In this document: positions 1 to 45,123 of the stretch, in pieces
Layout of the letters: every line of letters starts with the position of its first letter
Position numbering within the stretch: the stretch's first letter is position 1
Source of the DNA: Candidatus Baltobacteraceae bacterium
Lineage (GTDB): Bacteria; Vulcanimicrobiota; Vulcanimicrobiia; Vulcanimicrobiales; Vulcanimicrobiaceae
Direction: 5' to 3'
NCBI GenBank assembly: GCA_036559195.1
Contig: DATBTN010000036.1
Coordinates: forward strand, 1 to 45,123
DNA length: 45,123 nt
The notes under the pieces: model-generated
What the model saw: only the letters and a program-made list of their open reading frames with translations
The model's database searches: none
What the model was told of the DNA's origin: nothing
Program-made: the position numbers and the translations under genes

Positions 1-1266
1 CTTCGCGCATCGATCGGCAAATACGCCGAGCCGCCGAACGCCGCGTTCGAACAGTACAGCTCGCTGCAAGAGAACCTTCCGGGCGTTCTTGCCGCGTTCG
101 TACCGTTCGGCTTTAACACGCCGGGCCACACGGTTCGTCCCGCAACCTCGATCAACGCGGACTTCTCGCTCGAGCACCACATCAAGAACACGGACTGGTC
201 CTTCAAACTCTCCCCGTTCCTACGCAAGACGAAGGATCAAATCCAACAGTTCTTCCTGGATCAGCAGAGCGGATTCGTCTCCGGCCTCAACGTCGGCCGT
301 CAGACGAGCGAAGGTCTCGAGTTCCAATTGAACAAGGGCGACTTCTCGCGTAACGGTCTCTCCGGTCAGCTGGCGTTCACGTACACGCACAGCGTCATCA
401 GCTACGACAAGCTGGCGAACGGAAACACCGTGCTCGCGGGCATCAACTCCGACATCGACTCGTTCAATAAACTGACCCAGGCCGGCGGCGGCGCGGCGTG
501 CTACGATTCCACCGGTGCGGCTGCTCCTTGCAGCGCGGCAACGATCGCGAATCCGTACTATGGCGCGACTCCTCAAGGCCACATCAGCGCTGACAACGTT
601 CCGACCTACGACCTGCTGCCGGGCCCGATTGGCGCTTCGGCTGCATCGTACGGCGTACCGTACTTCGCAGCGTTGATCCTCAACTACAAACACGACAAGT
701 TCGCGATCACCCCGACCGTCCAATTCCAGGGCGGCGGTCGTTACGGATCGCCCGAGTCGAACTACGGTATCGACCCGACCGCAGGCTGCAAGCCGCTTGC
801 GGGAACTGTCTCCACCTCAGATCCGCGCTACATCTACGGCGGCCAGCCTGGCGCAGCCGGTTACGATGCAACGTCCTGCGCGGGCGTGCTTCCGGTTCCG
901 AACACGTTCACGAAACAGTTCGATAACCTGGGCGCGTTCGTTCAGCCGTCGCAAATCGTAGCGAACGTCCAAGTGAGCTATGAGGCTTCGCCGAAGATCA
1001 CCCTGATCGGGACCTTCGCGAACGTCGTCAACAGCTGCTTCGGCGGTTCGAAGACCGCGTGGACCTCGAACGACCACAACGTCTGCTCCTACAACATCGT
1101 AGGCGCCGGCGCAATTCCCCCGGTCGGGAACGTCTACAATCCGGGTACGCCGATTTCACAGTTTGTGAAGTATCCGTATCTAGCGAACCTCGGCAGCGTC
1201 AACGTTGACGGCAGCTCCACGAAGACGCCGTTCAACTTCTTCCTCGAAGCGAAGATCAAGCTCTAA
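1..1266 (+). CDS. TonB-dependent receptor, C-terminal part (5' truncated by window edge)
   Basis: Open from the first base in frame 1 to the TAA at 1264-1266, so only the last 421 residues are visible. The protein is an alternation of aromatic-rich beta strands and polar loops (for example SFKLSPFLRKTKDQIQQFF and GLEFQLNKGDFSRNGLSGQL), typical of the 22-strand barrel of TonB-dependent outer-membrane receptors. Four Cys residues lie in long extracellular-type loops. The plug domain and signal peptide lie outside the window, so the substrate cannot be inferred. The final residues KIKL form a last strand but lack the terminal Phe common in proteobacterial barrels. A strong intrinsic terminator follows 26 bp after the stop, so the gene ends its transcription unit. 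Family assignment is by visible barrel character; no plug motif can be checked. Confidence 0.82.
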   Translation, partial: LRASIGKYAEPPNAAFEQYSSLQENLPGVLAAFVPFGFNTPGHTVRPATSINADFSLEHHIKNTDWSFKLSPFLRKTKDQIQQFFLDQQSGFVSGLNVGRQTSEGLEFQLNKGDFSRNGLSGQLAFTYTHSVISYDKLANGNTVLAGINSDIDSFNKLTQAGGGAACYDSTGAAAPCSAATIANPYYGATPQGHISADNVPTYDLLPGPIGASAASYGVPYFAALILNYKHDKFAITPTVQFQGGGRYGSPESNYGIDPTAGCKPLAGTVSTSDPRYIYGGQPGAAGYDATSCAGVLPVPNTFTKQFDNLGAFVQPSQIVANVQVSYEASPKITLIGTFANVVNSCFGGSKTAWTSNDHNVCSYNIVGAGAIPPVGNVYNPGTPISQFVKYPYLANLGSVNVDGSSTKTPFNFFLEAKIKL

Positions 1267-1292
1267 GCTTCGATCCACCCTCGCGAAGAATG

Positions 1293-1321
1293 AAAGGCCT
1301 CTGCAAACGCAGAGGCCTTTT
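1293..1321 (+). terminator. Intrinsic terminator of the TonB receptor gene
   Basis: Perfect 11-bp stem (1294-1304 with 1309-1319, core GGCCTCTGC/GCAGAGGCC) closed by an AAAC loop and followed by a short T run. It lies directly downstream of the receptor stop. Confidence 0.85.
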
Positions 1322-1349
1322 CATTTGCAGCGGTGTAGGACGCTCGCCG

Positions 1350-1559
1350 ATGCAGTATGGATACTTTTGCGAGGATTGTGAAGTCTCGGTCTGGCCGAGC
1401 ACCACGCGCTCGGAACTCAAGTGGCTGCGCGATCGCACGCACATCGTAACCGAGGTCTCAAAGCACACCGCCACCGGCCTCGACACCTGGATCGTCGAAG
1501 GCCTAGACTTCCTCGACACCCACCACGGCCACAGCGTCATGCTCGTCAGCAAGAAGTAA
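1350..1559 (+). CDS. Small protein with CxxC motif, unknown function
   Basis: A 69-residue frame beginning MQYGYFCEDCEVSV. The ATG at 1350 is preferred over an in-frame ATG at 1290 because the earlier one lies across the terminator hairpin; AGGA at 1337-1340 may act as a weak ribosome site. The only recognisable motif is C-E-D-C near the N terminus, which could be half of a metal knuckle, but no second Cys pair follows. The rest is soluble and mildly charged. I do not recognise a family. It sits alone between a terminator and a repeat block. Codon use is similar to its neighbours, which supports a real gene, but it could be spurious. Confidence 0.45.
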   Translation: MQYGYFCEDCEVSVWPSTTRSELKWLRDRTHIVTEVSKHTATGLDTWIVEGLDFLDTHHGHSVMLVSKK

Positions 1560-1562
1560 CCT

Positions 1563-1762
1563 TTGTCATGCTGAGCCCGTCGAAGCACGAGCATGCTCCG
1601 GGCTTGTCATGCTGAGCCCGTCGAAGCACGAGCGTGCGACGGGGCCTGTCATGCTGAGCCTGTCGAAGCACGAGCGTGCCACGGGCCGTCCTTCGATAGG
1701 GCGTCGTCCTTCGACAGGCTCAGGATGACAAGGGGCGTCCTTCGACACGCTCAGGATGACAG
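1563..1762. repeat. Intergenic repeat cluster: three flavour-A copies facing three flavour-B copies
   Basis: The 299-bp gap after the small gene is mostly repeats. Three copies of flavour A (TCATGCTGAGCC-TGTCGAAGCA, at about 1567, 1616 and 1650) run forward. Three copies of flavour B (TCCTTCGACAGGCTCAGGAT, at about 1689 [degenerate], 1707 and 1738) run in reverse. The opposed orientation lets the block fold into long imperfect hairpins. No transposase is nearby. Confidence 0.85.
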
Positions 1763-1858
1763 GGGGCGGGGCTTTGCTTTTGTCAGGCTGCCCTGAGCGA
1801 GGTGTTGACGGGTCGAGGGACGACCTCGTCGTGATAGAATCGGCGTGGAGAGGTTGGT

Positions 1859-2407
1859 ATGCGCGAGATCGTTTCGGATCGGACGGAGGTCGAGTACCTC
1901 GACGGGCGTCCCTACCCCAAGGTGAGCCCTAAGTGGTCGCACGGCGCGGCGCAGATGGCGATTGCGATGGCGCTCGCGCGCTGTGGTGAAACACTCGGGC
2001 ATGTCGTCACCGAGGTTCGCTTTAAGCTGGAACCGGGTACGGAATTCGTGCCCGACGTTGCATTCGTTTCGTTCGATCGGTTGCGTGAACTGGGCGACCG
2101 CGACGCCGAAGAGCCGCCATTCGCGCCCGATATAGCGGTCGAGGTTCGCTCGCCATCGGCGCGAGGTACCTACGAGGCGCGCAAGGTTCGTGCGTACCTC
2201 GCGCATGGTGCGGTCCTCGTGTTGGATGTGGATCCGCAGAAGCGGCAGGTGGTGGCGTATGCGCGCGATGGCGGCGCTCGCACCTATTGCGAGGGTGAAT
2301 CGTTCGAGCACGAGATCGTACCGTGGCTGCGGTTCGAGGTTGGCGAGGTGTTTGCGAACGTGCGCCGTCCTTCGACAGGCTCCCGTCCTTCGACAAGCTC
2401 AGGATGA
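1859..2407 (+). CDS. Uma2 family (DUF820) putative restriction-like endonuclease
   Basis: 182 residues. The Uma2 fold of the PD-(D/E)xK nuclease superfamily is visible: an early conserved E-x-L-D-G strand, then FVPDVAFVSFDR (the PD of the active site), then PDIAVEVRSPSARG (the acidic E-x-R-S-P-S motif), then a downstream Lys and the YLAHGAVLVLDVDP strand. These genes are common in cyanobacteria and other bacteria with large repeat content; their biological substrate is not established. The ATG at 1859 is preceded by GAGAGG. The last 14 residues (RPSTGSRPSTSSG) are read straight through an intergenic flavour-B repeat, so the original stop has been replaced by repeat sequence. A bidirectional terminator follows. 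Confidence 0.85.
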   Translation: MREIVSDRTEVEYLDGRPYPKVSPKWSHGAAQMAIAMALARCGETLGHVVTEVRFKLEPGTEFVPDVAFVSFDRLRELGDRDAEEPPFAPDIAVEVRSPSARGTYEARKVRAYLAHGAVLVLDVDPQKRQVVAYARDGGARTYCEGESFEHEIVPWLRFEVGEVFANVRRPSTGSRPSTSSG

Positions 2408-2459
2408 CAAGGGGGTCCTTCGCCGAGCTCTGTCCTTCGACGAGCTCAGGATGACAAGG
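2363..2459. repeat. Flavour-B intergenic repeats at the 3' end of the Uma2 gene
   Basis: Several full or partial copies of TCCTTCGACAAGCTCAGGAT, the first two inside the terminal codons of the Uma2 gene and the rest just after its TGA. All are in the same reverse orientation. Confidence 0.8.
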
Positions 2460-2468
2460 GGAAGAAAA

Positions 2469-2503
2469 AAGAACCGGGGGCGGGAGGGTGCGACCCGGTT
2501 CTT
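2469..2503. terminator. Bidirectional terminator between Uma2 gene and YneA-like gene
   Basis: 10-bp stem AAGAACCGGG / CCCGGTTCTT (2469-2478 with 2494-2503), with a T run on the plus strand and a matching A run on the left that gives a T run on the minus strand. It sits between two convergent genes and can serve both. Confidence 0.85.
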
Positions 2504-2528
2504 TTTATCTGGGCGGACGCGCTATGCG

Positions 2529-2807
2529 TTAGTCCGGGATTTGGAGGTGCTCGCCGGGTTGGAGTGAGGCGGCGCCTAGGTGGTTGACTTCGGAGATGCG
2601 GTCGATCGTTTCTTGGACGTCGCCCGAGCCGGTGTGCGCGGCGGCAATCGTCCAGAGCGTGTCGCCCGGGTGCACGGTGACGGTCGTGTAATGTTGGGCG
2701 CCGGCTGCGTAGAGCCGCATGCCCGAGAGCGCCGGCAACGTGACCATCAAGCTGAGCGCGACCAGCGCGATCGCCGGCATCAACGTGAACTTCTTGCGCT
2801 TACCCAC
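2529..2807 (-). CDS. YneA-like LysM protein, probable SOS-induced division inhibitor
   Basis: 92 residues: a short basic N terminus (MGKRKKF), one membrane span at about 9-31, then a single LysM domain at about 44-90 ([16 protein letters not shown] and a closing QPGEHLQIP). This layout, with one N-terminal span and an external LysM, and the divergent position next to lexA match Bacillus YneA, which blocks cell division during the SOS response. The start is GTG at 2807, with AAGGAG on the coding strand about nine bases upstream. Two LexA boxes and a sigma70-type promoter lie in its upstream region. Function is inferred from architecture and context. A plain LysM peptidoglycan-binding protein cannot be excluded, but the SOS boxes make that less likely. 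Confidence 0.8.
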
Positions 2808-2836
2808 CGTGCTTGTCTCCTTACTCTATCTTGTGC

Positions 2837-2850
2837 CAAACATACGTTCG
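2837..2850. promoter_or_regulatory. LexA (SOS) box 1, Gram-positive type
   Basis: CAAACATACGTTCG matches CGAAC-N4-GTTCG at nine of ten defined positions. It lies in the leader of the YneA-like gene and sits in a direct repeat with box 2 (both are preceded by TTGTGC; spacing 40 bp). Confidence 0.8.
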
Positions 2851-2876
2851 TGCCGGATTCGATCTACATGTTGTGC

Positions 2877-2890
2877 CAAACGCCTGTTCG
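2877..2890. promoter_or_regulatory. LexA (SOS) box 2, Gram-positive type
   Basis: CAAACGCCTGTTCG matches CGAAC-N4-GTTCG at nine of ten defined positions. It lies immediately downstream of the predicted -10 of the minus-strand promoter, where bound LexA would block initiation. Confidence 0.78.
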
Positions 2891-2898
2891 TCCACTAG

Positions 2899-2929
2899 AT
2901 TTTAGCATACCCATTCGAGCGGGTGTCAA
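2899..2929 (-). promoter_or_regulatory. Promoter of the YneA-like gene
   Basis: On the minus strand TTGACA (2929-2924) is followed after 19 bp by TAAAAT (2904-2899). The -35 is perfect and the spacing long. Flanking LexA boxes at 2877 and 2938 bracket it. Confidence 0.6.
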
Positions 2930-2937
2930 GCGGTTCT

Positions 2938-2951
2938 CGAACATATGTTTG
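2938..2951. promoter_or_regulatory. LexA (SOS) box 3, upstream of lexA
   Basis: CGAACATATGTTTG matches CGAAC-N4-GTTCG at nine of ten defined positions. It lies 94 bp before the lexA start and just upstream of the -35 of the divergent promoter, so it may serve lexA autoregulation and repress both directions. Confidence 0.82.
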
Positions 2952-3044
2952 CCTTGCGGGTCGGTTTATGGTAGGGTTGTATGCAATGCAGGTGCCATAC
3001 GGGTGGCATTTTACGGAACAGCTAACCAAACGGGGGAGTCATTG

Positions 3045-3653
3045 ATGGAGGGAACGACCGAGCGCCAGCAGCGCATTCTCGAAGTCATCCGCGAATTTAC
3101 CGCCGAGCAGGGCTATCCGCCCTCGGTTCGCGAGATCGGCGAGCGCGTCGGGCTCTCGTCCTCGTCTACGATCCACTCGCATCTCAAAACGCTCGAGCGT
3201 CACGGCCTGATCAGCCGCGACCCGACCAAGCCTCGCGCGCTCCGCTCCGACTTGGGCGTGAAGCGGCCTGCCGGTCCTGAGACCGTCACCCTGCCGATCG
3301 TCGGCAAAGTCGCCGCCGGCGTGCCGATCACCGCGACCGAGAACCTCGAAGGCGAGTTCGTGCTTCCCGCCTCGTTTACGCGAACCGCGGACGGCTTTAT
3401 GCTGCGCGTCGCGGGCGATTCGATGATCGATGCCGCCATTCTCGACGGCGATCTCATTTTGGTCCGGCCGCAGCGTAATGCCAACAACGGCGAGATCGTG
3501 GTGGCCATGCTCGAAGGCGAAGCGACCGTCAAGCGCTTCTACAAAGAAGAGGGCCGGGTGCGCTTGCAGCCGGAGAATTCCGCAATGGCGCCAATCTACG
3601 CGAACGATGTTACCATCGTCGGACGCGTCGAAGCCGTGGTCCGTAAACTCTAG
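3045..3653 (+). CDS. lexA: LexA repressor
   Basis: 202 residues, the usual LexA length. An N-terminal winged helix (about 1-65) contains [20 protein letters not shown], the canonical DNA-recognition helix region. The C-terminal S24-type domain has the self-cleavage bond Ala91-Gly92 (in KVAAGVP), the catalytic Ser126 in GDSMIDA and Lys163 in ATVKRF, so the protein should be cleavable by RecA-assisted autolysis. The ATG at 3045 has GGGGGAG seven bases upstream. It represses DNA-damage genes; LexA boxes of the Bacillus consensus are visible upstream of it and of the divergent YneA-like gene. The EIIC gene downstream overlaps its end if the earlier start is used. Confidence 0.97.
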
Positions 3654-4821
3654 CCCGGAAACCACCTTCGTCCGCGTTCTGCGGCGCATCGGCGATGCGC
3701 CCGCGATGCTGGCGATCCGCGAGAGCCTGCCCTGGAGCTTCGTCGGCTTACTGGCCGGGCTCGTCGTCTTTCTCGCGATCGTTCGCGTGCCGCACGGATC
3801 CTTCGGCACCATGCTCGTAAAACGGCTCTCGCTCGCCGAATTGCCGGCCTTCGGCATCATGGGCTGCACGCTGGTCGTCATTCTGGCCGACCGGCTCGCC
3901 CGCAAACTCGATCTTTCGCGCCGTTGGGTGGTGCCGGTGGCGTCGATTGCCTTCGTGCTCGCCCTGCCGCGGCCGTACGCATTACGCGAGCCGATCGCGT
4001 ACTTACATCGCGTCGGCGAGAGCGGGCTCTTTCTCGCGATCGTGGTCGCGCTGCTCGTCGCGGGCGCCTTCGTACTGGCGCGGCGCGCCGGTGCGCGCGG
4101 CGCGATCGTCAACATCGCGCCGGCTTTCGCGATTCTCGCGCTCGCGGGCGCGCTCTTTCTCGCGCACGTCTCGCTCGGTAACGCGCTTATCGCCTTGGTG
4201 CGTCCGCTCGGAACGCTCGGCGATACGTACGTCGCGCTCGTGCTCATCACGCTTGTCGAAACGCTGCTCTGGACGATCGGCGTACACGGGCCGGCGACGC
4301 TCGCCGCGATCGTCACGCCGATCTATTTTACGCTGCAACTGCAGAACACCGACGCATACGCGCACCATCGGCCGCTGCCGCACATCGTGGTCGTCTCGCT
4401 CTTTCTCTTCGTGTTCCCGGGCGGCGCGGGCGGTACGCTGCCGCTTTCGTTCATGTTGCTCTTTAGCCGGGTGCGGCGACTGCGCAAGATCGCGCGCTTG
4501 ACGATCGTGCCGGCCCTGTTCAATATCAACGAACCGCTGCTCTTCGGCCTGCCCATCGTGTTCAATCCGTTTTTGGCCGTGCCGTTCGTGGTCGCGCCGC
4601 TGGTGCTCGCAACGGTCACCTATCTCGCCGTCGCGCACGAAGCGGTCGCGCGTCCGGCGTTTTACATTCCGTCGGGCGTTCCCACGGTGTTATCGAGTTA
4701 TCTCGCCACGCTCGACCCGCGGGCGGTGCTCCTCGCGCTCGCGAACATCGCGATTGCAACCGCCATCTATTTTCCGTTCGTGCGCGCGTACGAACGACAC
4801 GAGGAGCGCCGGGCCGGATGA
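3607..4821 (+). CDS. PTS EIIC-like sugar permease (cellobiose/lichenan type), solitary
   Basis: About 404 residues with roughly ten hydrophobic spans. The signature [16 protein letters not shown] (about residues 304-319) is the strongly conserved loop of lactose/chitobiose-family EIIC proteins and carries the substrate-binding Glu; TIGVHGP holds the conserved His. In this family EIIC moves a beta-linked disaccharide while EIIB phosphorylates it, but no EIIA, EIIB, HPr or EI gene is visible here. Start is uncertain: ATG 3607 overlaps lexA by 47 bp but keeps the family-like N-terminal stretch [20 protein letters not shown] 3706 would lose it. The stop overlaps the next gene by 4 bp, so the two are coupled. 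Without partners it may act as a facilitator or depend on unlinked PTS components. Confidence 0.85.
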
Positions 4822-6065
4822 TCGATCTTCTCTGCGAGCGTTTTGCCATCGAGGGAACGCTGCGCGCCGCGGCGCGTCGCGCGTACGATCGCACCCGAGA
4901 GTTGCGCTACGACGCGCAGGCGCGCGTGAAACTCAACGTCATGCAAGCCTTCCTCGACGAAGGCGTCGCCGAGAGCGACTTCGCCGGCTCGACCGGCTAC
5001 GGGTACGACGACGCCGCGCGCGCGCGCTACGAATCGCTGCTCGCGCGCGTCTTCGGTACCGAGGGTGCGCTCGCGCGGCTTTCGATCGTGAGCGGCACGC
5101 ACGCGATCGTCACCTCGCTTGCGGCGTGCGTGCCGGCGGGTCGCGCACTCGTGAGTATCACCGGCCGCCCGTACGATACGCTGCGCAACGCGATCGTCGA
5201 ACATCCGCTCGCACTCGCAACGGAGGGCGTGGTTTACCGCGAACTCGCGCTCGCCGGCGGCGCGCTCGATCGCGAAGGAATCGCGCGCGAGCTGGAACGC
5301 GACGATGTGGCGGCATTCTTCGTGCAGCGCTCGCGCGGCTACGCACCCCGGCCGGCGCTCGCGGTCGGAGCCTGCGAAGCGGCCTTCGCGGCGATCAAGG
5401 CTCGCCGTCCCGACGTGGCGATACTGGTCGACAATTGTTACGGCGAACTCGTAGAGGAGCGCGAGCCCACGCACGTGGGGGCCGATTTGGTGATGGGATC
5501 GCTCATCAAAAACCTCGGCGGATCGATCGCGCCCGCGGGCGGATACGTTGCGGGCCGGCGCGATCTGCTCGATCGCGTCGCGGCGCGCCTGTACGCACCG
5601 GGCTTGGGCGACGCATTGGGGCCCACGCTGGGCTTCGGCCGCAGCTTCATCCAGGGACTCTTTTTGGCCCCGCTGGTGGTCGAGCAGACGCTGCGCGGAC
5701 TGGATTTTGCGGCGGCGCTCTTTGCGGAGTTAGGCTTTGCCGTCGATCCCCTGCCCGGGGCGACGCGCACCGATATCGTGCAGGCGATTCGGCTTGGCGA
5801 TCCGCGCCGGCTGGCCGCCTTCGCGGCCGGACTTCAAACCGCGATGCCGGTCAACGCGCGTTTTCGGCCCGAGCCGGGGCCGGTGCCCGGGTATGTGGAT
5901 CCGGTCATCATGTCGAGCGGCTCGTTCGTCGGCGGCGCCACCATCGAACTTTCATGCGACGCTCCGTTGCGCGAACCGTACGAAGTCTATCTTCAAGGCG
6001 GTCTCGTCGCCGAACACGCAATGCTCGGCGCCCTCAAAGCCGCCGAAGCCGTGCTCGCAACATAG
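4818..6065 (+). CDS. Methionine gamma-lyase family / aluminium-resistance-like PLP enzyme (YnbB type)
   Basis: 415 residues, full length for the YnbB/Alr family (fold-type I PLP enzymes related to Cys/Met metabolism lyases). Visible features are the N-terminal helix region with NVMQAFLDEGVAESDF, the STGYGYDD glycine-rich turn, SGTHAIVTSLAA (PLP phosphate region), LVDNCYGELVE (PLP-ring Asp) and SLIKNLGGSIAPAGGY with the Schiff-base Lys at about 231. The family is named from an aluminium-tolerance phenotype and a predicted C-S lyase activity; the true substrate is not settled. In Bacillus the homologue ynbB lies a few genes from lexA, so the neighbourhood here is partly conserved. ATG 4818 overlaps the EIIC stop (ATGA). 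Confidence 0.9.
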   Translation: MIDLLCERFAIEGTLRAAARRAYDRTRELRYDAQARVKLNVMQAFLDEGVAESDFAGSTGYGYDDAARARYESLLARVFGTEGALARLSIVSGTHAIVTSLAACVPAGRALVSITGRPYDTLRNAIVEHPLALATEGVVYRELALAGGALDREGIARELERDDVAAFFVQRSRGYAPRPALAVGACEAAFAAIKARRPDVAILVDNCYGELVEEREPTHVGADLVMGSLIKNLGGSIAPAGGYVAGRRDLLDRVAARLYAPGLGDALGPTLGFGRSFIQGLFLAPLVVEQTLRGLDFAAALFAELGFAVDPLPGATRTDIVQAIRLGDPRRLAAFAAGLQTAMPVNARFRPEPGPVPGYVDPVIMSSGSFVGGATIELSCDAPLREPYEVYLQGGLVAEHAMLGALKAAEAVLAT

Positions 6066-6117
6066 GGACTATGTACCCTGAAGGCACAACGCGCGGCTTG
6101 AAGAACGTGTAGTCGCA

Positions 6118-6480
6118 GTGAGCACTGAGTCGGGTGGGCCGCAGCAGCGGCGATATTTCCGCGCCAGCGTTGATTTCCCGGTAACGGTGATCGTTCCGGG
6201 AGATGAGTTGGTCATGTATGGCGACGCCGTCGATCTGAGCGGCGGTGGCGTTCGCGTGTCCACCAAGAGCGATTTGAACTCCGGGCAGAACGTTACGCTA
6301 CGCTTCACGCTTCCGCAGAGCGATCGCGAAGTGATGATACGGGGCCGCGTGGTGTTGTCGTTTTTCGATGGGGCCAAGCAGATCTTCGCTCACGGCATTG
6401 CGTTCACGCAGATCGCGCAGAACGATCAAGCCGCAATTGTGGAGTACATCCACGAGTTGCAACAGCAGGCGCGCGCCTAG
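6118..6480 (+). CDS. PilZ domain protein (predicted c-di-GMP receptor)
   Basis: 120 residues, essentially one PilZ domain. The N-terminal RRYFR gives the RxxxR ligand motif and DLSGGGVRV the (D/N)xSxxG motif, so both halves of the c-di-GMP site are intact. The remainder is a six-strand barrel plus a C-terminal helix. There is no output domain, so it should act by binding a partner. The start is GTG at 6118 with no clear ribosome site. It converges on the next gene, the two overlapping by 4 bp at their stops. A flagellar cluster lies about 28 kb downstream, but a link to motility cannot be seen from here. Confidence 0.88.
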   Translation: MSTESGGPQQRRYFRASVDFPVTVIVPGDELVMYGDAVDLSGGGVRVSTKSDLNSGQNVTLRFTLPQSDREVMIRGRVVLSFFDGAKQIFAHGIAFTQIAQNDQAAIVEYIHELQQQARA

Positions 6481-6737
6481 CTCTGCGGGCCGCCCTCTCC
6501 AAGAAATCCGTAGAAGAAATACTTGCTGCCGTCCGAAAGCGTGAGGACGATGCGGGTGTCTTCAAGGTCGGCCGATGCGATGGTTTTGCCGGCCATCGTT
6601 TCGAGAATAGCCTGCGCCTGCATGAACTCAGCCTCGCGCAGCGCGTCGGGCTCCACCTCGATAAGATGTAGCAACTCGTCGATTCGGTCGTTCATTTGCT
6701 CGGTCTTGAGCCCCATTTCCTTGAGCCGTGCGGTCAC
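6477..6737 (-). CDS. Small helical protein of unknown function
   Basis: 86 residues from a GTG at 6737. Residues 1-50 are strongly helical and amphipathic (TEQMNDRIDELLHLIEVEP, then EAEFMQAQAILETMAG), consistent with a coiled coil. The C-terminal part looks like a small beta hairpin (DTRIVLTLSDGSKYFFYGFL). I recognise no family. Coding character is convincing (charged heptad pattern, normal composition). It is convergent with the PilZ gene and divergent from the FHA gene. Confidence 0.75.
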   Translation of the reverse strand: MTARLKEMGLKTEQMNDRIDELLHLIEVEPDALREAEFMQAQAILETMAGKTIASADLEDTRIVLTLSDGSKYFFYGFLGEGGPQS

Positions 6738-6839
6738 TTACAAGTGTATCGTCCGCAGACCCTTATAAATTAACCGTCGGCGACAGATACCCTTACCCAC
6801 CAGGGAGCCCGCCCTATCGGGGGAGAAGGGCGGTCGGCC

Positions 6840-7133
6840 ATGTATCTCCTCGAGGTTTTAAGCGGGCCGCTGGACGGCAAGACCTGGTCGTTTGATGACG
6901 AGATCGTCATCGGTCGCGACGAGCAGGTCGCCGACGCGTGCATTACGATCGACCGGTACGTCTCCCGGCGGCATGCCAAGTTGCACGCCGCGGCCGGCTC
7001 GCTCGTGCTGACCGATCTCGAGAGCCGCAACGGAACCCGGCTCAATGATCTTCCGGTCACCGGCGACGCCGCGCTCGATATCGGCGCGCCGTTTCAGGTC
7101 GGCCGCACGGTGCTGCGCGTTACGCGCGGATAA
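6840..7133 (+). CDS. FHA domain protein
   Basis: 97 residues consisting of a single forkhead-associated domain, a phosphothreonine-binding module. All landmark residues are present: GRDEQ (GR motif, about 25-29), SRRHAKLH (SxxH, about 42-49) and SRNGTRLND (NG turn, about 62-70). No kinase or other domain is fused and no Ser/Thr kinase gene is in the window, so the partner is unknown. ATG 6840 lies behind a hairpin (CCGCCCT / AGGGCGG, 6811-6836) that also contains a GGGGGAG sequence. It is followed at 11 bp by panC, so it may share that transcript. Confidence 0.88.
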   Translation: MYLLEVLSGPLDGKTWSFDDEIVIGRDEQVADACITIDRYVSRRHAKLHAAAGSLVLTDLESRNGTRLNDLPVTGDAALDIGAPFQVGRTVLRVTRG

Positions 7134-7144
7134 ACCAGCTGCCG

Positions 7145-7972
7145 ATGATCGTCGCGGCCTCGATCGAAGAAGCGCGTGAAGCCGTGCGCGCGTTGCCGCG
7201 TCCGCTCGGCTTCGTACCCACGATGGGGGCTTTGCATGAGGGACACCGCCGGCTGGTAACCGCGGCTCGCGCCGCCTGTGCGAGCGTTGCCGCCTCGGTC
7301 TTCGTCAATCCGCTCCAATTCGGACCGGGCGAAGACTTCGAGCGCTACCCGCGCGATTTGGCGGCCGACCGCGCGATGCTGGAGGCGGCCGGAGTCGCCG
7401 TGCTCTTCGCGCCGGCACCGCAGACGATCTATCCGGCCGGGTTTTCCACCAGCGTCGACGTCGGTCCGATGGGCGCGAGCTTCGAAGGGAAGATCCGCCC
7501 GACGCACTTTCGCGGCGTCGCGACGGTCGTCACCAAGCTGCTGCAAATCATCGAACCCGATGCACTCTACCTCGGCCAGAAAGACGCTCAGCAAACCGCG
7601 GTTCTGCGCCGGGTGGTCCGCGATCTCGCGATTCCCGCGCGGGTCGAGGTGGTGCCGACGGTTCGCGAGGCCGACGGCCTCGCGCTCTCGAGCCGCAACG
7701 TCTATTTAAGCCCCCAGGAGCGCGCGGCCGCGCCCTCCTTACACGCAGCCCTCAACGCGATGCTCGCGGCGTTGCGCGGGGGCGCCACGCCCGCGCAGGC
7801 CCGTTCCACAGGGCTTGCGGCGCTCGACCCGCTCGGCCGCCCGGACTACCTGGAACTCGTCGACGCCGAATCGTTCGAGCGCATCGACCGGCTCGGAGTT
7901 CCGGCATTTTTGATCGCTGCGGCGGCCTTTGGAACGACCCGCCTGCTCGACAACCTGTGGGTGGCGGCGTGA
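7145..7972 (+). CDS. panC: Pantothenate synthetase
   Basis: 275 residues, the normal size. It joins pantoate and beta-alanine with ATP to make pantothenate in the cytosol. Diagnostic motifs are PTMGALHEGHRRLV (class I synthetase HxGH site, about residues 22-35), FVNPLQFGPGEDFERYPRD, FRGVATVVTKL and YLGQKDAQQTAVLRR (ATP and pantoate binding), and LALSSRNVYLSPQERAAA (KMSK-like region). The gene overlaps the next, coaBC, by 4 bp (GTGA), so CoA precursor synthesis is translationally coupled. No panB or panD is in the window. Confidence 0.96.
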   Translation: MIVAASIEEAREAVRALPRPLGFVPTMGALHEGHRRLVTAARAACASVAASVFVNPLQFGPGEDFERYPRDLAADRAMLEAAGVAVLFAPAPQTIYPAGFSTSVDVGPMGASFEGKIRPTHFRGVATVVTKLLQIIEPDALYLGQKDAQQTAVLRRVVRDLAIPARVEVVPTVREADGLALSSRNVYLSPQERAAAPSLHAALNAMLAALRGGATPAQARSTGLAALDPLGRPDYLELVDAESFERIDRLGVPAFLIAAAAFGTTRLLDNLWVAA

Positions 7973-9204
7973 GCGGGTCGCGCGTGCTGCTCTGCGTCAC
8001 CGGCGGGATCGCGGCGTACAAGGCGGCCGCCCTTACCAGCACGCTCGTTCAGCGTGGCGATCTGGTCGACGTGATCATGACCGCCGAAGCCGAGAAATTC
8101 GTCGGGCCGCTGACCTTCGCCGCACTCACCGGACGACCGGTGTACTCGTCGCTTTGGGATGCGCCGGAACGCATTCCGCACATTCGGTTGGTACGTGAGG
8201 CGCAGGTGGCGCTGGTCGCTCCGGCAACGGCCAACGCGATCGCGAAGCTGGCAAACGGCATTGCGGACGATCTGCTCACGACGGCGCTGCTCGCCGCGCG
8301 CATTCCGGTGCTGCTCGCGCCGGCGATGAACGACGCGATGTATCGCAGCGCGCCGACGCAGGCGAATCTCGCGCGCCTGCGCGAACGCGGCTACGCGATC
8401 GTCGAGCCCGAGTCGGGATTTCTCGCGGAACGCGAACGCGGCGTCGGCCGTCTGGCGAGCGAAGAGGCGCTGTTGGAGGCGCTCGATCGCGCGCTCGCGC
8501 GCACGCAATCGATGAGCGGTCTGCGCGTCGCCATTACGGCCGGTCCGACGCGCGAAGCGTTCGACCCCGTGCGCTTCGTGAGCAATCCGTCGACCGGAGC
8601 GATGGGCATCGCGCTCGCGCGCGAAGCGCAGCTTCGCGGAGCCGAGGTTACGCTGATTCTCGGGCCGACGCATTTAGAGCCGCCCGCCAACGTGCGCACC
8701 GTTTCGATCGCAACCGCCGACGAAATGCTCGCCGCGGCGTTGCGCGACGTGGTCGGTGCCGATCTCATTATCGCAAGCGCCGCGGTGTCGGATTACCGGC
8801 CCGCCGAGATCGCATCGCAAAAAGTAAAGAAGGGCGATGCCGGCGAGCGCGTAGAGATGATTCGCACGCCCGACGTGCTGGCGGCGCTCGCCGAACGCAA
8901 AGGCACGAGCTTTCTGGTCGGCTTCGCTGCCGAGACGCAAGCGCACGAAACCAACGCGCGCGAGAAATTGACGCGCAAACGGCTCGACGCAATCGCCGTC
9001 AACGACGTCGCCGGCGGCCGCGGATTCGGCGCCGGCCGCAACGCACTCACGCTCCTCTGGGGAACCGACGGCCGTCGCGATCTCGGCGAAGCCGGCAAAG
9101 ACGAGCTAGCCGCCCGCCTCCTCGACGCAATCGCCGTGCTTCGACAAGCTCATGCTTCGACAGGCTCCGTCCTTCGACAGGCTCAGGATGACAAAGGCTT
9201 GTGA
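7969..9204 (+). CDS. coaBC: Bifunctional phosphopantothenoylcysteine decarboxylase / synthetase
   Basis: 411 residues. The N-terminal CoaC flavoprotein half (about 1-185) shows TGGIAAYKAA, the active-site His in IPHIRLV, PATANAIAKLANGIADD and PAMNDAMYRS (the PxMNxxMW motif with Tyr in place of Trp). The CoaB half shows ITAGPTREAFDPVRFVSN (nucleotide-binding) and KVKKGDAGERVEM with the conserved K-x-K-K. The start is taken as GTG 7969, giving a 4-bp overlap with panC; a GTG at 7957 is also in frame. The last 20 or so residues (from LRQAHAS on) are translated from intergenic repeats, so the native C terminus has been replaced by repeat DNA. It converts 4'-phosphopantothenate to 4'-phosphopantetheine. 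Confidence 0.95.
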   Translation: MSGSRVLLCVTGGIAAYKAAALTSTLVQRGDLVDVIMTAEAEKFVGPLTFAALTGRPVYSSLWDAPERIPHIRLVREAQVALVAPATANAIAKLANGIADDLLTTALLAARIPVLLAPAMNDAMYRSAPTQANLARLRERGYAIVEPESGFLAERERGVGRLASEEALLEALDRALARTQSMSGLRVAITAGPTREAFDPVRFVSNPSTGAMGIALAREAQLRGAEVTLILGPTHLEPPANVRTVSIATADEMLAAALRDVVGADLIIASAAVSDYRPAEIASQKVKKGDAGERVEMIRTPDVLAALAERKGTSFLVGFAAETQAHETNAREKLTRKRLDAIAVNDVAGGRGFGAGRNALTLLWGTDGRRDLGEAGKDELAARLLDAIAVLRQAHASTGSVLRQAQDDKGL

Positions 9205-9271
9205 CCGACCTGACGGGTGCGACTTGTCATGCTGAGCTTGTCGAAGCATGAGCTTGTCGAAGCATGGGCGG
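9136..9271. repeat. Mixed flavour A/B repeats overlapping the coaBC 3' end
   Basis: Reverse flavour-A (GCTTCGACAAGCTCATGCTT), then reverse flavour-B (CCTTCGACAGGCTCAGGATG), then a forward flavour-A copy with a 16-bp tandem duplication (AGCTTGTCGAAGCATG twice). It starts inside coaBC and ends 30 bp before coaX. Confidence 0.85.
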
Positions 9272-9301
9272 GCGGCGTGGCGTGTTAGAGGGGGTGGGTG
9301 A

Positions 9302-10066
9302 ATGCTGTTAGCGATTGATGTTGGGAATACGGAGACGAAGCTCGGGTGCTTTGAGAATGGGGCGGCTGCGCTCACGCACGATTGGCGCGTTACGACGGAG
9401 TCGAAGCGGACGGCCGATGAGTACGGCGTGTTTTTTTCGCAGCTCTTTGCCAGCGCCGGTCGTAAGACGAGCGAGGTGGAGGCGGTCGTGATCGCGAGTG
9501 TCGTTCCGAAGTTGGACGCGACGCTCGAGCAAGCGTGCGAACGGTATTTCGGTGTTGCGCCGGCCTTCTTTAAAGCACATCGCCAGCGGCTCATGCCGGT
9601 CTTGACCGAACGGCCGGGCGAAGTCGGCGCCGATCTGGTGGCCGCCGCAATCGGCGCGCGCGAGATCTACGGGTCGCCGCTCATCGTCGTGAGTTACGGA
9701 ACGGCGACCGTCTTCATGGCGATCTCGCCGAAAGGTGAATACCTCGGCACGGCGATCGCGCCCGGCATCAACATTTCGATCGACGCACTCGTCGGTCGGA
9801 CCGCGAAGCTGCCGCAGATCGCGCTCGAAGCACCCGGCCATGCGATCGGGCGAGACACGATCTCGTCGCTGCAGGCGGGCATCGTTTACGGTTTCGTCGG
9901 GCAAACTGAGGCGCTCGTCACACGAATGCGCGAGGAGATCGGCGTTCCGGCGCGCGTCATCGCCACCGGCGGTCTCGCGGACGCGATCGCCAAACATACG
10001 CACACGATCGACGAGGTCAACCCGCACTTGAGCCTGCTCGGTCTCCATTTGTTTCATCGAAGCTAA
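9302..10066 (+). CDS. coaX: Type III pantothenate kinase
   Basis: 254 residues, standard length for CoaX, which phosphorylates pantothenate with ATP as the first CoA step. The N-terminal phosphate-binding strand MLLAIDVGNTETKLG is intact, as are DEYG, the GxxGAD site (catalytic Asp111), GTAT and the C-terminal VIATGGLA. Two deviations stand out. The family GADR is GADL here, and the Asp of VDFGTATT, which binds the activating monovalent cation in characterised CoaX enzymes, is Ser131 in VVSYGTATVF. The enzyme may therefore differ in K+ dependence. It completes the panC-coaBC-coaX block but is separated from it by repeats. Confidence 0.93.
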   Translation: MLLAIDVGNTETKLGCFENGAAALTHDWRVTTESKRTADEYGVFFSQLFASAGRKTSEVEAVVIASVVPKLDATLEQACERYFGVAPAFFKAHRQRLMPVLTERPGEVGADLVAAAIGAREIYGSPLIVVSYGTATVFMAISPKGEYLGTAIAPGINISIDALVGRTAKLPQIALEAPGHAIGRDTISSLQAGIVYGFVGQTEALVTRMREEIGVPARVIATGGLADAIAKHTHTIDEVNPHLSLLGLHLFHRS

Positions 10067-10127
10067 ATCCGGGGTCGGCATTCCCCCGTTGTAGCGGTAT
10101 ACAAAAACCGCCCGATGGGAGGGTTGC

Positions 10128-11696
10128 ATGCGGCCACTGCGGGCCTTCTCGGTAGTTGCCCTCTTCGTATGCATGGCCGTGCTTGGCGTACTGCCGGCCT
10201 CCGCACATCCGCTCGGCAATTTTACGATCAATCACTTAGCCAAGATCGCCGTGGCGCGCGACGCGCTGCGCGTGCACTACGTGCTCGATATCGCCGAGAT
10301 CCCGACGTTCCAAATCATGCAAACCGCCGGCGGGAAATGGACGCCGGCCGTTTCGTCGGCCTGGGCGCAGAGCGAGATCGCGCTCGTGCAGCAGGGGCTG
10401 CAGATCTCCGTCGACGGCGCGCGCGCCGCGCTGCAACCCGACGGCCCGGCGCACGTACGCACGCGGCCCGGTTCCGGCGGACTCCCGATTTTGTATTGGA
10501 CCGAAAATTTCGTCGTCCCGGTCGTTACCGGTTCGGCGCATAAGGTCGCCGTCTCCGACAGCACGTATTCGGACCGGCGCATCGGCTGGAAAGATATCGT
10601 CGTCGGCGCGCAGACCGAGCCGACGCAAGAGTTACGCGTCTATCCCAGCGCCCTAATCGGTACGCCGCGACGCGTAACGAGCGCGACGTTTTCGCTGGCA
10701 CCCAGCGGCGCCATTTCGGCGATCGCCGATTCCGAAGACGCGCAGCCGCAGATCGCGAGCAGCGCGCCTTGGCTTTTTAATCCCGCCATTCTCTCGGGCA
10801 TGTTTTCGCGCCAAAATCAGACGCCGGTATGGGTATTGCTGACGATCTTGGCGGCGTTCGGCCTGGGCGCGCTGCACGCGGTCGAGCCGGGACACGGGAA
10901 AGCGCTGCTCGCTTTCACGCTCGTTGGGTCGCGCGCCACGTCGAAGCAAGCCTTGATTCTGGCCGCATCGCTGACGTTCGCGCACACCGTCGGCGTGCTG
11001 ATCCTCGGACTGCTCTTGCTCACCGCATCGAAGTTCGTTTCGGAGACGGTCTATCCGTGGATCACGCTGCTTTCGGGCGTCGCGGTTGCGGTGATCGGCG
11101 CGCGTGCGCTGGCGAAGTATATCGCGGCGCGGCGCGGGCTCAATCACGTTCACCAGCACGCTCACGATGGCGCGCATCCGCACGCGCACGGCCACGATCA
11201 CGATCGCGACCACGATAGCGCGCACGGCCACGGACACTCGCACGGGATTCCCGGCTCGCAGCCGCTCAATTTCGGCAGCGCAATCTGGGCGGCGATGAGC
11301 GGCGGTATCGCGCCGTGTCCCGCTGCGATCGTGGTCATGCTCACGGCATTGCGCCTGCATCAATTGGGGTACGGCCTGCTGCTCATCGTCGTCTTCAGCA
11401 TGGGGCTCGCCGCGGTGCTTAGCGGACTCGGCATCGGCGTGGTGCACGGCGCGTCGTGGCTCTCCAAGCGTTCGGGCTTCGAGCGGATCGTAAGGATCGG
11501 GCCGGTCGTTTCGGCGAGCGTCATCTCCGTCATCGGCGCGGTCATGGTCGGGCAAGGGTTCGTTCAGACCGGTTTTGCATCGTCGGCGGCGATCGTTGCG
11601 CTGCTCGTCATCGCGGCCGTCGCCGGCTACGCGTTCGCGCAGCAGGGGCACGGCCATCACCATCATGCGGCGCCCGCGCCCGAGGTGACGGCATGA
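10128..11696 (+). CDS. NicO/RcnA-type Ni/Co transporter with N-terminal periplasmic domain and His-rich loop
   Basis: 522 residues. A signal peptide (1-27, ending PASAHPLGNFT) leads into a periplasmic beta domain of about 200 residues that begins HPLGNFTINHLAKI, seen in one subgroup of NicO proteins. The membrane part starts near 230 with the NicO motif LGALHAVEPGHGKALLAF. A long cytosolic loop at about 338-375 contains more than a dozen His in His-Asp/Ala-Gly repeats. The second half holds SGGIAPCPAAIVVML. NicO proteins move nickel or cobalt, usually outward. The ATG at 10128 follows a clear GGGAGGG. The stop overlaps the NiCoT gene (ATGA). It heads the DUF4331 operon. Confidence 0.9.
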   Translation: MRPLRAFSVVALFVCMAVLGVLPASAHPLGNFTINHLAKIAVARDALRVHYVLDIAEIPTFQIMQTAGGKWTPAVSSAWAQSEIALVQQGLQISVDGARAALQPDGPAHVRTRPGSGGLPILYWTENFVVPVVTGSAHKVAVSDSTYSDRRIGWKDIVVGAQTEPTQELRVYPSALIGTPRRVTSATFSLAPSGAISAIADSEDAQPQIASSAPWLFNPAILSGMFSRQNQTPVWVLLTILAAFGLGALHAVEPGHGKALLAFTLVGSRATSKQALILAASLTFAHTVGVLILGLLLLTASKFVSETVYPWITLLSGVAVAVIGARALAKYIAARRGLNHVHQHAHDGAHPHAHGHDHDRDHDSAHGHGHSHGIPGSQPLNFGSAIWAAMSGGIAPCPAAIVVMLTALRLHQLGYGLLLIVVFSMGLAAVLSGLGIGVVHGASWLSKRSGFERIVRIGPVVSASVISVIGAVMVGQGFVQTGFASSAAIVALLVIAAVAGYAFAQQGHGHHHHAAPAPEVTA

Positions 11697-12493
11697 TTTT
11701 TTCGAGCGCCGCCACCGTCTTCACACTGGGTTTGCGTCACGGCGCCGATCCCGATCACCTCGCGGCGATCGATAACCTCACCCGCAATTCCGTCGAGCGA
11801 CAACCGCTGTTCAGCCGCTTTATAGGCACGCTCTTCGCGGGCGGCCACACCGTGATGGTGCTCGCCATCGCGGCGCTCGTCGGATTTCTCGGCACAAAAT
11901 TTTCCGCGAACCACGCGCTGATCGAAACGGTCGGAACGTGGATCAGCATCGTCGTGTTGCTGGTCATCGCGGGGATGAACCTGCGCCAATTGCGCAGCGG
12001 ACAAACCGACCGGATTGCGGGCGCCAAAACGCGTCTGCTGCCGACCGCCCTACGCAACGGTACGAGTGCGTGGCTGGCCGTTCCGGTCGGATTGCTTTTC
12101 GGTTTCGGTTTTGAAACATCGAGTCAGATCGCGACGTACGCAGTGGCGTTCGGTGCGGACGCCGGCGTTGCCGGGGCGCTCGTCGTCGGCTCGATGTTTT
12201 GTGCCGGCATGGTCTGTACCGATACGCTCGACTCGGTGATGATTCACCGGCTCGTGACGTATCGCGCGGGTCGTCTTCCGCGCGTCATGCGTGTGTGGAT
12301 TCTCTCCGTGACTATCTTCGCCGTCGCGGTTGCGGCGTACGAGCTCGTTCAAGTGCTCGGCTGGAAACCGCCAATTTCGGACTTAACGGTCAGTAGCATC
12401 CTCGTAGCCGGACTGCTGGGCGTCTTCGTCTGGATCTTCCTGTCGACGCGGCCAATGCGCCTCGTCGACACACCAATGGAGCAGCTACCATGA
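11693..12493 (+). CDS. NiCoT-like Ni2+/Co2+ transporter
   Basis: 266 residues with about seven membrane spans. LGLRHGADPDHLAAIDNLTR at about 12-31 corresponds to the NiCoT signature R-H-A-x-D-A-D-H in helix II, with Gly and Pro substitutions; LFAGGHTVMVL and LFGFGFETSSQIATY match the later conserved motifs. Classical NiCoT proteins import Ni or Co at high affinity. Here the gene is coupled on both sides by 4-bp overlaps (NicO upstream, DUF4331 downstream). A presumed exporter and a presumed importer in one transcript is unusual, and a specialised role of both with the DUF4331 proteins is possible. Metal specificity cannot be read from sequence. Confidence 0.88.
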   Translation: MIFSSAATVFTLGLRHGADPDHLAAIDNLTRNSVERQPLFSRFIGTLFAGGHTVMVLAIAALVGFLGTKFSANHALIETVGTWISIVVLLVIAGMNLRQLRSGQTDRIAGAKTRLLPTALRNGTSAWLAVPVGLLFGFGFETSSQIATYAVAFGADAGVAGALVVGSMFCAGMVCTDTLDSVMIHRLVTYRAGRLPRVMRVWILSVTIFAVAVAAYELVQVLGWKPPISDLTVSSILVAGLLGVFVWIFLSTRPMRLVDTPMEQLP

Positions 12494-13296
12494 AACTCAT
12501 CCGCGGAATCGCCGGTGTGTTCGCGGTTCTACTGTTGGCCGTAGCGATGTCGTTCTATTCGACACACGCTGCCCGCAGTTCGGACCACCAAGACTCGCCG
12601 ACGGTCGTTAACAATCCGATGGAAGACGTCACCGACTCGTACGTCTTTCCAGCACCGGACAAACCGGGTAACGTCGTCTTCGTAATGGACTTCTGCCCGC
12701 TCATTCCGGTCGGCTGCAATTCGCAATTCGATCCGAACGTACTCTACCAGTTCAAGATCGCCAACGTCGCGGGCGATCCCAAAGAGCATCTGGTCATTCA
12801 GATGAAGGCTAATAGTGCCGGCGCGAACCCAACGTTCACGCTCTACGGGCCATCGGCGCCGAACGAAGTCAGCACCCAAAATACGCTCGTCGCGTCGAGC
12901 GGTACCTTCGGCTTGAGCCAAAATGCCACGTTGAGCAACGGCGTCTCGGTCTTCGTCGGACCGCGGCACGACCCGTTCTTCTTCGATTTGGCGAAGTTCT
13001 TCAAGATTCTCCCGGATCGCAACTACAAGAACCAGCCCAACCCACCGCCCGGTACGGCGAGTTCGTTCAACTTCACCGATCCCAACGCGCCGGTGAAAGA
13101 CGTGCTCGGCAATTCGTACGGCAACGCCGGAGCGCTCGGCTGCGACGTTCCGGGATCGCCGAACTACAGCGCGCCGAACGATTTGCTCACGCCGTATAAC
13201 GTGATGTCGCTCGTCGTGTCGGTCCCCAAAGCCATGCTCGGCACGGCCGGCAAAATGGGCTTCTGGGTAACAGCCTCGACGCCGTCGGGATCATAG
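12490..13296 (+). CDS. DUF4331 protein, N-terminal half only (exported)
   Basis: 268 residues with a signal peptide (MKLIRGIAGVFAVLLLAVAM) and then SSDHQDSPTVVNNP, the hallmark start of DUF4331 proteins. It also carries SYVFPAPDKPGNVVFVMD, VFVGPRHDPFFFDLAKFFKI and LPDRNYKN, each with close counterparts in the full-length paralogue at 15317. It stops after the region equivalent to residues 1-240 of that paralogue; the missing C-terminal half is encoded by the next gene. DUF4331 proteins are secreted and of unknown function. The ATG overlaps the NiCoT stop by 4 bp. Confidence 0.9.
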   Translation: MKLIRGIAGVFAVLLLAVAMSFYSTHAARSSDHQDSPTVVNNPMEDVTDSYVFPAPDKPGNVVFVMDFCPLIPVGCNSQFDPNVLYQFKIANVAGDPKEHLVIQMKANSAGANPTFTLYGPSAPNEVSTQNTLVASSGTFGLSQNATLSNGVSVFVGPRHDPFFFDLAKFFKILPDRNYKNQPNPPPGTASSFNFTDPNAPVKDVLGNSYGNAGALGCDVPGSPNYSAPNDLLTPYNVMSLVVSVPKAMLGTAGKMGFWVTASTPSGS

Positions 13297-13308
13297 GGAG
13301 ATACGTAC

Positions 13309-13887
13309 ATGAAGAAACTATTGACCGGCGCCGCCGTAGCGGCAATGCTCGGCCTGGCGTTAACCGGCTGCAACGGAAACGGCCCACGCGTGCTCGGCAC
13401 ACCGACCTCGGGCAACAACACCGTCTACACGCAGACCGAACTCTTCGCCCGCCCCGCGGTTAAAGAAGGCCTCGAGATGTTCAAGGATCACGACGCGACC
13501 AATCGCGGCGAACCCTACAGCGATACGACCTTGACCAACGACATCGGCACCTTCGCCTCCACCGTTGCCAAGCGCGACGCGGCGACGACCGGTGCCCTGC
13601 AGAAGATCCTCGGACTCGACGAGATGATGTTCGATACGTCCTCGGCAGCCACGACCGCAGCCTATCTCGGCGTCGAGAGCGGCGGCGCGACGGGCAGTAC
13701 GTTCGGCGGCCGCGCGCTTAACGACGACGTGATCGACCTCGATCTGGGAGCCGTGTTCGGGAACACGCTCTCCTTGCTCAAGGTCGTCCCGGACGACCAT
13801 AAAGAGTCGCCCTGTTTGACGACCGATAACGTCGGATACGATAAGGCTAATACCGCCACGTTCCCCTACGTTCAACCGCCCGTCTAA
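13309..13887 (+). CDS. DUF4331 protein, C-terminal half as a separate lipoprotein
   Basis: 192 residues. It has its own lipoprotein signal (MKKLLTGAAVAAMLGLALTG-C, lipobox LTGC, Cys21), then a body matching the C-terminal half of the full-length paralogue: NTVYTQTELFARPAVKEGLE, DHDATNRGEPY, DVIDLDLGAVFG and VPDDHKESPCLTTDNVG. It lies 12 bp after the N-terminal-half gene with GGGAGA before its ATG. This is therefore a two-gene version of a protein that is one gene at 15317, and the second half has gained membrane anchoring. It is not a simple frameshift, because a real signal peptide and lipobox begin it. The two halves presumably assemble outside the cytoplasm. Confidence 0.9.
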   Translation: MKKLLTGAAVAAMLGLALTGCNGNGPRVLGTPTSGNNTVYTQTELFARPAVKEGLEMFKDHDATNRGEPYSDTTLTNDIGTFASTVAKRDAATTGALQKILGLDEMMFDTSSAATTAAYLGVESGGATGSTFGGRALNDDVIDLDLGAVFGNTLSLLKVVPDDHKESPCLTTDNVGYDKANTATFPYVQPPV

Positions 13888-13905
13888 CCACCGAAGGAAC
13901 TACAG

Positions 13906-15234
13906 GTGCGCCTCAGAGGCTCATTGGTCATCACGGCGGGCGCGATTCTCGCGCTCGCCGTCTGGCCGACCGTCATCGCGCTTCGCTCGCAGGCTCCGGC
14001 CGCGATCGTCGCGCCGGTGCCCGTCAATACCGACTACCTGCAGCGCGACAAAGTCATCTCGTTCGAAGAGCGGATCGTGCGTCGCGACCCGCAGGATCAG
14101 ATTACCTCGCGCATGCTCGCGCTCCAATATCTGCAGCGGTTTCGCGAGCAGGGCGACGTGGGCGATATCGAGCGCGCGCAAGCGATGGCCGAGCGTTCGA
14201 TCCGCCTTCAGCCGCAAGGCAACACCGCCGGACAGATGGGGCTCGCCTCGGCGCTGCTCGACTATCATAAGTTTCGCGCGGCCATCGGACACGAACAGGA
14301 CGCGATCGACGGCGAACCGTTCAATCAGAACGCGATCGCGCAAAAAGCGTCACTGCTCATGGAGCTGGGGCACTATCGCGATGCCGGCCGCATTCTCGCA
14401 CGCACGCCGCCGGGTCCCGAGAACCCGACCTGGGAGTCGATTCAGGCGCGCTACGACGAATTGACTGGCCGCATGAACGAGGCGCGCGCGCTGATCGCCC
14501 GTGCGGAGCGGCGCGTCGATCAAAATTATTACGAACCCGCCTACGATCGCTCGTGGTATCACATGCGCGGCGCCCAGCTCGCGTTTGAAACCGGCGACAA
14601 CGCCGCCGCCGAAAAAGAATTCGCGACCTCGCTCGCGCTGTTTCCGAATAATTACATGGCCCTGCTCTGGGAAGCGCGCTACTACCGCTCGCGCAAAGAG
14701 TGGCAGAAGTCGCTGGATGCGGCAACCAAAGGCGCGAATCTTTATCCGCTCCCGCAGTTGCTTGGCTACAAGGCCGACGCGCAGCGCGGACTGGGCGATA
14801 CGAAGGGTGCGGCGCAGACCGACGCGCTGATCCGCGCGGAGCAGCGCCTGTTTAACGTTCAGGGAATCAACGACCGGCTGCTCGCCAACTACTACGCTCA
14901 ACGCCGCATCTACCTTGGCGACGCCGTTCGCTTTGCGAAACTGGACTACCGACAGCGCGGCGACGAGATCTATTCGGACGACACCATGGGTTGGGTGCTG
15001 GCCACGACCGGAAAGTGGGCCGAGGCCCGCACCTACGCCGAGCGTGCCGTCCGTTTCAATACGCAGGACGCCGACGTACAGTACCATGCCGGGATCGTCG
15101 CGATGCACACCGGCCACGCCGCCGAGGCGAAGCGACGGCTCGAGTACGCCCTCAAACTCAATCCGCAATTCGACCCGTTCGACGCCGCCGACGCGCGCGC
15201 GCAGTTAGCAAAACGTTCGATGGCGTCTCGCTAA
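13906..15234 (+). CDS. Tetratricopeptide-repeat protein, membrane-anchored or exported
   Basis: 442 residues from GTG 13906 (GAAGGA upstream). An N-terminal hydrophobic segment (about 5-26) acts as a signal or anchor. The rest is made of helical pairs of TPR type: NTAGQMGLASALLDYHKF, QKASLLMELGHYRDAGRIL, HMRGAQLAFETGDNAAAEKE, YHAGIVAMHTGHAAEAKRR. TPR arrays bind partner proteins; its position between two DUF4331 genes suggests that it scaffolds their export or assembly. No catalytic domain is visible. Confidence 0.88.
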   Translation: MRLRGSLVITAGAILALAVWPTVIALRSQAPAAIVAPVPVNTDYLQRDKVISFEERIVRRDPQDQITSRMLALQYLQRFREQGDVGDIERAQAMAERSIRLQPQGNTAGQMGLASALLDYHKFRAAIGHEQDAIDGEPFNQNAIAQKASLLMELGHYRDAGRILARTPPGPENPTWESIQARYDELTGRMNEARALIARAERRVDQNYYEPAYDRSWYHMRGAQLAFETGDNAAAEKEFATSLALFPNNYMALLWEARYYRSRKEWQKSLDAATKGANLYPLPQLLGYKADAQRGLGDTKGAAQTDALIRAEQRLFNVQGINDRLLANYYAQRRIYLGDAVRFAKLDYRQRGDEIYSDDTMGWVLATTGKWAEARTYAERAVRFNTQDADVQYHAGIVAMHTGHAAEAKRRLEYALKLNPQFDPFDAADARAQLAKRSMASR

Positions 15235-15316
15235 AAAAGAATCCGGCGGGGCCGCCCGAGCGTTGACGGATATTCACTCCGCTTCGCACACGAAGCACTT
15301 TCGGGAGGGCTCCCTC

Positions 15317-16588
15317 GTGAAACGGCTCGCAGCCATTCTCTTATCGGCGTTTGCGATCGTGGCGCTGGCCATTACCGCGACGCTCTACACGGCTCCAAAA
15401 GCAACCAGCTCGGACCATCAAGACTCACCGCTGACGGTGAGCCGGCCCGGTGCCGATATTACCGACGTCTTCGTTTTCCCCGCCGCCAACCCGCACAACG
15501 TAGTCTTGGCGATGGACGTTCATCCGCTCATTCCACGAGGCATGTCCGGCGGCGTCGCATTCGATCCTGCCGTCATGTACCAGCTCAAGATCGACACGAC
15601 CGGCGATTTTAGAGAAGACAAGGTCATCCAGTTCCGCGCCGTCGGCGAGGGAACCGGACAACGTCTGGAAATGTACGGGCCAGTCGCGCCCGCAATGCAG
15701 GGGACTCGCTCGCGCTGGGTGGGACCGGCGGCCACGTTCTCGTTTAACCGGCGCAAGAGCTTTAGTAACGGCGTGCAAGTTTTTGCCGGACCGCGCAAGG
15801 ATCCGTTCTACTTCGATCTCGCGCAGTTCTTCAAAATTATCCCCGACCGCAATTACAAGAATCATCCTAACGTGCCCGCGCCGAGCGCGAAGTGCTTCCG
15901 CAATCCCGGCGTGGATTTCTTGAAGGACTACAACGTTCTCTCGTTCGTGGTCGAAGTTCCGCGCATTCTGCTCGCTAACCCGAAGGGCCGCGTCGGCGTC
16001 GTGCGCGTTTATGCGACGACGTCGCTCGCCAGCGGCAACAGCACCTACACGCAGGTCGAGCGTCTTGGGCGCCCGGCGATCAAGGAAGCCTTCGAAGCGT
16101 TTGGACGCCACGACACGACCAATCGCAGCGCACCGTGGGCCGATCCGTATCTCGGCAAGGACATTCTCTCGTTTATGACCTCGCCGAAGGGCGCCGGCCG
16201 CTCCATGCAACTTGGCAAGGCCGTGGAAAAAGTCCTGATCCCCGACGAACTAGCCGCCGATCTCTCGCAGGCCGGACCGGCTCGTTACCTCGCGGTTGAA
16301 ACCAACGGCAAGAGCGCTCTGCCGACCGGCATCGTCCGCGTCGTACCCGAAGCCGCACTCGGCGGCTTGAAGAAGGCGATCGGCGATCCGTACCGCCACT
16401 TCGGCGGCCGCGATCCGTCGAGTCCGGTCATCGATCTCTCGCTCGGCGTGATCTTCGGCACGCTCGGCCAGAAAGTTGGCCTCGCACCCGACGATCACAA
16501 AGACACCGCGTGCCTCACGAGCGATAACGTCACGGCCGGCGATCGCGGAACGACCGATACGTTCCCGTATATCGGCAAACCGATCTAA
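15317..16588 (+). CDS. DUF4331 protein, full length (exported)
   Basis: 423 residues. GTG 15317 is chosen because GGGAGGG lies seven bases upstream and it gives a clean signal peptide (MKRLAAILLSAFAIVALAI); a TTG at 15263 is less likely. The mature part opens with SSDHQDSPLTVSRPGADITD and includes VFAGPRKDPFYFDLAQFFKI, PDRNYKNHPNVP, STYTQVERLGRPAIKEAFEA and the ending PDDHKDTACLTSDNV. It combines in one chain what the two genes at 12490 and 13309 encode separately. Role unknown; envelope location inferred from the signal peptide. Confidence 0.92.
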   Translation: MKRLAAILLSAFAIVALAITATLYTAPKATSSDHQDSPLTVSRPGADITDVFVFPAANPHNVVLAMDVHPLIPRGMSGGVAFDPAVMYQLKIDTTGDFREDKVIQFRAVGEGTGQRLEMYGPVAPAMQGTRSRWVGPAATFSFNRRKSFSNGVQVFAGPRKDPFYFDLAQFFKIIPDRNYKNHPNVPAPSAKCFRNPGVDFLKDYNVLSFVVEVPRILLANPKGRVGVVRVYATTSLASGNSTYTQVERLGRPAIKEAFEAFGRHDTTNRSAPWADPYLGKDILSFMTSPKGAGRSMQLGKAVEKVLIPDELAADLSQAGPARYLAVETNGKSALPTGIVRVVPEAALGGLKKAIGDPYRHFGGRDPSSPVIDLSLGVIFGTLGQKVGLAPDDHKDTACLTSDNVTAGDRGTTDTFPYIGKPI

Positions 16589-16816
16589 TCAATCGGCCGC
16601 AGCCGCAGTCGCGCGTAATTCGCGCGTGCGGCTGCGGCGCAAGGTTGCGCCGTTTCTGCGCGGGTCGTCGGTGTTTTGGGCGACGTATGCCGCTACCGCA
16701 AGTTCGACGATTGAGGAAACCGAGACGCGATGCGTGTCGCGCAGGTGCGCGAGTTTGTCGGCTAGGGGGCGCGGCAAGGTCACCGTCACCCGGCAAAGTG
16801 GTGCGTGGTTTTTCAT
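16589..16816 (-). CDS. Ribbon-helix-helix (CopG-like) DNA-binding protein
   Basis: 75 residues. VTVTLPRPLADKLAHLRD followed by SVSSIVELAVAAYVA is the beta strand plus two helices of the ribbon-helix-helix fold, as in small repressors and antitoxins. The C terminus is basic and low complexity. It converges on the DUF4331 gene with no gap (stop adjacent to stop) and its 3' end contains a strong inverted repeat. It is divergent from the ECF sigma gene, so it may regulate that promoter. No toxin gene adjoins it, so an antitoxin role is not supported. Confidence 0.65.
   Translation of the reverse strand: MKNHAPLCRVTVTLPRPLADKLAHLRDTHRVSVSSIVELAVAAYVAQNTDDPRRNGATLRRSRTRELRATAAAAD
16596..16638. repeat. 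Perfect 12-bp inverted repeat with inner stem
   Basis: GCCGCAGCCGCA (16596-16607) pairs with TGCGGCTGCGGC (16627-16638); inside, GCGCG pairs with CGCGC around TAATT. It is a stable hairpin just after the DUF4331 stop and within the last codons of the RHH gene. It lacks a T run, so it may block readthrough or protect a 3' end. Confidence 0.6.
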
Positions 16817-16953
16817 AAAGACGTAAGACGAAACGGTGCGCGGGGACGTGTGGATTGCACGCCTGCGCGCGCGGTATGCAGGTAAAGCAAGCAGGCTTTA
16901 GACCGTTCTCAGCATTGGTTAATCATACGGTGCCCGGGTACAGTATTGCTCGT

Positions 16954-17451
16954 ATGGTAGAGCTGGGTGCTTTCGACGAGTTATACGCGACGTATCGATC
17001 GCTCGTCTTTGGCGTGGCTCTGCGCGTGCTGCGCAGTTCGATCGAGGCCGAGGACGTCGTGCAGATCATTTTTTTGAAGGCCTGGATGCACCCCGAGTCG
17101 TTTCGCGGCGGCAATATCGAGAGTTGGCTGACGACGCTTGCGAAAAATTGCTCGATCGACGTGCTGCGGAAACGCCGCCACGAACTCGCGGCCCTACCGA
17201 TGGAGTCGCTGCGCCTTTCCGCATCGTCGAACGATACCGAACAAGATGCGCTCGCCACCCTGCGCGCGAGCGCGGTTCGCGAAGCGCTGCGCTCGCTGCG
17301 CGTCGATCAGCGCGACGTCGTGGTGGCCTGTTTTTTGGATGGACAATCGCACGAACACATCGCGCGGGCGACGGCATTGCCGCTGGGTACGGTCAAGACG
17401 CGAATTCGCAGCGGCCTGCGGCATCTGCGCCGCCAGGCTACGAACTTATAG
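16954..17451 (+). CDS. ECF-type RNA polymerase sigma factor
   Basis: 165 residues from ATG 16954. Region 2 is visible at about 10-80 (LYATYRSLVFGVALRVLRSS, then EAEDVVQIIFLKAW and a W-L-T-T-L-AKN-C-x-IDVLRKRRH motif). Region 4 is at about 108-160 with ALRSLRVDQRDVVVACFLDG and the helix-turn-helix HIARATALPLGTVKTRIR. Start choice is uncertain; upstream in-frame starts exist to 16855. No transmembrane anti-sigma gene follows, which is unusual for an ECF gene. A STAS gene lies just downstream on the other strand. Confidence 0.9.
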   Translation: MVELGAFDELYATYRSLVFGVALRVLRSSIEAEDVVQIIFLKAWMHPESFRGGNIESWLTTLAKNCSIDVLRKRRHELAALPMESLRLSASSNDTEQDALATLRASAVREALRSLRVDQRDVVVACFLDGQSHEHIARATALPLGTVKTRIRSGLRHLRRQATNL

Positions 17452-17569
17452 CGTAAAAGACCAAACCGGTTAGAGCGACAAACGCGCCGCTTAGCACTTC
17501 GCCGTACCGCTCGAGATTGCCGAGGTTCACGCGCGAAGAATGGGACCGGTCGCGGGCACCTGCGTTACG
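17438..17569 (-). pseudogene. Possible C-terminal relic of a NicO/UreH-like membrane transporter
   Basis: On the minus strand this frame reads HSSRVNLGNLERYGEV, then LSGAFVALTGLVFYAISS and a stop at 17438. A 'leR-yG-evlsGa-va-l-Gl' segment preceded by a His/Arg linker is the usual C terminus of NicO/UreH/HupE-type transporters. Only about 35 residues survive; upstream the frame runs into the STAS gene. It overlaps the ECF 3' end by 14 bp. The similarity is from memory of the family and short, so chance is possible. Confidence 0.35.
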
Positions 17570-17879
17570 GCGCCGGTTCGCTCGGTGCGCTGATGACGGT
17601 TACGAGCTTTGAAAGGCCCGCGACTTCGAACATGCGTCGTATTCCCGCGCTTGCGATGACAATCATATCGAGCGGGTCTTTTCCGCTTTGTTGGAACCGG
17701 CGGCGATAACGCATCAGTACGGTCAGGATCGATGAGTCGATCGAGGTTGCCGCCGAGCAGTCGATGACGACGCGATCGGCGCTGTTCACGTCGGGCAACT
17801 GCGACTCGATCTCTTGGCGCCTGCTGATGTCTAAGTCACCGGTCAAGACCACACTGATGCTGCGTTCGTTAGCGGCCAC
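17565..17879 (-). CDS. STAS domain protein (anti-anti-sigma factor-like)
   Basis: 104 residues, a single STAS domain of SpoIIAA/RsbV type. SVVLTGDLDISRRQEIESQL is the first strand and helix, and VVIDCSAATSIDSSILTVLM holds the D-S-S site where the partner kinase would phosphorylate Ser; the Gly usual after D-S-S is Ile here. Such proteins release sigma factors by titrating anti-sigma kinases, but no kinase gene is in view. GTG 17879 with AGGAG upstream. The proximity to an ECF sigma gene is suggestive only, since ECF factors are not usually controlled by STAS partner switching. Confidence 0.85.
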   Translation of the reverse strand: MAANERSISVVLTGDLDISRRQEIESQLPDVNSADRVVIDCSAATSIDSSILTVLMRYRRRFQQSGKDPLDMIVIASAGIRRMFEVAGLSKLVTVISAPSEPAP

Positions 17880-17922
17880 TACTCTTTTGGGCTCCTAGGG
17901 ACGAGATGGTTGCCGACTAAAA

Positions 17923-17961
17923 GGACGGCGTATCGGAGGCCTATTCCCGGCTACGCCGTCC
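17923..17961 (-). terminator. Intrinsic terminator of the six-helix membrane protein gene
   Basis: 10-bp stem GGACGGCGTA / TACGCCGTCC (17923-17932 with 17952-17961). Read on the minus strand it is followed by TTTTAG. It lies downstream of the minus-strand gene ending at 18008. Confidence 0.7.
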
Positions 17962-18007
17962 AATAAACTGGAGGTTCAACCGCCTGCTTGGCGGGTTCTG
18001 GCTCGCG

Positions 18008-18598
18008 CTAGAGCCACCAATGCGCCCCGATCGTGGTATTCAGCGTGACGCCGAAGGTGAGATAGATCAGCCAAATGCCGGTGAGGAACTGCCAAAGTCC
18101 GACCAACCGGCGTCCCTCGAAGACGCCGAAGCTCGTGGGAACTTCGGTGATGTAGATCAGGCAAAGCCCGATAAACAGAATGCCCGCCGGCACATCGCCG
18201 GCTCCGAAGAAGACCATCGCGCCCAGCAGCGAGAGTAGGAAAAACGCGATCGCCATCCAGGCATCGGGTTGCGAACTCGAGCCGATGAAGCGGCGATGCG
18301 AAAGCGCAAACCAATGCACGCCGTAGGCCGTAAACGCGAGTGCTGCCATGTACAGCGGTGGGGAATTGGTGAAGACGCCGAACCACGTGAGGCCGACCAT
18401 GAGGTAGACTCCGGTGATGAATTGCATGAACCCGTTCATCCAAATGCCCCAGAGCCCGATCGTGCGATCGACCTCGGGCGACGCTTGCGGGTAACCGAAG
18501 AGTGCCTGGCCGCCCCAGATGAAGTATCCGGTTCCGAGTCCGAAGAAGCCGATGGCGAGCGGCGCGAATGCCGAATGGGCGAATGTCAGTGGTGACAT
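18008..18598 (-). CDS. Six-helix membrane protein, GPR1/FUN34/YaaH (acetate uptake)-like
   Basis: 196 residues, about six membrane spans. FAPLAIGFFGLGTGYFIWGG near the N terminus and MAALAFTAYGVHWFALS at about 95-111 resemble the SatP/YaaH family landmarks (the 'N-P-A-P-L-G' region and the 'TAFTSYGxFWL' loop), and YLTFGVTLN near the end resembles the family's 'YLAxGEVLN'. The classical NPAPLG motif itself is not intact. If the assignment is right, it would carry acetate or a related small acid across the inner membrane. ATG 18598 has AAGGAAC upstream on the coding strand. It is divergent from the threonine dehydratase gene with only 39 bp between starts. Confidence 0.7.
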   Translation of the reverse strand: MSPLTFAHSAFAPLAIGFFGLGTGYFIWGGQALFGYPQASPEVDRTIGLWGIWMNGFMQFITGVYLMVGLTWFGVFTNSPPLYMAALAFTAYGVHWFALSHRRFIGSSSQPDAWMAIAFFLLSLLGAMVFFGAGDVPAGILFIGLCLIYITEVPTSFGVFEGRRLVGLWQFLTGIWLIYLTFGVTLNTTIGAHWWL

Positions 18599-18637
18599 TG
18601 CGTTCCTTTCACGAAAAGAGTGACGTAGGTTATTGAA

Positions 18638-19588
18638 ATGCCGACGAGAGTCTACCGCGAAATGATTGAACCTTCTGCTATTACCCATGCAGCGGATCGA
18701 ATAGCACCCTACGTACGCGAAACGCCGATCGTACGCTTGGAGCCCGATGCGTTCGGATCGAGCGCGCGCATTTCGCTCAAGCTCGAATCGCTGCAGCATG
18801 CGGGTTCGTTCAAAACGCGCGGCGCATTCAATTGCGTTTTGGGAAGCGATACCGGCCAAGCCGGAGTGATCGCCGCGTCGGGCGGCAATCACGGACTCGC
18901 GGTTGCGTACGTTGCCAAGACCCTCGGCTTGCGCGCGGAGATCTTCGTGCCGACGGTGAGTCCGGCGATTAAAGTGGAGCGGCTGCGCCACTACGGTGCG
19001 ACCGTCAACGTGGTGGGCGCAAACTATAACGAGGCGCTCGATGCCAGCCGCGAGCGTGCGGCGCAGACCGGCGCGCTCGAGATTCACGCCTTCGATCACC
19101 CGGCCATCGTGGCCGGCGCCGGAACGACCGGGCGAGAATTCGAGATGCAGGCCGAGGGGCTCGACACGGTCCTGGCCGGCGTCGGCGGCGGCGGATTCAT
19201 CGCCGGGATTGCGGCCTGGTTCGCCGGGCGCGTGCGGGTGATCGGCGTCGAGCCGGCGGCGTGCCCGACGCTCCACGCGGCGCTGGCGGCCGGGCATCCG
19301 GTAGAGGTAGCGACCTCGGGCGTAGCCTCGGATTCGCTGGGCGCGAAGCGCGTGGGCGAGATTGCGTTCGAGGTGGCGAGCTGCTACGTGGAGCGCTCCG
19401 TGCTCGTGCCCGACGACGCGATCGGACTCGCGCAGCGCGCGCTCTGGAGCGAACTGCGGGTGGTGGCCGAGCCCGGCGGAGCGGCGGCGCTCTCGGCGCT
19501 GCTCTGCGGTGCGTACGTGCCGGAGCCGGGCGAACGCGTCGGCGTGCTGGTCTGCGGAGGTAACGCCGACCTCACGCGCCTGCTCTAA
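18638..19588 (+). CDS. Threonine/serine dehydratase (PLP, fold type II)
   Basis: 316 residues. Deaminates Thr (or Ser) to a 2-oxoacid. The Schiff-base Lys lies in HAGSFKTRGAFN (about residue 60), the substrate loop is SGGNHGLAVAYVAK, and the phosphate cup is GVGGGGFIAG. There is no C-terminal ACT-like regulatory domain, so it is the short catabolic type rather than allosteric IlvA. The Ser at the PLP N1 position is replaced by a C-terminal VCGGNAD motif as in many tdcB-like enzymes. ATG 18638 or ATG 18662 could be the start. It is followed at 25 bp by dusB and may begin a transcript running to 24438. Confidence 0.9.
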   Translation: MPTRVYREMIEPSAITHAADRIAPYVRETPIVRLEPDAFGSSARISLKLESLQHAGSFKTRGAFNCVLGSDTGQAGVIAASGGNHGLAVAYVAKTLGLRAEIFVPTVSPAIKVERLRHYGATVNVVGANYNEALDASRERAAQTGALEIHAFDHPAIVAGAGTTGREFEMQAEGLDTVLAGVGGGGFIAGIAAWFAGRVRVIGVEPAACPTLHAALAAGHPVEVATSGVASDSLGAKRVGEIAFEVASCYVERSVLVPDDAIGLAQRALWSELRVVAEPGGAAALSALLCGAYVPEPGERVGVLVCGGNADLTRLL

Positions 19589-19613
19589 GCCCGTGTGTTA
19601 TACTACGGTCGCT

Positions 19614-20621
19614 ATGCCGCGCTCCGTCCCCCCGCTGGTCATTGGACCGCACGAAATCTGGCCGCCGCTGATCTTGGCCCCGATGTCCGGCGTGACCAAT
19701 CGCACCATGCGGGCCCTCTACAAGCCGTTCGGACTCGGGCTGACGGTGACCGAGTTCGTTTCGGCCAACGCCCTGCGATATGCATCGAGCGCCAAGCGGA
19801 CGATGGAGATGATCGACCAGCACGGCATGGAGAAGCCGGTCTCCACGCAGCTCTGGGGCGACGATCCGGCGGTGATGGCGCAGGCCGCGCGAGTGGTGCG
19901 CGAATGCGGCGCCGATATCGTCGATATCAATTTCGGCTGTCCGGCTCCGAAGGTGACGAAGATCAACGGCGGCTCCGCGTGTTTGCGCGATATCGATCGC
20001 TGCGAGGCCATCATGCGCGCTGTGGTTGAAGCCGTCGATTGCCCGGTGACCATGAAGATGCGCTTGGGCTGGAGCGAAGACCAGATCGTATACGTGGAAG
20101 TCGCCAAGCGCGCGCAACACGTGGGCGTGCGGGCGGTTACGCTGCACGCGCGTACCGCGCGGCAATTCTACAAAGGCACCGCCGATTGGGAGCACATCGC
20201 GCGCCTCAAACGCGCGGTCGATATTCCGGTGATCGGCAACGGCGATCTCGATGACGCGGAAGGCGCGATGCGCCGCATGCGCGACGCGGGAGTCGATGCG
20301 ATCATGCTCGGGCGCGCGACGCTCGGTAATCCATGGCTGATCTCGCAGATTCGCGACCTCATGGAAGGCCGCGACGCGCAGCCGGTTCCTAGTGCCGCCG
20401 ATCGTTTGCGGTTCGCGCTCGTGCATTACCGAACGATGGTGGACGAACTCGGGGAATCGCGTGCCGTTCCGCAGATGCGCAAACATTTGGCACTCTATTT
20501 CAAGGGCATTGCGAACGCGGCGATTCTGCGCGAGCGCATCATGCATCTCGATCGCGCGGAGGAGGTTATCGCGGTGGTAGAAGAAACGATCGCCGATCTC
20601 GAGCGAGCGGTGGCGGCGTGA
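19614..20621 (+). CDS. dusB: tRNA-dihydrouridine synthase (DusB type)
   Basis: 335 residues. FMN enzyme reducing specific uridines in the tRNA D-loop. TIM-barrel motifs are clear: LILAPMSGVTNRTMRAL (FMN), VDINFGCPAPKVTKINGGSA with the catalytic Cys, VTMKMRLGW, LHARTARQFYKGTADW, VIGNGDLDD and IMLGRATLGNPWLI. The C-terminal helical domain follows from about 245. ATG 19614 is chosen to match the family N terminus; the frame extends upstream inside the dehydratase gene. Its stop overlaps the aminotransferase start (GTGA). Confidence 0.95.
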   Translation: MPRSVPPLVIGPHEIWPPLILAPMSGVTNRTMRALYKPFGLGLTVTEFVSANALRYASSAKRTMEMIDQHGMEKPVSTQLWGDDPAVMAQAARVVRECGADIVDINFGCPAPKVTKINGGSACLRDIDRCEAIMRAVVEAVDCPVTMKMRLGWSEDQIVYVEVAKRAQHVGVRAVTLHARTARQFYKGTADWEHIARLKRAVDIPVIGNGDLDDAEGAMRRMRDAGVDAIMLGRATLGNPWLISQIRDLMEGRDAQPVPSAADRLRFALVHYRTMVDELGESRAVPQMRKHLALYFKGIANAAILRERIMHLDRAEEVIAVVEETIADLERAVAA

Positions 20622-21892
20622 CCGCCCTTGCGAACGACAAGTCGCAAGCGCAAGAGCTCTATGCGGAGACCTACGAGAATTACCGGCAGTTCGTGAATCC
20701 GCCGCTGGCACGCGTGATGAAACTTTCGGGAAGTCCCGTGGAAGTGCGCGCGCGAGGCTGCACCATTTGGGATCAGAACGGCAAGGCGTATCTCGATTTC
20801 GCCGGCGGGTACGGCGTCTTTACGCTCGGGCACAGCCATCCCAAAGTGATCGCGGCGGTGCAAGCGCAGCTCGAGCTGATGTCGCTCTCGGGAAAAACGA
20901 TGTTCAACGTCATGCTCGGCCGCGCGTCGCGCAAACTCGCCGAGATGACGCCGGGCGATCTGCAGATTTCGTTTTGGGCCAATAGCGGAACCGAGGCCGT
21001 TGAAGGCGCCATCAAGCTCGCGCGCGCCGCGACGAAGCGTTCCAAGATCGTGGGAACCGAGAACGGCTATCACGGCAAAACGATGGGCGCGCTCTCGGCG
21101 AGCGGCCGCGAGTATTTCAAGACCGAGTATCGCCCGCTCGTGCCCGATATGACGCACGTTGCCTTCGGCGACGCAGCGTGTTTAGAGGAGGCGCTGCGCG
21201 ACGCGGCGGCCTTCATCGTCGAACCCGTGCAGGGCGAAGGCGGCGTCAATATTCCAGCCGCCGGCTATTTGCGGGCGGCTCGAGAGGCCTGCGATCGCGC
21301 GGGCGCGCTCTTGATCGCCGACGAGGTGCAGACCGGGCTCGGCCGCTGCGGCTTGGCGTTCGGCTGCGATCGCGATGGCGTGGTGCCCGACATCATGGCG
21401 CTGGCGAAGGGGCTCTCGGGCGGAATCGTGCCGGTCGGAGCGTTTATCGTGCGGCCGACCGTGTGGAACGCGGCCTACGCGAAGGCGCCGCTCATGCACA
21501 CCTCGACGTTCGGCGGCAACGAACTCGCGTGCGCTGCCGCGCTCGCCGCGATGCACGTGTTAGAAGAAGATGGGCTGATCGAGAACGCGCGCGTGCGCGG
21601 CGAACAACTGCTCGCCGGCGTCCGCGGCTTGGCGCACAACTATCCTGGCGTGGTGCGCGACGTTCGCGGCCTCGGGTTACTCGTCGGCGTCGAACTCACG
21701 AACGAAGGCTACGGCGGCTGGATCATTCCCGAGATGCTCAAGGCCGGCGTAACGGCGGCGTGGACGCTCAACATGCAGCGCGTCATTCGACTCGAACCGC
21801 CGCTCGTCGTTACGCAAGCCGAGGTTGAAGTAGCGCTGCGCGCGCTCGAAGCAGGGCTGGCGACCGCCTACGAGAAGCTCGGGCAGTTGTAA
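20618..21892 (+). CDS. Class III PLP aminotransferase (putrescine/ornithine aminotransferase-like)
   Basis: 424 residues. It has the class III aminotransferase layout: YLDFAGGYGVFTLGHSHPKV, ANSGTEAVEGAIKLARAAT (PLP phosphate), NGYHGKTMGALSASG (ring stacking), LIADEVQTGLGRCG (Asp to pyridine N), LAKGLSGGIVPVGA (Schiff-base Lys) and STFGGNELACAAA. Overall it looks closest to PatA-like putrescine or ornithine delta-aminotransferases. Coupled by GTGA overlap to dusB and followed by three genes that look like one pathway, so the amino donor may be special to that pathway. A degenerate repeat separates it from the next gene. Confidence 0.92.
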   Translation: MTALANDKSQAQELYAETYENYRQFVNPPLARVMKLSGSPVEVRARGCTIWDQNGKAYLDFAGGYGVFTLGHSHPKVIAAVQAQLELMSLSGKTMFNVMLGRASRKLAEMTPGDLQISFWANSGTEAVEGAIKLARAATKRSKIVGTENGYHGKTMGALSASGREYFKTEYRPLVPDMTHVAFGDAACLEEALRDAAAFIVEPVQGEGGVNIPAAGYLRAAREACDRAGALLIADEVQTGLGRCGLAFGCDRDGVVPDIMALAKGLSGGIVPVGAFIVRPTVWNAAYAKAPLMHTSTFGGNELACAAALAAMHVLEEDGLIENARVRGEQLLAGVRGLAHNYPGVVRDVRGLGLLVGVELTNEGYGGWIIPEMLKAGVTAAWTLNMQRVIRLEPPLVVTQAEVEVALRALEAGLATAYEKLGQL

Positions 21893-21974
21893 TGACCCCG
21901 AAGTATTCCGTCATCCCGAGCCCCTCGAAGGGCGAGCCTCCCGACGAGCCGAGCGGTGAGGGCGCTTCGGGTTA

Positions 21975-22412
21975 ATGCCGTATGTTGAAACGACAATCGT
22001 GATTGCCGCCCCCGCGCGCACGGTGTACGAGCTTGCCAAAGAGCAGGAGCGTTTTCCGCAGTTCATGCCCGACGTCGAGACGGTGACGGTGCTCGAACGG
22101 CACGCCGACCACATCATCACCCGTTGGAAGACGCTGGTCGAAGAGGCGCCCATCGAGTGGACCGAAGAGGATCGCTTCGACGACGGCGCGCTGCGCATCG
22201 ACTACAAGCTGCTCGAAGGCGACCTCGATACGTTCGAAGGCGCGTGGACGTTTACCGAAAACGACGGCCGGACGCACGTGGTGCTCGGGGTCGAATACGA
22301 TTTCGGCGTTCCGACGCTCGCCGAATTGATCGGCCCGACGCTGCATAAGAAGGTTCAGGAGAACAGCGCGATGATGCTGGCCGCATTAAAGAGCGAGGCC
22401 GAAAAAGCGTGA
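21975..22412 (+). CDS. SRPBCC (START-like) family protein
   Basis: 145 residues. Opens MPYVETTIVIAAPARTVYEL, the typical first strand and helix of polyketide cyclase/SRPBCC proteins, with RFPQFMPDVETVTVLE next and a long C-terminal helix. These helix-grip folds bind hydrophobic ligands; some are aromatase/cyclases, others coenzyme Q-binding COQ10-like. No catalytic residues can be assigned. It overlaps the AAR-like gene by 4 bp, so a shared lipid-like or ring-shaped intermediate is a reasonable guess. Confidence 0.88.
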   Translation: MPYVETTIVIAAPARTVYELAKEQERFPQFMPDVETVTVLERHADHIITRWKTLVEEAPIEWTEEDRFDDGALRIDYKLLEGDLDTFEGAWTFTENDGRTHVVLGVEYDFGVPTLAELIGPTLHKKVQENSAMMLAALKSEAEKA

Positions 22413-23536
22413 CTGCCGCGCCGACCGCCAAATTTTGCTTCGTCGTGCATCCGCTTTCGCTTGAGGATGTGGTTCGCTACGAACCGGGAGCGAAGGGCAA
22501 AGGCGAGGCGATCGTTCGCAAGATTATGGAATGGATGCCGTCGTGGGCGGCGGTACACGTGACCGGCGTGCGCGCGCCCGACGGCCGCGAGACCGAAGGC
22601 TGGTTCGTCAGCGCCGCGCTGCTGCCCGAACAGATGCTCGAACTCCCGCGTGAGAAGGTGTACGAGCGCATCCTGCGCGCGATCGAGATCGGCGTGGAAC
22701 TCGGAGCCGAGGTGGCGGGGCTGGGTGCGTTCACCGGCGTCGTAGGCGACGGTGGCATAACGATCGCGGAGCGCTCGCCGATTCCGGTAACGACCGGCAA
22801 CTCGTTGACGATCGCCGCCGGGATTCAAAGTTTTTTCCGCGGCGCCGCAGAGATGGGCATCGATCCGTCGCAATCGACGGCCGTCGTGATCGGCGCGACC
22901 GGTTCGATCGGTGCGGCCTGCGCCAAGTTGATCGCACCGAAAGTTGCGCATCTCATCCTGGTCGCGCGCAACAATACGCGCCTGGCAAAATTTCACGATT
23001 CGGTTAAAGACGAGCTGCCCTGCACGTCGTCGTACACGACCGACGTCGGCGCCGCCGTGCGTCAGGCGCAATTGATTCTGACCGCGACCAGTTCGACGCA
23101 GGAGATCATCCAACCGGAAGATCTGCAGACGGGCGCCGTGGTCTGCGAGCTTTCGCTCCCGCACGACGTGAGCCGCCGCGTCGCGCAGGAACGGCCCGAC
23201 GTGCTCGTGACCGAGGGCGGCAATATGATGGTTCCCGGCGATCCCATCTTCGATCGCGTGCGCGAACCCGGCACGCCCTTCGATCTCAATCTCCCGCCGC
23301 GCACGGCGCTCGCGTGCATGAGCGAGACGATGATCCTGGCGCTCGAGAATCGGCGCGAATCGTACACGCTCGGGCGCGGCATCGATATCGCGAAGGTCGT
23401 CGAGATCGAGGGTTTGGCCGCCAAAAACGGCTTTACGCTAGCCGACATGCGCGCGTTCGATACGGCCATCACACCGGAGAAGATCGAAGCCACTCGCCGC
23501 GCGGCGCAAGCGCGCAGAAATTCGGCGGTCGCGTGA
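22409..23536 (+). CDS. Long-chain acyl-ACP reductase-like NAD(P)-binding protein
   Basis: 375 residues from GTG 22409. The order of motifs parallels cyanobacterial acyl-ACP reductase: an N-terminal domain with GAEVAGLGAFTGVVGDGG (cf. 'ALGGFTSII'), VTTGNSLTIAAGIQ (cf. 'FTTGNTHTAYV'), a Rossmann dinucleotide motif VIGATGSIGAACAKL at about 158-172, and a C-terminal helical tail. In cyanobacteria the family makes fatty aldehydes, but the catalytic Cys of AAR is not confidently placed here. Related proteins in Gram-positive bacteria are annotated as shikimate-dehydrogenase-like. The gene is coupled to its neighbours on both sides. Substrate unknown. Confidence 0.82.
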   Translation: MTAAPTAKFCFVVHPLSLEDVVRYEPGAKGKGEAIVRKIMEWMPSWAAVHVTGVRAPDGRETEGWFVSAALLPEQMLELPREKVYERILRAIEIGVELGAEVAGLGAFTGVVGDGGITIAERSPIPVTTGNSLTIAAGIQSFFRGAAEMGIDPSQSTAVVIGATGSIGAACAKLIAPKVAHLILVARNNTRLAKFHDSVKDELPCTSSYTTDVGAAVRQAQLILTATSSTQEIIQPEDLQTGAVVCELSLPHDVSRRVAQERPDVLVTEGGNMMVPGDPIFDRVREPGTPFDLNLPPRTALACMSETMILALENRRESYTLGRGIDIAKVVEIEGLAAKNGFTLADMRAFDTAITPEKIEATRRAAQARRNSAVA

Positions 23537-24438
23537 AAACCATCGTCTCGGTCTCGCTCGGCAGCAGCACGCGCGATCATCACGCCACCGCGGATTTGCT
23601 CGGCGAACGGTTCGAGATCTCGCGCGTCGGCACCGACGGAAAACTCGACGTGGCGATTGCCAAGGTCAAAGAACTCGACGGCAAGGTCGACGCGATCGGC
23701 CTAGGCGGCATCGACGTGTATCTCTACGCCGGCAAGCACCGCTTCGCGCTGCGCGACGGCCTCCGCTTGCTCGAGGCGGCGAAGATCACGCCGGTCGTCG
23801 ACGGGAGCGGCCTCAAAAACACGCTCGAACGCGAAGCGATCCGTTTCATGCAAGACGATCTGCACATCGATCTCAAAGGCCGGCGCGTACTGATGGTCAG
23901 CGCGCTCGATCGCTTCGGCATGGCGCAAGCCTTGGTCGATGCCGGCGCCGACGTGCTCTTCGGCGACTTCATCTTCGCCCTCGACAAAGACATGCCGGTC
24001 CGCAGCCTCGCCGAATTCGAGGAAATGGCCGAGAAGTATCTGCCCGACGCGTGCAAGCTGCCGTTTCAATTCTTCTATCCGACCGGCAAGAAACAAGAGA
24101 AGCCCCCCGAGCCGAAATATCCGCAGTACTATCACGACGCGGAGATCATCGCCGGCGACTTCCACTTCATGCGCCAATTCATGCCCGACGATCTCGGCGG
24201 CAAGATCGTCCTCACGAACACCGTGACCGAAAACGACGTCAACGAACTGCGCAAACGCGGAGTCGCGCAATTAATCACGACGACGCCGGATTTCCAAGGC
24301 CGCTCCTTCGGAACCAACGTCGTCGAAGCCGCGCTCCTCGCCCTCCTCAACAAAACCTGGACCGACGTAACCCCCGCCGACTACGAACGCGTCCTGCACG
24401 AACTCCACCTAAAACCCCGAGTCATCACCCTCTCCTAG
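23533..24438 (+). CDS. Quinate 5-dehydrogenase-like protein
   Basis: 301 residues from GTG 23533 (4-bp overlap with the preceding gene). It begins KTIVSVSLGSSTRDHHA and contains GLGGIDVYLYAGKHRFALRD, VVDGSGLKNTLEREAIRF, VLMVSALDRFGMAQALVDAG, ADVLFGDFIFAL and ITTTPDFQGRSFGTNVVEA. These match proteins annotated 'quinate 5-dehydrogenase' in Firmicutes. To my knowledge that name is an automatic label; the sequence lacks the usual AroE active-site Lys/Asp pattern. Last gene of the transcript; a repeat array follows. Confidence 0.8.
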   Translation: MKTIVSVSLGSSTRDHHATADLLGERFEISRVGTDGKLDVAIAKVKELDGKVDAIGLGGIDVYLYAGKHRFALRDGLRLLEAAKITPVVDGSGLKNTLEREAIRFMQDDLHIDLKGRRVLMVSALDRFGMAQALVDAGADVLFGDFIFALDKDMPVRSLAEFEEMAEKYLPDACKLPFQFFYPTGKKQEKPPEPKYPQYYHDAEIIAGDFHFMRQFMPDDLGGKIVLTNTVTENDVNELRKRGVAQLITTTPDFQGRSFGTNVVEAALLALLNKTWTDVTPADYERVLHELHLKPRVITLS

Positions 24439-24481
24439 CAAGGGGAGCCCGCTTCTTCCAGCATGACAGGCGCGGAGTCCG

Positions 24482-25052
24482 CTTGTCATCCTGAGCCTGT
24501 CGAAGGACAACGCACCGAACGCACCGATGCTTCAAGCCCGCTCATGCTTCGAGCCCGCTCATGCTTCGACAAGCTCAGCATGACAAAAAAAAAGGGCGGC
24601 GCGGGAGTCTGCTTGTCATCCTGAGCCTGTCGAAGGACGACGCACCGAACGCACCAATGCTTCAAGCGGCTCATGCTTCGACAAGCCCATGCTTCGACAA
24701 GCTCAGCATGACAAAAAAAAAGCCCGCCGCTTGTCATCCTGAGCCTGTCGAAGGACGACGCACCGAACGCACCGATGCTTCAAACCGCTCATGCTTCGAC
24801 AGGCTCATGCTTCGACAAGCTCATGCTTCGACAGGCTCAGCATGACAAAAAAAGGGCGGCGCGGGAGTCGGCTTGTCATCCTGAGCCTGTCGAAGGACGA
24901 CGCACCGAACGCACCGATGCTTCGAGCGGCTCATGCTTCGACAAGCTCAGTATGACAAAAAGGGCGGCGCGAGAGCTGCTTGTCATCCTGAGCCTGTCGA
25001 AGGACGACGCACCGAACGCACCGATGCTTCGACAAGCTCAGCATGACAAAAA
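24482..25052. repeat. Five-unit array of flavour-B/flavour-A repeats
   Basis: The 626-bp gap between genes is filled by five units, starting at 24482, 24612, 24730, 24872 and 24979 (periods 130, 118, 142, 107). Each unit begins CTTGTCATCCTGAGCCTGTC (flavour B, forward), continues through a fixed tail (GACGCACCGAACGCACC), and ends with one or more reverse flavour-A copies (GCTTCGACAAGCTCAGCATG), then ACAAAAAA and a GGGCGGCGC linker. Length differences come from a 16-bp sub-repeat (GCTTCGACAAGCTCAT). No gene is credible inside. Confidence 0.9.
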
Positions 25053-25064
25053 ACGGAGGATGAG

Positions 25065-26456
25065 GTGGGCGGGGTAGCGATAGTTCGGGGGGTGCGGCGG
25101 CTTCCGCGTGTGTTGCGCTTTTTTGATGTTTCGGTATTGGCGTCGGCCTCGATGGGGCCGGCGTATAGTCTCGCGGCGACGATGGGGCCGATGGTTGCCA
25201 CGGCGGGTGCGGCCGCGCCGGTTGCGCTGCTCGCCGTTAGCGCCATCATGCTGTGCGTCGCGATCGCGTTCGCGCAATTAAGTCGCGTCGCACCCAATGC
25301 CGGTTCGTCGTATTCGTGGATTCGCATGGCGTTCGGCGGGCGGATCGGCGCGTACGGTGCGTGGCTGCTGCTGCTTTCGAACTTTTTTGCAACGATGGCG
25401 ACGGCGGTTCCGGCCGGAATCTACACGCTCGATTTGCTGGCGCCACGCTACGCGCAAAACCCGCTCGCCGATGCCGGCGTCGGAGCGATTTGGATCCTCG
25501 GAAGTGCCGTGCTCCTCTACGTCGGCATACGCCCGACGGCGCTGGTGACGGCGATCGCACTCGCCATCGAATTGAGCGTACTTGCAGCGAGCGCGATCGT
25601 CGCCGCGCTGTCGCCGCATCACGCCGTCATCGCGCACGCGCCGCAGAGCGCGCACGTCTCGCTCTTCGCGCTCACGTTTTTCGGGTTCGTCAATGCGATG
25701 ACGCTCGGAATCTGGATGAGCGACGGATGGGAAGTCTCCGCCTCGGCCGCCGAAGAGGTTCGCGACGATGCGCGCGCCTCGGGTCGCGGCGGCGTCACGG
25801 GATTGATCGCGACCACCGTGGTGCTCTGCCTCTGCATGATCGGCTATCTTCATCTCGGCAGCGTCGCGGGGTTTTCGGAAAACCAGGACGACTCGATGCG
25901 CTACGTGGGCGATCTGCTGGGCGGCGGTGCGTGGCGCTTCGCGATCGTCGCGACCGTGCTCGTCTCCACGTGCTCGGCGCTTTGGACGACGATCCTCTAC
26001 CTCTCGCGTTCCGTCTACGCGATGGGGCGCGACGGACTGCTGCCGCCGGCTCTTGGAAAACTCGACGCGCGCGACGAGCCGCTGGCCTCGCTTGCGGCCG
26101 TCGCCGTTCTGGCAGCGGCGTTCGAACTCGCCACCGGGTTCTCGCCCACCGCGGCCGATGCGTTGCAGACCGTGCTCAATGCGAGCTCAATTTTTCTGGG
26201 GCTGCTCTTCGCGCTCAGCGCCGCGGCCGCGATCCGGACCTTTTTGCGAAAGCGTGAGAGCCGGCTCGCCGGCGTGGTGATCCCGGCTATCGGCTTGGTT
26301 GCCCTGGCGCTCGTCCTGACTGCCACCATTCTATTGGAGGACCGGGTTCTGCAGTATTACGCGGCCGGCGGGGTAGTACTGGGAATACCGTTCGCCCTCT
26401 GGCGGGGTGGTCGCCGGCTCGCTCCGGCAGGCGAGCTCCCTGGGGGGTACGAATGA
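25065..26456 (+). CDS. APC-superfamily amino acid permease
   Basis: 463 residues with about twelve membrane spans. The first span region has VLASASMGPAYSLAATMGPM, the unwound helix 1 region of APC transporters, and VAPNAGSSYSWIRMAFGG is the conserved P-x-A-G-S-x-Y motif. Helix 6 region: GIWMSDGWEVSASAAEEVRD, with the 'xxE-E' of the family. Substrate is probably an amino acid or amine. GTG 25065 is preceded by GGAGGATGAG. It stands alone after the repeat array; the 54 bp to greA contain no terminator. Confidence 0.88.
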   Translation: MGGVAIVRGVRRLPRVLRFFDVSVLASASMGPAYSLAATMGPMVATAGAAAPVALLAVSAIMLCVAIAFAQLSRVAPNAGSSYSWIRMAFGGRIGAYGAWLLLLSNFFATMATAVPAGIYTLDLLAPRYAQNPLADAGVGAIWILGSAVLLYVGIRPTALVTAIALAIELSVLAASAIVAALSPHHAVIAHAPQSAHVSLFALTFFGFVNAMTLGIWMSDGWEVSASAAEEVRDDARASGRGGVTGLIATTVVLCLCMIGYLHLGSVAGFSENQDDSMRYVGDLLGGGAWRFAIVATVLVSTCSALWTTILYLSRSVYAMGRDGLLPPALGKLDARDEPLASLAAVAVLAAAFELATGFSPTAADALQTVLNASSIFLGLLFALSAAAAIRTFLRKRESRLAGVVIPAIGLVALALVLTATILLEDRVLQYYAAGGVVLGIPFALWRGGRRLAPAGELPGGYE

Positions 26457-26510
26457 ACCGCGCTGGCGCCGCCTCATGGGCGCCTTTCTCACACGCTCGA
26501 GGGTCTGTAC

Positions 26511-27023
26511 TTGAACGAAAAAGAGATCGTCCTTACCAAAGAGGGTTTGGCTAAGCTCGAGCATGAGCTCGACGATCTGAAGACCGTCCACCGCAAAGAA
26601 GTGAACGACCGCATCCGTCAGGCGAAAGAATTCGGCGACCTGAGCGAAAACGCGGAGTACGAAGACGCCAAGCAGGAGCAGGCGTTTATCGAAGGCCGCA
26701 TTCTCAAGCTCGAGTCGATGATTCGTAACGCACGCCTGATCGATGAGTCGGACTATTCTGCCGACGAAGTGCATCTCGGATCGACGGTAAAGGTCAAAGA
26801 CGTGAAGAACAGCTCGAGTCACGAGTTTTCGATCGTCGGGTCGGCCGAATCCGATCCACCGAACCATCGCATCAGCAACGAGTCGCCGCTGGGACGCGCC
26901 GTCTTGGGCCGCAAAAAAGGCGACACCGTCGACGTGGCCACGCCACGCGGCGTCGTCAAGTACAAGATCGAGGCGATCAAAAGCCTCGCTGCCCCCAAAA
27001 AAGCCGCCAAAAAAGCCAGCTAA
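26511..27023 (+). CDS. greA: Transcription elongation factor GreA
   Basis: 170 residues. It rescues backtracked RNA polymerase by stimulating transcript cleavage. The N-terminal coiled coil carries RIRQAKEFGDLSENAEYEDA, including the acidic tip residues (Asp/Glu) that reach the active site; the C-terminal FKBP-like domain has SPLGRAVLGRKKGDTVDVAT. The start is TTG at 26511 with GAGGG upstream; no ATG fits. A Lys/Ala tail (PKKAAKKAS) extends past the usual end. It precedes lysS by 38 bp, a frequent greA-lysS pairing. Confidence 0.96.
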   Translation: MNEKEIVLTKEGLAKLEHELDDLKTVHRKEVNDRIRQAKEFGDLSENAEYEDAKQEQAFIEGRILKLESMIRNARLIDESDYSADEVHLGSTVKVKDVKNSSSHEFSIVGSAESDPPNHRISNESPLGRAVLGRKKGDTVDVATPRGVVKYKIEAIKSLAAPKKAAKKAS

Positions 27024-27061
27024 AAAACGCACGCGAAGCCTAGGGCGGAGCGCCTTTTACT

Positions 27062-28552
27062 ATGCACGATCCGGGGAAAACCGAAGCGCAACTCATAGCG
27101 GCCAGACAGACGAATCTGGCCGCTATGCGTTCGCGCGGGAACGATCCGTTCGCGCAGACGCGCTTTGACTCGAATGCCGACGCAGCGCAGCTCGCCGAGC
27201 GTTACGCACCGCTCGCGCCCGAAGAGCGCGCGCAGGCGCAGGAGTGGTCGCTCGCCGGACGCGTGATGTCGAAGCGGCGCATGGGCAAGACGATCTTCGC
27301 CGATCTGCGCGATCGAACGGGGCGCCTGCAGATCTACGTGCGTAAGGACGAAATCGGCGACGAGCTTTTCGCGGATTGGATCGATCTCGATATCGGCGAC
27401 ATCGTCGGCGTGCGCGGCTTCATGTTCCGTTCGAAGATGGGCGAACTGACGTTGCACGTTACCTCGTTTGCCGTGCTCGGCAAGACGATGCTGCCGCTGC
27501 CCGACAAGTGGCACGGCCTCACCGACGTAGAGAAACGCTATCGCCAGCGCTACGTCGACCTCATCATGAACCCCGAGGTTCGCGAGACGTTCGTGCTGCG
27601 CAGCCGCATCATCGCGGAGACGCGGCGCTTTATCGACGCGGCCGGCTTTTACGAAGTCGAAACGCCGACGCTGCTGCACGTAGCGGGCGGCGCGGCGGCG
27701 CGGCCATTTCTCACCCATACCAACGCCCTCGACGCGCAGATGCAGATGCGTATCGCGACCGAACTCAATCTCAAGCGCCTGATCGTCGGCGGTCTCGAGC
27801 GCGTCTACGAGATCGGCCGAATCTTTCGCAACGAGGGTATCGACACCACGCACAATCCCGAGTTCACGATGCTCGAGCTGTATGCGGCGTACTGGGACGT
27901 CCACGATATGCTCGAGTTCAACGAATCGCTCGTCGCGCATTTGGTCGCGCTCGTGAGCGGCGGGGGCGACGCACTCCCGGTCGGCGATAAGATGATCTCG
28001 TTCAAACGCCCCTTCAAACGCATCTCGTATCTCGACGGCATAAAAGAGCACGGCGGCTACACGCGCGAGCAGCTGCTCGATCCCGCCGGCGCGCGGGCGA
28101 TCCTTGCCGAACTGGGCCTGCCGGCCTCGCCGACGCACGGCCACGCGCTCGATAAAATCTTCGAGCGCGTCCTCGAGCCGCATTTGATCGAGCCAACCTT
28201 CGTGATGGACTATCCGGTTATCATCTCGCCGCTGGCCAAACGCAAAAAAGACGATCCCGACCTCGTCGATCGTTACGAACTCTTCTGCGCGAACTTCGAA
28301 GTAAGCAACGCGTTTACCGAATTGAACGATCCCGACGACCAGCGCTCGCGATTCGAAGCGCAGATGAGCGATCGCGCGAAGGGCGACGACGAGATTCCCG
28401 AGCCCGACTGGGATTTCGTGCGCGCGCTGGAATACGGCATGCCGCCGACCGCCGGCATCGGTATCGGCGTCGACCGCCTCGTGATGCTGCTTACGAACAA
28501 TCCGAGCATCCGCGACGTGATTCTCTTTCCGCTGCAGCGGCAGCACGGGTAG
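27062..28552 (+). CDS. lysS: Lysyl-tRNA synthetase, class II
   Basis: 496 residues. It charges tRNA-Lys. An N-terminal OB fold (about 55-160, GRVMSKRRMGKTIFADLRD) precedes the class II core. Motif 1 is in RYVDLIMNPEVRETFVLRSR, motif 2 in RIFRNEGIDTTHNPEFTMLE and motif 3 in GIGIGVDRLVMLLTNNPSIR. All catalytic arginines are present. ATG 27062 follows AGGGCGGAG. A GTG three bases after its stop opens the metallothionein gene, so the two are probably cotranscribed. Confidence 0.97.
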   Translation: MHDPGKTEAQLIAARQTNLAAMRSRGNDPFAQTRFDSNADAAQLAERYAPLAPEERAQAQEWSLAGRVMSKRRMGKTIFADLRDRTGRLQIYVRKDEIGDELFADWIDLDIGDIVGVRGFMFRSKMGELTLHVTSFAVLGKTMLPLPDKWHGLTDVEKRYRQRYVDLIMNPEVRETFVLRSRIIAETRRFIDAAGFYEVETPTLLHVAGGAAARPFLTHTNALDAQMQMRIATELNLKRLIVGGLERVYEIGRIFRNEGIDTTHNPEFTMLELYAAYWDVHDMLEFNESLVAHLVALVSGGGDALPVGDKMISFKRPFKRISYLDGIKEHGGYTREQLLDPAGARAILAELGLPASPTHGHALDKIFERVLEPHLIEPTFVMDYPVIISPLAKRKKDDPDLVDRYELFCANFEVSNAFTELNDPDDQRSRFEAQMSDRAKGDDEIPEPDWDFVRALEYGMPPTAGIGIGVDRLVMLLTNNPSIRDVILFPLQRQHG

Positions 28553-28555
28553 GGC

Positions 28556-28714
28556 GTGGACGGCTTAAAATGCGGTCACGAACCGTGTACCTGTTTCGTC
28601 GATCTCGGCGAACGGTATTGCGGCCCGGAGTGCCGCGAAGACGTGAACGCCGACGCCGAGATACAACCGCGCAGCCATTGCCGATGCAGGCACGTGGATT
28701 GCGAAGCGCGCTAG
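28556..28714 (+). CDS. Small bacterial metallothionein (SmtA/BmtA-like)
   Basis: A 52-residue frame that is easily missed: GTG 28556 to TAG 28712-28714. It has eight Cys in three clusters: K-C-G-H-E-P-C-T-C (residues 5-13), Y-C-G-P-E-C (21-26) and H-C-R-C-R-H-V-D-C (41-49). The pattern C-x4-C-x-C, YCxxxC, CxCxxxxC with His at 8, 41 and 46 matches the cyanobacterial/proteobacterial metallothioneins that bind Zn or Cd in a four-metal cluster (SmtA has nine Cys). It starts 3 bp after lysS and ends 2 bp before the next gene, so it fits as an operon member. Metal choice cannot be read; an SmtB-type regulator is not present here. Confidence 0.82.
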   Translation: MDGLKCGHEPCTCFVDLGERYCGPECREDVNADAEIQPRSHCRCRHVDCEAR

Positions 28715-28716
28715 CG

Positions 28717-29481
28717 ATGGCGCGATATGAACGATTCTTCGGAACGCTGGCGCTGCTCTGCGCGCTAGCGTCCCCGGCGGCATTCGCGACCGAGCCGCCC
28801 TCCATTGGCGTAACGCTCAACGGTTTGCTTGGAAGCTACAACACCGGCCAAGGCGCGACGACCCTCCCGCTCGTACCGCTGCCGATCTTCGAAGCGCACG
28901 TTCCGCTCGGGCGCTTGTCGATCGACGCGGAGGGCTTGCCGCCCATCGGACCGATCAGCTACGACGACGGCCGCGGCGCGACGCAGGCCACGCGAATCGG
29001 GTATGCATCGGCGGAGGTGCACTACGCGTTTCGCGGCGATCGATACGCCATCGGTATGGGCGAGACGCTGATCACGCAAGCGACGACGTTTCCCACGCTC
29101 TTCGTGCGCCGCATGAGTTCGCGCGTCGCCGGGTTCCGATTCTCGGGGCGCATTCGGCTGCAGAGCAATCGCGCCGGTCATACCGATCTCGAAATCGGGG
29201 CGAGTCCGCGCATGCATGCCGTGCAGCGATCGGTCGCGGCGGTCAGCGTCTGCGGCCCGCAGGGCTGCGTGCCGCGCTACTTCGGCTTCAACGATCCCGA
29301 GGTTGCGTCGCTCGCCGACGTAAAGCTGACGCACGAACGCCCGCTTGGCCGGTATGGGCTGCTCTACGGGATACGCTACTTCAATTATGTCGCGCACTAC
29401 CCAGCCGCTCCGCGTCAGCTTGCCGACCACGACCGCTTCGTTATGCCGTTTGTGGGGATAACTGCGAAGCTCGGCCCCTGA
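28717..29481 (+). CDS. Exported protein of unknown function
   Basis: 254 residues from ATG 28717, with a signal peptide (FFGTLALLCALASPAAFA). I start here because the upstream in-frame ATGs at 28684 and 28570 overlap the metallothionein gene. The mature part alternates short hydrophobic strands (SAEVHYAFRGDRYAIGMG, VAGFRFSGRIRLQSN, YGLLYGIRYFNYVAHY), suggestive of a small beta barrel or lipocalin-like outer-membrane protein. One Cys pair at VSVCGPQGCVP may form a disulfide. I do not recognise the family. Confidence 0.8.
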   Translation: MARYERFFGTLALLCALASPAAFATEPPSIGVTLNGLLGSYNTGQGATTLPLVPLPIFEAHVPLGRLSIDAEGLPPIGPISYDDGRGATQATRIGYASAEVHYAFRGDRYAIGMGETLITQATTFPTLFVRRMSSRVAGFRFSGRIRLQSNRAGHTDLEIGASPRMHAVQRSVAAVSVCGPQGCVPRYFGFNDPEVASLADVKLTHERPLGRYGLLYGIRYFNYVAHYPAAPRQLADHDRFVMPFVGITAKLGP

Positions 29482-29563
29482 AACCGTACTTACTTTTGGT
29501 GGGTCAAGTTGGAAGCGGACCGGTTTTCCGGCCACCGCGCAACATTTAAGGAGTTGTTTTACC

Positions 29564-29989
29564 GTGGATCTGACCAAAGAATATCCCCGCAGCGTGCACG
29601 ATACCTGGCACGGCATCGTGCAACTCGGACGCACCTACGATAAGGCCGTCGCGCTCGCGCACGGAAACATCGGCGAATACCATTACAACTGCCCGATGGA
29701 TCAAAAAGTCTTCGCGTTTCTCGGTATCGACCACGAAGAGTTTTTGGACATCGTCAAAAAGAACGGCGACATCAACAGCTACGTGCACGACCACGTCGAC
29801 AAGAAGTCGCCGGCCGAACTCGAGAAGTGGAACCGCGAATACGTGAGTACCCCGCCGACCGGCGATTCGTTGAACTACATGACCGAACTGCGCAATCAAA
29901 TCGCGCCGGATCGTGACGACGTCACGACGTGGCCCGACGTGCTCGACCTCGACGAGAAGCGCAGCGTGCCGCAGCGCGTCGCCGTCTGA
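29564..29989 (+). CDS. DUF5069 family protein
   Basis: 141 residues. Matches DUF5069 across its length: DLTKEYPRSVHDTWHGIVQL at the start, RTYDKAVALAHGNIGEYHYN, CPMDQKVFAFLGIDHEEFLD, and a helical end. Function unknown; predicted cytosolic. GTG 29564 with AAGGAG upstream. Its 3' end overlaps truA by 61 bp if truA starts at its GTG, or by 4 bp if truA begins with CTG. Confidence 0.88.
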   Translation: MDLTKEYPRSVHDTWHGIVQLGRTYDKAVALAHGNIGEYHYNCPMDQKVFAFLGIDHEEFLDIVKKNGDINSYVHDHVDKKSPAELEKWNREYVSTPPTGDSLNYMTELRNQIAPDRDDVTTWPDVLDLDEKRSVPQRVAV

Positions 29990-30792
29990 GCGTCGTTCGC
30001 GCCGTCGTCGAGTACGACGGAACGAATTTCTGCGGGCTGCAGTATCAGCCGACCGTGCGTAGCGTCGCCGGTGAGTTGGAACGTTGTTTGAGCAAACTGT
30101 TCTCGCACGACGTTAAACTCACCGCGGCGGGCCGCACCGACGCCGGCGTCCACGCGACCGGCCAGGTCGTGACCTTTTCAACCGAGCGCGAGTTCCCGTT
30201 CGAACGGCTCGCGCTCGCCCTCAATGCGAACCTTCCCAACGACATTACCGTCCGCGACGTGAGCCTCGTGGACGAACGTTTTTCCGCGCGCTTCTCGGCC
30301 GTGGAGCGCACCTACGTCTACGCGATTCTCAACCGCCGCATGCCATCGGCCTTGCTCGGCCGGTATGCGTATCACGTATGGCACGACCTCGATCTCGACC
30401 GCTTCGCAACCGGCGCGCGCGCGTTGATCGGCGAGCACGACTTCCGCTCGTTCTGCGGCATGCTCCCGGAGAGCGGTCCCACGCTGCGCAACGTCAACGC
30501 GATCGACGTGCGGCGTTGCGGCGACTTGATTCGCGTGCGGATCACGGCCGACGGGTTCTTGCATCGAATGGTTCGCAACATCGTTGGTACGCTCGTCGAC
30601 TGCGCGCGCGGGCGTCGCGATGCGTCGGCGATTCCGGCGATGCTCGAGGCTCGGGCGCGTGCGGCGGCGGGGCATACGGCTCCGGCGCACGGGCTGTACC
30701 TTGCCGGCGTGCTCTATCGCGATGGGTTTGATTCGTTTTCTGAGCCCGCGCTGTTTGGTGGTGGGGGCGATGACGGCGTTGGCGGGCGTTGA
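29929..30792 (+). CDS. truA: tRNA pseudouridine synthase A
   Basis: 287 residues from GTG 29929. It makes pseudouridine at tRNA positions 38-40. The catalytic Asp is in AAGRTDAGVHATGQV; other TruA motifs are VEYDGTNFCGLQYQP, LNANLPNDITVRDV, FSARFSAVERTYVY, GEHDFRSFCG, and DGFLHRMVRNIVGTLVD. The family N terminus corresponds to LSVVRAVVEYDG, which begins at a CTG (29986) overlapping the DUF5069 TGA by four bases; starting at GTG 29929 adds 19 Arg-rich residues unlike relatives. The true start may be CTG. The last codons lie in the left arm of a 39-bp inverted repeat. Confidence 0.93.
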   Translation: MARRARPRREAQRAAARRRLSVVRAVVEYDGTNFCGLQYQPTVRSVAGELERCLSKLFSHDVKLTAAGRTDAGVHATGQVVTFSTEREFPFERLALALNANLPNDITVRDVSLVDERFSARFSAVERTYVYAILNRRMPSALLGRYAYHVWHDLDLDRFATGARALIGEHDFRSFCGMLPESGPTLRNVNAIDVRRCGDLIRVRITADGFLHRMVRNIVGTLVDCARGRRDASAIPAMLEARARAAAGHTAPAHGLYLAGVLYRDGFDSFSEPALFGGGGDDGVGGR

Positions 30793-30934
30793 GGCGACCC
30801 TGCCGCGCCGGGACGCCCGCTTTTTCGCATCGTGCGAAAAAGCTGCTCGCTGACTCGTCGCTCTCGCCATCCTGGCTTCGCTCCTCGCTCAGACGCCCGG
30901 CGCGGCAGGGTCGCCTCAACGCCCGCCAACGCCG
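30774..30934. repeat. 161-bp element with perfect 39-bp inverted arms and inner hairpin
   Basis: Left arm 30774-30812 and right arm 30896-30934 are perfect reverse complements (begin CGGCGTTGGCGGGCGTT, end CCTGCCGCGCCGGG). The 83-bp centre contains a second perfect hairpin, GCTTTTTCGCA / TGCGAAAAAGC (30819-30829 with 30833-30843), and a GCC-ATCCT-GGC mini-hairpin at 30866-30876. It fills the space between convergent truA and marR and may end transcription from both sides. Confidence 0.9.
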
Positions 30935-30937
30935 CCA

Positions 30938-31378
30938 TTACTGGGATTGCGTGGCGTAGCCCAGGCGTTCGAAGAAGCCTAAGACCGTTAGGCGGGCGGC
31001 GGGGGTTTGTTCGAAATCGAAGGCTTCGCTGATGGTGCGTTCGGCGGTTTCGAGGGTTTCGGCGAGGCGTTGTTTGCCCGATTCGGTGAGGGTGATGTAG
31101 GTTGAGCGGGCGTCGCGTTCGTGTCTGGTTCGGTGGATGAGGCCGAGCTTTTCGAGCGGGATGAGTGCTCGGGTGATGCCGGAGGGGGTGAGGAGCAGGC
31201 GCTTCGCAAGATCGACGGCTCGGATGCGGCCGCCGATGACCGATGAGATTTCGAAGAGGATGAGGAAGTCGGTGTAGCCGATGCCGTGCGCGCCGCCGAC
31301 GGCGGCTTCGAGACGGCGGCGGATCCAGGCGTCGGCTCGCGAGATGCCGATCGCGAGAGCCAGATTCTGGGTGATCAT
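30938..31378 (-). CDS. MarR family transcriptional regulator
   Basis: 146 residues. Winged helix-turn-helix of the MarR type: IRAVDLAKRLLLTPSGITRALIPLEKLGLI (recognition helix) and the wing RTRHERDARSTYITLTESGK, where D-x-R is diagnostic. Flanking helices would form the dimer. A perfect inverted repeat of 10-bp half-sites lies just 7 bp upstream of its start, the expected operator for autoregulation. It is divergent from rplM and no drug pump or catabolic gene is adjacent. It separates truA from rplM. Confidence 0.92.
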   Translation of the reverse strand: MITQNLALAIGISRADAWIRRRLEAAVGGAHGIGYTDFLILFEISSVIGGRIRAVDLAKRLLLTPSGITRALIPLEKLGLIHRTRHERDARSTYITLTESGKQRLAETLETAERTISEAFDFEQTPAARLTVLGFFERLGYATQSQ

Positions 31379-31385
31379 GGGTGGA

Positions 31386-31409
31386 TTATAGTTGACTGTT
31401 CAACTATAA
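31386..31409. promoter_or_regulatory. Probable MarR operator
   Basis: Perfect 24-bp palindrome: TTATAGTTGA, CTGT spacer, TCAACTATAA. It begins 7 bp before the marR start codon. AT-rich half-sites of this size are typical of MarR dimers. Confidence 0.8.
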
Positions 31410-31435
31410 GTCAACGAGAGTTTTGACGATTATCC

Positions 31436-31464
31436 TTGACGGACGCCGGGTCATACCGTATGCT
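31436..31464 (+). promoter_or_regulatory. Promoter of the rplM-rpsI operon
   Basis: TTGACG (31436-31441), a 17-bp spacer, then TATGCT (31459-31464), very close to the sigma70 consensus. The predicted transcript has a leader of about 70 nt before rplM. Confidence 0.78.
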
Positions 31465-31470
31465 GTCTCG

Positions 31471-31498
31471 GTTGCCAAAGGCTCCGGCCTTCGGTAAC
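31471..31498 (+). promoter_or_regulatory. Leader hairpin of rplM, possible L13 autoregulatory leader
   Basis: GTTGCCAAAGGC pairs imperfectly with GCCTTCGGTAAC around a UCCG loop (a UNCG-type tetraloop closed by C-G). It begins a few bases after the expected transcription start. Ribosomal protein operons are often controlled by such leaders; L13 leaders are known in other bacteria. No match to a specific model can be tested here. Confidence 0.45.
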
Positions 31499-31541
31499 TT
31501 CTCACGTTGACCCGTCCGTTCTTAAAGGAACTCGATAGAGA

Positions 31542-31967
31542 ATGCGTACCTACCAACAGAAGACCGCGGAGACCCAGCACGACTGGTATATCGTCGATGC
31601 TACCGGACAGCGTTTAGGCACGTTGGCCGTGCGGATCGCGCGCGCACTCTCCGGCAAGCACAAGCCGACCTGGACCCCGCACATCGACGACGGCGATCAC
31701 GTGATCGTCATCAACGCGGACAAGGTCGAGCTGGGCGGCAACAAGTGGGATCAAAAAGTGTACTATCGCCACAGCGGCTTTCCGGGCGGTCTGCGCGTCG
31801 AGACGGCGCGTTCGGTCCGGGACAAGCATCCGGAGCGCCTCATCGAGCGCGCGGTTCGCGGAATGCTTCCCACCAACCGTATGCGTGACGTGCACCTCGG
31901 ACGCCTGATCGTCAACGCAGGTTCGTCGCATACACACACCGCCCAAGCACCCAAACCCCTCGCGTAG
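31542..31967 (+). CDS. rplM: 50S ribosomal protein L13
   Basis: 141 residues, the normal size. Conserved L13 stretches: WYIVDATGQRLGTLAVRIAR, LSGKHKPTWTPHIDDGDHVI, VINADKVELGGNKWDQKVYY, RHSGFPGGLR and AVRGMLPTNRMR. Early assembly protein of the large subunit. AAAGGAA precedes ATG 31542. Followed at 9 bp by rpsI. The usual truA-rplM-rpsI order is interrupted here by marR and the palindromic element. Confidence 0.97.
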   Translation: MRTYQQKTAETQHDWYIVDATGQRLGTLAVRIARALSGKHKPTWTPHIDDGDHVIVINADKVELGGNKWDQKVYYRHSGFPGGLRVETARSVRDKHPERLIERAVRGMLPTNRMRDVHLGRLIVNAGSSHTHTAQAPKPLA

Positions 31968-31976
31968 GAGCCATTT

Positions 31977-32366
31977 GTGAGCGAATCGTTTCAAGGTACC
32001 GGCCGTCGTAAGCGCTCGATCGCGCGAGTGAGACTCACCCTCGGTCAGGGCATCATCACGGTCAACAAGAAGCCCGTTGAAGAGTATCTTCCGCGCCCGA
32101 CGCTGCAGCAGATCGTGCGGCAGCCGTTGGAAGCGACGCAGAGCCTGACGCGCTTCAACATCGACGTTAAAGCCGAAGGCGGCGGTATCGCCGGTCAAGC
32201 CGGCGCCATCCGTCACGGCATCGCTCGCGCGCTGCTCGCGATGGACGAATCGCTGCGCGAAGTGCTGCGCCGACAGGGCCTGCTCACCCGCGACCCGCGC
32301 GAAAAAGAATCGAAGAAGTACGGCCGCAAGCGCGCCCGCAAACGCTTCCAGTTCTCGAAGCGCTAA
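31977..32366 (+). CDS. rpsI: 30S ribosomal protein S9
   Basis: 129 residues from GTG 31977 (GGAG upstream). S9 motifs: GTGRRKRSIARVRL at the start, GGGIAGQAGAIRHGIARAL in the middle, and the basic tail ending RKRFQFSKR; its terminal Lys-Arg contacts the P-site tRNA anticodon stem. A strong terminator follows 37 bp after the stop. Confidence 0.97.
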   Translation: MSESFQGTGRRKRSIARVRLTLGQGIITVNKKPVEEYLPRPTLQQIVRQPLEATQSLTRFNIDVKAEGGGIAGQAGAIRHGIARALLAMDESLREVLRRQGLLTRDPREKESKKYGRKRARKRFQFSKR

Positions 32367-32389
32367 TTCCCGAGTCGATCATCCGCCGG

Positions 32390-33451
32390 GTGTCGAAAAA
32401 TGGAACGGAGCCGCGTTATCGCGGCTCCGTTTTGTTATGGCTGGAGTTGGTCACGATCGCGGCGGGCGCGTTCGCGCTTGCGTGGCATCCGTCGAGCGCG
32501 TGGGTGGAACGCGCTTTCAGCAACGGCTACTATCCGGTTTGGCAGCACGCGCTCTCCGCGATAACACTGCATCTGCCGTTCGCTTTGGGCGATTTCATCG
32601 TGCTCGCGGGAGCGGGCGTTACGCTCTGGCGAGTCGTCGTTGCGGTTCGCCGGCGGCGCCTGCGCCCCGTCCTCGATGCGCTCGCGCTCGTCGCGCTCTA
32701 CGCGTGCTGGTTCTACGCCGGGTGGGGCTGGGGCTACGAACGAGCGCCGGTCCAAGATCGCGTCGCGTACGATGCGGCCGCCGTAACGCCGGCGGCGATC
32801 GACGCCCTGCGCCTAAAAGCGATCGCCGAGTTGAATCGGCTCGCGCCGCTCGCTCACGCGCAGCATCGCGCCGCTGCCGATCGCGCGGCGCTCTATGCGG
32901 CCTGGGTGCCCGTGGTGCGGCGGCTCGGCGACGGCTGGACGCCGCGCGTCGGCGCGCCGAAACCGACGCTCGCGGCGCCCTTCATGGATGCGAGCGGCAC
33001 CAGCGGGTTCATCGATCCGTTTTCGCTTGAATCGCAGCTCGCACCGGATCTGCTCTGGTTCGAACGGCCGTTCTCGCTCGCGCACGAATGGACGCACGCC
33101 GCCGGCTACAATCGCGAAGACGAAGCGAACTACGCCGCGGTGCTCACCTGCCTGCGCGATCCGAACGCCGTGGCGCGATACTCGGGCTGGCTCGAGCTGT
33201 TTCTCTATCTGCCGTCGCCGCGACACTACGATCGGCGCACGTTCGCAACGCTCGTCTGGCAAGACTTCGCGGCTTTGCGCGCGCGCAACGCGCGCTTCGT
33301 TAACCTCGATCTCTCCCGCTTCTCGTGGCGCGTTTACGACCGGTATTTGCAGAGCAACCACATCGCCGCCGGCATTGAAAACTACAACGAAGTCACGCGA
33401 TTGATGACGGGCATTCCGCTCGACGCCGACGGCTTGCCCATCCCGCGCTAG
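32390..33451 (+). CDS. DUF3810 family membrane metallopeptidase-like protein
   Basis: 353 residues from GTG 32390. The N-terminal half has three predicted membrane spans (about 15-32, 58-80, 92-112). The C-terminal half has FSLAHEWTHAAGYNREDEAN: H232-E-W-T-H236 is an HExxH zinc motif and the E-D-E-A-N that follows is the third-ligand region typical of DUF3810. It is likely a membrane-linked zinc protease, though activity is not established for the family. The N-terminal codons run through the rpsI terminator hairpin; GTG 32390 is kept because EPRYRG before the first span fits a cytosolic anchor. TTG 32432 is the alternative. Confidence 0.85.
   Translation: MSKNGTEPRYRGSVLLWLELVTIAAGAFALAWHPSSAWVERAFSNGYYPVWQHALSAITLHLPFALGDFIVLAGAGVTLWRVVVAVRRRRLRPVLDALALVALYACWFYAGWGWGYERAPVQDRVAYDAAAVTPAAIDALRLKAIAELNRLAPLAHAQHRAAADRAALYAAWVPVVRRLGDGWTPRVGAPKPTLAAPFMDASGTSGFIDPFSLESQLAPDLLWFERPFSLAHEWTHAAGYNREDEANYAAVLTCLRDPNAVARYSGWLELFLYLPSPRHYDRRTFATLVWQDFAALRARNARFVNLDLSRFSWRVYDRYLQSNHIAAGIENYNEVTRLMTGIPLDADGLPIPR
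32404..32436 (+). terminator. Terminator of rplM-rpsI
   Basis: 12-bp perfect stem AACGGAGCCGCG / CGCGGCTCCGTT (32404-32415 with 32420-32431), TTAT loop, then TTGTT. It overlaps the first codons of the DUF3810 gene. Confidence 0.82.
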
Positions 33452-33520
33452 ACCCGCTCGGACATACCCGGGCAACACCTCCGGCACGCATCGTACACAT
33501 CGCGCCTTTAGCGTTGCACG

Positions 33521-33739
33521 ATGGTATTCGATATAGCCGCGCCCTTGATGCAGGGGCTCGCCAACGCCCGCGATCGTCTGACCGCCGCCGCCGCCGCAAC
33601 CGCCCGCGCCCAAACCGTACCCGGCGCCCCGCAAACCGACGCCGCAATGGCGGACGTCGCCGAACGAGCCGTCTTCACCGAAGCCCTCCTAGCCGCCACC
33701 CACGCGCGACTTGAAGAACTAAAAACCGTCACCAAATAA
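33521..33739 (+). CDS. Small helical protein, possibly FlgB/FlgC-like fragment
   Basis: 72 residues. The first part (FDIAAPLMQGLANARDRLTA, then ARAQTVPGAP) and the last helix (VAERAVFTEALLAATHARLE) loosely follow the two terminal helices of flagellar rod proteins (the N-terminal 'ANxxTPG' turn and the C-terminal 'mvdmi-A-rAYeAN' helix), with the middle domain deleted. It lies about 480 bp before flgC, where flgB would be expected. No ribosome site is seen. The similarity is weak and the frame may be chance. Confidence 0.4.
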   Translation: MVFDIAAPLMQGLANARDRLTAAAAATARAQTVPGAPQTDAAMADVAERAVFTEALLAATHARLEELKTVTK

Positions 33740-33755
33740 CCCTAGCCGCGAGTTG

Positions 33756-34091
33756 TCATCCTGAACCAGTCAAAGGACGACGCACCGAACGCGCCGCTGC
33801 TTCGACAAGCTCATGCTTCGACAAGCTCATGCTTCGACAAGCTCAGCATGACAACAAGAAAAAAAGCGCGGCGCGGGTGTGCCCCTTGTCATCCTGAGCC
33901 TGTCGAAGGACGACGCACCGAACGCGCCGCTGCTTGGAGAAGCCCATGCTTCGACAAGCTCCCGTCCTTCGACAAGCTCAGGATGACAAAGGGGGCCTCG
34001 ACAAGCTCCCGTCAGCGTGACCCGCCGCGTCTTTTTGTCATCCTGAGCCTGTCGAAGGACGACGCGCCGAACGCACCGATGCTTCGCGCCT
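33756..34091. repeat. Mixed flavour A/B repeat cluster before flgC
   Basis: The 486-bp gap before flgC holds flavour-B forward copies at about 33757, 33888 and 34038, each with the GACGCACCGAACGC tail seen at 24.5 kb. A run of three 16-bp GCTTCGACAAGCTCAT sub-repeats sits at 33799-33846, with reverse copies of both flavours near 33950-33990. No credible gene. Confidence 0.88.
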
Positions 34092-34225
34092 TGGCAGGCT
34101 GGGGCGTTAGTGGGGGTGCGTTTCAATGTAGGGTCACCGCCGCAATTTGGTAATGGTTTCGATGCGCTTGCGTCATATCGTTCGCATACCTTGCCTATAG
34201 TAATCCAAAGACGCGGGAGGAAACA

Positions 34226-34561
34226 ATGGATAGCATCGGCTTGCTCGAGACGGCTGCCAGCGGTATGGCGGCGCAGCGCGCCGCGCTCGACGTTGAGGCG
34301 CGCAACGTGGCGGCGGCGGAGGCGGCGGGGCCGACGGGTTCGTACGAACGGCTCGTTCCGCAATTCGAGGAGCGCGAGAGCGAAAGCGGTACGCCGCAGA
34401 TCGCCTACTCGGGCGCACATCTGCAGCGCGGCAGCAGCGTCGATGTCCTGACCGAGATGATCGCCGTTATGAACGCGTCGCGCGCGTACGAGGCCAATGC
34501 GTCGATCTTCGACGTCGGGAAGCGCCTCGCCGAGCGGACGATCGACATGGGGCGGCTATGA
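34226..34561 (+). CDS. flgC: Flagellar basal-body rod protein FlgC (short)
   Basis: 111 residues (usual 130-150). N-terminal GLLETAASGMAAQRAALDVE and the degraded ARNVAAAEAAGPTGSYERLV replace the family 'NIANxxT' box; the C-terminal DVLTEMIAVMNASRAYEANA is a clear rod-protein helix. It forms part of the proximal rod outside the inner membrane and is itself an export substrate. ATG 34226 is preceded by GGGAGGAAAC; a TATAGT at 34196-34201 could be a -10. First clear gene of the flagellar cluster; flgB, usually before it, is absent. Overlaps fliE by 4 bp. Confidence 0.88.
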   Translation: MDSIGLLETAASGMAAQRAALDVEARNVAAAEAAGPTGSYERLVPQFEERESESGTPQIAYSGAHLQRGSSVDVLTEMIAVMNASRAYEANASIFDVGKRLAERTIDMGRL

Positions 34562-34827
34562 TCGTCGAACCGTTCGTACCCGACGCGCCGGCGATGCAGA
34601 AGAGCGCGGACCGCGGCGACGCAGGGGCGTTTGGAAAGCTGCTCGACGATCTCGGCGGCGTGTTGGATCGTGCGGAGCGCAGCGAGGATGCGCTGGCTGC
34701 CGGGCGCGGCGATCTGCAAGACGCGGCCTACGAACGCGCGCGCGCCGACGTCGCGCTTTCGATTGCAACCGCCGCCGCGCAACGGACCGCTGCGGCTCTT
34801 ACCACCGTGCTCGGCATGCAGGTGTAG
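34558..34827 (+). CDS. fliE: Flagellar hook-basal body complex protein FliE
   Basis: 89 residues. It links the MS ring to the rod. Family features are the FGKLLDDLGGVLDRAERSED region and the C-terminal helix ending AAALTTVLGMQV (FliE proteins end in a similar '..i-MqV'). Position between flgC and fliF is the standard order. Coupled by overlap with flgC and 3 bp before fliF. Confidence 0.82.
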   Translation: MIVEPFVPDAPAMQKSADRGDAGAFGKLLDDLGGVLDRAERSEDALAAGRGDLQDAAYERARADVALSIATAAAQRTAAALTTVLGMQV

Positions 34828-34830
34828 ACG

Positions 34831-36294
34831 ATGACCCTCGCTGGAGCGCTCGCGCGATGGCACGCGCTCGCCAAACCAACGCGTACCTCGATACTCGCGC
34901 TCGCCGGCGCGGCGATCGTCGTGCTGCTGCTCTCGAGCGCGTTCGCGCACCCAATGCAGACCGCGCTCTTCGCGAGCCCGCTACAGGCCGAGCAGCTCGC
35001 GGAGGTTCAGGAACGCTTGGCGGGCTGGAATGTGAGCTTTACGCCGACGGCCGACAACGTCGTCGTGAACGCGAAGCAGCGCAACGAGCTGCTTTTGCGA
35101 CTCTCGCTTGCCGGCGTGCCGCACGCGCACGTGGAAAGCTCGGGGGATCTGCTGGCGAAGGTGGGCGCGTTGACGCCGCAGGCCGTGATCGACGCGCAGA
35201 CGCGCGCCGGGCTAGCGGGCGACATTCAACTCGGTCTACGCGGTATCGATGGCATCGACGATGCTCGCGTGATCGTGGCTCCCGCGAAGCCCGGATATTT
35301 TGCCGACGAGCCCTCGCACGACGCAAGCGCGAGCGTGCGAGTGCAGCTGCGCCCCGGGGCGCAACTCAACCGCGATGCGGTGGCCGGGATTCGCGCGTTC
35401 GTCGCCGCGAGCGTGCCGGGACTCGATGCCGCGCACGTTACGCTCGTGGACGATCGCGGGGTTGCGCTCGGAACGGGCGCGGGCGGCGGCGATGCCGGCG
35501 AACTCCAACGATCGCTCCAAAGCGCACTCGACGCAGCGTTCGGTGCGAGCGCCTCGATCGTGCGCGTTCGCTTCGAGTACGACGAGCGTTCCGCGCAAAG
35601 CCGCGAGGTTCGCCGCGTTCCGATCGCGGCAATGCCGATTTCGTCGACGACCGACGACGAGCGCTACAACGGCTCGGGGAAGAACTACGATCGTACGCAA
35701 GCGCAGATCGAACGCGGAAGCGAGACGCGCGAAACGACGATCTCGTCGCAGCCGGGGCGCGTCGCGCGCATTTCCGTTGCGATCTTCGTCGACGCCGCGC
35801 GCGGCATCGATCTCTACAAAGTGCGCGCGCTCGCGCAGGCGAGTGCCGGGCTCGACCCGCGCCGAGGGGATGCGATCAGCGTGCAGGCGATGGATTTCGC
35901 ACGCGCGCCGATCGCAAAAAAAGATGGCTGGTGGCTCGCATACGGCGCGCTCGTTCCGCTGCTTCCGGCGCTCGCGCTCGTGACCGGCGGGCTGATCGCG
36001 TTGCGGTGGTGCCTGAACCCGGCCGGCGATCTGCTGCGGAGCCTGGCCGAACGCGCGAACATCGCGCGCACCGCGGCGGCCGTCTCCGGGGCGGCGCCGG
36101 CGCGGGTGCGCGGCGCGCTGCAGGGCGAACCGCCGCATGCCGCGGCCGCGATCATCAGCGCGCTGCCGGCCGCGACCGCGGCCGCCGTTCTCGATATGTA
36201 TCCCGAACACGAACGCAGTGCGATCGTGCGGCGCATGCAGCGGCACCACACACCGCTGCTCGCCGATGCCGAAGGACTGGTCGCCGATGCCTGA
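34831..36294 (+). CDS. fliF: Flagellar MS-ring protein FliF with FliG-like C-terminal segment
   Basis: 487 residues. Two membrane spans (about 19-40 and 366-390) flank the periplasmic ring-building motifs, as in FliF; VRVQLRPGAQLNRDAVAGIR and RVARISVAIFVDAARG are family stretches. After the second span, residues about 428-470 read LQGEPPHAAAAIISALP, AATAAAVLDMYPEHERSAIV, RRM. That resembles the FliG armadillo motif ('EHPQTIALILSxLxPEQAAxVL') rather than the normal FliG-binding tail. No fliG gene follows; fliH starts within 8 bp of the stop. The protein may combine MS ring and part of the FliG layer, with no FliG C-terminal torque domain. Confidence 0.9.
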   Translation: MTLAGALARWHALAKPTRTSILALAGAAIVVLLLSSAFAHPMQTALFASPLQAEQLAEVQERLAGWNVSFTPTADNVVVNAKQRNELLLRLSLAGVPHAHVESSGDLLAKVGALTPQAVIDAQTRAGLAGDIQLGLRGIDGIDDARVIVAPAKPGYFADEPSHDASASVRVQLRPGAQLNRDAVAGIRAFVAASVPGLDAAHVTLVDDRGVALGTGAGGGDAGELQRSLQSALDAAFGASASIVRVRFEYDERSAQSREVRRVPIAAMPISSTTDDERYNGSGKNYDRTQAQIERGSETRETTISSQPGRVARISVAIFVDAARGIDLYKVRALAQASAGLDPRRGDAISVQAMDFARAPIAKKDGWWLAYGALVPLLPALALVTGGLIALRWCLNPAGDLLRSLAERANIARTAAAVSGAAPARVRGALQGEPPHAAAAIISALPAATAAAVLDMYPEHERSAIVRRMQRHHTPLLADAEGLVADA

Positions 36295-36775
36295 GTTTCA
36301 AACGCTTGCGTCATTGCTGCGTCCGCAAACCGCGGACGTCGCGAACCAACCAGATAAAGCCGAGCCCGCCGTGGAGGTGCAGCCGCCCGACCGCGTACAA
36401 CCGGAGCCGCCGGAACTCGAAGAGGCGGCGCGTGAGATTCGCCTGTTCCACGCACACGTTCGCGAAGCGCTCGACCGAGCCGTGGAGCGACTCGTGTGCG
36501 AGATTGCAACCGATGTGGTCGCTCGCGAACTTCGGCTGGCGCCGGTCGAGATCGAGCGCATCGTCGATCGCGTGAGCCGCGAGTTCTTCGCCGAAGAGCC
36601 GATCCGCGTGTGCCTGCACCCCGACGACGTTTTGTCCGTCCTCACGCACGACGTCGCGCTCGTCGCGGATCGAACGCTGCGGCGCGGCGACGTGCGGCTC
36701 GAGGTTCGCAACGGCTCGATCGATGCGTCGCTGGGCGTGCGCCTCGCCGGCGTCGTGGAACGCGCGCTACGATGA
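36287..36775 (+). CDS. fliH: Flagellar export regulator FliH-like protein
   Basis: 162 residues. A Pro/Glu-rich N-terminal region (1-45) leads to a long helix EAAREIRLFHAHVREALDRA and a C-terminal RBM-like part (VDRVSREFFAEEPIRVCLHP, LEVRNGSIDASLGVRLAGVV), the order seen in FliH/SctL stator proteins, which bind and restrain the FliI ATPase. ATG 36287 overlaps fliF by 8 bp and the stop overlaps fliI (ATGA). Confidence 0.8.
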   Translation: MPEFQTLASLLRPQTADVANQPDKAEPAVEVQPPDRVQPEPPELEEAAREIRLFHAHVREALDRAVERLVCEIATDVVARELRLAPVEIERIVDRVSREFFAEEPIRVCLHPDDVLSVLTHDVALVADRTLRRGDVRLEVRNGSIDASLGVRLAGVVERALR

Positions 36776-37995
36776 TCGCACGCGGCATCGTCATGGCGGC
36801 TTCGGGCGGCGTGCTCGCGGCGCGCCTACCGATTTCCCGCATCGGCGAACGGGTTGAAATTACCGGCACGCACGGCATAGTCCGCGGAACGGTTACCGCG
36901 CTGCATCGGGATCGCGCGACGATCGCGCCGCACGGATCGCTGGACGGCGTTACCGTCGGCGACGTCGTCTCGATCGATCCGTCGGCGATCGTGCCGCCGC
37001 CGGGACTCGCGGCGCTCGATCGCACGATCGACGATTGTTCGGCGTTTCGCGCAACCTGCGAGAGCATCGCGCCGGCGAATCGTCGCGCGATCGTGCAGCC
37101 GTTCTGGACCGGCGTGCGCGCGATCGACGGATTGCTTACGCTCGGGCGCGGAGCGCGCGTCGGGCTCTTCGGGCCGCCGGGAGCCGGCAAATCGACGCTT
37201 CTGCAGAGTCTGGCGCGCGGTGCGCGCGCCGATGCCGTCGTCGTCGGACTCGTCGGCGAACGCGGACGCGAGGCCGAAGCGTGGATGCGCGCTCGGCCGC
37301 CGCGAACCGCGGTCGTCTGCGCGACGGGCGATCGTTCGGCTGCCGAGCGCGTTCATGCGGCGCGCGTCGCGCTCGCACAGGCGCACGCGCTGCGCGCGCG
37401 CGGCCTGCACGTGCTGGTGATTCTCGATAGCCTGGCGCGCTTCGGCAACGCGTTGCGCGAGGTGGCCGTCGCGGCCGGCGAGAGCGTGGGCCGCGGCGGA
37501 TATCCGGCGAGCGTCTTCGCCGACTTGGCCCGACTCGTTGAAATTGCGGGTACGACGGCGCACGGATCGATCACGCTGATCGCCACGGTACTCTCCGACG
37601 GTGACGAACGCGATCCCATCAGCGACGCCGCGCGTTCGCTGCTCGACGGTCACATCGAGCTTGCCGCGGCGCGCGCGCAAGCCGGACGCTTTCCGGCCAT
37701 CGACGTTCCGGGCAGCGCCAGCCGTACCGCGCTCGACGTAATCGACGCCGGGCACGCGCGTCACGCGCGCGCTGTGCGCGGCGCGATCGCCGCTCTCGCG
37801 CAGACCGCCGATGCCCGATCCCTCGGCATGGTGCCGGCCGACCCGTTCGCCGCACGAGCCGTGATGATGGAAGAAGCAATCGAGGGCTTTCTGTGCCAAG
37901 GCGGCGAGCCGAGCCCCGTGGCGGCGACCCGTGCGGAGCTGGCCCGACTTGCCGATAACCTATTGAGTACCGCATGGATATCACCACCGATTTAG
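36772..37995 (+). CDS. fliI: Flagellum-specific export ATPase FliI
   Basis: 407 residues. F1-beta-like ATPase that powers or primes type III export. The Walker [10 protein letters not shown] is at about 134-142, [11 protein letters not shown] is the catalytic-Glu loop, [20 protein letters not shown] is Walker B, and [20 protein letters not shown] is the FliI/SctN signature. An N-terminal beta barrel covers about 1-85. ATG 36772 overlaps the fliH stop by 4 bp; the end overlaps the transglycosylase gene by 22 bp. Confidence 0.95.
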
Positions 37996-38639
37996 CCGCC
38001 GTCCAGACCCGCATCGCCCAAATTACGGGCGCTCCGCTTCCGGCTGCCCCGGTTCCGGCCGCTCCCGCGGCTCCGGGCGCTGCCGGCGCGCCAGCCGGGA
38101 TTGACGGCGTGCCGCTGCTCGATGCCTCGGCACCGGGCAGTTTCGCCGGCTTGGTGCAAGCCGCGCTCGCCGGGAATTCGGCCGCCCCGGCCGTGCAACC
38201 GGCCGCTCCGGCGGCCTATAACGCTCCCGCGATGGTGCCTCCCGCCCAGATCGACAGCCTCGTACAGGCCAACTCGGCGGCGTGGGGCGTCGACCCCGCG
38301 TTGGTCAAAGCGATCATCGCCAACGAGTCGGGATTCAACGCGAACGCGACGTCGCGAACCGGCGCGCAGGGGCTCATGCAGCTCGAGCCGGGAACCGCGG
38401 CCGGCCTCGGCGTGAGCAACTCCTACGACCCCGCCCAAAATATTTGGGGCGGCACGCGTTACATTAGGGGGTTGTTGGATCGTTTCCATGGAGACATGCG
38501 TCTGGCCGTCGCGGCCTACAACGCCGGACCGGGCGCGGTCGAGAAGTATTCGGGGATTCCACCCTATGCGGAGACCCAAAATTACGTTCAAAACGTGCTC
38601 TCGAGTTACGACAAATATAAGGCCGGACCGGCACGATAA
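37974..38639 (+). CDS. Lytic transglycosylase (SLT domain) in flagellar cluster
   Basis: 221 residues. An Ala/Pro-rich linker (about 18-95) precedes an SLT domain: [20 protein letters not shown] with the catalytic Glu118, [34 protein letters not shown] and [18 protein letters not shown]. It cuts peptidoglycan glycan strands and probably opens the wall for the rod, as FlgJ does in other flagella. No signal peptide is visible, consistent with export through the type III apparatus. Tight overlap with fliI supports that. Confidence 0.9.
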
Positions 38640-40194
38640 TCGCGCGCTCCTTTGCGCGTTGCTCGGCGTACTGCTCGTGGCTGCGGCGCCCGCAGCGGTG
38701 CCGACCTCCAGCATCCTCGGCGTCTTCGACGCTCGCAAGAGCGCGTTAGCGCAACTCGGTCAGCACGAGCCGCAATCCATCGAGATGACCGGCACGCTCA
38801 ACGGGTACGCGCTCGACGGCACGTTCCACAGCTGGCACGACGGAGAGAGCGATCGTTTCGTGCAAGAGCTCGGCGTTCGCGACGAACAAACGCTGCGCGT
38901 CGGCGATCGCGAGTATGCGATCGATTCGAGCGGCGACGTACGCGAACTGCGCGGGTTGCTCTCGCAGCGTCAAAAGACCGAAGACTTCATCGACTCGGGC
39001 GAGTTCTTAAATCGGCCGCAGTACTCCACGTTGATCGGCCCCGCTGCGCTGCCGGACGGCCGCGCCGTCGTGCAGGTTTTGGTGCAGCCGCCGGGCGGCG
39101 AGGCCGAAACCGTCTCTCTCGACGCGCGCACGTCGATGATCGATCGCCTGAGTTTTGCCGACGACGACGGCACCTCCACCATCGACTTCTACGATTATCG
39201 CGCGGTTCACGGCGCGCTCGTTGCCTACAAACGCGTCGACTCGAACGGGGATCACGCATACGACGTGACCGAGACGACGACCGACGTGCGCGTGGATAAA
39301 CCGATCCCGGCGACGGTGTTCGCGGTACCGGCCAGCGTCCAGATTCAAACCGACCGTCCGATTACGGTGCCGCTCGCGCGACGAGCCGGACACTATTACG
39401 CGCAAGTGACGATCCACGGCCACGACTACCAATTCTTGGTAGACACCGGCGCGCAAGGTGTGGTCATCGATTCGCGCGTTGCGGCCGAACTCGTGCTGAT
39501 GCCGGCCGGCCGGCTCGAAGTCTCGGGCGCGACGCGCACCGGGGGCCTGGGCATCGCGCCGCTCGGAAGCATCGGCATCGGCTCGGCCCGGCTGCCCGTG
39601 CGCGTCGTCAGCGTTCTCGATCTCAACAGCGCGACCAACGGTGCCTTTCCAATCGACGGCATTCTCGGCTACCCGTTCTTTGCCGAGTCCGAGGTGCGCA
39701 TCGATCCCGACCGGCTCACGATGACGATCGGAAAGCCCGGCTCGCTGCCGGCGCTCGGCGCCAAGTTCGATGTGGACGTCGATCGCCAACTCGCCGAGAT
39801 CTCGGGAACGATCGATGGCGTGACCGGGCGCTTCGTCGTTGACACCGGAAACTCGACCGAGCTGCTCGTCTTCCAACCGTTCTTACGAAAACACGTCGGC
39901 CTAATCTCGTACGCGGGACACTCGCAGATTCCGAACTTCGGTATCGGCGGTTCGATGAACGCCGTCGGTGCGATCGTTAACGAACTCGATCTGGGACCGT
40001 TCCGGTTCTTCAATCGGAATGCGAACATGATGCTGACGAGTTCGGGTGCCTTCGCCGATAAGTTCGATGCCGGCAACATCGGCATGGGGACGATGCAGAA
40101 TTTCATCAGCACCTTCGACCTAGCGAACAACGCGCTGTATTTCGAGCGCGGAGCCGGCTTCGACGATGGCCGGTACCGCCCGGTAACCGAGTAA
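38566..40194 (+). CDS. Exported aspartyl protease with two retropepsin-like motifs
   Basis: 542 residues if ATG 38566 is used, which overlaps the transglycosylase gene by 74 bp. A hydrophobic segment [18 protein letters not shown] acts as a signal sequence at about 28-45; TTG 38659 is a shorter alternative. The C-terminal half has two aspartyl-protease sites, [13 protein letters not shown] (Asp293) and [14 protein letters not shown] (Asp426), each followed by a hydrophobic flap-and-G-x-G pattern, so one chain may form a pseudo-dimer active site. Target unknown; the location in the flagellar cluster is unusual. Confidence 0.85.
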
Positions 40195-40240
40195 CGCACG
40201 CGTAACGCCGCGTTCATAACTGCGGCGTACGCTTGCGTGC

Positions 40241-40789
40241 ATGACGATTTCGGAACATCTCGAGTTCAGCGTCTTGACGACGCCGCTGGCCGCCGTGGAC
40301 CGGCGCGCGCTCTCGCAAGCATGGTATTCCGCCCTCTACTCACAGCACCAAGCGGCTCCCAAACCGCCGCCGCGCACGGCGACATCGGACGCGGGCCCGG
40401 CAGCCGCGCGCCCATCGTTTGCCGACGCGCGCGACGGCGCGGCACGCACGGCGCCGACCGCGCCGCGTCGGTTCGCGGGCGAACCGGGCGTTTCTCGAGT
40501 GGTACCGATTGCCGGCGATCGGCGCGCGGCGCGTTCGCCGCTCGCGCGCAGAATCGAATGCGTCTTCGTGCGTCCGCAGGTGCCCGCACGCCGGGCAACA
40601 TTCGCGCTCGCCGGTAGCCGCGGACGCGTGCAGATTCTCTTGCGGCAAGCCGGTCCTCGCGTCGCGCTCGTCGCGATCTGTGCGGCCGGCGCTCGCGAAC
40701 ACGTTGCGGCCGCCTTAGCGCAGGCGCGTTACGCACTCGCCGCACGCGGCGTTACGCTCGATGCACGGACGCGCGTGAACGCATGCTGA
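40241..40789 (+). CDS. Flagellar-cluster protein, possibly FliK-like
   Basis: 182 residues. The middle (about 35-105) is Ala/Pro/Arg-rich and low complexity. The C-terminal part, RGRVQILLRQAGPRVALVAI, then REHVAAALAQARYALAARGV, has the strand pair plus 'a-L-x-A-x-x-x-L-x-x-x-G' helix of the FliK/SctP substrate-specificity switch domain. FliK sets hook length and switches export class. The assignment rests on this pattern and on cluster position. Overlaps the next gene by 7 bp. Confidence 0.6.
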   Translation: MTISEHLEFSVLTTPLAAVDRRALSQAWYSALYSQHQAAPKPPPRTATSDAGPAAARPSFADARDGAARTAPTAPRRFAGEPGVSRVVPIAGDRRAARSPLARRIECVFVRPQVPARRATFALAGSRGRVQILLRQAGPRVALVAICAAGAREHVAAALAQARYALAARGVTLDARTRVNAC

Positions 40790-41502
40790 TATCGCCGCCG
40801 ATCGCTCAGGCCTTTACCGATATCTCGGCGCGCGAACGGGATCTCTCGCGCGCTTTCACGCCCGGCGCCGTGCCGGAAAAGAGCGACGTCGCGAAAGGAT
40901 CGAGCAGCACGTACGCGCTCGATCCGCTCGCCGTTGCGGCTCCGCCGGACGCGTACTTCGTAACCGTCGGCGAAGCCGGCAAACTCCGCTACGATCGTGC
41001 CGGCACGCTGCAATTTCGCGACGGCGCGTTGCTCGGCGCGGGAGGCCGCCCGATGATGGGCTATCGCGACGCTCGAAGCACCCTCGCTCCGCTGCGCGCC
41101 GATCCGGTGGACGTCGCGCTCGGTTACGCGAGCGATCCGCGCGTCGACGGCGACGGGGCCGTCACGTATGCGCGCGAGACGATCGATCCGCGCACGGGCG
41201 CGCGCGAGGTTCGGCGCGTGTGTCTGGGTCGCATCGCGCTCGCACGCTTCGCCGCCGGTACCAAGCTGCAGCCGTTCGATGGAACGAGTTTCGGCGCGCC
41301 GCCCGAAACCGCACCGCATCTGGGTCGCGCGCGCGACGATAATTTTGGTCCGTTGACGCCGCACGCGCGCGCGGGCAGCGGCATCGACATCGACCTCGGT
41401 CTGCAGCGACTGCAGGAGGCCTATCTCGCGTTCGACGCGTTGCGCGTCGCCGATCACGCCAAAACCGGCGTCGAAAAGACGGCGATGGATCTCTTAAAAT
41501 GA
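40783..41502 (+). CDS. FlgF/FlgG-like flagellar rod/hook protein
   Basis: 239 residues. YFVTVGEAGKLRYDRAGTLQ followed by FRDGALLGAGGRPMMGY is the FlgE/F/G domain (cf. 'yFvv-dG-l-yTRaG-f--d--G-Lv---G-pvlG'); GRIALARFAAGTKLQPFDGT matches 'G-i-lA-F-np-gL-p-G-n'. The C-terminal helix lacks the clear 'NVNxVxEMxxMIxxxRAYEAN' box and reads LQRLQEAYLAFDALRVADHA. It probably forms rod or a short axial segment. Overlaps fliM start (ATGA). Confidence 0.75.
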   Translation: MLISPPIAQAFTDISARERDLSRAFTPGAVPEKSDVAKGSSSTYALDPLAVAAPPDAYFVTVGEAGKLRYDRAGTLQFRDGALLGAGGRPMMGYRDARSTLAPLRADPVDVALGYASDPRVDGDGAVTYARETIDPRTGAREVRRVCLGRIALARFAAGTKLQPFDGTSFGAPPETAPHLGRARDDNFGPLTPHARAGSGIDIDLGLQRLQEAYLAFDALRVADHAKTGVEKTAMDLLK

Positions 41503-42290
41503 TGGTTCTCACGTTCGATACGCAACGCGAACGCGCCGGCGGCCGCCGCATTCGCCGGGCGCGATTCGAACCGCGCTCGTCGCTTCCGATAGCGGCGGCA
41601 TGCGTGGTCGCAAACGGCATCCGCGAAACGCTCGGATCGCTGCTGCAAGGACCGGTTGTCGTGCGCTTGCTCGAACCGCGACTTCCCGGCCCCGGCGCCT
41701 GGACCGCCATCGCCGCCGGTGCGCGCTGCTTTCGCGTCTGCGGACCGATCGCCGCCGCCGCCTTCGTCCTGCGTCCGAACGACGCACTCGCGCTTGCATG
41801 CTGCGCGTTCGGCGAGTCGCCCGACGCTCCGCGCGATCTCTCGACGATCGAAGATCGCGTCCTCACCCGTGCGATCGGCGCCTTAACGAGCACGCTCGCG
41901 CCGGTCTGCGACGCGCGCGACGGCGCCGCAGCCGAGCCGGTCGATGAGCTGCGCGGCTACACCACCTACTTCGAAGTCTTGCTCGAACGGCCGGTCGCCG
42001 CGCGCATCGGCATCGCACTCTCGCGCGACCCTATCCCAACGGGCTCGGCCCGGCTCCAACCGTCGGATCTGCTCGATCTCGAAGTGGAGATCAGCGCGGA
42101 GTTCGCCCGGGGAACGATCTCCGGCTCGGCCATGCTCGCCTTACATCCGGGGGGCGAGGTGCCGATGACCACAAAGGTGGCCGAACTTGGCACACTTAAG
42201 GTGGGTGGAACGATTGTGGCGCGCGGTGAGTGTGGCGCAATCGCCGGCCGGTACGCACTTCTCGTACGCGACGGTCTTGGGGGTCGGTGA
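41499..42290 (+). CDS. fliM: FliM-like C-ring protein, divergent and short
   Basis: 263 residues (usual about 330). [20 protein letters not shown] aligns with the FliM 'T-x-I-E-x-r-v-x-x-r-l-v' helix of the middle domain; [20 protein letters not shown] to the end is a SpoA (SPOA/C-ring) domain. The N-terminal 'LSQxEIDxLL' motif that binds CheY-P is missing: the protein opens with an Arg-rich stretch instead. It probably forms a C-ring or sorting platform without chemotactic switching. Ends 2 bp before fliN. Confidence 0.72.
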
Positions 42291-42292
42291 GG

Positions 42293-42577
42293 ATGACGAT
42301 GGCAGCAGAACAGCACAACAACGGGATCGATCGGCAGAACTTGGATCTGCTGATGAACGTCCCTTTGCAAGTCACGGCCGAACTCGGAAAATGTAAGATG
42401 TCGGTTGCCGACATCCTCAAGCTTGCGACCGGCTCGATCGTCGAACTCGATCGCCTCGCCGGTGGGCCCGTGGATCTGCTCGTTAACAACAAGCTCGTGG
42501 CGCGGGGAGAGGTTGTTGCCATCGACGAGAACTTTGGCGTGCGCGTTACGGAGCTGATTCAGAAACCGACTGGGTAG
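42293..42577 (+). CDS. fliN: Flagellar C-ring protein FliN
   Basis: 94 residues. A single SpoA domain: [60 protein letters not shown] and FGVRVTEL are textbook FliN. It docks FliH-FliI to the export gate and completes the C-ring with FliM. Starts ATG 42293 or 42299 (GAGG upstream). A large inverted-repeat element follows. Confidence 0.93.
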
Positions 42578-42588
42578 GGGGGCGTTCT

Positions 42589-42765
42589 CGGCGGCCCGCG
42601 CGGAGGGTGGGGCTCCCGGGCAAGGACGTTCGAAAAACGCCATCCTGGCGTTTTTCTACTTCGCCGCTTTTTCGACTAACGAAGTTTTGAAGATCGACAT
42701 CCTGTCGATTTGTCGAAAAAGTCGGAGACCTTGCCCGGGAGTCCCACCCTCCGCGCGGGCCGCCG
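42589..42765. repeat. 177-bp element with 37-bp inverted arms and inner hairpins
   Basis: Left arm 42589-42625 pairs with right arm 42729-42765 with a single G-T wobble (CGGCGGCCCGCGCGGAGG ... TCCCGGGCAAGG). The centre holds AAAAACGCC-ATCCT-GGCGTTTTT (42633-42655), ATCGAC-ATCCT-GTCGAT (42693-42709) and CTTTTTCGAC / GTCGAAAAAG. It lies in the fliN-fliP gap (258 bp, no gene) and splits the operon. Confidence 0.88.
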
Positions 42766-42835
42766 ATAGCGGTTGTGCGGAATGGCTATTGCGTGGTCAT
42801 GGCGTGGTAACGTGAGGGCGCGACAATCCATTTGT

Positions 42836-43492
42836 ATGGATGGACTGTTGCGGATTGCGGGGCACGTGCATGGGGCGCTTCCGTTGGATGTGTTGGCGGG
42901 ATTGACGGTGCTTTCGGTGGCGCCGTTTTTGCTGGTGATGTGTACGGCGTTCGTGCGGATCGTGGTGGTGCTCTCGCTCGTGCGCTCGGCGATTGGGGCG
43001 GCGGCGCTGCCGCCGAATGCGGTTTTGACCGGCGTGGCGCTCGTGTTGACGCTCGTGATTATGGCGCCGACGATGAATCGGATTTCGCGCGAGGCGGTGC
43101 AGCCGTATTCGGTGGGGCGGATTTCGCAGGCGCAGTTTTTGGATCGGGCGGTAGCGCCGCTGCGGACGTTTATGCTGCGGCAGACACGCTCGTCGGACGT
43201 TGCGCTGTTCTCGCGGGTTGCGCGGCGGGAGCCGGAGCGGAGTGAGTCGGCGCCGATGTACGTGATTATTCCGGCGTTTGTGGTTGGGGAGTTGCGGGAT
43301 GCGTTTGCGATCGGGTTCGCGCTCTACCTGCCGTTCGTCGCGATCGACTTGGCGGTGGCTTCGATCTTAATGGGGCTCGGAATGTTCATGCTGAGTCCAC
43401 CGGTGATCTCGCTGCCCGCCAAGCTGCTGCTCTTCGTGATGGTCGACGGGTGGGCGCTCGTCTGCGGAGGCGTGGTCTCCAGCTTTAGATAA
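42836..43492 (+). CDS. fliP: Flagellar export gate protein FliP
   Basis: 218 residues from ATG 42836. Part of the FliP5-FliQ4-FliR1 export channel. Motifs: VLSVAPFLLVMCTAFVRIVV (span 1), LPPNAVLTGVALVLTLVIMA (span 2), PAFVVGELRDAFAIGFALYL, PFVAIDLAVASILMGLGMFM and KLLLFVMVDGWALV. No cleavable signal peptide, unlike many FliP. Upstream start candidates at 42773 are less likely. metF follows at 9 bp. Confidence 0.95.
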   Translation: MDGLLRIAGHVHGALPLDVLAGLTVLSVAPFLLVMCTAFVRIVVVLSLVRSAIGAAALPPNAVLTGVALVLTLVIMAPTMNRISREAVQPYSVGRISQAQFLDRAVAPLRTFMLRQTRSSDVALFSRVARREPERSESAPMYVIIPAFVVGELRDAFAIGFALYLPFVAIDLAVASILMGLGMFMLSPPVISLPAKLLLFVMVDGWALVCGGVVSSFR

Positions 43493-43501
43493 TGGGACCT
43501 C

Positions 43502-44413
43502 ATGCGTATTAGCGACGCGCTGACCGCGGTACGGCCGTTCTTTTCCTTCGAGTTCTTTCCGCCGCGCAGCGACGAGGCGCACGCGCAGCTGCTCGAAACG
43601 CTGCAGGCGTTGCGCGCTTTTCGGCCGGCCTTCGTTTCGGTCACCTATGGGGCCGGCGGCTCGACGCGGGCCAAGACGGTGGATCTGGCGCGCGAGATCC
43701 GCGACGGGCTCGGGCTGAACTTCATGGCGCACGTGACGTGCGTCGGCAATTCGCGCGCCGAGTTGCGAGCGCTCTTTAACGATCTCGAAGCGGCCGGTAT
43801 CGAGAACGTCATGGCGCTGCGCGGCGATCCGCCGCGCGGGAGCGCGGCGTTCGTGCCGGTCGAGAACGGGTTTGCGTACGCGAGCGAACTGGTCGCGATG
43901 CTGCGCCGGACGTACGGGTTTTGCGTCGGCGGCGCGTGTTACCCCGAGAAGCACGTGGAGGCGCCGGACGCGGCGACCGATCTCGCGCATCTGGTGGAGA
44001 AGGTTCGCGCCGGCGCCGAATTCTTGGTAACGCAGTTTTTCTTCGACAACGATAAATATTTCGCGTTCGTGCAACGCGCGCGCGACGCGGGCATCTCGGT
44101 GCCGATTTTGCCGGGGATCATGCCGATTACCAACTACGCGCAAATCGCGCGGATGGCGGCGATGGGCGGCGGAACGATCCCTCCGAAATTGCGGGTGGAG
44201 CTCGACGCGCGCGCGGATCAGCCCAAGGCCGTTGAGGATCTCGGGGTGGCGTACGCGGCGCTGCAGTGCGCCGATCTCTTGGCGCGCGGCGCGCCGGGTA
44301 TTCATTTCTACACGCTCAACCGATCGCCGGCAACGCGCGCGATCGTGAGTTCGCTGCTGGCCGCGACCGCCTGGCAGAATTCGTTTCGTCCCGCCGCCAC
44401 CACGCTTTGGTAG
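43502..44413 (+). CDS. metF: 5,10-methylenetetrahydrofolate reductase
   Basis: 303 residues. FAD-dependent; makes 5-methyl-THF for methionine synthesis. FFSFEFFPPRSDEA holds the catalytic Glu; VSVTYGAGGSTRAKTVDLAR, HVTCVGNSRAEL, NVMALRGDPPRG, FCVGGACYPEKHVEA and FLVTQFFFDNDKYFAFVQRA are MetF motifs. It starts 9 bp after fliP and ends 34 bp before fliQ, so a folate gene sits within the flagellar export operon with no visible separate terminator. Confidence 0.96.
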   Translation: MRISDALTAVRPFFSFEFFPPRSDEAHAQLLETLQALRAFRPAFVSVTYGAGGSTRAKTVDLAREIRDGLGLNFMAHVTCVGNSRAELRALFNDLEAAGIENVMALRGDPPRGSAAFVPVENGFAYASELVAMLRRTYGFCVGGACYPEKHVEAPDAATDLAHLVEKVRAGAEFLVTQFFFDNDKYFAFVQRARDAGISVPILPGIMPITNYAQIARMAAMGGGTIPPKLRVELDARADQPKAVEDLGVAYAALQCADLLARGAPGIHFYTLNRSPATRAIVSSLLAATAWQNSFRPAATTLW

Positions 44414-44447
44414 CATCCCGGTAACACGCCCCCGGTAGCATCGGCGC

Positions 44448-44714
44448 ATGGATGCGTTCGATGGGTTGCTGCGCGAGGGGCTGGTGGTAACGGCGGTGCT
44501 GTGCGTGCCGGTCTTGCTGCTCGCGACCCTGGTCGGCACGGCGGTCGCGGTGATGCAGGCCGCCACGCAGATTCAGGAGCAGACCCTTTCGCTTTTGCCG
44601 AAGCTGCTTGCCGTAGGTATCGCCGTTACGCTTTTCGGGGGTTTCGGCATGCACTTGTGCGCCGGACTCTTTACCGACGTGCTCGCTCAGATACCGGTGC
44701 TCGTGCGTGGGTAG
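44448..44714 (+). CDS. fliQ: Flagellar export gate protein FliQ
   Basis: 88 residues, two membrane spans. VVTAVLCVPVLLLATLVGTA and AVMQAATQIQEQTLSLLPKL are the FliQ signature. It partners FliP and FliR. Ends overlapping fliR by 8 bp. Confidence 0.95.
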   Translation: MDAFDGLLREGLVVTAVLCVPVLLLATLVGTAVAVMQAATQIQEQTLSLLPKLLAVGIAVTLFGGFGMHLCAGLFTDVLAQIPVLVRG

Positions 44715-45123
44715 CGCCGCGGAGTTACTGGTATTCGGACGGTGCGTCGGATTCGTTTCGCGCGCGCCGGGGTTCTCGCACCCGAGCGTGCCGCACGCGG
44801 CGCGCGCCGGACTCGCCCTCGTGCTCGCCGTAGGACTGACGCCCGCGGTGCGCGAGATGCACGCGCCCGACGGGATGGCATTCGTTCTCGCATTGGCGAT
44901 CGAAGTCGGCATCGGCGCGGCGATCGGCGTTGCGGCGTCGGTGCTGTACGACGGCGCGTATGCGGGCGGCCGCGCGCTCGATGACTACGTCGGCATTCGC
45001 GCAAGCGTGCCGACCGCGCAGTTGTACGCGCCCAGCGGCTTCGGGCGGATCTGGTCCAACGTGTTCCTGGCCGGATTCTTTTTGCTCGGCGGCTATCGGA
45101 TCGTGATTCTGATGTTCGCGAGA
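44707..45123 (+). CDS. fliR: Flagellar export gate protein FliR, N-terminal part (3' truncated)
   Basis: 139 codons from GTG 44707 to the window end, open throughout. VFGRCVGFVSRAPGFSHPSV is the FliR start ('l-R-xg-f-xxaP-fs----p'), LALVLAVGLTPAV is span 2, and EVGIGAAIGVAASVLYDGAY, AGGRALDDYVGI plus GRIWSNVFLAGFFLLGGYRI continue the family pattern. The remaining spans and whatever follows (flhB/flhA would be usual) lie outside the window. Confidence 0.93.
   Translation, partial: MGSAAELLVFGRCVGFVSRAPGFSHPSVPHAARAGLALVLAVGLTPAVREMHAPDGMAFVLALAIEVGIGAAIGVAASVLYDGAYAGGRALDDYVGIRASVPTAQLYAPSGFGRIWSNVFLAGFFLLGGYRIVILMFAR

Follow-up and report, generated by a model that had tools for sequence, protein, structure and literature searches.

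A DUF4331 gene set with NicO-family transporters and a TPR protein recurs across bacterial phyla and may encode an extracytoplasmic metal-capture system

The set of genes in which DUF4331 stands with nickel/cobalt-type transporters and a TPR protein is real and widely conserved, and it is undescribed in the literature that we searched. We consider, with a probability of about one half, that its products form an extracytoplasmic system of several components for metal capture; the metal would most likely be Ni(II)/Co(II) and perhaps Cu(II). For the operon of Candidatus Baltobacteraceae bacterium analyzed here, we infer that exported DUF4331 would bind the metal via its free N-terminus, NH2-Ser-Asp-His, and would pass it to His1 of an anglerase-like domain on the NicO permease. 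The NicO permease and the NiCoT transporter would then move the metal inward across the inner membrane, and the TPR protein would act as a scaffold.

Gene organization of the DUF4331 operon

The window (the whole stretch of 45,123 nucleotides) carries six co-directional open reading frames on the forward strand at positions 10128–16588, as the sequence-only reading had claimed. The first gene (10128–11696) encodes a NicO-family permease, which consists of a signal peptide (10128–10205), an extracytoplasmic N-domain (10206–10808) and a transmembrane part; a His-rich loop was read from the sequence at 11142–11245. The next genes encode a NiCoT-type NicO transporter with an HGADPDH motif (11693–12493), the N-half (12490–13296) and the C-half (13309–13887) of a split DUF4331, a TPR protein whose N-terminal part carries a hydrophobic segment (13906–15234; TPR_2, TPR_19 and TPR_16 above cut-off) and a full-length DUF4331 with a GTG start (15317–16588; frame open from 15263). 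The ATGA overlaps at 11693 and 12490 and the following gaps of 12, 18 and 82 bp were found in the sequence.

Downstream of the operon, on the same strand, lies a gene for an ECF sigma factor (16921–17451; Sigma70_r2 and r4_2), whose start is uncertain because the frame is open from 16855. This sigma factor is a possible regulator of the operon, and ECF genes were also observed near the operon in several relatives as well as in Pseudoalteromonas and Streptomyces. No NiCo or cobalamin riboswitch was detected in the window or in 23 related loci, the sole Rfam match being one tRNA.

The DUF4331 gene set recurs in many relatives

A survey of the DUF4331 gene neighborhoods for NicO and TPR partners, which the sequence-only reading had proposed, was positive for most secreted DUF4331 proteins. 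DUF4331 was found with TPR, a Ni/Co-type transporter or both in Vulcanimicrobiota, Armatimonadota, Abditibacteriota, Gemmatimonadota, Actinomycetota and Pseudomonadota, and the set DUF4331-TPR-NicO was present at 30/30 cyanobacterial loci with enough flank. Nostoc is one of the cyanobacteria that carry the module. TPR was detected at 28 and a transporter at 26 of the 36 Vulcanimicrobiota loci from the genome search, and TPR at all seven Armatimonadota loci; in most related loci, the TPR orthologue adjoins DUF4331. The transporter partners were NicO, NiCoT, HupE/UreJ and CbiMQO. HupE/UreJ-2 occupies the transporter slot in three loci (by annotation, in two more) and CbiM-CbiQ-CbiO in one, and the proteobacterial loci carry PF13795.

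The linkage was also examined from the NicO side. DUF4331 was linked to 80 of the 84 detected HPLGN-type NicO genes, a proportion that is biased upward because many of them were fetched via DUF4331. All nine plasmid records found with the NicO N-domain, which are free of this bias, carry DUF4331 within about 3 kb. In 60 related genomes, the co-occurrence table of DUF4331 and this type of NicO was 25/4/1/30, which gives p 1.3e-11 before any correction for phylogeny.

The earlier proposal would have been refuted if the DUF4331 genes of most genomes lacked transporter or TPR neighbors. Such genes were limited to the cytosolic-type DUF4331, some solo full-length paralogues of Vulcanimicrobiota and several copies of Rhodobacterales, three of which lie in type II secretion clusters.

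The panC-coaBC-coaX genes lie only 61 bp upstream of the operon, so tight packing alone proves little, and unrelated genes might have been packed together by chance. However, the pan/coa neighborhood is not conserved in related loci, whereas the same partners recur across phyla. Since the same gene order is found in many relatives, the cluster is not a chance one, and we regard the chance explanation as extremely improbable. The recurrence of partners and order thus supports the idea that the genes form one functional unit.

DUF4331 is split into a secreted protein and a lipoprotein

The earlier count of three secreted DUF4331 products was right in that all three match PF14224 above its gathering score of 27 bits (N-half, 106.3 bits; C-half, 52.6 bits; full-length protein, 153 bits). 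However, the two short products are halves of one domain, because they matched profile positions 1–240 and 248–421, respectively. The profile search reads them as a single 496-aa frame with one TAG, and it detected no DUF4331 in the genome beyond these operon products. The N-half is secreted with a signal peptide, and the C-half possesses its own lipoprotein signal (lipobox LTGC, 13360–13371). The TAG stop codon of the N-half lies within the ribosome-binding site of the C-half, TAGGGAG (13294–13300).

In relatives, 57 distinct split pairs were found, with the halves in all three relative frames (20/20/17). This recurrence shows that the split is real. Sequencing error and stop-codon readthrough were rejected as causes, given the three frames and the signal peptide of the C-halves themselves; in a pattern search, 56 of the 57 C-halves possessed a lipobox. 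The stop codon of the N-half was TAG in 38 pairs and TAA in 19, and TGA was never observed. A changed genetic code was rejected as the reason, since neighboring genes end with TGA. TGA is absent because the stop codon sits inside the ribosome-binding site (TAGGAG, TAAGGAG). On the tree, the distribution of split and whole DUF4331 needs five changes, at least two of which are required by well supported branches.

The two halves presumably pair. Where DUF4331 is split, completion of the N-half fold by the lipidated C-half would tether the N-half to a membrane. No description of a DUF4331 split into a secreted N-half and a lipoprotein C-half was found in the searched literature.

N-terminus and fold of DUF4331

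Cleavage sites were predicted by the (-3,-1) rule. In 110 of the 112 secreted DUF4331 proteins carrying a near-invariant Ser-X-His motif, the predicted signal-peptidase cut falls exactly before this motif, whereas at other offsets the rule was satisfied in at most 47%. The codons of the predicted mature Ser-Asp-His are at 12580–12588 in the N-half and at 15410–15418 in the full-length gene. The apparently cytosolic DUF4331 proteins all start with Met-[Ser/Ala]-X-His (11/11, one via a GTG start), and two of their genes adjoin NiCoT genes. Thus, both forms would expose NH2-X-X-His, which is the Cu(II)/Ni(II)-binding ATCUN motif. The predicted mature end, Ser-[Asp/Ser/Asn]-His, and the Ser/Ala-X-His of the cytosolic forms would fit the known ATCUN motif; the difference is that here a whole family is predicted to be built to expose the motif. 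The His is lost in one clade of second-copy N-halves.

The AlphaFold2 model of full-length DUF4331 predicted the fold with a pLDDT of 92.5 and a pTM of 0.92. In the PDB, no significant relative was detected by sequence, and the best match by fold had an E-value of 5.2e-3, with a probability of at most 0.47. A fold search of BFVD gave nothing significant. Weak matches to CBM9-like domains and to the ethylbenzene dehydrogenase gamma subunit were set aside as not significant.

These results bear on the possibility that DUF4331 is a secreted or surface metalloenzyme, or a surface-layer protein, with the N-terminal motif in the active site and with transporters that supply or recover its metal. The Rhodobacterales copies in type II secretion clusters and the copies that stand alone are consistent with such a role, and further conserved acidic residues (D47, D50, D162, D276 and D393) could form an internal site. 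However, the fold searches gave no enzyme match, and Ser1 is not strictly needed (one locus has MADH), which argues against a Ser1 nucleophile. We consider the enzyme or surface-layer role unlikely.

The NicO permease and the NiCoT-type transporter

The NicO permease matches PF03824 at residues 238–475 (38 bits). Its predicted cleavage site lies between ASA and HPLGN, and in 69/69 homologues with this motif, the (-3,-1) rule is satisfied before His1. The model of the N-domain (pLDDT 88.5) was compared with the PDB by Foldseek, and 9GCE, the Cu-binding anglerase Ang-1, was the only match with E <0.001 (E 2.2e-4, probability 1.00, TM 0.43/0.51, 11% identity). The N-domain is thus predicted from the model to have an anglerase-like fold. 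By the count of hydrophobic segments, the His-rich loop probably lies in the cytoplasm, provided that the N-domain is on the outside.

The anglerase-permeases Ang-1 and Ang-2 are fused to HupE/UreJ-2, and metal capture and uptake have been proposed for them (Nat Commun 2025, PMC12537917). Like them, the NicO protein has a signal peptide, a predicted N-terminal His1, a predicted extracytoplasmic beta-sandwich of the Ang-1 fold and a nickel-type permease. In contrast, its permease part is PF03824 and not HupE/UreJ-2 (PF13795), and no sequence similarity is detectable between the N-domains; the sequence profiles of the N-domains of NicO and HupE were not linked by hhalign (probability 7%). The protein resembles an anglerase-permease but is not classed as one, because PF13795 is lacking. 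In most HupE partners at these loci, the signal peptide is likewise followed by His.

The sequence-only reading had described a NicO exporter with a periplasmic domain and a His-rich loop. The loop is present and the domain is predicted to be extracytoplasmic, but "exporter" is a family name. Among the NCBIfam models, that of the RcnA-type nickel/cobalt efflux transporter (NF007454) scores best, but its 115.1 bits are below the cut-off of 195. Since this cut-off is missed and the N-domain resembles the capture domain of proposed uptake permeases, the family does not give the direction of transport.

In an efflux or detoxification system, an RcnA-like NicO would export metal, and DUF4331 and TPR would buffer or remove excess Ni/Co in the envelope. 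The NicO protein shares with RcnA the superfamily, the top-scoring model, the HxxEPGHGK (HAxEPGHGK) motif and the His-rich loop, and the nearby ECF sigma factors suggest a stress response. It differs from RcnA in an extra extracytoplasmic N-domain of about 200 aa and in its linkage to DUF4331 and TPR. Against efflux, its score is below the curated RcnA cut-off, the fold and His1 of the N-domain agree with the capture domains of permeases for which uptake has been proposed (PMC12537917), HupE/UreJ-2 or CbiMQO fills the same slot in other phyla, and a NiCoT-type gene lies within the same operon. We consider efflux rather unlikely.

The second transporter resembles NiCoT proteins (HoxN/NixA/NicT) in its HX4DH signature (HGADPDH) and its PF03824 match (73 bits). 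In contrast to them, it is well below the TIGR00802 cut-off (86 bits against 333), and the NicT cut-off is likewise far from reached; moreover, it sits in a DUF4331 operon and not in a nickel-enzyme cluster.

Discussion

The N-terminal motifs and the predicted anglerase-like fold point to metal, so that handling of a metal at the envelope, as proposed from the sequence, is probable. The absence of a known nickel enzyme nearby was correct locally, but a [NiFe]-hydrogenase large subunit is encoded elsewhere in the genome; urease was not found. The metal of the proposed system could be copper instead of nickel/cobalt, because Cu(II) is usually the preferred metal of ATCUN and His1 sites. In addition, Ang-2 is a Cu binder, and the Ang-1 domain binds Cu (Kd 74 nM) more tightly than Ni (220 nM) (PMC12537917). 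However, every linked transporter belongs to a Ni/Co family, and hydrogenase co-occurrence was mildly positive (p 0.014, uncorrected). The copper version is improbable, and we prefer Ni(II)/Co(II).

On this preferred reading, the exposed N-termini of DUF4331 and NicO, both predicted, would be the metal-binding ends. The fullest form of the proposal is a new multi-phylum metal-acquisition machine, in which the ATCUN tip of surface-released or exported DUF4331 would collect Ni/Co (or Cu) for the His1 domain on NicO or HupE, with TPR as the scaffold and anchoring by the split DUF4331 in some phyla. We put this form forward tentatively, at somewhat less than even odds.

No paper in the searched literature mentions DUF4331 or PF14224, and DUF4331 and TPR are absent from the main text of the anglerase paper (PMC12537917). 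DUF4331 is a clear example of conserved splitting in which the second half of the protein has its own lipoprotein signal. If the proposal is true, it would assign the widespread DUF4331 family a function that can be tested and would extend the anglerase idea of 2025 from HupE/UreJ-2 to NicO permeases with dedicated partner proteins. As cyanobacteria such as Nostoc carry the module, tests are possible in organisms for which genetic methods are established.

The Six-Gene Operon and Its Surroundings

The source genome (2.48 Mb in 80 contigs, of which the window is one of 45,123 bases) has its nearest named relatives in the Vulcanimicrobiota (Candidatus Eremiobacterota). At positions 10128-16588, six co-directional genes encode, in order, a NicO permease whose N-domain is large and extracytoplasmic, a NiCoT-type NicO transporter, an N-half and a C-half of DUF4331, a TPR protein and finally a full-length DUF4331. 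Genes 1-3 are linked by two ATGA overlaps, and genes 3 to 6 are spaced 12, 18 and 82 bp apart. Downstream of the operon is an ECF sigma gene. Directly upstream, 61 bp away on the same strand, are panC, coaBC and coaX (type III pantothenate kinase) at 7145-10066; these were not found adjoining the operon in the relatives' loci. No prior description of the DUF4331 gene set was found in the open-licence literature searched.

Conservation of the Gene Set

DUF4331 was present in 29 of 60 related genomes, and its co-occurrence with NicO over these genomes was 25/4/1/30 (p 1.3e-11, uncorrected for phylogeny). The commonest order in the fetched related loci was NicO-NiCoT-DUF4331N-DUF4331C-TPR; there, 80 of 84 NicO genes were linked to DUF4331, a figure biased by locus choice. 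From the GTDB genomes, 78 named loci were recovered by scanning. In counts that are not independent, because some genomes occur in both collections, a one-gene DUF4331 was followed by TPR and then NicO in 30/30 cyanobacterial loci with enough flank, the Vulcanimicrobiota loci of the genome search had TPR within 2 kb (28/36) and a Ni/Co-type transporter within 4 kb (26/36), and TPR was found in 7/7 Armatimonadota loci.

Named plasmid records carried DUF4331-TPR-NicO (Streptomyces and Nostoc; by profile also Embleya and Nonomuraea), DUF4331-TPR-HupE/UreJ-2 (Pseudoalteromonas, Lichenicola, Marinobacter and a Comamonadaceae) or DUF4331-TPR (Miltoncostaea and Adhaeribacter). All nine plasmid records matching the NicO N-domain also had DUF4331 nearby. 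The partners were absent beside most cytosolic-type DUF4331 genes and beside some solo paralogues.

Several loci showed other arrangements. A CbiM-CbiQ fusion and CbiO directly follow the DUF4331-TPR genes on an Armatimonadota contig (L170:10765-13495), and a TonB-dependent receptor gene lies downstream of split DUF4331 and TPR genes on a Gemmatimonadota contig (L173:11938-14154). Locus L084 (G043:C9) has NicO-NiCoT-TPR without DUF4331 between, and the split pair is on another contig of the same genome (L068). L055 (G044:C2) and L075 (G004:C39), from genomes placed in different families, apparently hold the same operon copy, with equal gene lengths and profile scores, by recent transfer or mis-binned metagenome contigs.

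Split DUF4331 Gene Pairs

In the profile search, the two short DUF4331 products matched separate stretches of a single domain, at profile positions 1-240 and 248-421. Related loci contained 68 adjacent N/C pairs, 57 of them distinct, in Vulcanimicrobiota, Armatimonadota, Abditibacteriota and Gemmatimonadota. The relative frames of the halves were 20/20/17 among the distinct pairs. Thus, sequencing error and readthrough were both ruled out as the cause of the split. A lipobox signal was detected at the C-half start in 56 of the 57 pairs, and the 57th reads SAGC by eye. The N-half stop codon was TAG in 38, TAA in 19 and TGA in none; the probable reason is that this stop often falls within the downstream gene's ribosome-binding site.

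In the AlphaFold2 model of the full-length DUF4331 (pLDDT 92.5, pTM 0.92; N-terminal residues of low confidence), the split point maps to the loop that joins strand 201-211 to strand 217-223. Therefore, the lipidated C-half would give one strand and the helical part. We infer that the two halves pair with each other. A structure search with the model gave no significant fold match for DUF4331. A tree of the N-regions (57 split and 56 full rows) needed five changes between the split and full states, at least two forced by well supported branches.

Predicted Mature N-Termini of DUF4331

Ser-X-His was invariant across 15 very different DUF4331 proteins. Cleavage sites were predicted by the (-3,-1) rule only, each offset being tried. 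The rule was satisfied exactly before this Ser in 110 of 112 proteins, and at other offsets within 8 residues in at most 47%. The predicted mature ends were Ser-Asp-His (98), Ser-Ser-His (12) and Ser-Asn-His (2). NH2-X-X-His (ATCUN) is a Cu(II)/Ni(II) motif (PMC12509749).

In the wide alignment, Ser and His each stood at 93%, because the His has been lost in one clade of second-copy N-halves (which read, for example, FDI or FNV). The His-lacking, mostly second-copy N-halves (L155, L148, L158, L174, L077, L056, L073, L074, L080 and L044) suggest a changed role.

Eleven shorter proteins without a signal peptide start with Met-[Ser/Ala]-X-His, one from a GTG start (L097, L180, L181, L182, L191, L192, L193, L179, L057, L060 and L059). 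Met removal before Ser/Ala would expose the same N-terminal arrangement. Most such short genes are without TPR or transporter partners, and two are beside NiCoT genes.

The Predicted Fold of the NicO N-Domain Resembles Ang-1

Cleavage just before the His of HPLGN, the start of the predicted mature NicO N-domain, fits the (-3,-1) rule in 69/69 proteins with a readable N-terminus. His1, D28 and E31 were invariant in 39 N-domains. Neither a Pfam family nor, by sequence, a PDB relative was found for this domain. Its model (pLDDT 88.5, pTM 0.84) had a sole PDB match with E <0.001, 9GCE (E 2.2e-4, probability 1.00, TM 0.43/0.51), which is the Ang-1 domain from a HupE/UreJ-2 protein with Cu bound (PMC12537917). 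Through its His1, Ang-1 binds Cu with a Kd of 74 nM and Ni with a Kd of 220 nM, and metal capture followed by feeding into the permease has been proposed (PMC12537917); DUF4331, TPR and NicO are absent from the main text of that paper. The HupE partners of DUF4331 mostly have His first after the signal peptide. No link between the NicO and HupE N-domain types was found by sequence-profile comparison. In the HupE partners and some of the NicO partners (A5, L165, L162 and cyanobacterial loci), the metal-capture N-domain contains an EF-hand-like loop (e.g. LDADGNGAITWGE).

Proposed Function of the Gene Set

The Rhodobacterales DUF4331 is located in a type II secretion cluster, which suggests that DUF4331 is released to the cell surface or outside. 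On Paracoccus, Sulfitobacter and Jannaschia plasmids (L186, L187 and L190), the surrounding secretion genes include A24 peptidase, GspK, GspJ and others, and the cluster may be dedicated to DUF4331.

Most likely, DUF4331 proteins would collect a divalent metal at the exposed N-terminus and deliver it to the permease's His1 domain, the TPR protein serving as scaffold. The favoured metal is Ni or Co, since all linked transporters belong to Ni/Co families and the source genome encodes a [NiFe]-hydrogenase large subunit elsewhere (hydrogenase co-occurrence over the relatives, p 0.014, uncorrected); Cu is also a candidate. Import rather than efflux is favoured as the direction of transport.
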